A stretch of 46,634 nucleotides of DNA from Candidatus Nitrosocosmicus sp. (GTDB lineage: Archaea; Thermoproteota; Nitrososphaeria; Nitrososphaerales; Nitrososphaeraceae), in contig JAICXY010000014.1 of assembly GCA_025934495.1 (NCBI GenBank), positions 1-46,634 on the forward strand, given 5' to 3'. Each line of letters begins with the position of its first letter. The first letter of the stretch is position 1. Below, piece after piece: positions 1-46,634 of the stretch. Both the position numbers and the translations under genes were made by a program. The notes below the pieces were generated by a model, which saw only the letters and a list, made by a program, of their open reading frames with translations, had not been told where the DNA came from and searched no databases.

Positions 1-694
1 AAGCACAATTTGCAGAGACATCCAAAAGATTGAAAGATTAATTAGAAAATGCATACCAATTCCACAGAAATTATATAACAAAACAAAGAGGCTTCGAACC
101 GCTGAAGAGGTAGAGAAATACTTTCCAGGATTTATTGCTTTCATTGATTCTACTACAGAACAACAAATACCAAAACCTATAGACAATAAAAGACGCAAGG
201 TATTCTATTCAGGCAAAAAGAAAAGACATACTGTAAAGACACAACTTATGGTTAACAACCACGGTATCATCATTCATAAATTAGGTTATAAAAAAGGAAG
301 AAGACATGACTATGACATCTATAAAGAGAATCATCCTGGTACTCCTAAAAAAGTTGTTAATGTATTTGACCTTGGATATTTAGGCGTAGAAACTGATTTC
401 TTAGAACAACAACTATCGTCCATACCAAATAGAAAGAAAAGAAATCTGGAACTGTCACAAGAAGAGAAAGAGTACAACATGAATCATTCTAAAAAAAGGA
501 TAGTGATAGAGCATACAATTTGCAGATTAAAAAAGTACAGGATAATGAGTCAGATATTCAGAAACAGGTTAAGAAAGTACGATAGAATATCCGATATAGT
601 TACAGGCTTAGTGAATTATAGAATAATAAATCATTATTAAAACACAAAAATCATGATAATATTATAGATTGTTTCTAATTATGCAAGAGATCTA
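1..694 (+). mobile_element. Right end of IS5-group insertion sequence
   Basis: The element comprises the transposase tail plus about 54 bases of non-coding end. It finishes in AATTATGCAAGAGATCTA (677-694). The same 18 bases occur exactly, as reverse complement, at 25655-25672 and 46399-46416, which marks them as the terminal repeat of this element family. The left end is outside the window. Confidence 0.8.
2..640 (+). CDS. IS5-group DDE transposase, C-terminal part (cut by window start)
   Basis: The reading frame is open from base 2, so the visible 212 residues are the C-terminal part of a longer transposase. An internal ATG at 248 opens a shorter 130-residue frame, but coding clearly begins upstream. 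DDE catalytic residues can be placed: the first Asp in FIDST (near base 154), the second in VFDLGYLG (near base 367), and the Glu in KKRIVIEHTICRLKKYR (near base 510). This arrangement fits the DDE_Tnp_4 type of IS5-group transposases. No stop or frameshift occurs in the visible part, so the copy may be intact outside the window. A related, non-identical copy lies inverted at the other end of the window. Confidence 0.85.
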   Translation, partial: STICRDIQKIERLIRKCIPIPQKLYNKTKRLRTAEEVEKYFPGFIAFIDSTTEQQIPKPIDNKRRKVFYSGKKKRHTVKTQLMVNNHGIIIHKLGYKKGRRHDYDIYKENHPGTPKKVVNVFDLGYLGVETDFLEQQLSSIPNRKKRNLELSQEEKEYNMNHSKKRIVIEHTICRLKKYRIMSQIFRNRLRKYDRISDIVTGLVNYRIINHY

Positions 695-1000
695 ATCTAT
701 TAAAATTCTTTTAATATGGGGTATCTTGACTATGACCAGTCTGGATAGCAATTTTTAAAAACAGTGATAATTTGTAAAATAGGTTCTTAAGTTAAGGGTT
801 CATTATATTATGTAAAAACCTGTGAAATGATCCTTTTAACCTTATACCATTAACTTTCAATTTGAACATCTTAAAATACCAAAAAATTGCCGGATTTTTA
901 CATATTGCATATTTATATATTCGGGAACGGACGGTTATCTTTACCTTATTTGGTCTTAAGCATTTAAATAGTAAAGTGTCTTTCTTACATTAGAATCCAG
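695..1000. other. Non-coding stretch after IS end
   Basis: This is AT-rich DNA between the IS end and a small secreted-protein gene. I see no gene, RNA or repeat in it. A promoter for the gene at 1001 should lie in its last 60 bases, but no single TATA box stands out. Confidence 0.4.
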
Positions 1001-1246
1001 TTGCAATTCCTATTGATTTTTGTTATTATATCCGCTTCTATAATTTTTGGATGTAGTATATTTGCCACCAGTTTTGTGTTATCTTACGCACAATTATCTA
1101 CTATTTCTAGCACTGTTCCTGCACCGGGGAATAATCACTCTGCTACTACTACCATTTCGAATTCTACCAATTCTTCTTCTCAAAAAACTACAAATGCGAG
1201 TAATGCTACATATCTAGGATACCATTATGAATACAATTTCTATTAG
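1001..1246 (+). CDS. Small secreted Ser/Thr/Asn-rich protein
   Basis: This frame encodes 81 residues from a TTG start. Residues 1-30 form one long hydrophobic segment (ISASIIFGCSIFATSFVLSYA) that looks like a signal peptide or membrane anchor. The rest is low in hydrophobic residues and rich in Ser, Thr and Asn, with several N-X-S/T sites (NHS, NST, NSS, NAS, NAT), so it could be an N-glycosylated surface peptide. A strong T-tract follows the stop, which supports a real transcription unit. No family is recognised. The small size and unusual start codon keep confidence moderate. Confidence 0.45.
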   Translation: MQFLLIFVIISASIIFGCSIFATSFVLSYAQLSTISSTVPAPGNNHSATTTISNSTNSSSQKTTNASNATYLGYHYEYNFY

Positions 1247-1281
1247 TTTTAATGTATAATGCTTTATAATTTCATCTAAAA

Positions 1282-1318
1282 TTTTTTTTCTTTTTTTCTT
1301 TTTCCATCTATTTTTTTA
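1282..1318 (+). terminator. T-tract terminator candidate
   Basis: Three runs of seven to eight T separated by single or few other bases begin 36 bases after the stop of the small secreted protein. Archaeal RNA polymerase terminates at such U-tracts without a hairpin. Confidence 0.5.
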
Positions 1319-2104
1319 TAATCTAACCTAAAGATTATATTTTTATAAAAGATAGAATAATTATTAAATAATTTGGCAATGTATAATGAATTATATTAAG
1401 ATAAACAACAAAAAGATGTAGAAAAGCACTACCTATTACACTAATATACCATGAGGAAAATATTGGTATTTAAGATGAAGGATTAAGGAAAAACTATTGA
1501 CATTGTGATTCGTGGAGGTATTACTCTATTGCAATTTCATACCAAAGATTTCGATACTTGCGGGGAAAACAACATGATGACTGTTTGCACATAGCATATG
1601 TTTTTTCTCTTCCTCAAATAAATGAATTTAAAAAACGCGGTAAATTACAATAATTATACTTCTTTTATCAAGAAGTATGGAGTATAAAGTTAGGTAAAAG
1701 GGGCTCTTAGCTGCTATGAAAACACAAAAGTACATTCTCTTTTAAAATATTGGTGATCTTTCTGACACTATTTTTATTATATATATTACATCCACTTGCT
1801 GCTGATTGCTTGTCATAGTTAAGAATGGCATTTGAAGCTGTTACGGTAGATAAACAAACACAATATTATTTTACAAGAAAAATAGTATACATTTTCATCC
1901 ATCGATGAAAATCTCGTTGTATATGAGTACTCTTTAATATCTTGTTTAGCCATCTTTGAATATATTTTTCATTTTAATTTAGTTCTCAAATATGACCATC
2001 TAGGGTCAGGAAGTGCATAGGCAGTGGTGTAGAGAATACTATTCTTTTATTTACCGTGTTCTAATTTGTGTAGCTTTTGTTTGTACATGTATCTATAAGT
2101 TTGA
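1319..2104. other. Long stretch without recognisable gene
   Basis: Nearly 800 bases contain no frame with convincing coding character on either strand. The position beside an IS110 relic suggests degraded mobile-element or island DNA, but no family can be read here. Confidence 0.4.
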
Positions 2105-2925
2105 TTCTAGTTGGCATTTTCAAATAATAACATTATTTCTTTAGCTGTTGTTGTTGCTATAACTATTGCTTTAGCATGGCCTTTCCTATTTTCTTATTTT
2201 ATCATAAAATATTCAGATGATCATCATTTTTATACCACAGTAGTAAGTGCATATCGGATAAGTATCCATCATCTTAATCAAGATGGTGAATCTTGTTTTT
2301 ATTTTCACCTTTTTCTTTTTTTTTGCTTCGGATGATTCTCTAATAGAAGGAATTAACCCGCATAACTTACTAGTTTCCATTCATGGTGTGGAACTCCGTC
2401 TTACATCAACTATTTCTGGAGATATTGGCATAGCAATAAAGAATACATCTATTCCTGTTATACTGATAATGATTTTAACGTCTTTATCATCCAATAATAT
2501 ATACAGATAATACTTCTTGAATATTTCTTTTGATTGATTACCGATATACTATATTGAAGTGTCGAGGATAATCTTATCTACTAGTGTAAGCTGGTATGAT
2601 GGCGACCTTGAGTACTTTATTCCTGATCTACTATTGAATATGCCAGTTAAATTGATTTGATAAGCATATTTACCAATGAGGATATTTGAATGTACTTTGT
2701 TTACCAATTTTATCTTGGTTCTAGACTTGGTTATTCTGTGTGTCTAACGAAACTTCTTCTATCTCCATCTTTGCTCTTTGTTATATACAATTCATATATC
2801 AAATCTATTCGCAGTTCGCCAAAGGGGAATTCATCAAGTATCCTCCCATTGTCATCTTTAAGCGTTGCTTTACACTTTCTCTTTTCTTTTATATCTATTC
2901 CAAGATGATTTCGTAATTTTTCATT
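2105..2925 (-). pseudogene. Decayed IS110-family recombinase
   Basis: Read on the minus strand with frame changes and stops, the region recovers both ends of an IS110-type DEDD recombinase. The RuvC-like N-terminus reads LGIDIKEKRKCKATLKDDNG (about 2917-2855), with the first catalytic Asp in GID. The C-terminal Transposase_20 region reads ISITGIDVF, then PEIVDV, then KLCGLIPSIRESSE (about 2470-2330). The tail has HAKAIVIATTTAKEIMLLF (about 2185-2125). The central part carries several stops. The frames open on the plus strand over this region are antisense by-products. Family assignment is firm from the recovered order of motifs, and exact boundaries are not. Confidence 0.75.
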
Positions 2926-3265
2926 TCCTATTATTTATAATTTGACTTTACAGGCAACGGCATACATATCCATCCACCCTCTTGGGGAGTTTGACAGCAG
3001 ATGCTTGGTAATATATAGTTCAGTTAGAGCCTCGCTCTTATACAGAGGAGGAGCATGTAAATTGAACCTAACCAACATACAAATTAGAATATTACAAGAT
3101 TTTTATGTCGCCAGAGCTGTAGCAGTAGTGATCTCATTTTTCATAATACGTTTCTCCTTTATTCTTTCTGTGATTAGACCGTCAGATTATTATATTTAAG
3201 ATAACGGCTACAGAAACAATATTATATTTATTGTACCGCTAACTACCTTATTGGGATAGAGAAGA
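2926..3265. other. Upstream flank of the IS110 relic; no gene assigned
   Basis: This lies upstream of the minus-strand IS110 relic, where active IS110 elements carry their left end and bridge RNA. Two short hairpin-forming stretches are visible (GAGCCTCGCTC near 3028, and a CTC/GAG hairpin near 2980). A plus-strand frame of 85 residues spans 2942-3199 but has no family resemblance. I regard the stretch as probable element remnant. Confidence 0.3.
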
Positions 3266-3694
3266 GTGACGATAGAGCTATCAGTAGGTGCAATAATTAG
3301 ATTCAAGACTAATGAACAAAACAATAAGGATCATTCTGAATTTCTTCTCTTGAGAAATAAACGAGGATTTTGGGGATTTCCTCAAGGACATAAAGAAAAG
3401 GGAGAAAATGAAATTCAAACACTTGAACGGGAAGTGTATGAAGAAACTGGGATAATAGATTTAGACATCCATCAGTATATAGGTAAAATTCAATATAAGT
3501 ATTTCAGAGCCGATGGAATTCGATCAGAGAAAGAGGTAAAGTTCTACTTTGCTACTACCTATACAAGAGAGGTTATTATATCTAATGAACACGAAGATTT
3601 TAAATGGACCAATTATTTAGATGCCTTGTCTTTGCTGGATCATCGTCAATTAAAGTCAATTATATTGAAGGGTCGAAGAAAAGGACTCTATTAA
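3266..3694 (+). CDS. Nudix hydrolase, Ap4A-hydrolase-like
   Basis: This 142-residue protein from a GTG start is a complete small Nudix domain. The Nudix box is canonical: G41, E47, R55, E56, E59, E60 and G62 fit GX5EX7REUXEEXGU and would bind Mg2+ for pyrophosphate hydrolysis. The preceding RNKRGFWGFPQGH resembles the substrate-side segment of asymmetric dinucleoside tetraphosphate (Ap4A) hydrolases, so cleavage of Ap4A or similar house-cleaning is the best guess. The exact substrate cannot be read from sequence. The gene stands alone on the plus strand, more than 300 bases from its neighbours. Confidence 0.85.
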   Translation: MTIELSVGAIIRFKTNEQNNKDHSEFLLLRNKRGFWGFPQGHKEKGENEIQTLEREVYEETGIIDLDIHQYIGKIQYKYFRADGIRSEKEVKFYFATTYTREVIISNEHEDFKWTNYLDALSLLDHRQLKSIILKGRRKGLY

Positions 3695-4012
3695 TAAAGG
3701 CTAAAAGCCTATATCGTTGCTCTATTATATGCCATCCACCCACTAAATTATGTATACACACTATAATTCCAATTTGATTTATACTATATATTTTTCATTT
3801 TTATATATGAATTAATATGTATATTATATTATTCCATTATAAAAGAGGTTATTAATGATTACTGATTATCTGCTTATTGCGGCTTATCAAATTTCTATCA
3901 AAAACTTGATTCATGTATATCTCTGTGTATTTTTTTTATATTAGGTGTGTATGTAGGATTGTATGGTGTCCTACTCGGCATACTCTAAATGCTATGAAAA
4001 TAATTTTATACT
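3695..4012. other. Intergenic stretch, nothing recognised
   Basis: AT-rich DNA between the Nudix gene and the promoter region of the radical SAM gene. No gene or RNA is visible. Confidence 0.4.
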
Positions 4013-4024
4013 CTCTTATAATAG
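4013..4024 (+). promoter_or_regulatory. TATA box of the radical SAM gene
   Basis: CTTATAATAG sits centred about 29 bases before the ATG at 4049. That spacing fits an archaeal promoter producing a leaderless or nearly leaderless mRNA; no Shine-Dalgarno sequence is seen before the ATG. Confidence 0.45.
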
Positions 4025-4048
4025 TTATTAGAGGATAGCGATTATAGA

Positions 4049-5623
4049 ATGATATCAGGCAAAAGAATTGTTTTAACTGCTGATCGTAGTTTAATGACAA
4101 ATTATCGAGGTAATTTCCTTTATGGCTTTATTGCATGTGGTCCATACGAGCTTGTTCCTGAATTTGTTTTTGATAAACTTTTTTGTCCCAGTGTAGAGAC
4201 AGTAAAAAGTACTGGTGAAATAAAAGTTGCTCAGTGTGGACTACGAAGAATTGAAAGCGCTCTGCTTCAAGAATATTCTCCAAATGATATTTTTTTAGCT
4301 CATCCTGAAATGCTGGATAAATGTATAGGGCCTGAAACAAAAGTAGTGGGTATTAATGTAATGGACCCATTGGGTATGGCTCCTGTAACTACTACGATGT
4401 CACCTGAAAAGTTATCTTATGTGGCAATGAAATTTAAAAAAATGTGTGCTTCTATTATACAGCTAAAGAAAAAATATAATTTTAAGGTTGTAGTTGGAGG
4501 TAATGGTTCATGGGAACTAGCAAAACCTGAAAGAATGAAAATTCATGGAATAGATACAGTTGTTATTGGGGAAGCTGATGAATTAGCGCTTGATCTTTTC
4601 CATGATTTGGAAGCAGGTGATGCACCAGAACTATTGCATACTTTTGTTAGAAATATTGAAAATATTCCTATGGTCAGGGGACCAACAATAAATTCTTTGA
4701 TTGAAGCTATGCGAGGTTGTGGTAGAGGATGTGATTTTTGTGATGTAAACAAACGTTCTAAAAAAGATATTCCTCTGAGCCGACTTCAAGATGAAGCTAA
4801 AATAAATCTTAAATACGGATTTGATTCCATATGGCTTCAGTCAGATGAAATGTTACTATATGGCTGTGACAATAAAGATTTTATTCCAAATCAAGATGCA
4901 ATATTGGATGTTTGGAAAGGATTAAAATCAATTGGTGCAAATTTTATAGGGACAACTCATATGACATTATCTGCAGTTGCATCTTCACCTGATTTAATCA
5001 AAAAAATTTCCCTTGTTAATGATATGGAAAATAATGGTAGATGGCTTGCAACGAATTTGGGTGTGGAAACTGTTGCCCCAAGAATGGTAAAAAAACACCT
5101 AGGTGTAAAAACTAAACCCTTTCAACCGGAAGAGTGGGGCTCGGTTGTAAGGGAGGGTTGTAAAATATTAAATAGCAATCATTGGTTTCCTGCATTGACA
5201 TTGATTATTGGTTGGCCTGATGAAACTCCTGATGAAACACAATATACTATTGATTTGATACAAGATTTTAGACAAATGAATATGAGGGGTTTAGTGGCTC
5301 CGTTGTTATATCAGGATTTCTCTGAAAAAAATTCAATGCATTTTGGAAATCTGAATGAATCGCAATTTGCACTTTTTTGGACATGTTGGCAACATAATCT
5401 TAGAGTGATCGATCAAATTATTCCAATAATTATTAGAAATAAATCATATGGCCCGGCAATGAAAGTATTTATGGCTATGTTGATAAAAGCAGGCACTTGG
5501 GCTATTATGAAATATTTACGAGGATTATCTAAAGGTCTTTTTGATGGTAAACCTGCTGAAGATATTGTTGCAAAATTTGTAAAGCCCCGCTCTGTTACCG
5601 CACCAATGCCGCCAAAACTTTAA
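4049..5623 (+). CDS. B12-binding-type radical SAM protein, candidate GDGT ring synthase (Grs)
   Basis: This 524-residue protein has an N-terminal Rossmann-like region (residues 95-185, with VVGINVMDPLG and VVVGGNGSWELA) of the B12-binding type. A radical SAM core follows, with the [4Fe-4S] motif CGRGCDFC (C224, C228, C231; CX3CX2C). Later motifs include NLGVETVAPRMV and LTLIIGWPDETPDE, typical of the archaeal COG1032 group. Known members with this layout include the Sulfolobus ring synthases GrsA/GrsB, which close cyclopentane rings in tetraether lipids, and thaumarchaea make such rings in crenarchaeol. That role is inference; other B12 radical SAM enzymes, including methyltransferases, share the layout. 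A ferredoxin-reductase-like gene lies convergently downstream. Confidence 0.85.
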   Translation: MISGKRIVLTADRSLMTNYRGNFLYGFIACGPYELVPEFVFDKLFCPSVETVKSTGEIKVAQCGLRRIESALLQEYSPNDIFLAHPEMLDKCIGPETKVVGINVMDPLGMAPVTTTMSPEKLSYVAMKFKKMCASIIQLKKKYNFKVVVGGNGSWELAKPERMKIHGIDTVVIGEADELALDLFHDLEAGDAPELLHTFVRNIENIPMVRGPTINSLIEAMRGCGRGCDFCDVNKRSKKDIPLSRLQDEAKINLKYGFDSIWLQSDEMLLYGCDNKDFIPNQDAILDVWKGLKSIGANFIGTTHMTLSAVASSPDLIKKISLVNDMENNGRWLATNLGVETVAPRMVKKHLGVKTKPFQPEEWGSVVREGCKILNSNHWFPALTLIIGWPDETPDETQYTIDLIQDFRQMNMRGLVAPLLYQDFSEKNSMHFGNLNESQFALFWTCWQHNLRVIDQIIPIIIRNKSYGPAMKVFMAMLIKAGTWAIMKYLRGLSKGLFDGKPAEDIVAKFVKPRSVTAPMPPKL

Positions 5624-5662
5624 TTTTTTTCAGATTGCCAAAACTTTTTTAATTTTTTTTTT
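5624..5662. terminator. T-tracts after the radical SAM gene
   Basis: Runs of seven, six and nine-plus T follow the stop within 40 bases, a good archaeal U-tract terminator for the plus-strand gene. The convergent small gene on the minus strand ends about 80 bases further on. Confidence 0.5.
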
Positions 5663-5739
5663 AATAGGCCTATAAAACAAATAAAAAAATAAATGGTATA
5701 GTTATTTAATTAAAAACATAGTTAATTAAAAAAATACCT

Positions 5740-6078
5740 TTATTGTTTTTGTTTAGCTAATTCCTCTAAAGCTGCATCAGCGAGTGTATCTCTAACTGGA
5801 TTTATTGCTATGAAATAATTTTTATCTGCTCTTTCTACTGCTGTTACTAATTTGTGTTTTTTTGTAGACAGATCAAATTCATACATTCCACGATCAAGCT
5901 TGCCTTTTGTATAGATCATCAATAGAACCTCTCCAGAAATAGGTGTAATAGGTACCATGGAGAAAATATGCTCTTTATATGAACTTATAGGGAGCACTTG
6001 TTTCATATATGGTGCAACAGAAACCAAATAAATCAAAACGTCTTCTATAGTTTCAAATTCTTCATACTCAAATTTCAT
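5740..6078 (-). CDS. Conserved-looking hypothetical protein, 112 aa
   Basis: This is a soluble 112-residue protein with mixed alpha/beta character and balanced charge, an acidic N-terminus (KFEYEEFETIED) and a Lys/Gln-rich end. I do not recognise a family or catalytic motif. It lies 59 bases downstream of the flavoprotein gene on the same strand, so the two may form a transcription unit and act together. The composition, ATG start and absence of low complexity make a real gene likely. Confidence 0.65.
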   Translation of the reverse strand: MKFEYEEFETIEDVLIYLVSVAPYMKQVLPISSYKEHIFSMVPITPISGEVLLMIYTKGKLDRGMYEFDLSTKKHKLVTAVERADKNYFIAINPVRDTLADAALEELAKQKQ

Positions 6079-6137
6079 TTAACTTATAAACTATAATTAG
6101 GATAAATAAACTTTATAATAAAATAGATGGGATATTG

Positions 6138-6980
6138 TTATCCATAAGATTCAAACTTTACATCAAAAGTTCCATCTTTCCTTTTTTTTCTCTCTGTAAC
6201 AAATCCTTTGGGTACAAGTGAATCTAATACTCCATCCACCGTCCCTTGCCATCCGCATACATAAAACGATGTATTCTCGGGAGTTATGGATTCTCCAACT
6301 AATTCCTCTAAAGGTGATTTGTCTTTACCTGCCTTTGGTCTTAGAAATGATTCTACTCTTCCTTTATGGCCACTCCATGATCTGTTAAACCATTCTTGAG
6401 GTCTACTTATGCTTGCTCTATAACGGAAATTCCAGTTATCTTTTCCCTTATCAAGGCTTTCGTTTTCTAGATTTGTTAATAGATCTCTATAGCTTAATTC
6501 ATCGACATAACTAGCTCCATGTAAAACTACGATTTCTCTTTTACTTCCAATTGCTTTTAGATGCAAAGTATATGATATAAATGGGGCTAGACCTGTACCT
6601 CCACCTATTAATACCATTCTTCTATTATCGGGAGAACCTGTAGCCATTTTTTCATTTATTGTAAAAATTCCAGTGGGTTTAACCCAAAGTACCTCATCTC
6701 CTTCTCTTTTGTCAAATACCTGTGTGGTAAGTCTTCCGGGAACTGGTTTTTTGACCCATCTTAATATTAATTCAAAATGCTTTTTTTGTTGAGGCGGTGA
6801 TGCAATAGAATATGCTCTTCTAATAATTTTTTTTTCACTTGGAACATTTACGCCTAGTGTTACAAATTGCCCTGGTTTAAAATCAGGAACCTGGCCTTCA
6901 TTTGGTTTTATACGGAAAATTGCAAGATCCTCTTTTAAAACACTAATATATGAAATTGTTGCCTTATTATCAACTACCAT
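6138..6980 (-). CDS. Ferredoxin/flavodoxin-NADP+ reductase-like FAD oxidoreductase
   Basis: This 280-residue flavoprotein belongs to the ferredoxin-NADP reductase superfamily. The FAD-binding barrel carries FKPGQFVTLGV and the RRAYSIASPP motif (about residues 54-63), whose Arg and Ser contact FAD. The pyridine-nucleotide domain has GGGTGLAPFISY (about 126-137) and a late FYVCGWQGTVDGV. It would pass electrons between NAD(P)H and an iron-sulfur or flavin partner in the cytoplasm. Some proteins of this fold are oxygenase or sulfide-dehydrogenase subunits, but no iron-sulfur site is present here. It is convergent with the B12 radical SAM gene, which needs a one-electron donor; a link is possible but unproved. 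Confidence 0.85.
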   Translation of the reverse strand: MVVDNKATISYISVLKEDLAIFRIKPNEGQVPDFKPGQFVTLGVNVPSEKKIIRRAYSIASPPQQKKHFELILRWVKKPVPGRLTTQVFDKREGDEVLWVKPTGIFTINEKMATGSPDNRRMVLIGGGTGLAPFISYTLHLKAIGSKREIVVLHGASYVDELSYRDLLTNLENESLDKGKDNWNFRYRASISRPQEWFNRSWSGHKGRVESFLRPKAGKDKSPLEELVGESITPENTSFYVCGWQGTVDGVLDSLVPKGFVTERKKRKDGTFDVKFESYG

Positions 6981-7306
6981 GACAATCAGTGTTTTAAGTT
7001 AGGATAGTTAAATATTTTGTTTTGTTCTGTTTATATTTACTTAAAAATTTGTGATTGCTTTATTTTTTTATTAAAATGTTAAAGATCGAGATGTTTTTTA
7101 TACAACTTGATTGATCTTATTTATAATATTTTCTTTTTTTTAAAAAAGAATAGTTAAAATAAAAAACAAATTTATTTATAATAAAAGAACTTTTGAAATT
7201 CGTCATATATGACAATAAACCATTATTATTTCAAACGATATCAATATAAATTAAAATAAACTGATGCCATCAAGTAATGACTATGTGCCTCTTATTTGAC
7301 CACTGT
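6981..7306. other. Intergenic stretch, nothing recognised
   Basis: About 330 bases of very AT-rich sequence, including a short inverted A/T motif near 7130-7150 (TTCTTTTTTTTAAAAAAGAA-like). It probably contains the promoter of the flavoprotein gene at its left end and a terminator for the small minus-strand gene at its right end. Confidence 0.35.
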
Positions 7307-7438
7307 TCATTTATATTTTTTCATAATATTGTAGTATGGCGAAGCTTTGTGCCTTTCAATACATTTTTGACATATGGATTTATCTCCATATTTTTGATGA
7401 CATTGGCAATCACAAATAGACTTTATATCTGATTCCAA
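7307..7438 (-). CDS. Tiny Cys-rich zinc-finger-like protein, 43 aa
   Basis: A minus-strand frame from a TTG at 7436-7438 to a TGA at 7307-7309 encodes 43 residues. The potential metal ligands are dense: C9, C11, C13 and H14 in CDCQCH, then C23 and C26 in CQKC, followed by H30. The C-terminus is basic (MKKYK). The spacing C-X-C-X-C-H-X8-C-X2-C-X3-H suggests one structural zinc site, though I cannot name a family. The TTG is the first usable start after the in-frame stop. It is divergent from the gene at 7534. Chance is possible at this length, but this Cys/His pattern is unlikely in random AT-rich DNA. Confidence 0.5.
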   Translation of the reverse strand: MESDIKSICDCQCHQKYGDKSICQKCIERHKASPYYNIMKKYK

Positions 7439-7495
7439 ATAATTATACTAAAAATTCAATGAAATATAATGCTTTTTTAATTTGTTCGAACTAAA

Positions 7496-7510
7496 AAAGG
7501 TTTATAATCT
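7496..7510 (+). promoter_or_regulatory. TATA box before the gene at 7534
   Basis: AAAGGTTTATAATC contains a TATA box whose centre lies about 30 bases before the ATG at 7534, preceded by a purine-rich BRE-like AAAAAGG. This fits a leaderless transcript. Confidence 0.45.
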
Positions 7511-7533
7511 TTTTGTAAAATATCTGGTTTGAG

Positions 7534-8109
7534 ATGAATAGTTTAATTGATGATATATTTTCAAATGTGGTTTTATCATCTAAATCTTGTTCAAAGCTTT
7601 TAGAAAATGATGGAATTTCTTCAAGAATTTTTTTATTAAGAGGTTTTGACAATAAAAAAATAATTAACTTTAAAGATGTAAAAACCTTGAGAAACAAAAT
7701 TCCTTCATCAGGGCTAGCTATAACTATAGTTAAAAATTTTGATGAATATCAATATATTATTTGTAATTATATTCCAAAATTAAATGATAACAATTTCTTT
7801 AAAATTAAATTTCAAAAGATTCGTATACTTATTTTTTTATTCTTTTACAGTTTTTCAAAAATCATTGTGGATAAAGGTCCTTACACCATTGATGAATGGA
7901 TCAAAGAAGCTAATTCGTTGTTGATGGAAACATCTCAAATTATTTTGGATTATCGTGAATCGATGAAAAATGCTGGTGCCCCTGGTTTAAATTCTAACCA
8001 AATTCTAAATCAAAATGATAAGTTAAAGAAAGATTACTTTAACTATTTTGAAATGAGTGAAGATAAAATAGATAAAATACTTTATTCAATATATGGTATA
8101 AATACTTGA
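7534..8109 (+). CDS. Hypothetical protein, 191 aa
   Basis: This 191-residue protein has no family I recognise. It has an alpha/beta-looking first half (FLLRGFDNKKIINFKDVKTLRNKI). A hydrophobic stretch (IRILIFLFFYSFSKIIV, about residues 100-116) could be a membrane-associated or buried helix. The helical C-terminal third is rich in Asp, Asn and Lys. A clear TATA box lies at leaderless distance. Neighbours on both sides are on the opposite strand, so it is its own transcription unit. A minus-strand frame over its first part is a shadow. Confidence 0.65.
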   Translation: MNSLIDDIFSNVVLSSKSCSKLLENDGISSRIFLLRGFDNKKIINFKDVKTLRNKIPSSGLAITIVKNFDEYQYIICNYIPKLNDNNFFKIKFQKIRILIFLFFYSFSKIIVDKGPYTIDEWIKEANSLLMETSQIILDYRESMKNAGAPGLNSNQILNQNDKLKKDYFNYFEMSEDKIDKILYSIYGINT

Positions 8110-8128
8110 ATTACAAGTTTGCTTTTAT

Positions 8129-8641
8129 TTATTGATCTATAGATTTGAAAAAGTCTAAAACTTCCTTGCTATGACCTGCAGGTTTAACCTTTTGAAATAT
8201 TTTTATTATTTTACCTTTTTTATCAATCAGAAATGTTGTCCTGTTTACACCATAGTATTCTTTTCCCATGAATTTTTTTAATCCATATACACCATATTTT
8301 TTTGATATTATATTATTTTTATCCGATACTAACATGTATGGAATGTTCATTTTTTCTCTAAATTTCAAATGCGATTCTTGAGAATCGGGACTTATGCCAA
8401 TAATTTCTATTTCGTTTTCTTTAAACTTTTTATAATTTTCCGTAAATTCTTCTGCTTGCAGTGTACAGCCGGGAGTAAAATCTTTAGGATAAAAGTAAAT
8501 TACTATATTTTCTTTTCCTAAAATTTCATCCAGCTCATATTTTTTTTCTTCTGGATTAAAAAAACTAAAACTAAAGGGTTTATCTCCTTCTTTGACAATT
8601 ATATGCTCCTCCTCATCCATAATTTCATTAGATTTAGACAT
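8129..8641 (-). CDS. bcp: Peroxiredoxin, BCP/thiol peroxidase type
   Basis: This 170-residue protein is a full AhpC/TSA-fold peroxiredoxin of the bacterioferritin-comigratory (BCP/PrxQ) type. It reduces hydrogen peroxide and organic peroxides with thioredoxin-like reductants in the cytoplasm. The peroxidatic cysteine is C59 in PKDFTPGCTLQAEEF (PXXXTXXC). No cysteine follows five residues later, where many BCPs have the resolving Cys, so it probably works as a 1-Cys or partner-dependent enzyme. The GKIIKIFQKVKPAGHSKEVL tail is typical. About 20 charged residues precede the domain. The TlpA-like protein gene lies 88 bases upstream on the same strand and could supply reducing power. Confidence 0.92.
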   Translation of the reverse strand: MSKSNEIMDEEEHIIVKEGDKPFSFSFFNPEEKKYELDEILGKENIVIYFYPKDFTPGCTLQAEEFTENYKKFKENEIEIIGISPDSQESHLKFREKMNIPYMLVSDKNNIISKKYGVYGLKKFMGKEYYGVNRTTFLIDKKGKIIKIFQKVKPAGHSKEVLDFFKSIDQ

Positions 8642-8729
8642 GATATCATATTATAGATAAAAGAATAAAAATAAAAATTCTCCTTTTTTTTTCAATTGAA
8701 TATTGTTAAACTTGGAAAACGAATGTTTT

Positions 8730-9743
8730 TTATCCAAATACAAACGTATAGAAACAAAAATTGTTTGATTTTGGAATTATCTCTATTTTATGTATTTCTG
8801 GATTTTTAGTTTTTACAACATTGTAAATAAATGGCCATGATACATCGATATAACTAACGCCGTTTTTTCTTTTAACATGATTTCCCTGTTGTTCTAAATC
8901 GAGATATTCGTTATCTAATTTAATTTCTGCTATTGCTGCTTTATTATCATCCGATCCTATTATGATATTGACGTTTGACGCCTTGTTGTATCTAAAAATT
9001 ATGGCAGGTTCTTTTTCTTTATAATCCAGTGATATTTTTATCCCTTCTTTATCCCATCTCCATTTTCCCCTTAGATAGACTGTGTTATCTAAAATGGTCT
9101 TTGGCTCGGTTAAAATATTGTAATCATTTATCTTTAATTTTTGATTATTGCCAAACCTTCTTAGTCTTGAATATCCTAGACAAATTTCAGGTGCCATTTC
9201 GCTAAAATGCATTCCATAAATTTTTGTTATTTCATTGAACTCTTCTTTCTTATCTTCTATTTCATCTTTTGCTGCTTCATTACTACCGTATGGTATATCT
9301 AATAAGTCTGAGATGGCCTCTTGGAAATCTTTTAACATTCCATATCCTGGTTGCTCGTATCTCACAAAACCTTCTTTGTCTATGAATATATGTTTTGGCC
9401 AATAAGAATTTCCATAGGCCTCCCAAGTCTGATTTTTTATATCAAATCCTATCAAGTATTTATCTAAATTTAAAGCCGATATTGCTTTACCTATGTTTGT
9501 GATGTTTTTTGCAAATTCATATTCTGAGGAATGTATCGGTATTACTACAAGTCCATTGTCTTTGTATTTTTCTTTGATTTTATTCATTATGGGGATTGTT
9601 CTCAGACAATAAATACAGGTATAGGTCCAAAAATCTAGTAAAATAGTTTTTCCTTTAAAATCTTTAATGGAATAATTTAAACCGTCGCTCCATTTTTCAA
9701 TCTCTTTGAAATCTGGCGCGGGATATGCGGGTATTAGATTCAT
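8730..9743 (-). CDS. TlpA/DipZ-like thioredoxin-domain protein
   Basis: This 337-residue protein carries a TlpA/ResA-like thioredoxin domain in residues 5-150. The redox motif is FWTYTCIYCLRTIP (CIYC, C43 and C46), with a cis-proline region near WPKHIFIDKEG. The C-terminal half (about 200-337) is a beta-rich domain resembling the tail of DipZ-type proteins, with CLGYSRLRRF and LRGKWRWDKEG. There is no signal peptide or transmembrane segment, so unlike DipZ it should be cytoplasmic or peripherally attached. Its job is thiol-disulfide exchange, perhaps feeding the peroxiredoxin just downstream. Domain assignment is strong; the physiological partner is inference. Confidence 0.85.
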   Translation of the reverse strand: MNLIPAYPAPDFKEIEKWSDGLNYSIKDFKGKTILLDFWTYTCIYCLRTIPIMNKIKEKYKDNGLVVIPIHSSEYEFAKNITNIGKAISALNLDKYLIGFDIKNQTWEAYGNSYWPKHIFIDKEGFVRYEQPGYGMLKDFQEAISDLLDIPYGSNEAAKDEIEDKKEEFNEITKIYGMHFSEMAPEICLGYSRLRRFGNNQKLKINDYNILTEPKTILDNTVYLRGKWRWDKEGIKISLDYKEKEPAIIFRYNKASNVNIIIGSDDNKAAIAEIKLDNEYLDLEQQGNHVKRKNGVSYIDVSWPFIYNVVKTKNPEIHKIEIIPKSNNFCFYTFVFG

Positions 9744-9801
9744 CTCTGGTATAGCGTTCTGTTAAAGATAACTTTATACTTTCCTGAAATTGTTATTTGA
9801 A

Positions 9802-9886
9802 TGCGGGAGATGGGATTTGAACCCACGAACCCCTTAGGGATAAGGCCCTCAACCTTACGCCTTTGGCCAAGCTGGGCGACTCCCGC
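9802..9886 (-). tRNA. tRNA-Leu (GAG)
   Basis: The minus strand folds as a class II tRNA. The acceptor stem is GCGGGAG/CTCCCGC, the D-arm GCC/GGC, the anticodon stem TAAGG/CCTTA with loop TTGAGGG (anticodon GAG), and the T-arm GTGGG-TTCAAAT-CCCAT. A long variable arm (CCC/GGG stem) is as expected for leucine. The discriminator base is A and CCA is not encoded. There is no intron. It decodes CUC and CUU leucine codons. It lies divergently just upstream of rpoN. Confidence 0.95.
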
Positions 9887-9986
9887 TTCAGTTTTCTTAT
9901 ATTTTAGGTTTAATTTGAATATTACCAATGCTTTTTCATATTGTCATCTGAATGATTTTTATGTAGGCCAATATTTTTTTATAATT

Positions 9987-10226
9987 ATGCTCGTTCCTGT
10001 ACGTTGTTTTACTTGTGGTAAATTGATTGCTCATATTTATAATGATTATTTATCTCGTATTAAACAAGGGGAGGAGCCCAATCTTGTTATGGATTCTTTA
10101 AAAATAAATCGATATTGTTGTAGAAGAATGTTTATTTCAAGTGTGGAAACGATATACCAGGTTATTCCATATTATGAATCTTTAAGAAAACGCAGAGCTG
10201 AGATACAATCTGAAATGGACGGATAA
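9987..10226 (+). CDS. rpoN: DNA-directed RNA polymerase subunit N
   Basis: Rpo10/RpoN is the small zinc-binding subunit of archaeal RNA polymerase, homologous to eukaryotic RPB10. It stabilises the assembly platform of the core enzyme. The ATG at 9987 gives 79 residues beginning MLVPVRCFTCGK. A longer open frame starting at 9801 would run through the tRNA gene and is not used. Zinc ligands are visible: C7 and C10 in CFTC, C44 and C45 in RYCCRRM. The length matches the family. It starts the tightly packed plus-strand block, with enolase 3 bases after its stop. Confidence 0.95.
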   Translation: MLVPVRCFTCGKLIAHIYNDYLSRIKQGEEPNLVMDSLKINRYCCRRMFISSVETIYQVIPYYESLRKRRAEIQSEMDG

Positions 10227-10229
10227 AAT

Positions 10230-11480
10230 TTGCCCAAGATAACATCGATAAATGAAAGATTAGTGTTTAACAGCCGAGGTGATAAATCTGTTGAGATTGA
10301 TGTAATTTCTGATAATCAATTCCTTGGAAGATCTTGTGCTCCATCCGGTGCCAGTGTTGGTATATATGAAGCTCAAAGTTTTGTTAATAATGATCCTCAA
10401 AAAACTATTGAAATTTTTAGAAATTTTAAAAATAAATTTATCGGATTAGATTCTGATGATTTAAAAACTATTGATGAAACTTTAAAAAGTATAGATGGTT
10501 CTACTAACTATTCTAATATTGGTGGTTCCGTAGCATATGCTCTTACTATATCTTGTATTGATTCTGCTTCAAAATCTCTTAACCTACCCTTTTATAAAGT
10601 ATTAAATCCAGAAATAACCGCAATAAAATTTCCATTTCCACTAGGGAATATGTTAGGTGGGGGAGCACACGCCGGTTCCGGTACTCCTGATCTTCAAGAA
10701 TATTTAGTTTGTCCTATAGGTGCCAAATCCATTTTTGAAGCATTAGACATGAATTCTAAAATTCATAAAGAATTGAGAAAAGATCTTGAAAAACTCGACT
10801 CAAAATTCACGGGTGGAAAAGGTGATGAAGGCGCTTGGGCTCCAAATATTAATAATGATAAAGCCATAGAAACATTGGAACAAACTATAAAAAATTGTGG
10901 CTATGATCTTAAAAAGGATGTACGTTTAGGAATAGATTTTGCAAGCTCATCTTTATGGAATCCAAATAATAAAGTATATGAATATAAAAGACATGGAAAA
11001 TCTTTGGATCCACAAGAACAATCCGAATATGCAAATAATTTAATCAATCAATATGATTTGATATATGCTGAGGATCCGCTAAATGAAGAAGATTTTGATG
11101 GAATGTCTATATTAACTGCAAAAAATCCTCGATGCCTAGTCACTGGTGATGACTTGCTTGTAACTAACAAAGAACGAGTAGCTAATGCAATACAAAAACA
11201 TTCTTGTTCCGGAGCTATTTTAAAGGTAAATCAAGCCGGATCGCTTTTTGATTCCTTAATGTTTGCAAAAGAATGCAACGATAATAATGTAAAAATAGTA
11301 ACGTCTCATCGGTCAGGGGAATCGGTAGATAATCATATTTCTCATATCGCTATAGCTACCAATTCAATTATGTTAAAATCAGGCGTAGTGGGCGGAGAGC
11401 GAATTTCTAAATTAAATGAATTCATAAGGATTGCAGAGTATGGTTTAATAGAAGGAATGGCTAAATGGAGCAATATATAA
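10230..11480 (+). CDS. eno: Enolase
   Basis: Enolase interconverts 2-phosphoglycerate and phosphoenolpyruvate in central carbon metabolism. The 416-residue length fits the family. It starts with MPKITSINERLVFNSRGDKSVEIDV, the usual enolase opening. Catalytic and Mg2+-binding segments are present: YAEDPLNEEDFDG, LVTGDDLLVTN, AILKVNQAGS (catalytic Lys) and TSHRSGESVDNHISHIA. The start is TTG, 3 bases after the rpoN stop. The 3' end overlaps the rps2 start by 16 bases. The rpoN-eno-rps2 order is common in archaea, so translation-coupled co-transcription is likely. Confidence 0.95.
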   Translation: MPKITSINERLVFNSRGDKSVEIDVISDNQFLGRSCAPSGASVGIYEAQSFVNNDPQKTIEIFRNFKNKFIGLDSDDLKTIDETLKSIDGSTNYSNIGGSVAYALTISCIDSASKSLNLPFYKVLNPEITAIKFPFPLGNMLGGGAHAGSGTPDLQEYLVCPIGAKSIFEALDMNSKIHKELRKDLEKLDSKFTGGKGDEGAWAPNINNDKAIETLEQTIKNCGYDLKKDVRLGIDFASSSLWNPNNKVYEYKRHGKSLDPQEQSEYANNLINQYDLIYAEDPLNEEDFDGMSILTAKNPRCLVTGDDLLVTNKERVANAIQKHSCSGAILKVNQAGSLFDSLMFAKECNDNNVKIVTSHRSGESVDNHISHIAIATNSIMLKSGVVGGERISKLNEFIRIAEYGLIEGMAKWSNI

Positions 11481-12322
11481 AAATGATTGAAAGAATTTCA
11501 GACTCAACCTCGTCAACTGATTATACAGATAAAGAAGAATCCAAAGATGATTCTTCAGTTAATTATGATGATTCGATAAATATTCAAACAGAAAATGAAA
11601 CAGAGTCTGTAAGCTCTATTTCATCTGATTCTAGAGATTTTTCTTCAGAATCGATTGATTCAACCTCGACAAATTCATCTCAATTCAATGATGATGAAAG
11701 TACTGAATCTTTAGAAGATCCTAATAATTTAGAAAAAATGATACTATCTACCGGAATTAGGGTTGGAACTCCTATTAAAACAAAATTTATGACACCTTTT
11801 ATAACCCGAGCTAACCCCGAGGGTTTGTATATTCTTGATATTAGTAAAACTTTGGCTAGAATAGATGTCGCTGCTAAATTTATTGGTAGAACTAACATTG
11901 CTAATGTTGCTGTAACATCCTCAAGAGAATATGGAAAAACTCCAATCGAGAAGTTTTGTGAATTAACGGGTGCAAGAGGAATATTTGGACGATTTATGCC
12001 CGGAACTTTTACTAATCCTTCTCTACCAAAATATTTGGAACCGGAAATTGTAATAGTTACAGATCCACAGGCTGATGAACAAGCAGTATTAGAAGCGACA
12101 AGGGCGGGTGTTCCGGTTATTGCATTATCTAATAGTGATAATATTACATCCAAAGTTGATGTAGTTATTCCAACTAATAATAGAGGAAGAAAAGCATTAG
12201 CTACAGTATATTGGCTTTTAACAAAAGAAGTTTTGAAGAAACAAGGTAAAATCAAATCAGACTCTGAAATGCCACTTGCTATAGATGACTTTGAAGCCAA
12301 GTTAGTGGAAGAAGTTATTTGA
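11465..12322 (+). CDS. rps2: 30S ribosomal protein S2 with long acidic N-terminal extension
   Basis: The C-terminal 195 residues are a typical archaeal S2 of the small ribosomal subunit (GIRVGTPIKTKFMTPFI, LYILDISKTLARIDVAAKFI, ARGIFGRFMPGTFTNP, PEIVIVTDPQADEQAV, NNRGRKALATVYWLL). About 88 residues precede the core, made largely of Ser, Asp, Glu and Thr; this acidic low-complexity segment is unusual for S2. The frame runs openly from the ATG at 11465, overlapping eno by 16 bases. ATGs at 11483 and 11738 are alternatives; the latter would give a nearly standard-length S2. The extension has no stop, suggesting it is translated. A minus-strand frame here is a shadow. Confidence 0.93.
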   Translation: MEQYIKMIERISDSTSSTDYTDKEESKDDSSVNYDDSINIQTENETESVSSISSDSRDFSSESIDSTSTNSSQFNDDESTESLEDPNNLEKMILSTGIRVGTPIKTKFMTPFITRANPEGLYILDISKTLARIDVAAKFIGRTNIANVAVTSSREYGKTPIEKFCELTGARGIFGRFMPGTFTNPSLPKYLEPEIVIVTDPQADEQAVLEATRAGVPVIALSNSDNITSKVDVVIPTNNRGRKALATVYWLLTKEVLKKQGKIKSDSEMPLAIDDFEAKLVEEVI

Positions 12323-13197
12323 ATGATGGTATTCTAACAAGAGAGTATCATTTCAATGGGATTTTTTATCCTAAATATAATCAAGAAATCATAACAACAA
12401 TAAAAAAATTTTTTCACCAGATCGAGTTATCTTGCAAAGATAAGGAGCGATTGGATTCTCTTGCCGAGCGTATTAAATACAAAAAAATATTGACATTCAT
12501 TGTTCCTCATGGTTCATATTTTTACTCTGGATATATATCTTCATTTGTTTATTATTTGATTGGCTTGATTAGTTGTAATAATTTTATTATATTATCTCCA
12601 GACCATAATGGAACAAGCCCTGGAATATCCATTATGAATAAAGGTTGTTGGATTACTCCACTTGGTAGCGCCAAAATTGATGATGCTCTTGGTTCAGGAC
12701 TGTTAAATAATAATTTTGATAATTTCATTGATGTAGATCCATTTTCTTTAACTATAGATCATGCTATTGAGACTCAGTTACCTTTTTTACAGTATGTCAG
12801 GGGAAAAGATTTCAAATTCTTGCCTGTATTGCAAAGAAGACAAGATAAATTTACCTCTATCAAATTAGCAGAAATATTATATTCATCTATACCCAAAGGG
12901 GAAAGCGTTATTTTAATAGTAACTTCAAATCTGTCACATTATTTGTGTTATGATGACTGTTATAAAAAAGATAATAAATTATTATCCGAAGTATTTTCTT
13001 TGAATATTGATTCATTATATAAAAATATGGAAGATACTTTTTTGAATATATGTGGATTTGGTTGTATTGCCACGGCATTACAATTCTCAAGATTGGTGAA
13101 AAACTTGGAGATAGTGCTGTTAAAATATTCAACTAGTGGTGATATAGATGGAAATAGATCATCTGTTGTAGGTTATTCTTCTTTGTTGATGCTGTAA
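12319..13197 (+). CDS. MEMO1-family protein (AmmeMemoRadiSam system protein B)
   Basis: This 292-residue protein is a MEMO-family member, related to non-haem iron dioxygenases. The fingerprints are FYPKY near the N-terminus, IVPHGSYFYSG (about 60-70; usually PHAGY.YSG), LSPDHNG (usually GPNH), DHAIETQLPFLQY and ILIVTSNLSHY. His residues at the PHG and PDH sites and a later Cys in ICGFGCIAT correspond to the family's metal-binding positions. Archaeal function is unknown; human MEMO1 binds metal and acts in signalling. It begins with TTG overlapping the rps2 TGA by one codon. Its place between rps2 and mevalonate kinase is conserved in many archaea. Confidence 0.88.
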   Translation: MNDGILTREYHFNGIFYPKYNQEIITTIKKFFHQIELSCKDKERLDSLAERIKYKKILTFIVPHGSYFYSGYISSFVYYLIGLISCNNFIILSPDHNGTSPGISIMNKGCWITPLGSAKIDDALGSGLLNNNFDNFIDVDPFSLTIDHAIETQLPFLQYVRGKDFKFLPVLQRRQDKFTSIKLAEILYSSIPKGESVILIVTSNLSHYLCYDDCYKKDNKLLSEVFSLNIDSLYKNMEDTFLNICGFGCIATALQFSRLVKNLEIVLLKYSTSGDIDGNRSSVVGYSSLLML

Positions 13198-13210
13198 TTT
13201 TTTACTGACC

Positions 13211-14278
13211 ATGGTTATTTTATCTGATGTATCTGCAACTTCTCCCGGTAAAGCTATACTTTTTGGAGAACACTTTGTTGTTTATGGCTATTCTTCAATT
13301 ATTTTTGCTATTGATAAAAAGCTCAGAATAACTATAAAGTTTGAAGATCCTGAAAAGAGAACAAATAATTATAAAAATAAAATAAAAATATTTTCTAATT
13401 TAGGTTTTAGTGCAGAAATATTTGATTCAAAGATAATCATGTCTAACCGTTCTCCATCAGATTATAGTATTGTTAAAAATCTAAATAAAATCATGGATTA
13501 TTTAATAGATAATAATATTCGTCATAGCAACAATAAGGATATTACTATTTCCATAGATTCTGAAATTCCAATAGGCGGAGGATTAGGATCTTCATCTGCA
13601 TTTTGTGTTTCTTTAATTGGGGCTTTTTATCGTGGTTTAAACATAAATCTTGATAAAAAGGCCATTTGTGAAAAATCTATAGAGATTGAAAAATTAATAT
13701 ACCAAAATACTTCGGGTATCGATTGTAATATTTGTACTTTTGGAGGTCTTGGAATATATAGTAAATTATTTGGTTTAAAAAAACTGGAATACGATATACA
13801 TGATTTTCCATTTTTAATCATTGATACTGGAATTTCTCACGATACCTTTGAACTAGTTAATCGAGTAAAAAAAATTAAAGAGAGAGATGTCGAACTTTTT
13901 AAAAAGCTATGTAAAGAATATGAAAGGATTTTTAATTTTTCGATTGGATCTTTGGAAAATAAAAAATTGGAAAGTTTAGGTATTTTGATGAACGAAAATC
14001 ATTCTCTATTAGAAAATCTTAATCTATCTAACCCTGTTATAGATAAAATTGTAAATATTTGTAAGATGGGTGGAACTTTTGGTACTAAAATCACTGGATC
14101 AGGCGGAGGAGGCTGTGTATTATCTTTAATTGATGAATGTGAACAAAATCTTGTTAATCGATTATTGAAAAAATTGGATGAACTCGATTTGAAATATTTT
14201 TTCACTACTCCTAATGACGATGGCTTTAAATTTGAAAGTACAACTTCAATTTATGAAATTAATAATGAAAAAAATTAA
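13211..14278 (+). CDS. mvk: Mevalonate kinase
   Basis: This GHMP-family kinase of 355 residues phosphorylates mevalonate, the first kinase step of archaeal isoprenoid synthesis. The start ATSPGKAILFGEHFVVYGY is the mevalonate-kinase signature. The ATP-binding motif PIGGGLGSSSA lies near residue 118, and the C-terminal GHMP motif KITGSGGGGCVLSL near 293. In archaea with isopentenyl phosphate kinase, mevalonate phosphate is decarboxylated by a route that ends in isopentenyl phosphate; IPK is the next gene here. The ATG start is used, 13 bases after the MEMO stop. Confidence 0.93.
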   Translation: MVILSDVSATSPGKAILFGEHFVVYGYSSIIFAIDKKLRITIKFEDPEKRTNNYKNKIKIFSNLGFSAEIFDSKIIMSNRSPSDYSIVKNLNKIMDYLIDNNIRHSNNKDITISIDSEIPIGGGLGSSSAFCVSLIGAFYRGLNINLDKKAICEKSIEIEKLIYQNTSGIDCNICTFGGLGIYSKLFGLKKLEYDIHDFPFLIIDTGISHDTFELVNRVKKIKERDVELFKKLCKEYERIFNFSIGSLENKKLESLGILMNENHSLLENLNLSNPVIDKIVNICKMGGTFGTKITGSGGGGCVLSLIDECEQNLVNRLLKKLDELDLKYFFTTPNDDGFKFESTTSIYEINNEKN

Positions 14279-14345
14279 CACTGTTAAACTGCCTGTTTTA
14301 AAATGATCACATAATTAATAAAATGAATCAATATCATAGAACAGG

Positions 14346-15170
14346 TTGGAGAATTTAAAGAATGATAATCTTGTAATTATCAAACTCGGTGGATCGGTAA
14401 TTACATATAAAGACAAACCTCTCTCACCCAACTATTTAGCTATTGAAAAAATGGCAAATATTATCAAAGAACTAAAAACGCATAATAAAATTATAATTGT
14501 TCATGGTGGAGGATCTTTTGGTCATTACTGGTCAATAAAATATGATATGCATACATTACCTTCTGCATATTCTGATGAAGGTATATCAAGGGTCCGTGAA
14601 TCCATGATAAAATTAAATTCTATAATTGTTGAAAAATTTATTGCTATTAATTTAAAACCGTTTAGTATACATGCATCATCTTTTGTCTTTAATAATTTAC
14701 ACCGTAGGGAACAAATTATGGATATGATGGACATGATTGAGAATAATGATTTAATCCCAATAACATATGGCGATGTTATTCATACTTCAGGGGGAAATTT
14801 CTCTATATTATCAGGTGATACCCTGATGAATATTTTATCAGTAAATTTAAAACCAAGATTTTCAATTTTTACAACAAATGTTGATGGCATTTATGATAAT
14901 ATTACTAACGGAAATCTGGTACCAAATATTCTAATAAGTAAAACTAGAGAACTTTTAACCAAAGATGCAGATACCAAAATTGAGTTTTCCAGTATGGTAT
15001 GTGATGTTACGGGGGGAATGAAAAGAAAAATATCGGAATCTATAAATATAGCAAATGAAGGAATCCCTGTTTATTTAATAAATGGATTCTATCCTGAAAG
15101 AATGATTGATATAATTAATGGTAGTGAATTTATTGGTACATCTATAAAAATGAATGAGGAAAGTATTTGA
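14346..15170 (+). CDS. ipk: Isopentenyl phosphate kinase
   Basis: This amino-acid-kinase-fold enzyme of 274 residues converts isopentenyl phosphate and ATP to isopentenyl diphosphate, the last step of the archaeal alternative mevalonate pathway. Key motifs are IIKLGGSVIT (residues 11-20) and the glycine-rich IVHGGGSFGHYW. H60 aligns with the conserved His that distinguishes IPK from other family members and holds the substrate phosphate. SGDTLMNILS and TTNVDGIYDN form the nucleotide site. The start is TTG. The stop abuts the ATG of the isomerase gene, so the two are translationally coupled. Confidence 0.92.
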   Translation: MENLKNDNLVIIKLGGSVITYKDKPLSPNYLAIEKMANIIKELKTHNKIIIVHGGGSFGHYWSIKYDMHTLPSAYSDEGISRVRESMIKLNSIIVEKFIAINLKPFSIHASSFVFNNLHRREQIMDMMDMIENNDLIPITYGDVIHTSGGNFSILSGDTLMNILSVNLKPRFSIFTTNVDGIYDNITNGNLVPNILISKTRELLTKDADTKIEFSSMVCDVTGGMKRKISESINIANEGIPVYLINGFYPERMIDIINGSEFIGTSIKMNEESI

Positions 15171-16325
15171 ATGCCTTTGGCTGATAAAGAAAATAATCAT
15201 CCTGTTCAAAAAAAAAAAATTAATAATGATAGTGAAGATTTTGTAGAACAAATTAAAAGACGAAAAAGAGAAGGAATAGAAATTCCATTAACTGAAAATG
15301 TACAAGGCAAAAAAAATTCTACTTATTTAGAATATGTTAAACTTTTTCATAATGCATTACCTGAATTAGATTATGATGAAATAGATCTTTCTACCCGATT
15401 TTTAGACAAATCATTTTCTGCTCCTTTGATCATCGATTCAATGACTGGGGGAACTGATGAAGCTTTTTTAATAAATAAAAGATTGGGGAAAATAGCAGAA
15501 AAATATGGATTTGGTATGGGGTTGGGAAGTCAAAGAGCTGGATTAAAAAGTGAAAAGCTCATTGAAAGCTATTCTATTGCAAGAAAAGTTGCACCCAATG
15601 CATTTTTAATAGCAAATATTGGAGGTGCACAGCTATCAGATGGTTTGTCAACTGCCGATATTATAAAAATCATAAAGATGATAGATGCTGATGCACTAGC
15701 TATTCATCTTAATCCACTTCAAGAACTAATTCAGCCTGAAGGAGAGCCACGTTTTAAGGGAATTTTACAAAGAATTTCCAATCTAGTACATGATATCGAT
15801 ATCCCTATCATTGTAAAAGAAGTAGGGTCTGGCATTTCTGCTGATGTTGCATTACGACTAGAAAAATCAGGTGTTAGATCAATAAATGTTGCTGGTTCAG
15901 GAGGGACAAGCTGGGCTGGTATAGAAAAAATAAGAGCCGACCAGCACAATGAATATATTAAATCTCAATTAGGTGAACTTTTTTGGGATTGGGGAATTCC
16001 TACCGCGTTAAGTATTTTATTAGTCTCACGTTCTGTAAAAATACCTATTATTGCATCCGGGGGTTTGAGAAATGGACTGGAAATTGCAAAATGTATGATC
16101 TTGGGATCTAATTTATGTGCTATGGCATTTCCTTTTCTAAAGAGAGCTGCCCAATCAGAAGAAGAGCTGGAAAAATTTACTCGATTGATTTTGTCTGAAA
16201 TTAGATCAACCATGTTCCTATTGGGTACAAAAGATATAGAATCACTTAAGAATACAAGATATATATTGATAGATAAATTAGCAAGTGTATTAGGTAATTA
16301 TGAGTGCAGAAGAAATAAAAACTGA
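15171..16325 (+). CDS. fni: Type 2 isopentenyl-diphosphate delta-isomerase (FMN)
   Basis: This 384-residue FMN- and NAD(P)H-dependent TIM-barrel enzyme interconverts isopentenyl and dimethylallyl diphosphate. Landmarks are IKRRKREGIEIPL near the start, APLIIDSMTGGTDEAF, MGLGSQRAGL, AIHLNPLQELIQPEGEP, IIVKEVGSGIS and the phosphate-binding VAGSGGTSW. About 30 extra Lys/Asn-rich residues precede the core, containing a run of eight to nine A. The ATG directly follows the ipk stop, and the 3' end overlaps the prenyltransferase gene by 26 bases. All of this indicates one operon. Confidence 0.94.
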   Translation: MPLADKENNHPVQKKKINNDSEDFVEQIKRRKREGIEIPLTENVQGKKNSTYLEYVKLFHNALPELDYDEIDLSTRFLDKSFSAPLIIDSMTGGTDEAFLINKRLGKIAEKYGFGMGLGSQRAGLKSEKLIESYSIARKVAPNAFLIANIGGAQLSDGLSTADIIKIIKMIDADALAIHLNPLQELIQPEGEPRFKGILQRISNLVHDIDIPIIVKEVGSGISADVALRLEKSGVRSINVAGSGGTSWAGIEKIRADQHNEYIKSQLGELFWDWGIPTALSILLVSRSVKIPIIASGGLRNGLEIAKCMILGSNLCAMAFPFLKRAAQSEEELEKFTRLILSEIRSTMFLLGTKDIESLKNTRYILIDKLASVLGNYECRRNKN

Positions 16326-17307
16326 GATTAATTTTATTGCTTCAAATATAAATCAGTTTATTCTTTCTAATGTTTCTGGTAATCCAAAACACTTGTATGA
16401 TGCATCTTTGCATTATATCAAAAGTGGAGGGAAAAGAATACGTCCATTTATGTCAGTAAAATCTTGTCAGCTATTTGGAGGAAAAATAGAAACTACAATA
16501 CCCTTTGCTTCTTCTGTCGAATTAGTTCATAATTTTACTTTAGTCCATGATGACATTATGGATAATGATAATTTGAGACATAATGTTGCTGCAGTCCATA
16601 AACAATTTGGTGTCCCTGTTGCTATTTTAGCTGGAGATATCCTTTTTTCCAAAGCTTTTCAAATAATTACTACCTTTGGTAAAAAATCCGGATTATCAAG
16701 TGAAACATTAGTTGAAATGATGCATCTTTTATCTTCTGCTTGTATAGAAATATGTGAAGGCCAGGCATTGGATATAAAAATGTCAGCAGATGTTGATTTT
16801 TCTTCAATAGATGACTATCTTTATATGATAGAAAAAAAAACAGCTGCTTTATTCAAGGTCTCATGCGAACTAGGAACGCTATCTTCTTCAAATTATACCC
16901 CATTCGATGTCGATAATCTGTCAAATTATGGAAAAAAAATTGGAATAGCCTTTCAATTAATTGATGATTTGATAGGCATTTATGGTGATTCTAAAATAAC
17001 AGGAAAAGCAGTTGGTAATGATATTCGAGAGGGCAAAAAAACTTTCCCTATTCTTTTAGCATTACAAAATTTGGATTCTACAGATAAAATCAAATTAAAT
17101 AAAGTTTTTGGAAATAAGAATGCAAGTGATGACTCGGTTAAAGAAATTGTAAATAGAATTGCTTTAATAAATGTAGATGGGGATGTTCGCTCTATTGCCC
17201 AAAATTTCATAGAGGATGCATTTAAAATATTACATAAATATGATATTTCTGAACCACTTTTGTCTTTGGAAAATTCAGCTAGATATATCGTTGAAAGGAG
17301 ATTATAA
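16300..17307 (+). CDS. Geranylgeranyl/farnesyl diphosphate synthase
   Basis: This trans-prenyltransferase of 335 residues elongates dimethylallyl diphosphate with isopentenyl diphosphate. The all-helical isoprenyl synthase fold is marked by SGGKRIRPFM (about 46-55), the first Asp-rich motif VHDDIMDND, GDILFSKAFQ and the second Asp motif AFQLIDDLIGIYGD (about 220-233). In archaea the product is usually geranylgeranyl diphosphate for lipid cores; the residues before the first Asp motif, which set chain length, do not let me decide between C15, C20 or longer. It overlaps fni by 26 bases and sits 6 bases before gltX. Confidence 0.92.
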   Translation: MSAEEIKTEINFIASNINQFILSNVSGNPKHLYDASLHYIKSGGKRIRPFMSVKSCQLFGGKIETTIPFASSVELVHNFTLVHDDIMDNDNLRHNVAAVHKQFGVPVAILAGDILFSKAFQIITTFGKKSGLSSETLVEMMHLLSSACIEICEGQALDIKMSADVDFSSIDDYLYMIEKKTAALFKVSCELGTLSSSNYTPFDVDNLSNYGKKIGIAFQLIDDLIGIYGDSKITGKAVGNDIREGKKTFPILLALQNLDSTDKIKLNKVFGNKNASDDSVKEIVNRIALINVDGDVRSIAQNFIEDAFKILHKYDISEPLLSLENSARYIVERRL

Positions 17308-17313
17308 TAAACT

Positions 17314-19170
17314 TTGATAAATGATGAAAAACTCCTAAATACTATTAAATTAATTTCCTTGAAAAATGCATTAGATTTCAATAATAATATTAAATTTGAT
17401 GTTGTACTGTCAAAAACTTTTTCTTATTCAAAAAAAACCAAAAATAATATTAAAGATCTCATTCCTGAAATTAAAGAAATTATTTCCAAATTATCTTTAT
17501 TATCCATTGATGAGAAGAAAAATCAGTACGACGTAATTCTCAATAGTGCTAATCATTATCTAAATGAATCCATTCATATCAATGATAAAAATCAAATAGG
17601 TTTTAAAGAAAGTAATAAAAATCAAGGATATGAAAAAAAATCTCATACTCATCAATCGTTTGAACTTCCTCCGTTAATTGAAGCAAAGTATGGTGGTGTA
17701 ATTACTAGATTTCCTCCAGAACCAAATGGCTATCCTCATATTGGACATGCTAAGGCTGCAATTATTGATCAAGAGTATGCAAAAAAATATGCCGGTAAAC
17801 TTGTTTTACGTTTTGACGATACAAATCCTGCAAAAGAAAAACTTGAATATTATAAAGCTATTTCAGAAGGACTTGAATGGTTAAAAATCAAACCTGATAT
17901 TGTTAAAAATACATCAGATGATATTGAAGTTTTATATGATTATGGTAGAAAACTTATTCAAAAAAATTGTGCTTATATTTGTGAATGTAATTCTGAACTA
18001 ATTAAAATTAATCGATCAAATGGAATATCTTGTAATTGCAGGATAAACGATATTGATATTAATTTAAATAAATTTGAAGATATGATTATAGGAAAATATC
18101 AACAAAATGATTGTATTGTACGTTATAGGGGTGATATGACAAGTTTGAATACTGCCATGAGAGATCCTACACTTTTTAGAATTATACGAGATATTCATCC
18201 AAGAGTAGCAGATAGATATTCTCTATGGCCTACTTATGATTTTGCCGCGCCAATTGAGGATAGTTTAGATGGCGTTACACATGCTTTTAGAACAAAAGAA
18301 TACGAATTACGAAATGAACTTTATTTTGCGATTATTTCAGATTTGGGTTTGAACGAACCAAAATTAATTGAATTTTCTAGATTGGAATTTGAGGGTATTC
18401 CCGTTTCTAAAAGAAAAATAACTCCTTTGATAGAAAATGGTGTAATACAGAGGTGGGATGATCCGAGGCTTCCTACTTTGTTGGGATTAAAAAGGAGAGG
18501 TATTTTACCGGAGGCGATTCGAAGATTTGTCCTTTCTTTAAGTATTACATTATCTGAAACAAAACCTTCAATGGAAATACTTGAATCTTTTAATAGAAAA
18601 ATATTAGATTCAACATCATTGCGATTGTTTTTTGTAAAAGACCCTGTCGAAATACATCTAGATAAATTAGATTTTGACTTTGTAGAAATTAAGAATCATC
18701 CTAATTTGGAAATGGGGAAAAGGAAGATAGGAGTTGAAAAAATAATTTATATATCTAACGATGATGCAATTAAACTAAAAATTGGAGATTCTGTAAGATT
18801 AATGGATCTGTGTAATATAGAAATTATGGATTTTGATAGTGATGATGTTTCTGATAAAAGTGGAAAAGAAAAAGAAAAAGAAAAAGAAAAAGGTAGAAAG
18901 TATATAATTGCTAAGAATGTTGGAAATGAACTATCTCATAATGTCCAAAAAATCCAATGGGTATCAAAAAGAGATTCTATGGAGTTTAAAATATTAAAAC
19001 CTATGCCGTTATACAAAGGTGATTATTACAATGAAGATAATTTAATTATTGATAAAGGTTTAGCAGAGTCATTTGTTTCTAAACTTAAAGTTGGAACTAT
19101 TATCCAGTTTGTTAGATATGGTTTTTGTAGAATTGATGATACATCAACAGCAATTTTTACTCATAGGTGA
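17314..19170 (+). CDS. gltX: Glutamyl-tRNA synthetase
   Basis: This archaeal-type (GlxRS class Ib) synthetase of 618 residues charges tRNA-Glu, and probably tRNA-Gln for later amidation. The HIGH motif is in RFPPEPNGYPHIGHAKAA and the KMSKS loop is VSKRK in FEGIPVSKRKI. A zinc-like Cys cluster is present (CECN and CNCR, about residues 223-240). The C-terminal beta-barrel anticodon domain holds a (Lys-Glu)n insertion encoded by four GAAAAA units at 18868-18891, in a loop that probably tolerates it. About 110 helical N-terminal residues precede the catalytic core, as in other archaea. The start is TTG. Confidence 0.94.
   Translation: MINDEKLLNTIKLISLKNALDFNNNIKFDVVLSKTFSYSKKTKNNIKDLIPEIKEIISKLSLLSIDEKKNQYDVILNSANHYLNESIHINDKNQIGFKESNKNQGYEKKSHTHQSFELPPLIEAKYGGVITRFPPEPNGYPHIGHAKAAIIDQEYAKKYAGKLVLRFDDTNPAKEKLEYYKAISEGLEWLKIKPDIVKNTSDDIEVLYDYGRKLIQKNCAYICECNSELIKINRSNGISCNCRINDIDINLNKFEDMIIGKYQQNDCIVRYRGDMTSLNTAMRDPTLFRIIRDIHPRVADRYSLWPTYDFAAPIEDSLDGVTHAFRTKEYELRNELYFAIISDLGLNEPKLIEFSRLEFEGIPVSKRKITPLIENGVIQRWDDPRLPTLLGLKRRGILPEAIRRFVLSLSITLSETKPSMEILESFNRKILDSTSLRLFFVKDPVEIHLDKLDFDFVEIKNHPNLEMGKRKIGVEKIIYISNDDAIKLKIGDSVRLMDLCNIEIMDFDSDDVSDKSGKEKEKEKEKGRKYIIAKNVGNELSHNVQKIQWVSKRDSMEFKILKPMPLYKGDYYNEDNLIIDKGLAESFVSKLKVGTIIQFVRYGFCRIDDTSTAIFTHR
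18868..18891 (+). repeat. In-frame GAAAAA microsatellite in gltX
   Basis: Four perfect 6-base units encode alternating Lys and Glu. Unit gain or loss keeps the frame, so length may vary between strains. Confidence 0.85.
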
Positions 19171-19176
19171 AAAATA

Positions 19177-20046
19177 ATGAAAATAGCTAGAATGAGATTG
19201 AATAGTTCCATGGAAACATATGGTATTGTTTCCGAAGATGGAAAAAAACTTATTACTAAAGAGCAAATTCAAGAAAAAACAGGCATTCCTATTCCACCTG
19301 GCATCAAAGAATTTTTATTCGGTGGTTGGATAGCAGAAATAATTCGTAGTAAAACTGATTTGGAATATGATGTCTCTATAGACAATGTTGAACTTTTATC
19401 TCCGCTACCAAATCCTCCCAAAATAATATGTCTTGCTTTTAATTATTACGATCATGCAAGGGATGCAGGTCTAACTCCATCTGAAGAGCCTGTTATTTTC
19501 CTCAAACCAAGTACTGCTTTGAATTCTCCACATGGAACTATTATTTCACCTTCATATGTGAAAAGACTTGATTATGAAGCTGAAATTGCAGTTATCATGG
19601 GAAAGAAAATAAAAAAAGTATCTGAAGAAGAATCTTTAGAAGCTGTTTTTGGATATATGGTATTTCATGATGTTTCCGCAAGAGATATACAATTTCGGGA
19701 CAAGCAATTTACTAGAGGTAAAAGTATAGATACATTTGCTCCATGTGGTCCATGGATAACTACTAAAGATGAAGTCTTGGATCCACAGTGTTTAAAAATA
19801 ATGACGATTGTAAATGGGGAAGTTAGACAAAATTCATCTAGTAATAACATGGTTATACCCATACGAAAAATAATCTCTTCCTTAAGTAATTTGATGACTA
19901 TTGAGCCTGGTGATATAATATCTACCGGTACTCCTGCAGGTGTAGCTATGTCTATGAAAGAGCCTAAATATCTTAAACATGATGATATAGTAGAAATTAC
20001 TATAGAAAAATTGGGTACTATAAAAAACAAAATTTCTTTCAATTGA
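19177..20046 (+). CDS. Fumarylacetoacetate hydrolase (FAH) family protein
   Basis: This 289-residue protein is of the FAHD1/FAA-hydrolase type, which cleaves or decarboxylates beta-dicarbonyl acids such as acylpyruvates or oxaloacetate. Landmarks are ICLAFNYYDHA, PVIFLKPSTALNSPHG, the metal-binding DYEAEIAVIMGKK with its Glu pair, YMVFHDVSARDIQFRDKQFTRGKSIDTFAPCGP and IISTGTPAGVAMSM. The physiological substrate is unknown in archaea. The ATG starts 6 bases after the gltX stop, so it closes the operon. A short T-rich stretch follows, then a convergent gene. Confidence 0.92.
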   Translation: MKIARMRLNSSMETYGIVSEDGKKLITKEQIQEKTGIPIPPGIKEFLFGGWIAEIIRSKTDLEYDVSIDNVELLSPLPNPPKIICLAFNYYDHARDAGLTPSEEPVIFLKPSTALNSPHGTIISPSYVKRLDYEAEIAVIMGKKIKKVSEEESLEAVFGYMVFHDVSARDIQFRDKQFTRGKSIDTFAPCGPWITTKDEVLDPQCLKIMTIVNGEVRQNSSSNNMVIPIRKIISSLSNLMTIEPGDIISTGTPAGVAMSMKEPKYLKHDDIVEITIEKLGTIKNKISFN

Positions 20047-20162
20047 TTCTATTACTACTACTGCTGCATCTGCTTTTTTTTGGATATGAATTAATAAATG
20101 CAATGTTTTTAATTTCCAAATCAAACCTGCTAAATATGATTTAACTTTACATTCGTATCGTA

Positions 20163-20510
20163 TCATATCTTTTTTCTTTTTTCTTCCATTAATTTTTTCC
20201 TTAACTCATTTTCTAACAGAGTACAATATTCTTTATATGCAAGTAATAGTTTTTCTCGGGTATTAGCTAATTGCATTGATAAATTCAAAGATTGCAAACA
20301 ACTTTCAAGAGTTCTTTCTCTTGTAAAGTTTTCCATTTCAAGTTTAAATTTTTCAACAATTTTTCTTTGTTCATCACTAAATTCTTCAATTGTGTTTATT
20401 ATCTCCTGTAAATTTTTATTGATAATGGGATCTTCAGTGTTACTATCATTAGGTATTTTCTTTTTAGTTTTAAAAAAGATCAAAATAAAACATGAAAAAA
20501 TAGTCATCAA
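20163..20510 (-). CDS. Membrane-anchored coiled-coil small protein
   Basis: This 115-residue protein has a hydrophobic N-terminus (IFSCFILIFFKTKKK, residues 4-18) that would be a membrane anchor. The rest is strongly helical and charged, with coiled-coil character from about residue 35 (NTIEEFSDEQRKIVEKFKLEME) to the Lys-rich end. I do not recognise a family. It lies convergent to the FAH gene and divergent from the DUF1259-like gene, so it is its own unit. The composition argues for a real gene. Confidence 0.6.
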   Translation of the reverse strand: MMTIFSCFILIFFKTKKKIPNDSNTEDPIINKNLQEIINTIEEFSDEQRKIVEKFKLEMENFTRERTLESCLQSLNLSMQLANTREKLLLAYKEYCTLLENELRKKLMEEKRKKI

Positions 20511-20709
20511 TAATATTTAATCTTTGAATTTTAACAAATCTTGCCTCAGTATTGTTATATATATCTATAATGATAATTTTACTTAAACTTAAACAAAAAA
20601 ATGCTTAAAATTTGCAATATTTTATTAAATTTTTATTTAATTTAATTAATTATGTTACAGAGTCTTAAATTTAATATTACTTTTATATTCAATCGTACAA
20701 ATAAAAAAT

Positions 20710-21252
20710 GTGAAACAAATTAAAATTACCATATGGGGCATTTCCATTTTATTGTTCTTTCTTCTCTTGGGATCTCCTTTACTAATTAATACAAATAGCA
20801 AGATGGCTTTTGCAACAAATAGTAGTGATAATAACAAATGCAATGATGCTGCAAAAAAAATCAGTAAAAATGCAGATGGTCATGCGTCTGGAAATGTATG
20901 CGAAATAGGATTATCGCGTGATTCACCTATTATAATGTTGTCTACAAAACAAGGGGTCTCTAATGAAAAGATAAATGAATTAACTAGTATGGAATACAAA
21001 TATCAGCCATCTTCTGCTTCTTCAACTAATAAAGTGTTGATGCTTGCAGAATTTCAATTAAAACAAACTGAAGTTAACAATGTACAAAAAACACTATTAA
21101 ATAATGGATGGATGGTTACTGCAATACATAATCACGAGTTATTGGAAAATCCTTTGATGATATATCTACATGCTCAAAAATCTGACAATCTAAACAATAT
21201 TCTTAAAGATGTTAAAGATGTATTGAGCAAAACTGATTGTAAATGTACATAA
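20710..21252 (+). CDS. Secreted DUF1259 (LppY/LpqO-like) protein
   Basis: This 180-residue protein has a clear signal peptide or anchor (ISILLFFLLLGSPLLI, about 11-26), possibly cleaved near MAFA. The C-terminal part matches the DUF1259 pattern: LMLAEFQLKQTEVNNVQKTLLNNGW, VTAIHNHELLENPLMIYLHA, then a helix ending in LKDVKDVLS. The AIHNHEL stretch, with its two His residues, is the family's most conserved segment; the molecular function is not known. Four cysteines (two near 41-61 and a C-terminal CKC) may form a disulfide or bind metal. The GTG start is the first usable one. Divergent promoters share the 200 bases upstream. Confidence 0.75.
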   Translation: MKQIKITIWGISILLFFLLLGSPLLINTNSKMAFATNSSDNNKCNDAAKKISKNADGHASGNVCEIGLSRDSPIIMLSTKQGVSNEKINELTSMEYKYQPSSASSTNKVLMLAEFQLKQTEVNNVQKTLLNNGWMVTAIHNHELLENPLMIYLHAQKSDNLNNILKDVKDVLSKTDCKCT

Positions 21253-21689
21253 CATATATAAAATTAACTAAAACAAAACTGGTTACTCTTTCTTTTTTGG
21301 ATCTGTGAATTTAAGCAAAAATCTTCGGGTATCTTTATCTAAATATTTAGTTATACTAATTAAGAAAGAGAAGAATATATTTGTGTTAGATGAATGTCTT
21401 ATCTTAAATGTTATATAATATTTAGATGAATATCTAGTTTTAACTAAGATGAGAAACGTGATATCTCTTATAATCTTTAATGTAAAGAGAATATGCTTGT
21501 TTAGATTTGTTAATTTTATAATTTTCAAGATATGATAAAAAAAATATGACACTAATTCCATTGCTGAAAACAAGCAGTATTAGTTTACAGATGCACATAC
21601 AACCTTCTTTAAACAATTGTTAACTTAAGAAAAATCTATAGCTATAAAGATATATAATAAATATTGGAATATCGAAGGCAAAGGACTAA
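21253..21689. other. Intergenic stretch, doubtful minus-strand frame only
   Basis: A 96-residue minus-strand frame (21283-21573) covers most of this region. Only its last 23 residues (TKYLDKDTRRFLLKFTDPKK) look protein-like; the rest is AT-driven. I do not call it a gene. The right end borders an IS6-type relic. Confidence 0.35.
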
Positions 21690-22265
21690 GCCAAAAGATA
21701 TTACTCTCTTTGTATCTTTACTTTCTAGATTCCACTCTCTTATATAGAAATACTGCTAAAGCATTACAAAGGTTTGTAAAAAGGAGCCTTGTATCAATCT
21801 GAAAATGGATACAAAATATCTTTGACAAAAACCAAGGTTTTTGAATTTATAATAGATGAAACTCAAATCAAAGTTGGCTCCGAATTTATATGGATATGGG
21901 TACCTATTGAATCAAAACATAGACAAATCCTTCATATGGACATATCATTTGAAAGAACAATGCTAATAGCTGAGCGTTTTATTGAATCTTTGATAGATAA
22001 ATGTGGTAAGCATCCTATTTCAACAGATATTGACATACGGTATTATCCACCTCAAGCTTGCCAGTTTTTGAAAATAAAACATCATATCCATTTCTTTTAT
22101 GAGAAAAGCATTATCGAAATGACAATTCAATCCAATACATAAAGGATAGAATAGAAAGGGTTTGATGACTATTTTACATGCAAAAGAAAGAAATGTAAAT
22201 TAAAAAATCTAAGACAGTAGTTTTATCTATCATCGATCAATATCATTGAGAAAGAATATCCTAAG
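21690..22265 (+). pseudogene. IS6/IS240-type transposase, frameshifted relic
   Basis: With at least two frame changes and one stop, the region reads as one archaeal IS6-type transposase. YRNTAKALQRFVKRS (about 21745-21790) is the N-terminal helix-turn-helix. VFEFIIDETQIKVGSEFIWIWV (from 21837) carries the first catalytic Asp. ISTDIDIRYYPPQACQFLKIKHH follows with the second Asp position, and then YEKSIIEMTIQ. After another shift, DRIERFDDYFTCKRKKCKLKNL continues the family pattern. The 117-residue frame at 21789-22142 is only the middle of this gene and should not be taken as a separate protein. Confidence 0.75.
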
Positions 22266-22450
22266 TTAACAGTTCTGTAAACATATGCTATGTTTTCATG
22301 TAAAATAATTATTGTGTTTGTTTAGATATCGTAACATCTTTATCTTGTTACTCTTAACTATAACGATTAATCGGCAAGTGGACGAATATATCTAATAAAA
22401 ATCATGGCAAAGTGATCACAAATATTTTACAATAGAATATACCTTTGTGT

Positions 22451-22750
22451 TTACATAGCTGTTAGCAGAGCCATTTTGGTCATGCCACGCTTTCGATTCT
22501 CTTCATTTGCTTGTTGACTTTCAGTACCTGTTTGACCTTGTTCAGTTATTTTTTTGATCATTAGGATCTCTGCTGACGGCAGTTGGTTCTCCTGCATTTA
22601 TTTTAACTGAAGTAATTGCTTCATTTTCTTCAAATTCTTTTAAAGGATCGCTTTTTCTATTTTAATTGGTTCCTGTGGCACCTTCTACATATTCTCTATT
22701 ATCAACATTCTCATTTGAATTTTTTATTAGATAATTATGTTTAATATGCT
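22451..22750 (-). pseudogene. Broken small hydrophilic ORF, unknown family
   Basis: The minus strand holds coding-like sequence interrupted twice. The segment DPLKEFEENEAITSVKINAG runs to AVSRDPNDQ. A run of seven A then shifts the frame into ITEQGQTGTESQQANEENRK, ending in KMALLTAM at the stop (22451-22453). Removing one A joins both parts. Upstream, one TAA interrupts REYVEGATGTN from NRKSD. No family is recognised. The high Glu/Asn/Gln content matches other small proteins of this region. Confidence 0.35.
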
Positions 22751-22867
22751 ATATAACCTGATATTTCCATTTATTTGTATTATTAAACAGAATTAATATA
22801 ATTATAATATTAGGAATTTAGTATAAGATAAAAAATATTTTTATATGTTTTATTATTATATCCTTTA

Positions 22868-23218
22868 TTATTGGCTAATCTTTTTTTCTTCTGCTTCTTT
22901 TTCCAATGCCTGTCTTAGCATTTTCAAATGCTTTTGTTTATCTTTTTTCATTTCTAGCCATAGTTCTACTAGATACTCTCTTTCATCTCTTTCGGCATCT
23001 TGTATATATGTATCAATAGTGGAATACAAAAAGTCAGCTTCTTTCCCCAATGCCATTAAAATATTATATGTCGAATTCTCCAATTTGGTATTTCTATCTT
23101 TTTCAGATGTTGCAGCAGATGTGGATATGCCTGTTTCCTCTTCTACATTTATTGTTGTTTTGTTACCTATTCTTGATGTAGACTCTACTACATCATCTAC
23201 TTTCTGTTGCTCTGGCAT
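22868..23218 (-). CDS. Small helical protein, 116 aa, unknown function
   Basis: Residues 1-45 are a disordered, acidic Ser/Thr-rich tail. Residues 46-116 form a strongly helical segment (NILMALGKEADFLYSTIDTYI, then DEREYLVELWLEMKKDKQKH, then RQALEKEAEEKK). The helical part has regularly spaced Glu, His and Asp residues and a two-helix hairpin look, but no ferritin or other metal motif can be confirmed. It seems intact: ATG start, TAA stop, no low-complexity codon drift in the helical part. An antisense frame exists on the plus strand and is rejected. Confidence 0.6.
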   Translation of the reverse strand: MPEQQKVDDVVESTSRIGNKTTINVEEETGISTSAATSEKDRNTKLENSTYNILMALGKEADFLYSTIDTYIQDAERDEREYLVELWLEMKKDKQKHLKMLRQALEKEAEEKKISQ

Positions 23219-23365
23219 TATTATTTATAACTTTTAATATTCTATTAAATTTTATGATTATATCATTTTTAACATTAAAAACCGTATTTTTTATATTTTA
23301 TAGTGAATTAAAAGGCTAATTAGAGTTTATATTTAAAACAAATTTTATCATTATCAAAATCTATA

Positions 23366-23672
23366 CTATTTTTCTACATCTGCCGTACTAATGTATTGTT
23401 TACCTGCCATTTGATTAGCGATATCCATATTTGTATCAATATTATTCTCATCCTCCACCTTTCATTTGTTTTGTTGTATTTGTTTTACAAGGTCATCTTT
23501 GTCTGTCCGAAAGTCTATACCTTTTAGAAATTCAGATACAGGCGCTGCTGGAGTTCCTTTTGAAACTGCAGTATGACCTCATTTTTCTCTTTCTTTGAAT
23601 TTGTCATCATATTCATTCTCTTTATTATTATTATTATTATTAGTTGATCTACTTGTTTCTTAATAACGATTT
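23366..23672 (-). pseudogene. DUF2795-like ORF with two in-frame TGA codons
   Basis: Read straight through on the minus strand, the frame gives an Asn run (six AAT codons), NEYDDKFKEREK, then TGA, then GHTAVSKGTPAAPVSEFL, KGIDFRTDKDDLVKQIQQNK, a second TGA, then NIDTNMDIANQMAGKQYIST and a TAG stop (23366-23368). The middle strongly resembles DUF2795 proteins (a Pro-Ala-X-hydrophobic lead, FLKGIDFPTDKDDLV pattern). No ATG start remains upstream. Two nonsense changes without a frameshift suggest recent inactivation. An intact, shorter relative is at 29921-30121. Confidence 0.5.
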
Positions 23673-24226
23673 ATGAAAACTATATGTATAGCTACCTTTA
23701 AAACAAACGTATCTTGATTGTTTATATTTAGGGTTGTTAGTTTTTTTATCTTTTAGTAAAAGTTGTGAATTAAAGCATGTGCATATTTGATTTTATAAAA
23801 TGATTTTTGTCAAAGTTAAATCTATTATTCGAATTATTGTTTGTGACTAAATTACCATAGGTAAATTATCTTGATGAATTCTTATAATCTTAATTTAATA
23901 TAGTACACGATTAAGATAAATAAGAATCTGAAATTATTAACATTACTTGTTGAAATAAAATCACCGCTAAGATAGTTTGCATTAGATATAAATAAACCCA
24001 TTTTTGTATGTGATTATAACAAAAAACATAAAGGCAAAACAAACATAATTAGTTTACAGTAAAAAAGTATCCATGTGGTTACATGACTGTTAACATAATA
24101 TATAATATTTTTAAAATATTCAAATAAGCTAAAAATTTTAAAAATACTGTTCAAAATGTTTTCTTCTATGTAGAAAGATAATCCAATAATATTAATATAA
24201 TATGATCGACTTTATCGACAGCCCCA
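23673..24226. other. Long AT-rich stretch, nothing recognised
   Basis: About 550 bases with no convincing frame on either strand and no structured RNA that I can see. Confidence 0.4.
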
Positions 24227-25564
24227 TTATTGCCATATTGTAAATAACATGACTATAATTGAAATACCATTTAAGGCTATAGTAAACCCACCTATAATAT
24301 TTGATCTTTTACTATTTATTTTATCTTTTAAAATACTTTTATCATTTGCTATTTTAATTAAAAAAATAATCATCGGTAAAGATATTGCACCATTGATAAT
24401 TGAACTATAAATTAAAGCTTGAATAGTATTAATACCTATAAAATTAATAAAAATTCCTAAAATAGTAGACATAGATATGACTAAATAAAATGATTTAGCT
24501 TCTCTGAATTTTTTGTGTAACCCTTGCTTCCAACCAAATGAATCCGCAATAGCATATCCACAACTCGCAGCCAATACGGGTATTGCAAGTAGCCCTGTAC
24601 CAATTATTCCCAATGCAAATATCGATTTTGATATAATGCCTGCATAAGGAAAGGAACTCACTAAAGGTTCAAGAGCTTTTGCTGCTTGATCCGTTGTTTG
24701 TATATCCGTTATTCCATGAGTATTTAATGTACTTGCACAAGTAGTTATTATAGACCACATTATTAATTGTGAAAAAGCCATACCGATTGCAGTATCTATT
24801 TTCATTCTTTTGAATTCTTTTTTTCCTATTTTTTGAGGAGATCCTTTTCCAATATCTTTAATTTTTCCGGATGCTACTTCTTCTTCTGCTTCCTCTGAAG
24901 TTTGCCAAAATAAAAGATATGGTGAAATGGTTGTTCCAAATATTGCTGCAAATATTGCTGCATAATTCTTTGTAAATTCTACATGAGGAACAAAGGTTGA
25001 AAATAAAATATTTTGTATATTTCCGCCTACAATTATACTAGTAATAACATATGCAAATAATGATATGGCAATAAATTTTAAGATTTTAGCAAATTTCTTA
25101 TAAGGAATAAAGATTTGAGTAAGTAAAATAATAATAGTAAAACACAGAATAGAAATAAGTATTGGTGTTTGTGGAACTAAAAGACGGAATGAAGCGGCCA
25201 TTGCACCTATATCGGCACCTATAGTTATTATATTTGATATAAGAAGAAGACCTACAAGTAATAATAGTACTTTATTTGAATATTTGGTTTTTATTATTTT
25301 TCCTAAACCAGAACCAGTAACAAGACCTATTCTTCCACTCATCTCTTGCACGGTATACATAAGAGGAAATAATAAAATTGCCATCCATAACATCCCAAAA
25401 CCTAATTGAGCCCCTGCTTGTGAATATGTTGCAATACCTGATGGATCATCATCAGATGCCCCAGTGATTATACCAGGTCCTAAAACTTTGAAAAATGAAC
25501 GTATGGATAGTTTTGAATTGTTATTATTAGGTTGCGTTTCGTAATTTTTTTTATTTGCTATTAT
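24227..25564 (-). CDS. NRAMP-family divalent metal transporter, no canonical start codon
   Basis: This COG1914-type transporter has about 11 membrane helices. An ATG at 25391-25393 would give 388 residues but would lose TM1 and its metal site. The frame is open 57 codons further, through VLGPGIITGASDDDPSGIATYS (TM1). In that extension there is no ATG, GTG or TTG; the first codons after the TAG are ATA ATA (25559-25564), with GAAAGGA just upstream. TM1 has DPSG instead of DPGN, and the TM6 motif is TTISPYLLFWQ instead of the Met-Pro-His motif, so the coordinating Met is absent. Selectivity may therefore differ from Mn/Fe transport. Either an AUA start is used or the gene lost its start. Confidence 0.8.
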   Translation of the reverse strand: MIANKKNYETQPNNNNSKLSIRSFFKVLGPGIITGASDDDPSGIATYSQAGAQLGFGMLWMAILLFPLMYTVQEMSGRIGLVTGSGLGKIIKTKYSNKVLLLLVGLLLISNIITIGADIGAMAASFRLLVPQTPILISILCFTIIILLTQIFIPYKKFAKILKFIAISLFAYVITSIIVGGNIQNILFSTFVPHVEFTKNYAAIFAAIFGTTISPYLLFWQTSEEAEEEVASGKIKDIGKGSPQKIGKKEFKRMKIDTAIGMAFSQLIMWSIITTCASTLNTHGITDIQTTDQAAKALEPLVSSFPYAGIISKSIFALGIIGTGLLAIPVLAASCGYAIADSFGWKQGLHKKFREAKSFYLVISMSTILGIFINFIGINTIQALIYSSIINGAISLPMIIFLIKIANDKSILKDKINSKRSNIIGGFTIALNGISIIVMLFTIWQ

Positions 25565-25654
25565 CTATTCCTTTCTATTTTTCTATAATGTATTAAATAT
25601 AAATTTAATCAAAAGAATTTTCTCCTAATTCCAAATCGATAATAATATTAATAA

Positions 25655-25855
25655 TAGATCTCTTGCATAATTACTTCAAATCGATTTATGGTCTTTAATT
25701 TATCATCAATCCGTTCTCTCTTTGCGTCCATACGGGATGTTGTCTAAAAACATATTTTTTCAGATCATTTACAGAAATTGCATTAGAAAAATTTGATGAC
25801 ATTACAATATAGAAAAGACACGATAAATACAAAATAAATACAAAATACTCCATTT
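25655..25855 (+). mobile_element. Left-end fragment of the flanking IS5-group element
   Basis: The exact 18-bp terminal repeat (25655-25672) is followed on the plus strand by what reads as the start of the transposase: LSKNIFFRSFTEIALEKFDD (near 25738-25797), a stop, then KRHDKYK. This is an inactive left-end fragment of the same family as the copies at the window edges; the rest of the element is missing. The sequence identity to the edge copies can be shown here only in the terminal repeat, because their left ends are not in the window. Confidence 0.6.
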
Positions 25856-26029
25856 ATCCTTAATAAAATATTAGAAAAGGGAAAGGAGGTATATCTGTAA
25901 TCTTTCAAACTATCTTTAAGAATAGTATTTTATATACGTATGTATGAGAAATTACTAAATAGATTCAGTGAATCTTGTCTATTATCTCTGTCTTACATCC
26001 ACAGAATCATTACCATCTAAAGACAAGCC
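25856..26029. other. Short stretch between two IS relics
   Basis: AT-rich sequence with no gene recognised. It may contain degenerate ends of either neighbour. Confidence 0.3.
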
Positions 26030-26420
26030 ATTCAAATTAACAATACCAAACTCTAAGTATTATGATACTAAGACTTTGTTTATTAATTGATTTGATGATA
26101 GTAATCCATCAAATCAAATGAATTCCGAACCTATCTTGAAGGCAGTTTAATTGTCAATTATGAATTCCACAATCTTTATCCTTTTGGTATATATTTTCTG
26201 CAGTTTTGTATTGTTGAATCCAATCCCTTATTGCGGTATGGCTTCTGTGAATAAATCTTTGTAATGCTTTTGCAATATTCCTTAAAGAGAGACCATTGAA
26301 ATTCAGATATAATGCATATATGTTATATCCTTTTGTTTTATTCTAATTCTTTTCTGATATATAATAAATTAGAGATAAGGCAGAAATCTATAGCCTTTTG
26401 CTCAACTTTACTGAGCCGAT
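26030..26420 (-). pseudogene. IS6-type transposase N-terminal relic
   Basis: The minus strand reads KTKGYNIYALYLNFNGLSLR, then NIAKALQRFIHRSHTAIRDW (about 26330-26215). This is the N-terminal helix-turn-helix of the IS6/IS240-type transposase family also seen at 21690-22265 (there RNTAKALQRFVKRS). Further on, IVEFIIDN and KIGSEFI survive in shifted frames before the pattern fades near 26030. The catalytic core is lost. Open frames on either strand over 26338-26619 are leftovers of this relic or shadows. Confidence 0.55.
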
Positions 26421-26823
26421 GAGTAATAAAGGATACTTTTATTTGAGAATATCTTCTGGTGCGATGCCTTCTTTGTTTGCTGACTATATGGCAAATAAAA
26501 TTACATTTCGGCATAGCCAAGTAAAAGAAGAGATGTATCGGGATAATGAAATGGCTCTTAATCCAACCTTGGCTTTGTTAATTTCTTTTGGCTCTATACC
26601 CAATTTATCTATAACATAAAAGCCTTACAATACTTCACCTTTTCTGAATATGGATTGACTGTAAGCAGATCGTTTATAGAATTTGTTAACTTATATTTGT
26701 TATATGCGTTGCAAAGAAGGAATAATACAAAGGAAATATAATATATAATAATATTATATAATTTAAAAGTAGAATTAGGAGATTAAATTATTATATATAA
26801 TGCTATTTACCATTTATACCAAT
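26421..26823. other. Upstream region of a secreted-protein gene
   Basis: No supported gene. The last 90 bases are extremely AT-rich (repeated TATAATATA around 26735-26765) and probably contain the promoter of the gene at 26824. Confidence 0.35.
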
Positions 26824-27126
26824 ATGAAAACAATAACAATTAACTCCAAAACCTTATCAGTAGTTGTAGCAGTATTTGTATCTGCAATGCTAGTAGGTTC
26901 GTTTGGTGGTACAATTACAAATGCATTTGCATTTTCATTCTCTGACTTGTTTGGTTCTGGTTTCTCATCGGGATCGGATCAATCAATAAGCCAAAGCTCA
27001 AGTCAAACACAAAGCTCTAGTATTTCAACTAGCGGTACAAATTCACCAATTACAAATTCAGGCAATAACGGAGCTTTCAGTTTAAACACAAATACAGGCA
27101 GCAATGTGTTTATCAGTACTCATTAA
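26824..27126 (+). CDS. Secreted Ser/Gly/Asn/Gln-rich protein
   Basis: The ATG at 26824 gives 100 residues starting MKTITINSKTLSVVVAVFVS; an ATG 24 bases upstream is possible but gives a poorer signal sequence. Residues 1-35 form a signal peptide with a plausible cleavage site after NAFA. The mature part is low complexity (SDQSISQSSSQTQSSSIS, then Asn/Thr/Gly) and ends in VFISTH. Such proteins are frequent in soil thaumarchaea and may be surface or biofilm components; no domain is recognised. An AT-rich promoter precedes it and a T-tract (near 27151-27160) follows. Confidence 0.65.
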   Translation: MKTITINSKTLSVVVAVFVSAMLVGSFGGTITNAFAFSFSDLFGSGFSSGSDQSISQSSSQTQSSSISTSGTNSPITNSGNNGAFSLNTNTGSNVFISTH

Positions 27127-27329
27127 GAATATTCTAGACAAAAACGCTCTCTATTTTTTTAATATTTTTTAGAATACTTTACCAACTCACATTCTCTTAA
27201 AATATTATAATAAAATTAAATACCTAAAGTCTATTTATTGTAGGGCGGTATTTTTTAATTCCTTCTTCTACCAATAGCATATATATCGAAACGCCCTTTA
27301 CAGATGATTTATCATATTAAATTTGAATC

Positions 27330-28090
27330 TTTTTGTCCCATTATTCCGATGCCTTGTTCTTTTAATCTTCGATGATGCATGGAATTTTATGACAAGCAGA
27401 TCACCGTTGGCAATATTTCAAACATCTTTCAGAACTATGAACACTGGTGATGCAGTTGGAAAATACTGGTAACAAGTGTCTTTATGGTTATCAAAATAAT
27501 GTTGTACCTTTGATTTATACTAGGAAAATGCCTTATTGAAAAAAAAAATATCGTTTTGGAAACTTGGAGTGAATTAGTTTTAGATCCTCAACAAGGAACC
27601 TATCCACATTGAATATCTCATACTTTCTGGAGTTGTTTTCCCTTCATGCTTGTAGCACCAAATATATACGAATGTTTGTGAGACTGTTATCTTTACTATC
27701 GGTCTTTTATTTTAATCAGCCCCGACCCACCTTACAAGAGAATCATAAATAAAATGGCTATTACAATGATATTACCGTAAATCTGGCTACTTCTTCTTAT
27801 CGTCTGTTCGCAAGTATTTGGGTAACCTTTTTTGAAATCTTCTTTTTCCTCCTAAAATACTGGTATTATTATGTACTTTGCTTGCCGCTTTTTGTTTAGA
27901 TACTCATTTACGGGGGATACTGTAAATGTATATGGATATAGTCAGACTTTATACTGCTTTTCTTTATAATTAATTCTTCCACCTATTTTGTGATCAACCC
28001 TTGGTTGTTGCTCTTTTTTTAAGTCTTTCTTAATCTGGCATCTGGATTCTGTTAATTCATATAGTCTGCCTCTTTTATCTCTAGTTTTTA
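27330..28090 (-). pseudogene. Heavily decayed IS630-type transposase
   Basis: The minus strand retains scattered pieces: RLYELTESRCQIKKDLKKE near the N-terminal end (about 28070-28010), and near 27440-27340 a C-terminal-like piece, YFPTASPVFIVLKDV followed by GDLLVIKFHAS. The latter resembles the LP..SPxxNPIE..W region of IS630 (Tc1/mariner-like) transposases with the catalytic Glu lost. Many stops lie between. The upstream end carries a 74-base repeat shared with the second IS630 relic, which supports the assignment. Confidence 0.45.
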
Positions 28091-28092
28091 AT

Positions 28093-28166
28093 TACTTTGT
28101 CGCATGATTACTTTAATCGTTATCTATTAACATTTTATTGAAGGATTATAACGGAAAAAGTGAAAA
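28093..28166. repeat. IS630-end repeat, copy A
   Basis: This 74-base stretch containing TTTGTCGCATGATTACTTTA and TTATAACGGAAA is similar (about four in five positions by eye) to 32794-32867, in the same orientation. Each copy lies just upstream of a minus-strand IS630-type relic, so it probably represents the element's left end and promoter. Confidence 0.6.
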
Positions 28167-28277
28167 ATAGATGATCATCATCCTAGCTAAGTACAATCTT
28201 CCCTGTTTTTCAAATCAAGCAACTAAGCACATAAAAACCATTTCTCCTTTTTATATGATGTCGAATTCTTATAGATT

Positions 28278-29711
28278 ATGTATAACATATTTGGAAAAGC
28301 AATATCAGATTCATCACAATTTAATTTGGATTTATATAGTATCTTTTCAGAAGCCTATTCTAAATATTTTAGTACAATTTTAGAATACAATAAATCCTGG
28401 AAAGATTTCTCTGAACTAGAAAAAACCTTAAAAAGCAACTTTCATAAAATCTTTGATAAAAATTTTAGAGATAAGCGATTTGTTAATGTGCTTTCAGACA
28501 CTGTTGCGAGTTATTCTGAGTTAGCCAAAGTTACTGGTATAGGGAAAATGTATCAAAATTTATCTAACAAATCTGCATTATGGAATAACGAATTTTTGGA
28601 GATAATAAGAGATACTCTTTATCGCACGCCTTCAAATAAGATTTGTGAAATAGAAAAATATTCATTATTTCATTATAATAATAATAATGATATAATGGGA
28701 GCAACTTCTTCCTCCTCTTCCTCTACTACTATAAATAAGAAAGAAAATAATATGATAAATCAAAGTCAAGATGAGGATAAAAAGACTACCCCTGTACTTG
28801 TAATCTATGCATTCATAAATAGACATTATATTCTGGATCTTTTACCTCAGGTAAGTGTTATTAGAAATTTACGTAATCAAGGACTGGATATTTTTGCTAC
28901 AGATTGGGGAACACCATCTTCATACGATAAAAGTTTGACGATAGGTCATTTTGTAAATTCATATATAGACAAATCTGTTGATTTTATAAAAAAGATTACA
29001 AAGTCTGATAAGATATCTTTATTTGGTTATTGCTGGGGAGGCGATCTTGCACTTATATATGCTGCTTTACATCCAGAAAAAATAAAAAATCTGATAACTA
29101 TTGCTACACCTGGGGATTTTAATCTTGATAATTCTTTACTCTCTGTTTGGACTAAATCCATGAAGGAAGGGTATCTTTTGGATGCCTTTGGAAATGTACC
29201 TAGCATGTTACTAAATACTGCTTTCAGTATTAGAAGACCTATAGAATATAGTCACAAATATTTCCACTTTTTTGAACAACCTCATGATCTAGAGTCAATA
29301 GTAGAATTCTTTGCAACAGAAACATGGTTAAATGATAGTCCACCAATAATTGGTGAAATATATCGAGAGTTTGTAGAATATTTATATAAGCAAAATTTGC
29401 TTATCCAAAATAAAATGAAGATAGAAGATAAAAGCAGTAATAGTAATAATAATGATGATGGTAACGATTATGAGAAGAATGATTGGACCACTGTCAATTT
29501 GAAGAATATTACTATGCCTTTTCTTAATGTTGTGGCTGAAAAGGATGATCTAGTGGCACCAGAGTCTAGTAAGGCTCTTAATGATGTATTAACAGAAAGT
29601 TATGATAAAAAATTAATCGAGTTCAAGTCAGGGCATGTTGGTCTAATGATAGGAAAACATGCACATAAAGAATTATGGCCCAAAGTAGGACAATGGATAA
29701 AGATGCATTAG
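28278..29711 (+). CDS. phaC: Poly(3-hydroxyalkanoate) synthase, class III PhaC-type
   Basis: This 477-residue alpha/beta-hydrolase-fold PHA synthase polymerises hydroxyacyl-CoA into storage polyester. The lipase-like box is GYCWGG with nucleophile C252, followed by an Asp in AEKDDLVAP (423/424) and H453 in SGHVGLM, completing the Cys-Asp-His triad. TPVLVIYAFINRHYILDLLP and FATDWGTP are class III PhaC landmarks. Class III PhaC is usually about 355 residues; here about 115 helical residues precede the core, and Ser/Asn/Asp-rich linkers sit at 136-170 and 384-402. No phaE gene is adjacent, so the N-terminus may do part of PhaE's job or phaE lies elsewhere. It is flanked by IS relics, so it may have been acquired. 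Confidence 0.9.
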   Translation: MYNIFGKAISDSSQFNLDLYSIFSEAYSKYFSTILEYNKSWKDFSELEKTLKSNFHKIFDKNFRDKRFVNVLSDTVASYSELAKVTGIGKMYQNLSNKSALWNNEFLEIIRDTLYRTPSNKICEIEKYSLFHYNNNNDIMGATSSSSSSTTINKKENNMINQSQDEDKKTTPVLVIYAFINRHYILDLLPQVSVIRNLRNQGLDIFATDWGTPSSYDKSLTIGHFVNSYIDKSVDFIKKITKSDKISLFGYCWGGDLALIYAALHPEKIKNLITIATPGDFNLDNSLLSVWTKSMKEGYLLDAFGNVPSMLLNTAFSIRRPIEYSHKYFHFFEQPHDLESIVEFFATETWLNDSPPIIGEIYREFVEYLYKQNLLIQNKMKIEDKSSNSNNNDDGNDYEKNDWTTVNLKNITMPFLNVVAEKDDLVAPESSKALNDVLTESYDKKLIEFKSGHVGLMIGKHAHKELWPKVGQWIKMH

Positions 29712-29755
29712 AAATAAGAATATGTCATAAAAGTGGAGAACTTGCGATGAATTAA

Positions 29756-29800
29756 ACCATTTAATTTAATTTAACTTAATTTAATTTATTAAAATAATAT
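29756..29800. repeat. TTTAA-type short tandem repeat
   Basis: Imperfect tandem TTTAA/CTTAA units lie about 45 bases after the phaC stop. It is simple-sequence DNA with no coding role. Confidence 0.5.
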
Positions 29801-29920
29801 ATTAGAGCATATTCTAGTATATCGATTTCTAAAAGATTCATCAATATGTAATAAGTCATAAGAAAAAATGTAAACGCAAGAGGAATTATCTACCTGGTTT
29901 GATATTGTTTATCCTGTAAT

Positions 29921-30121
29921 TTATTGAGAATATTTTAATACATCTTGAGATTTGTCTGAAAGTGTATTTTTATTCTCTACAAAGTTAACAATTTCTTTTT
30001 TATCTATTGGAAATTCTATTTCTGCAAAAAAGTTGGCCATAGGCGCAATAGCAGGAATATCTTTAGTATTAACATCCACATGTCCTTTCTCTGAATTATT
30101 GTTATTATTTGTATTGTCCAT
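29921..30121 (-). CDS. Small DUF2795-like protein
   Basis: This 66-residue protein has a short Asn-rich head (NTNNNNNSEKGH), then IPAIAPMANFFAEIEFPIDK, KKEIVNFVENKN and a helical tail. The pattern hydrophobic-X2-FF-X2-IEFPIDKKEIVNFV resembles DUF2795 (FLKGIDFP.DKDDLV), small proteins of unknown function. It is clearly related in style to the broken ORF at 23366-23672. The ATG start is the only good one. It is convergent with phaC; a role linked to phaC is not implied. Confidence 0.55.
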   Translation of the reverse strand: MDNTNNNNNSEKGHVDVNTKDIPAIAPMANFFAEIEFPIDKKEIVNFVENKNTLSDKSQDVLKYSQ

Positions 30122-30296
30122 TGTATGGTTTTGGAGATAAATGTATATGTATTCTTATAATCTATTTAGAAATCCGGTGATGGAAAAATAACTATCAAAG
30201 TTTGCTTTTACTGCTCTAATAGAAAGAAATTTGAAAAACATACAATGGTAAAATATTGGTATACCTTGATTAATTATAACGACTTTTCAAGTTATG

Positions 30297-31275
30297 CAAA
30301 TAAATGCATTTAACTAACATTAATCCACAAATACTGTGAATTGGTCTATCTACAATCAATCTCTAGTTAGACTAGGCGAAATCTTGCTAGGATTTGATGT
30401 AATTAACAATTGGGATACAGATCTAAAATAGATGGATAAAGATAAAGTTGGAGAGCCATTTCATTATCCAAATAAATTTCTTCTTTTACTTGGATATACC
30501 AAGGCATTCTTTCATCTTCCTTATAGACAAACTAAGGGAATTGCACAAGGACATACTAAAGGAACTATCATCTATATCCGATTTTACAAAAATAAATAAA
30601 GGATAAACAAATTAAATATTCAAATAAATAATAACAATAAAGACAATGTCTCTAAAGATGGATATCTAATCATTGCCATAGACAATACCGGTATCAAAGT
30701 TACCAATAGAGGGCAATGGAGAGAAAAAATGGCATTTAAACAACAACAAGAAAGGATATTTGAAAATACATATAGCAGTAAACGTCAAGAGCATGAAAAT
30801 ACTTTCCATGAAGGTAACGATGAGCACGTTCATGACAACAAAGCATTATCTGAATTAGTTGAGAATGTCATAGAATCAGATAGTGTTATAGCAATATGCA
30901 AACTATTAGCTGACGATGGCGACTATGAAGGTAATAACATTTTTAGATATCGCAGATAATCGAATATTACCATGCATTAGAGTAAGAAAAAGAATGCTAA
31001 AATTAGATGAAAAAAGGAAAACATCTTTAGAACCCTATCTGTGTTGGCCCAAAGAAATGATTTGCAAAAGTGGAAAGAGGATAGCGTATCTATGGAAAGA
31101 CGTGAATTGTAGAAACGATGTTTTCTTGTATAAAGCGAAGGTTTGGCGAGTATGTTTATTCTGTCAAACTGAAAAATATAATACGAGAAATGATGCTGAA
31201 AGCATCTTATATGATAATATGATATCGATTTAGGCAAAAAAATAACAAATCAAAGATTATAGGGATTATGCAACA
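30297..31275 (+). mobile_element. Decayed IS5-family element (second type)
   Basis: The left boundary region contains CAAATAAATGCATTTAACTA (from 30297), which recurs in modified form at 32921. The element then carries a transposase relic, and a short ATTATGCAACAAAGC motif (near 31264) may mark the right end. The element is different from the IS5-group elements at the window edges. Confidence 0.5.
30370..31233 (+). pseudogene. IS5-family transposase with several frameshifts
   Basis: Following the coding sense across frames recovers LGEILLGFDVINNWDTDLK, stop, KDKVGEPFHYPNKFLLLLGY, LPYRQTKGIAQGH, YLIIAIDNTGIKVTNRGQW (first catalytic Asp), a shift into KKGYLKIHIAVNVKSMKILS, back to VHDNKALSELVENVI, LLADDGDYEGNNIF (second Asp), NRILPCIRVRK, LSVLAQRNDLQKWK, and VETMFSCIKRRFGEYVYS with the third acidic residue. 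At least four frame changes and two stops exist. The two open frames at 30729-30959 and 30916-31233 are fragments of this one dead gene. Confidence 0.8.
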
Positions 31276-31580
31276 AAGCAAATTGGAAAAAGTATGTTAT
31301 GCCTTGCCCTGTTTGTCTGAATCTTTTTAAACCATCTTTACAATGAATCGCCTTATATGCTACTGTTAGAGAGATATATCCAAGTATATCTGCTTCCTTG
31401 GTATACAATAATAGTAATAGCAGAAAACATATCACATGCGGAATGATAAAAAAAGATAGGGATTCTTCTATCCATCCAAGATGTATACGAATAGACGTTC
31501 AGTATCTTGATAAATTGAACTTTCAAAATCATTTTAGAGGCCCCATACGTCAGGAAACCTATCAAGGGGCAATTTGATTG

Positions 31581-31618
31581 AGAGGCAAGGCAAGACAAGG
31601 CAAGGCAAGGCAGGAAGC
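31581..31618. repeat. GGCAA pentanucleotide tandem repeat
   Basis: About seven GGCAA/GACAA units occur in a row. It is unusually GC-rich for this region and lies downstream of an IS630 relic. Confidence 0.7.
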
Positions 31619-31639
31619 CTTACATCTAGATCTAAGAAA

Positions 31640-32765
31640 ATGGGATACTTTTCGTTGGAACTATCTATTTTGTTGTGAGAAACGTTCGCGTTACGTTGAA
31701 TATATTGTAGTGTTTAAATTCCTGGAGGTATATAGTATATTATGGAAAATTAAGTAAGGCTTTGTGTCTTCTGTATCTTTTTCTAAAAGTTTAAGTAAAA
31801 GTTACTCATTGAAAGGTTTTGCGTTATATGGTCATAATCCATAAATTCAAGAACATTCCTTTACATCCACCTCCTTCCTTCCATTTCAAAGCATCTTGTA
31901 TTTCTTGATATCCGCGATAGTAATTCCTATACTGTCCATCAGTACAACTACTACCATATCGATAGAAAGTGGTCGCTATCAAAGTCAGGGCAGGAATACG
32001 ATTATGGCGCGATATAATGCAGGTAAATACTCAAGGATGGTCATAATTTGAATTCTATCATAGACGCCAAACACGTTTAGAATTTACTTAGTTTTGAGCC
32101 TTGGATACCTTGGATTGTACAGAAGATCAAGATGTACCACATATATTTTTGCTACTATAGGCCCCTTCTTATCTTCATAGAGCAGGATAGAGTCAGCGGA
32201 TATATTACTGTACCTTAATTTTTCAATTCTCTTTTTTTTAATGATATTCTGGGTCCTGAATTGATATGGTTTTGAGTGATCGCTGTTATTGAATCAACAA
32301 AAGATAAAGAAATCCTTTCAGTTAATATATCAGAAGAACGAAAAATTGTAGTAGTACCCAAACAATTTATTTTTAAGGTTATCTTTGATTGTCTATATTT
32401 AATACCGTGATTTAAAAGAGTGTTTCTAACTTTGGAGACTTATATTATCCATAAGGTGTATATCCTTGGTAATAAATCCAACCAGCACACGCAATAACCA
32501 TGTTGAAAATGATAATTCATCATAATCGATTCTTGGATTTAGTTACTATTTCAATAATCTTTTTTTCTATATCCTCGGTTACCTTAATTGGTTTATGTTT
32601 ATCTTATGTTGCTATCATGATAATTAGTTACCATACGCCTTATTTCAGGAACTGTATATCCATCATCTTTAAGCAGGATAATCTTGGCCCTATAGCCATC
32701 TTCTTTATCACCAAGCATCAACTAATAAAGAATATCTTTTTCCTTATCAGTTGGCATTCTGATGA
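31640..32765 (-). pseudogene. IS630-family transposase relic
   Basis: The minus strand reads, with frame changes, MPTDKEKDIL (about 32757), then EDGYRAKIILLKDDGYTVPE, IRRMVTNY (helix-turn-helix), KPIKVTEDIEKKIIEIVTKS (about 32585), LLNHGIKYRQSKITL, then DSILLYEDKKGPIVAK (near 32190, DDE-core start), and LNVFGVYDR (about 32075). This is the order of an IS630 (Tc1/mariner-like) transposase. Stops and shifts make it non-functional, and the part below about 31950 is too decayed to align by eye, so the lower boundary is approximate. The plus-strand frame at 32500-32808 is its antisense shadow. Confidence 0.65.
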
Positions 32766-32793
32766 GGTAAGATTCCCTTATAATAATAATTCA

Positions 32794-32867
32794 TGCTTTG
32801 TTGCATGATTATTTTATTCGTTGTTTGTTAGCGTTTTGTTGATAGAGTTATAACGGAAATAGTTAAA
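32794..32867. repeat. IS630-end repeat, copy B
   Basis: This matches 28093-28166 in the same orientation, including TTTGTTGCATGATTATTTTA and TTATAACGGAAA. It sits at the upstream end of the IS630 relic. Confidence 0.6.
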
Positions 32868-32920
32868 ATCCAATATATATCGTTATACATAAATCACATT
32901 TTTAACATGATTCCCTTTTC

Positions 32921-32990
32921 CAAATAAATTTAACTAACATCCGCCAACAAATTCTGTGAAATTGTCAAACTACAACCAATCTTGTAGATA
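32921..32990. repeat. Second copy of IS5-type left-end sequence
   Basis: CAAATAAATTTAACTAACAT and the following 50 bases resemble 30297-30364 (TTAACTAACAT, then CAA.ACTGTGAA, then CTACAA.CAAT). It appears to be the truncated left end of another copy of the second IS5-type element. No transposase frame follows. Confidence 0.5.
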
Positions 32991-33254
32991 TTAAATTTTT
33001 ACTGTAAACCATGTGATTGATATGTAAAGTACCTGATTTTATGGATTAATCTATAAGGAAAAAGGAATGAAAAGACATAAAATTGAATGAACCATTGGAC
33101 ATAAATCTGTTTATGTTAGTTATGTGAGATCTTGATGAGAATGATGATAATAAATATATATTATGAACTATTGTATATGAGCATTCCTTTATTTATAAGG
33201 AAATAGAAAAAGAATCTATAATAAACCCGTTTAAAATAACGATCTATTGATTTA
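32991..33254. other. Upstream region of the geranylgeranyl reductase gene
   Basis: No gene is seen. CTATAATAAA at 33216-33225 lies about 34 bases before the TTG start at 33255 and is the best TATA-box candidate for that gene. Confidence 0.4.
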
Positions 33255-34457
33255 TTGAAATATGATATTGCTATAGTAGGTGGAGGTCCTGCTGGACTTT
33301 CTGCTGCTTATTCTGCATCTAAGAATGGAGCAAAAGTTGTTCTTTTTGAGAAGGACCCATCGTTTGGTCATAATGTTAGAACAAGCGGTGTTAGCTGGAT
33401 AAAAGAGATTGAACAATTTGGAATACCAAAGGAATTTTATAATCCCATTAAAAATTTTTCATTTGTATCTCCAAACAATGAAATCAGCATTTCTGGTCAT
33501 GAGTATACTGCTTGCGTGCTCGATATAAAAAAAACCTATCAGTTTTTAGCAATCAAAGCTGCTAAAGAGGGATCTGAACTATTTGTGAGAAGCAATGTTT
33601 TTGATATAAAGAAAAATTTAGAAGGAAAAATTAATGGACTTAAAGTTTCAACACCAAAAGGAATTGTTGAAATAGATTCGACTTTGATAATTGATGCCAG
33701 TGGGTTTAATAGCTTTATATCTCGTAAAATGGGTTACGCGCCTCTTTGGCAGAGATATGGTGTTGGTGCAGAATACGAATGCTATTGTGATAAAATAAAT
33801 CAAGAAACATTGTTTTTATTGGTAGGGCAAAAATATTCTAATGCGGGATATGCATGGATCTTTCCATTATCAGATAATCTTGTTAGAATTGGTGTTGGAA
33901 TGGGAAGGCCTGAATCTACTATCGATCCACTCAATAAATTAAATTACATTATGGAAAATAAATTATATCCTTTGAATAAAATGGGAAAAATTCAACCTAT
34001 AGAAGTTCATTATGGTATGATACCAAACGAAGGACTAAGAAAAAGTTTTGTTTATAATGGTTTGATGATGATCGGTGATACCGCAGGTCAAGCAAACCCA
34101 TTGGTTTTAGAGGGTATACGATATGCAATCGAATTTGGGCAATTGGCTGGAAAAATTGGTGCTAAATCTCTGATATATGATTCAACAATGGACTCTTTAG
34201 AAGACTATGAATACTCTTGCAAGAAATTACTTGAAAAAAAAATTTTAGCTTCGTTAAAAGTCCAATCAAGGTGGCTTGCTCTTTCTGATCTTGATTGGGA
34301 TAAAGAGATTGATATAATTAAAGATTTGACAATTGATGAATTCTTGGATTTTATTAAATCTGATTTTTCTAATTATAAGATGATGAAACTAGCTTTAAAT
34401 CATCCAAAACTGGTGGCCAGACAATTATTTAATTTGGTTTGGAGTATACGAAAGTGA
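33255..34457 (+). CDS. Geranylgeranyl reductase family FAD oxidoreductase
   Basis: This 400-residue flavoprotein saturates double bonds in geranylgeranyl chains of archaeal lipids or of quinone side chains. The FAD-binding start is IAIVGGGPAGLSAAYSASKN with the downstream Glu in VVLFEKD. GYAWIFPLSDNLVRIGVG and MMIGDTAGQANPLVLEGIRYAIEFGQLAG are characteristic of the GGR/menaquinone reductase group. The start is TTG. It lies 49 bases upstream of nuoA on the same strand. The position next to complex I could mean action on the quinone that complex I reduces, but other GGR homologues make lipid cores; both are inference. Confidence 0.88.
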   Translation: MKYDIAIVGGGPAGLSAAYSASKNGAKVVLFEKDPSFGHNVRTSGVSWIKEIEQFGIPKEFYNPIKNFSFVSPNNEISISGHEYTACVLDIKKTYQFLAIKAAKEGSELFVRSNVFDIKKNLEGKINGLKVSTPKGIVEIDSTLIIDASGFNSFISRKMGYAPLWQRYGVGAEYECYCDKINQETLFLLVGQKYSNAGYAWIFPLSDNLVRIGVGMGRPESTIDPLNKLNYIMENKLYPLNKMGKIQPIEVHYGMIPNEGLRKSFVYNGLMMIGDTAGQANPLVLEGIRYAIEFGQLAGKIGAKSLIYDSTMDSLEDYEYSCKKLLEKKILASLKVQSRWLALSDLDWDKEIDIIKDLTIDEFLDFIKSDFSNYKMMKLALNHPKLVARQLFNLVWSIRK

Positions 34458-34473
34458 TTATGAATAGGTAAGA

Positions 34474-34483
34474 TTTTTATATC
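34474..34483 (+). promoter_or_regulatory. TATA box before nuoA
   Basis: TTTTTATATC is centred 29 bases before the TTG start of nuoA. It suggests that the complex I cluster has its own promoter in addition to any read-through from the flavoprotein gene. Confidence 0.45.
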
Positions 34484-34506
34484 TTTTAAAATTAGCAAAA
34501 ATTAAT

Positions 34507-34881
34507 TTGGCAGGAGAAACGGCATCACAATTTCTTCCAATTTTATATCCCTTTGGGCTTGGTATTTTGTCAGGGGTTATTTCTATTGTACTATCTAGGA
34601 TTTTATCACAACGAAGACGATACAACCCGATAAAATTTCTACCTATGGAATGTGGTCAAATTCCTACAGGAGAAGGACGTTCTCATTTTATGATGCAATA
34701 TTATTCATATATTCTCATGTTTGTAGTTTTTGATGTAATGTCTATTTTTCTCTATGCTTGGGCTGTAACTTTTTTTTCTATTCCTAAAGAAGCCACATTA
34801 CCTATGATGGGTTTTCTTGGCATTATGTTTGCAGCTATGGGATATGCATTATTTTTATCAGGTCGGAAAGGGATCTGGTAA
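34507..34881 (+). CDS. nuoA: Complex I subunit A (NuoA)
   Basis: This 124-residue membrane subunit at the junction of the membrane and peripheral arms has three membrane helices (about 10-30, 64-88, 95-118). The conserved loop MECGQIPTGEGR holds the ECG that sits near the quinone chamber (residues 48-50), and FDVMSIFLYAWA is the second signature. Its start is TTG with no clear ribosome-binding site, in keeping with a leaderless transcript. It opens the nuoABCDHIJK run. Confidence 0.93.
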   Translation: MAGETASQFLPILYPFGLGILSGVISIVLSRILSQRRRYNPIKFLPMECGQIPTGEGRSHFMMQYYSYILMFVVFDVMSIFLYAWAVTFFSIPKEATLPMMGFLGIMFAAMGYALFLSGRKGIW

Positions 34882-34941
34882 TCTTATTTTTTCCAATAGA
34901 TTTTAATAACTAAAGTTATTATTATATACTAGTGTAGTGGT

Positions 34942-35463
34942 ATGTTAAAAGAGCTACTTAATCCTAACCCTGCTAATTTTAATATTTTGGTATCAAAGCT
35001 AAGCGATGTTCTTGTTACAGCTTTGGAGGAGCCGCTAGGCTATGCTATTAATTGGGCCAGAGTATGGTCATTATGGCCTGTACATTTGGAAACGGCTTGT
35101 TGCAGCGTAGAATTCGGTGCAGCTTCAAGTCCTCGATATGATGTAGAGAGATTTGGTATTCTGGAAGCTTTTGGTTCGTTAAGACAATGTGATTTAATTG
35201 TAGTTCAAGGTACCGTTACAAGAAAAATGGCACCTAGGCTTCGTATGGTTTATGATCAAATGCCCGAACCTAAATATGTCATTGCAATGGGTGCCTGCGC
35301 TATTACTGGGGGACTTTATCTTGATTCCTATAATGTTTTGCCTGGATGTGATGGTATTGTTCCAGTGGATGTTTATGTTCCTGGCTGTCCCCCGCGACCA
35401 GAAACTCTTATCCAAGGAACATTTCTCTTGCAAGAAAAGATTAAAAGGTCAAAGATAAAGTGA
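34942..35463 (+). CDS. nuoB: Complex I subunit B (NuoB), N2 cluster carrier
   Basis: This 173-residue subunit binds the terminal [4Fe-4S] cluster N2, which donates electrons to quinone. All four ligands are present: C53 and C54 in [11 protein letters not shown]119 in MGACA and C149 in [28 protein letters not shown] is the usual contact region. The gap of 60 bases after nuoA contains TTATTATATACT. The stop overlaps the nuoC start. Confidence 0.95.
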
Positions 35464-35969
35464 TGGATAATCAAATAGAATCTAGTCCTGGAAAGAATTC
35501 TATTTATATATCTCATGATATATTAAAGTCTTTAGTCGAGAAATATAATACTAAAATTAAAATAGTTTATGATAAACGTAATCGTTCGAAAATCATGGTT
35601 GAACCTGAAAACTTGGTAGAGACTGCTATCTTTTTAAGAGATCATTATGGATTTGATCATGCAGAGTCTGCCTCGGGAACCGATTATCCAAAGGATAATG
35701 AGATCGAGATCAATTATCATTTGGGTTCATACAGCAACCAAGATCTGTTACCTTATATTTTGGTCCTATCTACAAAAATTAACAGAAACGATCCAAAGTC
35801 AAATAGTTTGATAAATATATTTCCTAGTGTTGAATATCATGAACGTGAAACTTATGAAATGTTGGGTGTATACTTTATTGGTCATCCCCGTAATGAGCGA
35901 TTTCTTTTACCTGAAGACTGGGCCGATATCCCTCCTCTTAGAAAAGAATTTAGGATAAAAGGAAGATAA
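35460..35969 (+). CDS. nuoC: Complex I subunit C (NuoC, 30 kDa type)
   Basis: This 169-residue peripheral-arm subunit is clear from the C-terminal signature [20 protein letters not shown], followed by RFLLPEDW. The start is GTG at 35460, overlapping the nuoB TGA; the ATG one codon later is equally possible. Eighteen bases separate it from nuoD, where AAAAGGAG serves as ribosome-binding site. It is not fused to nuoD, unlike in Escherichia coli. Confidence 0.93.
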
Positions 35970-35986
35970 AAAGGAGCTTATGATAA

Positions 35987-37147
35987 ATGTCTACATTAGA
36001 AGAAAAAATAGATGAAGCTAAAAATCTATCTATGCAAATAGTCAAAGATTCTGAAGAGGACCGATTAATGACCCTTAGTGTAGGTCCACAGCATCCAGGT
36101 TCCGGACACTTTAGATTCGTAATAAAAATAGATGGGGATTATATTGTTTATGTGGACCCGGACCCAGGTTATGTTCACCGTGGACACGAAAAAATGTGCG
36201 AATATAGAAACTTTTTCCAAAATATTCCTCATTTAGAGAGGCCCGTAATACACGATTCTTGCAATATCACATATTCTTATAGCCTTGCAATCGAGGATTT
36301 GATTGGTATAACAGTTCCACGAAGAGGGCAATTTATTCGAGCCATTGCATCAGAATTAAATAGACTTGTTTATACTGAATATTGGCTTGCTATTTATGGT
36401 ATATTTCTGGGACATTCTACTATGTTCATGTGGCCTGCTGGAGATAGAGAATTAATAATTGATTTGCTTGAGCGACTTACAGGTCATCGAGTTACTCACG
36501 CTTTTAATATCCCGGGAGGAGTCAGAAATGATATGCCATATAATTTTAAAGAAAAATGTTTGACTCAGGTAAATTATTTTGAAAAGCGATTAAAAGAGTA
36601 TGAGCATATTTTTTACAATAATCCTCTGCTAAGACAAAGAACCGAAGGTGTTGGAATTTTATCAAAAGAGGATGCAATAAAGTTAGGTGTAACTGGTTCT
36701 GTTCTTCGAGCATCAGGAGTACCATATGATATTAGGAAAGTGGAACCCTACGATGTCTATGATGAGATAGATTTTAATGTCCAATATATGAAAACATGTG
36801 ACTCTTTTGCAAGAGCTTATGTCCCATATTTAGATATGATAGAATCTTGTCATATTATCAGGCAGCTTTTAGATAAAATTCCCGAATCGGGAGATGTTAG
36901 AGAAAAATTACTAAGTAATGTCAAAGGACCTCCAGGAGAATCGTTTAAAAGAATCGAATCAGGAAGGGGTGCTCTTAGCTACCATATTGTCAGCGATGGT
37001 ACATCGAGAGCCTATAGAGTAAAAATGTCCGTGGGCTCTTTTAGAAATTTATTAGCCTTACCGTTTTTATTAGTTGGATCAAAATTAGGTGATATGCCAC
37101 CTATATATTGGTCTCTGAATTACTGGCCAGTGGAGGCAGATAGATAA
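35987..37147 (+). CDS. nuoD: Complex I subunit D (NuoD, 49 kDa type)
   Basis: This 386-residue subunit forms the quinone site together with NuoB. It retains the hydrogenase large-subunit fold, with VGPQHPGSGHFRFVIKIDGD, PGYVHRGHEKMCEYRNFFQN and FNIPGGVRNDMPY, but no Ni-Fe cysteine pairs, so it is complex I and not a hydrogenase. The motif HPGSGH replaces the usual HPAAHG. It starts with ATG after a good AAAAGGAG site, and its TAA overlaps the nuoH ATG by one base. Confidence 0.95.
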   Translation: MSTLEEKIDEAKNLSMQIVKDSEEDRLMTLSVGPQHPGSGHFRFVIKIDGDYIVYVDPDPGYVHRGHEKMCEYRNFFQNIPHLERPVIHDSCNITYSYSLAIEDLIGITVPRRGQFIRAIASELNRLVYTEYWLAIYGIFLGHSTMFMWPAGDRELIIDLLERLTGHRVTHAFNIPGGVRNDMPYNFKEKCLTQVNYFEKRLKEYEHIFYNNPLLRQRTEGVGILSKEDAIKLGVTGSVLRASGVPYDIRKVEPYDVYDEIDFNVQYMKTCDSFARAYVPYLDMIESCHIIRQLLDKIPESGDVREKLLSNVKGPPGESFKRIESGRGALSYHIVSDGTSRAYRVKMSVGSFRNLLALPFLLVGSKLGDMPPIYWSLNYWPVEADR

Positions 37148-38448
37148 TGGGTTCGATAACTCCTGATTTTAGATTTGGAAATTTTGCGGGTAGCATCGTT
37201 CAACTTGTATTAGTTGTTGTGGCCTTACTAACAGTATTAATTCTTCCTATAATATTTTTTACATTATTTTTTGTTCCTCTTCCAGTTGTTAATGGACAGG
37301 TTTTAACGCCTTATCTATTTTTTTCAATGATGGTAGATCCTTCAAGAACCCTTCCAATAATAAAATTTTTAATTCATACTGATTACTTTAGGGCTGCAGT
37401 ATTCCCTGGATTTGGTTTTAGCGCTTTAATTGCTGCGGCGACAATTTTTATCGAACGAAAGTTATTAGCAAAAATGCAGTTGAGAATAGGACCCTTGTAT
37501 GCGGGTAAGATCGAGGGTATTTTTCAATTAGTTGCAGATGGATTAAAACTAATTGCCAAAGAAATAATAGTTCCTTCTGGAGCTGATAAGCCAATATTTT
37601 GGCTTGCCCCTATACTGTTTGTATCTACTTCAGCCGCTGTAGTATCATTGATTCCGGTAGCATCAGGGTGGGTTGTAGCTAATGTAAATGTTGGACTGAT
37701 AGCTATTTTTGGAATTTTAGGATTTTTCCCATTGATCACACTATTATTTTCATGGGCAAGCAATAGTAAATATCCCTTCATTGGTGGGTTGCGGGCTCTA
37801 CATCAGATGATTGCGTTTGAAATCCCATTTTTTTTGTCCGCTTTACCTGCAGTAATCTTATCTGGCTCATTAAATTTATCTGATATAGCAAGATCTCAAA
37901 ATATTTTTTGGAATATTTTTGTTATGCCGATCAATGCGTTTGTTTTCTATATCTCATCACTTGCAGAATTAGAACGCATACCATTTGATCTTCCTGAGGC
38001 AGAAAGTGAAATAGTTGCAGGGTGGTTGACTGAAACATCTGGAATGATTTTTGGGCTAATTCAGTTAGGTAGTTATTTAAAGCTATATGCATTAAGTGCC
38101 TTATTTGTAATATTGTTTTTAGGTGGCTGGTATGGCCCACAAATATTTCCACATGAACTAATTCCCGGCGCTTCCGCATCAAATATTTCACTTTTGAAAA
38201 TATTTGGTCTAGTTGGTTTGTATAATGCAGTTACAGTAAATAGTATATTTTGGTTTATGGTAAAAACATTTGTCATAATACTGTTAATGTTGATTACAAG
38301 AGGTATCAATCCAAGAATTAGAATTGACATATTATTACATACGGGATGGTACAAGCTGATTGTTTTAACATTCATAAATCTCTTTATTGTCCTTACATTG
38401 ATCTATGGTGGAATTTTGGGGCCGGGAGGAATGATATCGCCAAAATGA
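37147..38448 (+). CDS. nuoH: Complex I subunit H (NuoH)
   Basis: This 433-residue subunit lies at the membrane end of the quinone channel. It has the typical IERKLLAKMQLRIGPLYAGK, FQLVADGLKLIAKE and the acidic loop ERIPFDLPEAESEIVAGWLTE. The protein is about 80-100 residues longer than many bacterial NuoH, mainly by an N-terminal extension with one extra helix (about 15-45) and a C-terminal addition. The start overlaps the nuoD stop (TAATG) and its stop overlaps the nuoI ATG. Confidence 0.95.
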   Translation: MGSITPDFRFGNFAGSIVQLVLVVVALLTVLILPIIFFTLFFVPLPVVNGQVLTPYLFFSMMVDPSRTLPIIKFLIHTDYFRAAVFPGFGFSALIAAATIFIERKLLAKMQLRIGPLYAGKIEGIFQLVADGLKLIAKEIIVPSGADKPIFWLAPILFVSTSAAVVSLIPVASGWVVANVNVGLIAIFGILGFFPLITLLFSWASNSKYPFIGGLRALHQMIAFEIPFFLSALPAVILSGSLNLSDIARSQNIFWNIFVMPINAFVFYISSLAELERIPFDLPEAESEIVAGWLTETSGMIFGLIQLGSYLKLYALSALFVILFLGGWYGPQIFPHELIPGASASNISLLKIFGLVGLYNAVTVNSIFWFMVKTFVIILLMLITRGINPRIRIDILLHTGWYKLIVLTFINLFIVLTLIYGGILGPGGMISPK

Positions 38449-38942
38449 ATACAGCAAGCGGATTTATTAAAGCATTAGAATCGGGTACAAAACATCTCTT
38501 TATAAAGCGATTTACATTGAGATATCCAGAGCAAAAGCTAAAGTTTGATGGCGATGGTTATCAATTTGATCCAAAAAAGGGTGTTGGAATTGCAGGGCTT
38601 AGAGGTCGTCATATACTTTTTCATGATAAATGTACAGGCTGCCAATTATGTTCTATTGCTTGTGAGGGAATCGCAGAAGCTATCTCTATGGTAAAAGTAG
38701 ATGAACATTGGAAACAAAATAAAAAATCCATCATGCCTCAGATAGATTATGGTAAGTGTGTTTTTTGTGGTTTATGTGTTGATGCTTGTCCGTTTTATGC
38801 TTTGTATATGACAAATGATTACGAGTTATCTTCGTATACAAAATCTCATTTGATATATACTCCTTCCCAGTTAGCTGTTAAACCAAAATATGATGGAGAT
38901 GTTGAAATAAAAATAGATTCAATGGGTGCAAACCATGGTTGA
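38445..38942 (+). CDS. nuoI: Complex I subunit I (NuoI), two [4Fe-4S] clusters
   Basis: This 165-residue ferredoxin-like subunit relays electrons to NuoB. The ligands are C63, C66, C69 and C73, then C105, C108, C111 and C115. The fourth Cys of the first set is followed by Glu-Gly instead of the usual Pro. The ATG at 38445 overlaps the nuoH TGA as ATGA; a longer frame from 38346 would lie inside nuoH and lacks homology. The end overlaps nuoJ. Confidence 0.95.
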   Translation: MNTASGFIKALESGTKHLFIKRFTLRYPEQKLKFDGDGYQFDPKKGVGIAGLRGRHILFHDKCTGCQLCSIACEGIAEAISMVKVDEHWKQNKKSIMPQIDYGKCVFCGLCVDACPFYALYMTNDYELSSYTKSHLIYTPSQLAVKPKYDGDVEIKIDSMGANHG

Positions 38943-39453
38943 CTCTGTATTTGTTGGGTTATCTATATTAACAATTGGTTCTGCTATTATTACATTAGAA
39001 AGTAGAGAATTATTATACGGTGGCATCGCTTTAGCAATTTCTATGTTAGGGATTGCAGGATATTTTCTTATTCTGGATGCTCCATTTGTTGCAATGTTTC
39101 AAATAACTGTATACGTAGGAGCCGTTGCAGTTTTGATTATATTTACTGTTATGCTAGTGCGATCTCCTAATACTATAACACAAAGGGAAACAAAGAAAAG
39201 AAAAATTGCAGGCATTATTATAAGTTTGGGATTTCTTGCCCTATTTGCTACATTAATAGGCAATTCAGTGACTTCTCAATTTAGTTTTGCAAATAATTCT
39301 AATGTAGTTGATATAAAAGAAATAGGGAAAAAATTATTAACTTATTATTCGCCTGTATTAATTGCGTTGGCTTTAACTTTGGCCGGATCTATTATAGGTG
39401 CGTTAGCACTTGCACGAAGGGAGGATATTGAAGAAAAAAATGAATCAACCTAG
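38935..39453 (+). CDS. nuoJ: Complex I subunit J (NuoJ)
   Basis: This 172-residue membrane subunit has five hydrophobic segments. The pattern ILDAPFVAMFQITVYVGAVAVLIIFTVMLV is the NuoJ hallmark, with its broken TM3. The ATG at 38935 is preferred over a GTG nine bases earlier because GGGTG precedes it; both overlap nuoI. The stop overlaps the nuoK start. Confidence 0.92.
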   Translation: MVDSVFVGLSILTIGSAIITLESRELLYGGIALAISMLGIAGYFLILDAPFVAMFQITVYVGAVAVLIIFTVMLVRSPNTITQRETKKRKIAGIIISLGFLALFATLIGNSVTSQFSFANNSNVVDIKEIGKKLLTYYSPVLIALALTLAGSIIGALALARREDIEEKNEST

Positions 39454-39742
39454 TGATTTTTTAATTATTTCTGTTATATTGATCTCTATAGGGATATATG
39501 GATTAGTCGTTAAAAGAAATGCATTAAGATTAATATTTTCTATCGAATTAATTGCTAATGCTGTAAATCTTACTCTGGTAGCTTTTTCTAGAATGGTTTC
39601 CAATCCACAAGGACAAATATTTGTTTTATTTTCTATTGCAATATCGGCTGCAGAGGTTGCGGTTGGATTGGGAATTATAGTGATAGCCTATAGATTTTAT
39701 AAAGACATCGATATCACTGAATATAAAAATCTCAAAAATTAA
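39440..39742 (+). CDS. nuoK: Complex I subunit K (NuoK)
   Basis: This 100-residue subunit has three membrane helices. It is homologous to MrpC, with FSIELIANAVNLTLVAFSR (membrane Glu of the proton path) and ISAAEVAVGLGIIVIAYRFY (second Glu). The ATG at 39440 gives the standard length; an upstream TTG at 39410 would add ten charged residues. It overlaps nuoJ by 14 bases. It is the last gene before a T-tract and a 110-base gap. Confidence 0.92.
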   Translation: MNQPSDFLIISVILISIGIYGLVVKRNALRLIFSIELIANAVNLTLVAFSRMVSNPQGQIFVLFSIAISAAEVAVGLGIIVIAYRFYKDIDITEYKNLKN

Positions 39743-39743
39743 A

Positions 39744-39769
39744 TTTTTCTTTTTTCTTTTTTCTTTTTA
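39744..39769 (+). terminator. T-tract after nuoK
   Basis: A run of T5CT6CT6CT5 follows the nuoK stop directly. It could terminate or attenuate transcription between the connecting-arm genes and the antiporter-like genes. Confidence 0.5.
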
Positions 39770-39790
39770 TATTTTTAATTTATTGAAATC

Positions 39791-39806
39791 GTATAATATA
39801 TAAAAG
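39791..39806 (+). promoter_or_regulatory. Internal TATA box before nuoM
   Basis: GTATAATATATAAAAG, the strongest TATA-like stretch in the cluster, lies about 50 bases before the nuoM ATG. Together with the preceding T-tract it suggests separate transcription of nuoMLN with a short leader. Confidence 0.45.
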
Positions 39807-39852
39807 GATATAATGTCGTTTTGGTAGGGGTATTCGGAGTACGAGAATGTAG

Positions 39853-41640
39853 ATGGCGGATTCATCTTCTTATTATCTAATGGTGGCAACATTTTTGCCA
39901 TTGATATTTTCTCCAGTTGCATATTTTTTGGGTAAACGCAAGGGAATTAATATTTTAACTTGGTTTTCTTTTGGAATTTTAGGCTTGTCTACTATTTTTG
40001 TTATTATTCCATCGATAGGCATAGGTTCGGGCGGTACATATCAGGAAGTTTTTCAGTGGAGTCAGTTAGGTCATTTTGGACTCAAACTTGATGGATTAAG
40101 CATTCCTTTCGCAATAACTATATATGTTTTATCTACTGTAATGGTCCTTTACTCAAAACCGTATATGATCCGTAAAATCTTACGTGAATATGAAAAAACA
40201 AAAACTGATATAAATACCAAAATTGATTCTGTTGGAGATGAAGGTGATCAAACTTTTGATAACACTGGAAATAATTCTATTTTAGTTTTATCTGATAATC
40301 AAAAATTATTTTTAAATAGCCAAATGGGTTTATACTTTGCTCTTTATTTGGCATTTTCAATGGGTATGCTAGGCACGATTCTTGCCACAAATCTGGTTGA
40401 ATTTTACGCATTTTTTGAATTGATGTTGGTCCCTACTTTTTTCTTGATCGCCTTTTTTGGTTATGGGAACCGAAGAAGAGTTACATTCGTATTCTTTTTT
40501 TGGTCAGCTGTGGGAGCGCTTATTTTACTTTTAGGTCTGTTGGCTATAGGTTTCTTTACTGGGGGTTTTGATTATGATATTATAAAAACAAATGCTTATA
40601 AAATACCGTTAAACTGGATTGATTTGATTATTTTTTCGATTATGATTGGTTTTGGTATAAAACTTGGCTTATTATTTTTGCATATATGGCTGCCTGATAC
40701 ATATACTCTATCACCTACTCCAATATCAATTTTAATTTCATCCGCCATGACTGGAATTGGTGCCTATGGTATTGTTAGAATCTGGCTGGATTTTCTATCT
40801 TCTCACTATGCTGGTTATGGAGTTTATTTAGAAATATGGGGTGTGGCAACAATGGTATTTGGGGGTGCAATGGCTTTAATGCAAAATGATATCAAAAAAG
40901 TTTTGGCGTATTCAAGTATAAGCTCCATGGGGTATATATTATTTGGACTTGGATCAGAGAGCATATTAGGAATAAGTGGTGCTATACTGTTGTATGTTAC
41001 TCATGGGCTTGGGAAAGCATTATTGTTTATGATGGCTGGTTCTATAATCTTACAAACTGGAACAAGAAATTTGGATAAATTAGGCGGACTAGCCAGCAAA
41101 ATGCCATATACGGCCGTATTTACAATGATTGGAGCATTAACAATAATGGGTGTTCCAATAACTAGCGGGTTTATGGCCGAATGGGTCTTATTTAACGGCG
41201 CTCTTCAGGGTGCAATTGTTAATCATTGGGATTCTTTGAAGGTAATAGCTTTTACACTAGCTATGTTAACTACTGTTTTAACTTCTGCATATATTTTATG
41301 GTTGTATAAAAGGATATTCTATGGAGTAGTTCCAGAAACATTAAAAAATGTAGGCGATAAGAGTGGATATGTAATAGTTACTATGGGTGTTCTAGCCGCT
41401 TTCACTTTAATATTGGGGATTTATCCCGATATGTTTTATAAGCCAATTGTTAGTTATGTTGATAATTTGTATAGTCACACTAGCGGTATTGTCCATTTAA
41501 AGCAAAAAATAGGGTCTCAGACGACATTAAAGGTTTCAGGGCAATTAAAAGAAAATTTTGGTAATTTGAAGGAATCCCCGGATTTACAAATAAAACCAAA
41601 CTCGGGTATGTATCTTTTAGGTAATTCTATATATTTTTAA
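39853..41640 (+). CDS. nuoM: Complex I antiporter-like subunit M (NuoM)
   Basis: This 595-residue proton-pumping membrane subunit has about 14 helices. FYAFFELMLVPTFFLIAFFG contains the conserved Glu of TM5, GLLFLHIWLPDTYTLSPTP is the TM7 Lys/His-region signature, and MALMQNDIKKVLAYSSISSMG marks the TM8 Lys. A hydrophilic insertion of about 45 residues (EKTKTDINTKIDSVGDEGD and the following stretch, near 112-155) and an extended C-terminus make it some 90 residues longer than bacterial NuoM. It precedes nuoL, the reverse of the usual bacterial L-M order. Confidence 0.93.
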   Translation: MADSSSYYLMVATFLPLIFSPVAYFLGKRKGINILTWFSFGILGLSTIFVIIPSIGIGSGGTYQEVFQWSQLGHFGLKLDGLSIPFAITIYVLSTVMVLYSKPYMIRKILREYEKTKTDINTKIDSVGDEGDQTFDNTGNNSILVLSDNQKLFLNSQMGLYFALYLAFSMGMLGTILATNLVEFYAFFELMLVPTFFLIAFFGYGNRRRVTFVFFFWSAVGALILLLGLLAIGFFTGGFDYDIIKTNAYKIPLNWIDLIIFSIMIGFGIKLGLLFLHIWLPDTYTLSPTPISILISSAMTGIGAYGIVRIWLDFLSSHYAGYGVYLEIWGVATMVFGGAMALMQNDIKKVLAYSSISSMGYILFGLGSESILGISGAILLYVTHGLGKALLFMMAGSIILQTGTRNLDKLGGLASKMPYTAVFTMIGALTIMGVPITSGFMAEWVLFNGALQGAIVNHWDSLKVIAFTLAMLTTVLTSAYILWLYKRIFYGVVPETLKNVGDKSGYVIVTMGVLAAFTLILGIYPDMFYKPIVSYVDNLYSHTSGIVHLKQKIGSQTTLKVSGQLKENFGNLKESPDLQIKPNSGMYLLGNSIYF

Positions 41641-41654
41641 GGAATTGAAAGAAA

Positions 41655-43775
41655 ATGGTTCAAAATGAAACAATAGGATTTGTAGGCTTGGGAGTTAATG
41701 CCTGGTTAGTTTGGATGCTTCCATTCATCGGGGCTGCATTGATCCCTGCTTTAAAAAATAAAAGCGAACGTATCAAAAGTTATGTAGCGGTAGGATTTTC
41801 TATTTTAAGTGCATTATTTGCATTAAGTATTCTTCCTCTGGGGCTTGCGGGAAAGGAAATCCATAGCCAAATTCCATGGTTTTCTGCATTAAATTTGAAC
41901 GCCGGTGTATTAGCTGATCCCCTTGGTATAGTAATGAGTAATTTGGTTGCTTGGATTTCTGTATCAATTTTAGTGTACTCTATATCTTATATGCATGGGG
42001 AAAAATCAATTATCCGGTATTGGTTCTTTATGTTGTTTTTTATAGGATCCATGCAGTTGATCGTTTTGTCTGATAATTTATTAATGGTATTTTTTGGATG
42101 GGAAGGTGTAGGCTTGGCTTCCTATGCATTAATAGGATTTTGGTATTCTGATAAAAAGAAAGACTATGTTGGAAAAGAAGGAAATGTTGCATGGGGTATA
42201 CCCATGTGGACATCACCTACTCATGCAGGAATAAAAGCATTCTTGTTTAACCGGGTGGGCGATATTATGATGCTTACAGGAATGTTTTTGATATTTGCAT
42301 ATGCTGGTACCTTTGGTTTTAAAGAATTGCTGTCTGATCATACTTGGGCTCAAGAAATGATGAAACAAAATCTTTTGATTCCTGCGGCAGTTTTACTATT
42401 TGGAGGTGCAATAGGCAAGTCTGCTCAATTTCCACTAAATGAATGGTTGGTAGACGCTATGACCGGTCCATCATCCGTCTCTGCATTAATTCATGCTGCT
42501 ACAATGGTAAAGGCTGGAGTTTTTCTTGTTGCTAGAATTGGTCCCCTCTTTTTCGCTCTTGCTGTATTTAATATCTCTCAATTCTTTGAAATTGTAGCTT
42601 GGGTTGGTGGAATTACTGCATTTCTTTTAGCAACACAGGCGTTGGTTAACCCTGAAATTAAAAAAGTGTTGGCATATTCTACAGGATCACAAATAGGTTA
42701 TATGATGATGGCACTAGGAATTGCCGGATTATCGACTCATTTTGTCGATGGATATACTGCGGGTTTCTTTCATATGATTAGCCATGCATTATTTAAAGCA
42801 TCATTGTTTATGGCTGCTGGTGCTATTCTTCATAACGTTGGTTCGAGATTCATGTATGATATGGGAGGACTTAGGAAAAACATGAAAAAAACTTATCTTT
42901 TTATGTTCTTATCTAGTTTATCTTTAGCTGCTGCACCTTTGATCACATCTGGTTTTTGGAGTAAAGATGCCATTTTTGCTTCTTTGCTGGAATCCAATTA
43001 TTCGCTGTCCCCTTATTTATTTGCCCTTGCAGTAATAGTAGCAGTATTGACTGCGTTTTACACTTTTAGAATGGTAGGTTTAACATTTTTTGGTAAGCCT
43101 AGTAAAAATATCGTTGAATTGGAAGCGAAAGGGCATAGAGTTCATGAAGTTGATAGGATCATGTGGATGCCTTTTGCTATTTTGGCTGTTGCATCTATAG
43201 CAATAGGACTAGTAGGCTTTGCTTTTGAGGGGCAAATCCATAATTTGTTTGCATACTATCTTTCTAATACTTTTGGTATAGTGGATGGAAAGATAATGTC
43301 ATCATCTCCAACTTTATCAAAATCCACTTCTCAATCTTCTAATATAAATAATAATGGAATTTCTGAAGGAAAAAATACTGGCTTTTTGAATTTAAATCCA
43401 ATAGCTGCTTTATCATCTGTAGGTGCCTTTGGAATAGGTGGATATTTGGGATATTTATTCTACATCCAAAGAAAAGTAGATCCAAATATAATCCAAGAAA
43501 ATGCTGTTTCGAGAGCTCTATGGAAGTTTTTATACAATAGATGGTATCTCAATTCATTTTGGTATTGGATAGGTGCGGTAATTCAACTTGCTCTTTATAG
43601 AAAGATATATAAATATTTTGAAGGAGTGATTGTAAGCGGAGTAAATCCTGCTTTTAGATATTCCATGATTTTTATGTCCAAGGTAGTAAAGGTTTCGCAA
43701 ACTGGAAGTATACAAACGTATTTATTTGTATTTTCAGCTGGAATTATAGTAATAGCTATGCTATTATTGATGTAA
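41655..43775 (+). CDS. nuoL: Complex I antiporter-like subunit L (NuoL)
   Basis: This 706-residue protein is the largest pump subunit, with the lateral helix at its C-terminus. Signatures are LMVFFGWEGVGLASYALIGFWY, then AQFPLNEWLVDAMTGPSSVS, SALIHAATMVKAGVFL and NPEIKKVLAYSTGSQIGYMM. A low-complexity Ser/Asn loop (SSSPTLSKSTSQSSNINNNG, near 551-570) separates the pump core from the C-terminal lateral helix. It starts 14 bases after nuoM with AAGGAATTGAAAG upstream. Confidence 0.95.
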   Translation: MVQNETIGFVGLGVNAWLVWMLPFIGAALIPALKNKSERIKSYVAVGFSILSALFALSILPLGLAGKEIHSQIPWFSALNLNAGVLADPLGIVMSNLVAWISVSILVYSISYMHGEKSIIRYWFFMLFFIGSMQLIVLSDNLLMVFFGWEGVGLASYALIGFWYSDKKKDYVGKEGNVAWGIPMWTSPTHAGIKAFLFNRVGDIMMLTGMFLIFAYAGTFGFKELLSDHTWAQEMMKQNLLIPAAVLLFGGAIGKSAQFPLNEWLVDAMTGPSSVSALIHAATMVKAGVFLVARIGPLFFALAVFNISQFFEIVAWVGGITAFLLATQALVNPEIKKVLAYSTGSQIGYMMMALGIAGLSTHFVDGYTAGFFHMISHALFKASLFMAAGAILHNVGSRFMYDMGGLRKNMKKTYLFMFLSSLSLAAAPLITSGFWSKDAIFASLLESNYSLSPYLFALAVIVAVLTAFYTFRMVGLTFFGKPSKNIVELEAKGHRVHEVDRIMWMPFAILAVASIAIGLVGFAFEGQIHNLFAYYLSNTFGIVDGKIMSSSPTLSKSTSQSSNINNNGISEGKNTGFLNLNPIAALSSVGAFGIGGYLGYLFYIQRKVDPNIIQENAVSRALWKFLYNRWYLNSFWYWIGAVIQLALYRKIYKYFEGVIVSGVNPAFRYSMIFMSKVVKVSQTGSIQTYLFVFSAGIIVIAMLLLM

Positions 43776-43793
43776 AGGTGGATGTGATAAAAT

Positions 43794-45293
43794 ATGATTG
43801 ATTTGTTTTCAACTCCATCCTTAGTTACTATTGTCTTGGCCGCAGTAGCTTTATTTATTCCGATAATTGATGCCTTAAATAAAGAAAAAGGATCCAAAAA
43901 TAAAATTTATAGTGGCATATCATTTGGTGCTCTTGTATTAGCATTAATAATTGTTATAGTGCGAGTTGTATCCAGCAAAACCCTGCCTGGTTTATCACTA
44001 GCAAGTAATGGTGTGATTACCGATGATGTATTTGGAGCGTTTTTCTCAATTGCTTTTATTCTCGTCTCTATAATGGTGGCTGTTTCTTCTTGGAGCTATA
44101 TGAAAAAGAAAAGTAATCATGCTGCTTACTATTCTTTAATTCTTTTATCTAGTATAGGCATGATCCTTATTGGCTATTCTACAGATTTTGTTATGCTGCT
44201 AGTTTCTTGGGAGTTAATGTCCATACCAACTTATGCTTTAGCCGCATTTTCTAAAAAAGATCCTGTTTCAAATGAAGCTGCTATAAAATACTTTTTGTTT
44301 GGTGCATTGTCAACAGCAATCATTATTTTAGCAATGGGTATAGTATATGGTTTATCTGGAACTACAAACATTTATGATTCTGTAATTGCATTAACCACTC
44401 TAAAATCTAGTTTGATGCCTTTTGGATTATTAGCAGCAGGGCTTTTTATTGCAGGCTTTGGATTTAAAATGGGGTTAGTTCCATTTCATATGTGGTTACC
44501 TGATACTTATTCTGGCTCGCCTATAACCATTGCCACTCTTCTGGCAGCTGGAACAAAAAAAGCAGGATTTGCTGCAGCTATTAGAGTTATCATAATAGGC
44601 TTGATCGCATTAAATGTGCATTGGTCATTTGTACTTGCTATTATTGCAATCTTTACAATGACTGTCGGAAACTTGGGGGCATTAACTCAAAAAAGTGTTC
44701 CCAGAATGCTTGCGTATTCTAGTCTTGCTCAAGCTGGATACATCCTAATAGGTTTAGCAGTGGCTCCATATGCTGCTGCTGGACTAGCTGCTTCTTTATT
44801 TCATATCATGAACCATGCTGTTATGATATCCGCCGCATTTATTGCAGCTACTGCTGTAATTGTTGTTATTTCTGGATATAGTATTGAGAAATTTAAAGGA
44901 CTTGGCTATAGGATGCCGATTACTGCTATTGCTATGACTATTGCATTACTCGCATTAGCTGGAATACCTCCTCTTAATGGATTTTGGAGCAAACTTTTAT
45001 TATTTGGAGCTGCCATCGACAGTGGACACCAGGTATGGTGGGGTCCATATCTTGCAATTGCTGGTGTACTGAATAGCGCATTGTCTTTAGGATATTATGC
45101 ATGGATAATACGAAAAATGTATTTCGAAGAAGGTGAAAACAGAGTAAGACAAAAAGAACCAAAATCTATTGTTGCAGTTCTATTATTTGCTATAGGATTT
45201 ATGGTAATATTGGGAATTTGGTACGGACCTGTCCTTAACTTTGCCACTATGGCTTCACCAGGAGATTTGATGCAATTAATACATATAAAATAA
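43794..45293 (+). CDS. nuoN: Complex I antiporter-like subunit N (NuoN)
   Basis: This 499-residue subunit has about 14 helices. FVMLLVSWELMSIPTYALAAF has the TM5 Glu, AAIKYFLFGALSTAIIILAMG and KMGLVPFHMWLPDTYSGSP are NuoN-specific, and LTQKSVPRMLAYSSLAQAGY carries the TM8 basic residue. AAAGGTGGATGTGATAAAAT precedes the ATG as a ribosome-binding region. It ends the complex I cluster. No nuoE, nuoF or nuoG is present, which agrees with other archaeal complexes. Confidence 0.95.
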   Translation: MIDLFSTPSLVTIVLAAVALFIPIIDALNKEKGSKNKIYSGISFGALVLALIIVIVRVVSSKTLPGLSLASNGVITDDVFGAFFSIAFILVSIMVAVSSWSYMKKKSNHAAYYSLILLSSIGMILIGYSTDFVMLLVSWELMSIPTYALAAFSKKDPVSNEAAIKYFLFGALSTAIIILAMGIVYGLSGTTNIYDSVIALTTLKSSLMPFGLLAAGLFIAGFGFKMGLVPFHMWLPDTYSGSPITIATLLAAGTKKAGFAAAIRVIIIGLIALNVHWSFVLAIIAIFTMTVGNLGALTQKSVPRMLAYSSLAQAGYILIGLAVAPYAAAGLAASLFHIMNHAVMISAAFIAATAVIVVISGYSIEKFKGLGYRMPITAIAMTIALLALAGIPPLNGFWSKLLLFGAAIDSGHQVWWGPYLAIAGVLNSALSLGYYAWIIRKMYFEEGENRVRQKEPKSIVAVLLFAIGFMVILGIWYGPVLNFATMASPGDLMQLIHIK

Positions 45294-45579
45294 TTTTATA
45301 TTTTATAATTTATAGAGTACTATTTCTGTATTTGGTTAGGTATATGATCGGCCATCTATATCTTCTCTTATACTTCGTTTTTTTTGCTATATTTAGAAAT
45401 ATCTAGCATTCTGTCTGCTATTGATTTCGATAGTAGAATACTTTTGAATTGATTTTGTAAATTTTTGACTTATTAGGGGGAATAAATTAATTTTATCTGA
45501 TTATTAATTATAAATATGAATAATTAAATTTAGGATTTAAATAAAAACCTTTATTTGGATGTAATGGGGATACTCATAG
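45294..45579. other. Intergenic stretch after complex I
   Basis: AT-rich sequence with an A/T-rich terminator-like start. TTAAATTTAGGATTTAAATAAAAACC near 45526-45549 may be the promoter of the following gene. No other feature is seen. Confidence 0.35.
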
Positions 45580-45858
45580 TTGTTTCCGGAACATTGTTCG
45601 TTCGTATTTGATAAAAGAAGATGTAATCTTCCACCTGAATTTATTATAGAAATAAATGATAATGACAATAATAAATTTATGATAGGATTGACATGTTATG
45701 AGCATAAACAAAAGTTAGAAGCAAAGTTTGTGTATCTTCAGAGAGAAAAACATCTTCCAGAAGGAAAAATCAATTTTAATCCTATTAAAATTATCCACAC
45801 CAACTGTATTACTGGGAATCAGGAAGATAAAGATGAAATTCAATTAAAAAGGTTATGA
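45580..45858 (+). CDS. Small conserved-looking hypothetical protein
   Basis: This 92-residue protein from a TTG start is soluble, beginning FPEHCSFVFDKRRCNLPPEF and containing LTCYEHKQKLEAKFVYLQRE. Three or four cysteines (C6, C15, C40, C78) and nearby His residues could bind a metal, though the spacing is not a standard finger. I cannot name a family. It follows nuoN on the same strand but with its own likely promoter. Confidence 0.6.
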   Translation: MFPEHCSFVFDKRRCNLPPEFIIEINDNDNNKFMIGLTCYEHKQKLEAKFVYLQREKHLPEGKINFNPIKIIHTNCITGNQEDKDEIQLKRL

Positions 45859-45894
45859 TATCTTTTGGTAGTTTTGTAATTCTTTATGGTCTAT

Positions 45895-46398
45895 AAATTT
45901 TCCTTTTTCATATCAACAAAGCTTCATCGTCATTGTCTTTAATACATATATAATGTTTGTAGCAACCAATTCAGACATTTTTCGTCTAGTATAGTAACTT
46001 GCGCTCCCTATATGGGGGGACCAAAATAACATTTCTCATTTTGATAATTGGGTTATTTTGTCCTATAGGTTCTTCAAATACTTCTAAAGCTGTTCCCTGC
46101 TCTATATTTCTTTTTTAACGCAAAAACTAAATCTTTTTCTATTATTGTTATACCTCTAGAGATCTTAATTATAAATGCTGTCTTTTTCATATTTTTGATT
46201 TTTTCAATATCTATGAGATGAAAACTTTCCTTATTAAATGAACAACATATTAATACTATATAACCAAATATGGATAAAAGTTCTTTTAATTCACAATATT
46301 TTTATTTCTTTATTGTACATTATTTTCATATAAGCCTATTGCTCTCTTCGCAATTGATTGGTCATTTTTTCCGAAACCAATTAAATCTATTGTTTTAT
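45895..46398 (-). pseudogene. 2-hydroxyacid dehydrogenase, truncated and frameshifted
   Basis: The minus strand reads DLIGFGKNDQSIAKRAIGLY, a degenerate NAD-binding GXGXXG region. Then come CSFNKESFHLIDIEKIKNMK, KTAFIIKISRGI, DLVFALKKKYRAG, a frameshift into ALEVFEEPIGQNNPIIKMRN, VILVPP, and finally SELVATNII. This is the C-terminal two thirds of a D-isomer-specific 2-hydroxyacid dehydrogenase (phosphoglycerate dehydrogenase/glyoxylate reductase group). Two stops and one or more frameshifts are present. The N-terminal part is missing because an IS end begins at the next base. Confidence 0.65.
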
Positions 46399-46634
46399 TA
46401 GATCTCTTGCATAATTAAATACATTTCATCAAGTTCACTACCGATACACCGTTTTTTCTTTTAGTGATGCGGACTCATTATTCTGTAATTTATAAGGCCT
46501 GCAACTATATTCGATACTCTATTATATTTTCTTAATCTATTTCTGAAGATATCACTCATTATCCTGTATTTTTTCAATCTGCAAATAGTATGCTCTACAA
46601 CTATTCTCTTTTTAGAGTGACTTTTGTTGTGTTC
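46399..46634 (-). mobile_element. Inverted second copy of the IS5-group element, right end
   Basis: The terminal repeat TAGATCTCTTGCATAATT (46399-46416) matches exactly the reverse complement of 677-694. It is followed on the minus strand by the transposase tail. The remainder lies beyond the window. The insertion sits inside the 2-hydroxyacid dehydrogenase relic. Confidence 0.8.
46461..46634 (-). CDS. IS5-group transposase C-terminus (cut by window end)
   Basis: The visible 57 residues read EHNKSHSKKRIVVEHTICRL, KKYRIMSDIFRNRLRKYNRV and SNIVAGLINYRIMSPHH, then a TAA stop at 46461-46463. They match the last residues of the protein at 2-640 almost position for position (KKRIVIEHTICRLKKYRIMS there), including the catalytic Glu, with several substitutions. 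The two copies are therefore diverged relatives, not a recent duplication. No damage is seen in the visible part. Confidence 0.85.
   Translation of the reverse strand, partial: EHNKSHSKKRIVVEHTICRLKKYRIMSDIFRNRLRKYNRVSNIVAGLINYRIMSPHH

Follow-up and report, generated by a model that had tools for sequence, protein, structure and literature searches.

A second ring-synthase homolog of ammonia-oxidising archaea as a candidate for the missing enzyme of crenarchaeol biosynthesis

The archaeal lipid crenarchaeol serves in reconstructions of past climate. As described in the passages of PMC9385802 that deal with it, crenarchaeol has four C-7 rings and one C-11 cyclohexane ring, and the same review predicts that Thaumarchaeota use a GrsA homolog together with another Grs for the C-11 cyclohexane. 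The carbons named for the ring are A11' to A15', of which A15', bearing methyl A20', is an all-carbon quaternary centre. The crenarchaeol synthesis paper regards the ring, where it discusses its origin, as likely to be a further cyclization of a bicyclic chain, and it reports an m/z 262 fragment of the tricyclic chain (PMC8361987). In PMC12909067, published in 2026, both the origin of the cyclohexane ring and its mechanism are described as unknown. In cultured Thaumarchaeota, GDGT-0 to -4 as well as crenarchaeol and its isomer are listed in PMC6805073, and thus cultured ammonia-oxidising archaea (AOA) are reported to make two ring types, cyclopentane and the cyclohexane of crenarchaeol. In PMC11186832, GrsA and GrsB are assumed to have the radical SAM cluster only, and two elongated hydrophobic C-terminal helices are described in a model of GrsA. 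Two Grs clusters, GRS-A and GRS-X, are ubiquitous in AOA genomes (mLife 2024, PMC11442133); the passages of that paper on the two clusters assign a ring type to neither. The literature that we searched, from 2019 on, held no identification of a named crenarchaeol synthase or of its biosynthesis. The general idea of a second thaumarchaeal Grs for the cyclohexane ring is, then, already in print, while the choice at the gene level between the two paralogs discussed here, X and Y, is not, as far as literature searches reach. What is added here is a genome-by-genome pairing of X and Y, their clade structure with sampling outside AOA, and a choice between the paralogs.

The window analysed, 46,634 nucleotides in all, is one contig (C143) of a 3.56-Mb draft genome of 200 contigs. 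A first-pass annotation had described in it a 524-residue protein with a CX3CX2C motif and, convergent to it, a ferredoxin-reductase-like (FNR-like) gene with a small partner; all of them were found in the sequence, as listed below (X' denotes X-like paralogs, which together with X form the X-side clade).

4049..5623, plus strand: X, a Grs-superfamily radical SAM protein of 524 aa, assigned from its open reading frame, PF04055, homology and trees
4247..4249, plus strand: R67 of X; K in 89% of rows outside the X+X' (X-side) clade
4718..4741, plus strand: CX3CX2C (C224-C228-C231), radical SAM [4Fe-4S] ligands, read from the sequence and kept in at least 95% of 69 aligned rows of the family
4847..4849, plus strand: E267 of X, in the loop after the second barrel strand as predicted by an AlphaFold2 model; 86% of the rows outside X+X' have D
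5300..5320, plus strand: P418-F424 (PLLYQDF) of X, in the loop after the sixth barrel strand of the same model; D423 stands where P is usual outside the X-side
5357..5434, plus strand: predicted C-terminal helix 1 of X, residues 437-462 (AlphaFold2 model, block pLDDT about 67-77)
5450..5527, plus strand: predicted C-terminal helix 2 of X, of low confidence, residues 468-493 (AlphaFold2, block pLDDT about 44-50)
5740..6078, minus strand: S, an open reading frame of 112 aa with no cysteine, convergent to X; without Pfam or NCBIfam match
6138..6980, minus strand: FNR, an FNR-like flavoprotein of 280 aa, 59 bp upstream of S; PF00970 (FAD_binding_6) and PF00175 (NAD_binding_1)

Homology and phylogenetic placement of X

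We compared X across 150 Nitrososphaeria genomes, the window's own included. Orthologs 74-94% identical to X occur in 110 of the 150 (the window's own counted), which rules out a chance origin of the reading frame. Pfam finds a single domain in X, Radical_SAM PF04055 (33.2 bits, residues 219-404). Among 69 rows of the family, C224, C228 and C231 are the only cysteines conserved in at least 95%; five further ones (C30, C46, C133, C273 and C446) are common to X rows and scattered along the protein. The first-pass annotation had ascribed to X the B12-binding plus CX3CX2C layout of GrsA and GrsB. The motif held, but the B12-binding domain did not: X has no match to PF02310 in Pfam (E <= 0.1), and the presumed GrsA and GrsB show no Pfam match to a B12-binding domain either (E <= 1). 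The layout of X is common to GrsA and GrsB. An AlphaFold2 model of X made from six rows (mean pLDDT 67, pTM 0.65) resembles the folds of MgmA, a B12 methylase and the best match, and of MiaB, AprD4, CysS and TokK; to our knowledge, MiaB binds no B12. Judging from the MgmA match, a Rossmann-type domain in X is possible. The two predicted C-terminal helices have GRAVY values of 0.58 and 0.78, the latter for the helix modelled at pLDDT about 44-50, and the top hydrophobic moment of X, its most amphipathic stretch, falls at residues 446-463, which fits membrane contact.

A profile search of genome G220 found two strong hits on a contig of 2,225,959 bases, one at 199 kb and the other at 1.354 Mb. 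From this length we take the genome to be S. acidocaldarius DSM 639 and, by locus-tag order, the two hits to be Saci_0240 (GrsB) and Saci_1585 (GrsA), respectively. A scan for Sulfolobus Grs by name had returned six loci, none of them from S. acidocaldarius. In blastp, X matched GrsB with 230 bits (30% identity over 473 aa) and GrsA with 183 bits (28% identity over 468 aa). Of the radical SAM proteins of S. acidocaldarius that X retrieved, the third scored 81 bits; homology to GrsA and GrsB is full-length and well above that to the other radical SAM proteins found in this organism. On the evidence of its sequence, X is a member of the GDGT ring-synthase (Grs) superfamily. By the same scores X lies nearer to GrsB, the C-3 cyclopentane enzyme, than to GrsA, an observation that we counted against reading X as the cyclohexane synthase.

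The best NCBIfam match of X is TIGR04013, a B12/radical SAM family, at 49 bits against a cut-off of 251, and the same model is the top NCBIfam match of GrsA and GrsB (69 and 98 bits against 251). All NCBIfam matches of X fall far below the cut-offs; the curated methyltransferase model TIGR04014 is not passed (20.9 bits, cut-off 360). Curated cut-offs together with tree placement led us to reject a B12 methyltransferase identity for X. Identity with Tes was rejected as well, since X has no match to NF045702 (E <= 0.1) and is placed elsewhere in the trees. The Tes of the window's genome is a separate locus (L002; NF045702 at 699 bits, cut-off 450; PDB match 7tol), and its presence means that the GDGT substrate should be present too.

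Our main tree has 87 rows, after removal of five long or outlying ones (L088, L090, L089, L071 and L077). In it, X and five rows of X-like paralogs form an X-side clade of 22 rows (support 100/99), whose members are all from AOA except the copy of genome G020, from a family that shows no amoA matches. The X-side is therefore not made up purely of AOA orthologs, given this copy and the five paralog rows. Y, the second Grs paralog of the window's genome (L044, on contig C65; 574 aa, 32% identical to X), falls in a Y-side clade of 27 rows (100/100) that reaches the non-AOA families f6, f8 and f10 and families f20 and f42 of another class. As sister groups, the X-side and the Y-side make up a clade of 49 rows (100/99) that is separate from the GrsA clade (12 rows, 100/100) and the GrsB clade (7 rows, 100/100). 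AU tests rejected X+GrsB (p 3.4e-5), the X-side with the GrsA side (p 0.0022) and Y+GrsA (p 8.2e-6), so that X is orthologous to neither GrsA nor GrsB. In a tree with Saci_1585 and Saci_0240, the check that the first-pass annotation had proposed, X falls within the Grs superfamily but outside both of their clades. Grouping with unrelated B12 radical SAM methyltransferases, named beforehand as refuting the proposal, was not seen, X standing among Grs homologs in both trees. The part of PMC8473941 that treats marine Thaumarchaeota homologs groups them apart from thermophile GrsA and GrsB, which agrees with the placement of X and Y here.

The sister relation of X and Y is less firm. An earlier tree of 72 rows, from which L066, the incomplete Y copy L064 and 24 X loci of near-identical sequence had been left out, recovered the X-side with 100/100 but left the joint X+Y clade unsupported (57/5 at the inner fork, 81/67 overall). 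The strong sister support of the 87-row tree is thus partly dependent on sampling, because it is lost in the 72-row tree with the outlying rows. In both trees the grouping of Y and the f8 copies (80/92 and 89/55) was flagged as a possible long-branch join.

Distribution of X and Y, and the neighbouring genes

Archaeal AmoA (PF12942) was found in 106 of the 150 genomes, and 105 of these 106 have X. X is also present in five of the 44 genomes that lack amoA; each of these is a draft, 93-96% complete, from an AOA family, and the window's own is one of them. The sole amoA-bearing genome without X (G126) is a 96%-complete draft in which S is missing too. Family f4, of the same order, has no match to amoA, X, Y, S or FNR in either of its two genomes, one of which is a complete single contig. 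X is thus confined to amoA-bearing lineages, which fits a role in making crenarchaeol.

Y is about 580 aa long in AOA, and its orthologs (at least 72% identity) occur in 107 of the 150 genomes. X and Y are found together in 102 of the 106 amoA-bearing genomes; Y is missing in G105, G112 and G129, and X in G126. G112 has amoA, X and a Y-side copy only, with the Y ortholog absent. Thermophile-like AOA (G067, G109 and G112) carry further Grs copies of X-side, Y-side and other kinds. Three matches per genome had pointed to a third Grs gene common to AOA; this proved wrong, as two of the three were pieces of Y. Indeed, the reduced 0.8-Mb AOA genome G124 has X and Y as its only Grs genes, and thus two Grs genes suffice, unless an enzyme from outside the family takes part. 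Judged by homology and distribution, X is a real and conserved protein of the Grs superfamily, specific to AOA; the missing crenarchaeol enzyme has two good candidates, of which X is one.

S was found in 109 of the 150 genomes and is convergent to X, less than 1.2 kb away, in 101 of these (median gap 18 bp); the exceptions are five f3 genomes, G112, G103 and G107. S, whose function is not known, has no match in Pfam or NCBIfam, and a single-sequence model of S was unusable (mean pLDDT 39.5). S cannot carry an Fe-S cluster because its sequence holds no cysteine, and we rejected it as a redox partner or ferredoxin-type carrier. The nearest solved relative of FNR is the ferredoxin reductase 2qdx. 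FNR occurs in 109 of the 150 genomes, the window's genome carrying two copies. All 16 f1 genomes have it next to S and X; in 7 of 7 f2 genomes inspected by eye (G003, G022, G040, G046, G058, G089 and G124) it is on a different contig or at a great distance from X, and in four f3 genomes (G067, G077, G080 and G099) it stands divergent beside an X-like paralog, about 0.4 kb apart. These two distinct arrangements beside Grs genes may point to a connection of FNR with Grs; FNR may instead be a general reductase. FNR stands beside X itself in f1 only. With this adjacency limited to one family and S devoid of cysteine, the proposal that FNR and S supply electrons found little backing.

Which paralog closes the cyclohexane ring

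We suggest, with about an even chance of being right, that the cyclohexane ring is made by X and the cyclopentane rings by Y. X would be a Grs-superfamily GDGT ring synthase of AOA, binding its GDGT substrate with the C-terminal helices at the surface of the membrane and reductively cleaving SAM at a single [4Fe-4S] cluster, with FNR, via ferredoxin, as a possible electron donor. The 5'-deoxyadenosyl radicals would take hydrogens from the saturated biphytane chain, and C-19 would bond to C-15. Y would close the C-7 cyclopentane rings first, and X would then close the cyclohexane of crenarchaeol on the same chain. X was chosen for this step because Y-side genes are common outside AOA and X-side genes almost confined to AOA. 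The argument that Y is the older enzyme is indirect, because the lipids of non-AOA lineages are mostly uncharacterised, including those of the one cultured Conexivisphaera (PMC12909067). A bolder form of the proposal, to which we would give slightly less than an even chance, is that X, as the cyclohexane synthase of crenarchaeol, joins a methyl carbon that is not activated to a tertiary one by radical chemistry, yielding an all-carbon quaternary centre; the G020 copy would then foretell a cyclohexane-bearing tetraether outside the ammonia oxidisers.

In the alignment, residues 67, 267 and 423 of the X-side are unlike those of most family members; at 423, P stands in 88% of rows outside X+X'. 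The 418-424 loop reads PLLYxD[FY] or PMFYTDY in the X-side rows shown, and FVPxG in the common form of the family. In the model, residues 267 and 423 lie in post-strand loops that would face the active site. FVPxG is kept in Y and is also seen in GrsA; Y has changes of its own at near-invariant or conserved sites (151, 169, 314 and 390). Clade-specific changes number 4 in Y and 4 in X when X is taken alone, and 4 and 6, respectively, in size-matched sets. We found no decisive residue difference, both clades having changed, and because Y too has changes at conserved sites, residues alone do not decide between X and Y. That Y is as AOA-wide as X, and that the loop argument is not one-sided, were both counted against the cyclohexane reading of X, as were the G020 copy, the five rows of X-like paralogs and the lack of a Y ortholog in G112.

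The roles could be swapped, X closing the C-7 cyclopentane rings as the working GrsA of AOA and Y closing the cyclohexane. The two genes being equally AOA-wide speaks for this, as do the greater length of Y (about 580 aa) with its own changes at 151, 169, 314 and 390, and the fact that where Y occurs X is needed too, which would suit an enzyme that makes the substrate. We nevertheless regard the exchange as rather unlikely, since many non-AOA genomes have Y-side relatives while the X-side is almost only AOA, and crenarchaeol is, in the passages of PMC6805073 on its occurrence, reported from Thaumarchaeota only; Y, moreover, retains the GrsA-like FVPxG motif. Alternatively, X and Y might be less specific, splitting the cyclopentane work between chain halves or stereoisomers, with either of them or a third enzyme making the cyclohexane. 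AOA make several ring isomers, according to the lipids listed in PMC6805073, and thermophilic AOA have extra X-side, Y-side and other Grs copies; GrsA and GrsB themselves are described in PMC9385802 as differing in ring position rather than ring type. However, the 0.8-Mb genome G124 retains just two Grs genes, and we hold such a division of labour to be quite improbable.

A very doubtful alternative is that X is no ring synthase and catalyses another radical SAM reaction, such as B12-dependent methyl transfer or a different lipid modification. TIGR04013 as its best NCBIfam match (49 bits) and MgmA as its best fold match would suit such an identity. GrsA and GrsB are the only members of the superfamily known to us as tested, and GrsA matches occur in bacteria without Tes (PMC11868695). 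Nevertheless, the NCBIfam matches of X are far below cut-off and the top match of GrsA and GrsB is the identical model, also below cut-off; X lacks a Pfam B12-binding match and stands among Grs homologs in both trees. The first-pass proposal of a candidate tetraether ring synthase is upheld by homology and trees as to Grs-superfamily membership; for the cyclohexane ring, the paralog Y is a candidate beside X.

With X and Y named, the matter becomes a question of two genes for which opposite outcomes are predicted. Once confirmed, the gene could provide a marker by which producers of crenarchaeol are recognised in uncultured lineages, and if X is the cyclohexane synthase, the G020 copy predicts a cyclohexane-bearing tetraether outside the ammonia oxidisers.

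Comparison with known systems

X shares with GrsA and GrsB the CX3CX2C motif, full-length homology, TIGR04013 as the top NCBIfam match below its cut-off, and the lack of an extra cysteine motif conserved across the family; the two C-terminal helices described for GrsA are predicted for X as well, the second with low confidence. X differs from both in lying outside their clades and in the X-side changes at 67, 267 and 423. Tes, whose substrates are tetraether lipids of archaea, is a radical SAM enzyme like X but belongs to a separate family, and the genome's own Tes (L002) is distinct from X. Y belongs to the sister clade and to the same organism, with 32% identity to X; the Y-side is spread over non-AOA families, whereas the X-side, G020 apart, is not. 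X and Y are almost certainly the two clusters given as GRS-A and GRS-X where PMC11442133 describes the Grs of AOA.

AmoA in the source genome and a related family

We found no match to archaeal AmoA, the marker protein of ammonia-oxidising archaea (AOA), in a search of the whole source genome. All five sampled genomes of the same genus gave a match, and the absence is probably an assembly gap. Neither genome of family f4 (G096 and G146), which belongs to the same order as AOA, had a match for amoA, the GDGT ring synthase (Grs) superfamily, the 112-aa cysteine-free protein S or the FNR-like flavoprotein; one of the two is a complete single contig. The lipids of this family would be a useful negative control.

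Further genes of the source genome

The source genome encodes a second FNR-like flavoprotein, 76% identical to that of the window, and three further radical SAM proteins that matched TIGR03961, the PTO1314-family model, well below its cut-off. An ORF near the window's contig end looks, by eye, like a transposase fragment.

C84 15539-16375, second FNR-like flavoprotein
L041 1779-2774, radical SAM protein
L043 1601-2569, radical SAM protein
L008 1336-2484, radical SAM protein
window 248-640, 130-aa ORF

Tandem Grs genes and the neighbourhood of X

Tandem pairs, each of two different Grs-family proteins, were found in the AOA genomes G067 and G112 and in the non-AOA genome G020.

L048 4436-7744, tandem pair
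L052 4050-7304, tandem pair
L054 1963-5349, tandem pair

In genomes of the AOA family f2, X, the candidate ring synthase, adjoins AIR carboxylase-like, nickel-insertion, QueC-like and malate/lactate dehydrogenase genes (L093 7398-11231), a neighbourhood that recalls the larB-larC-larE nickel-pincer set.
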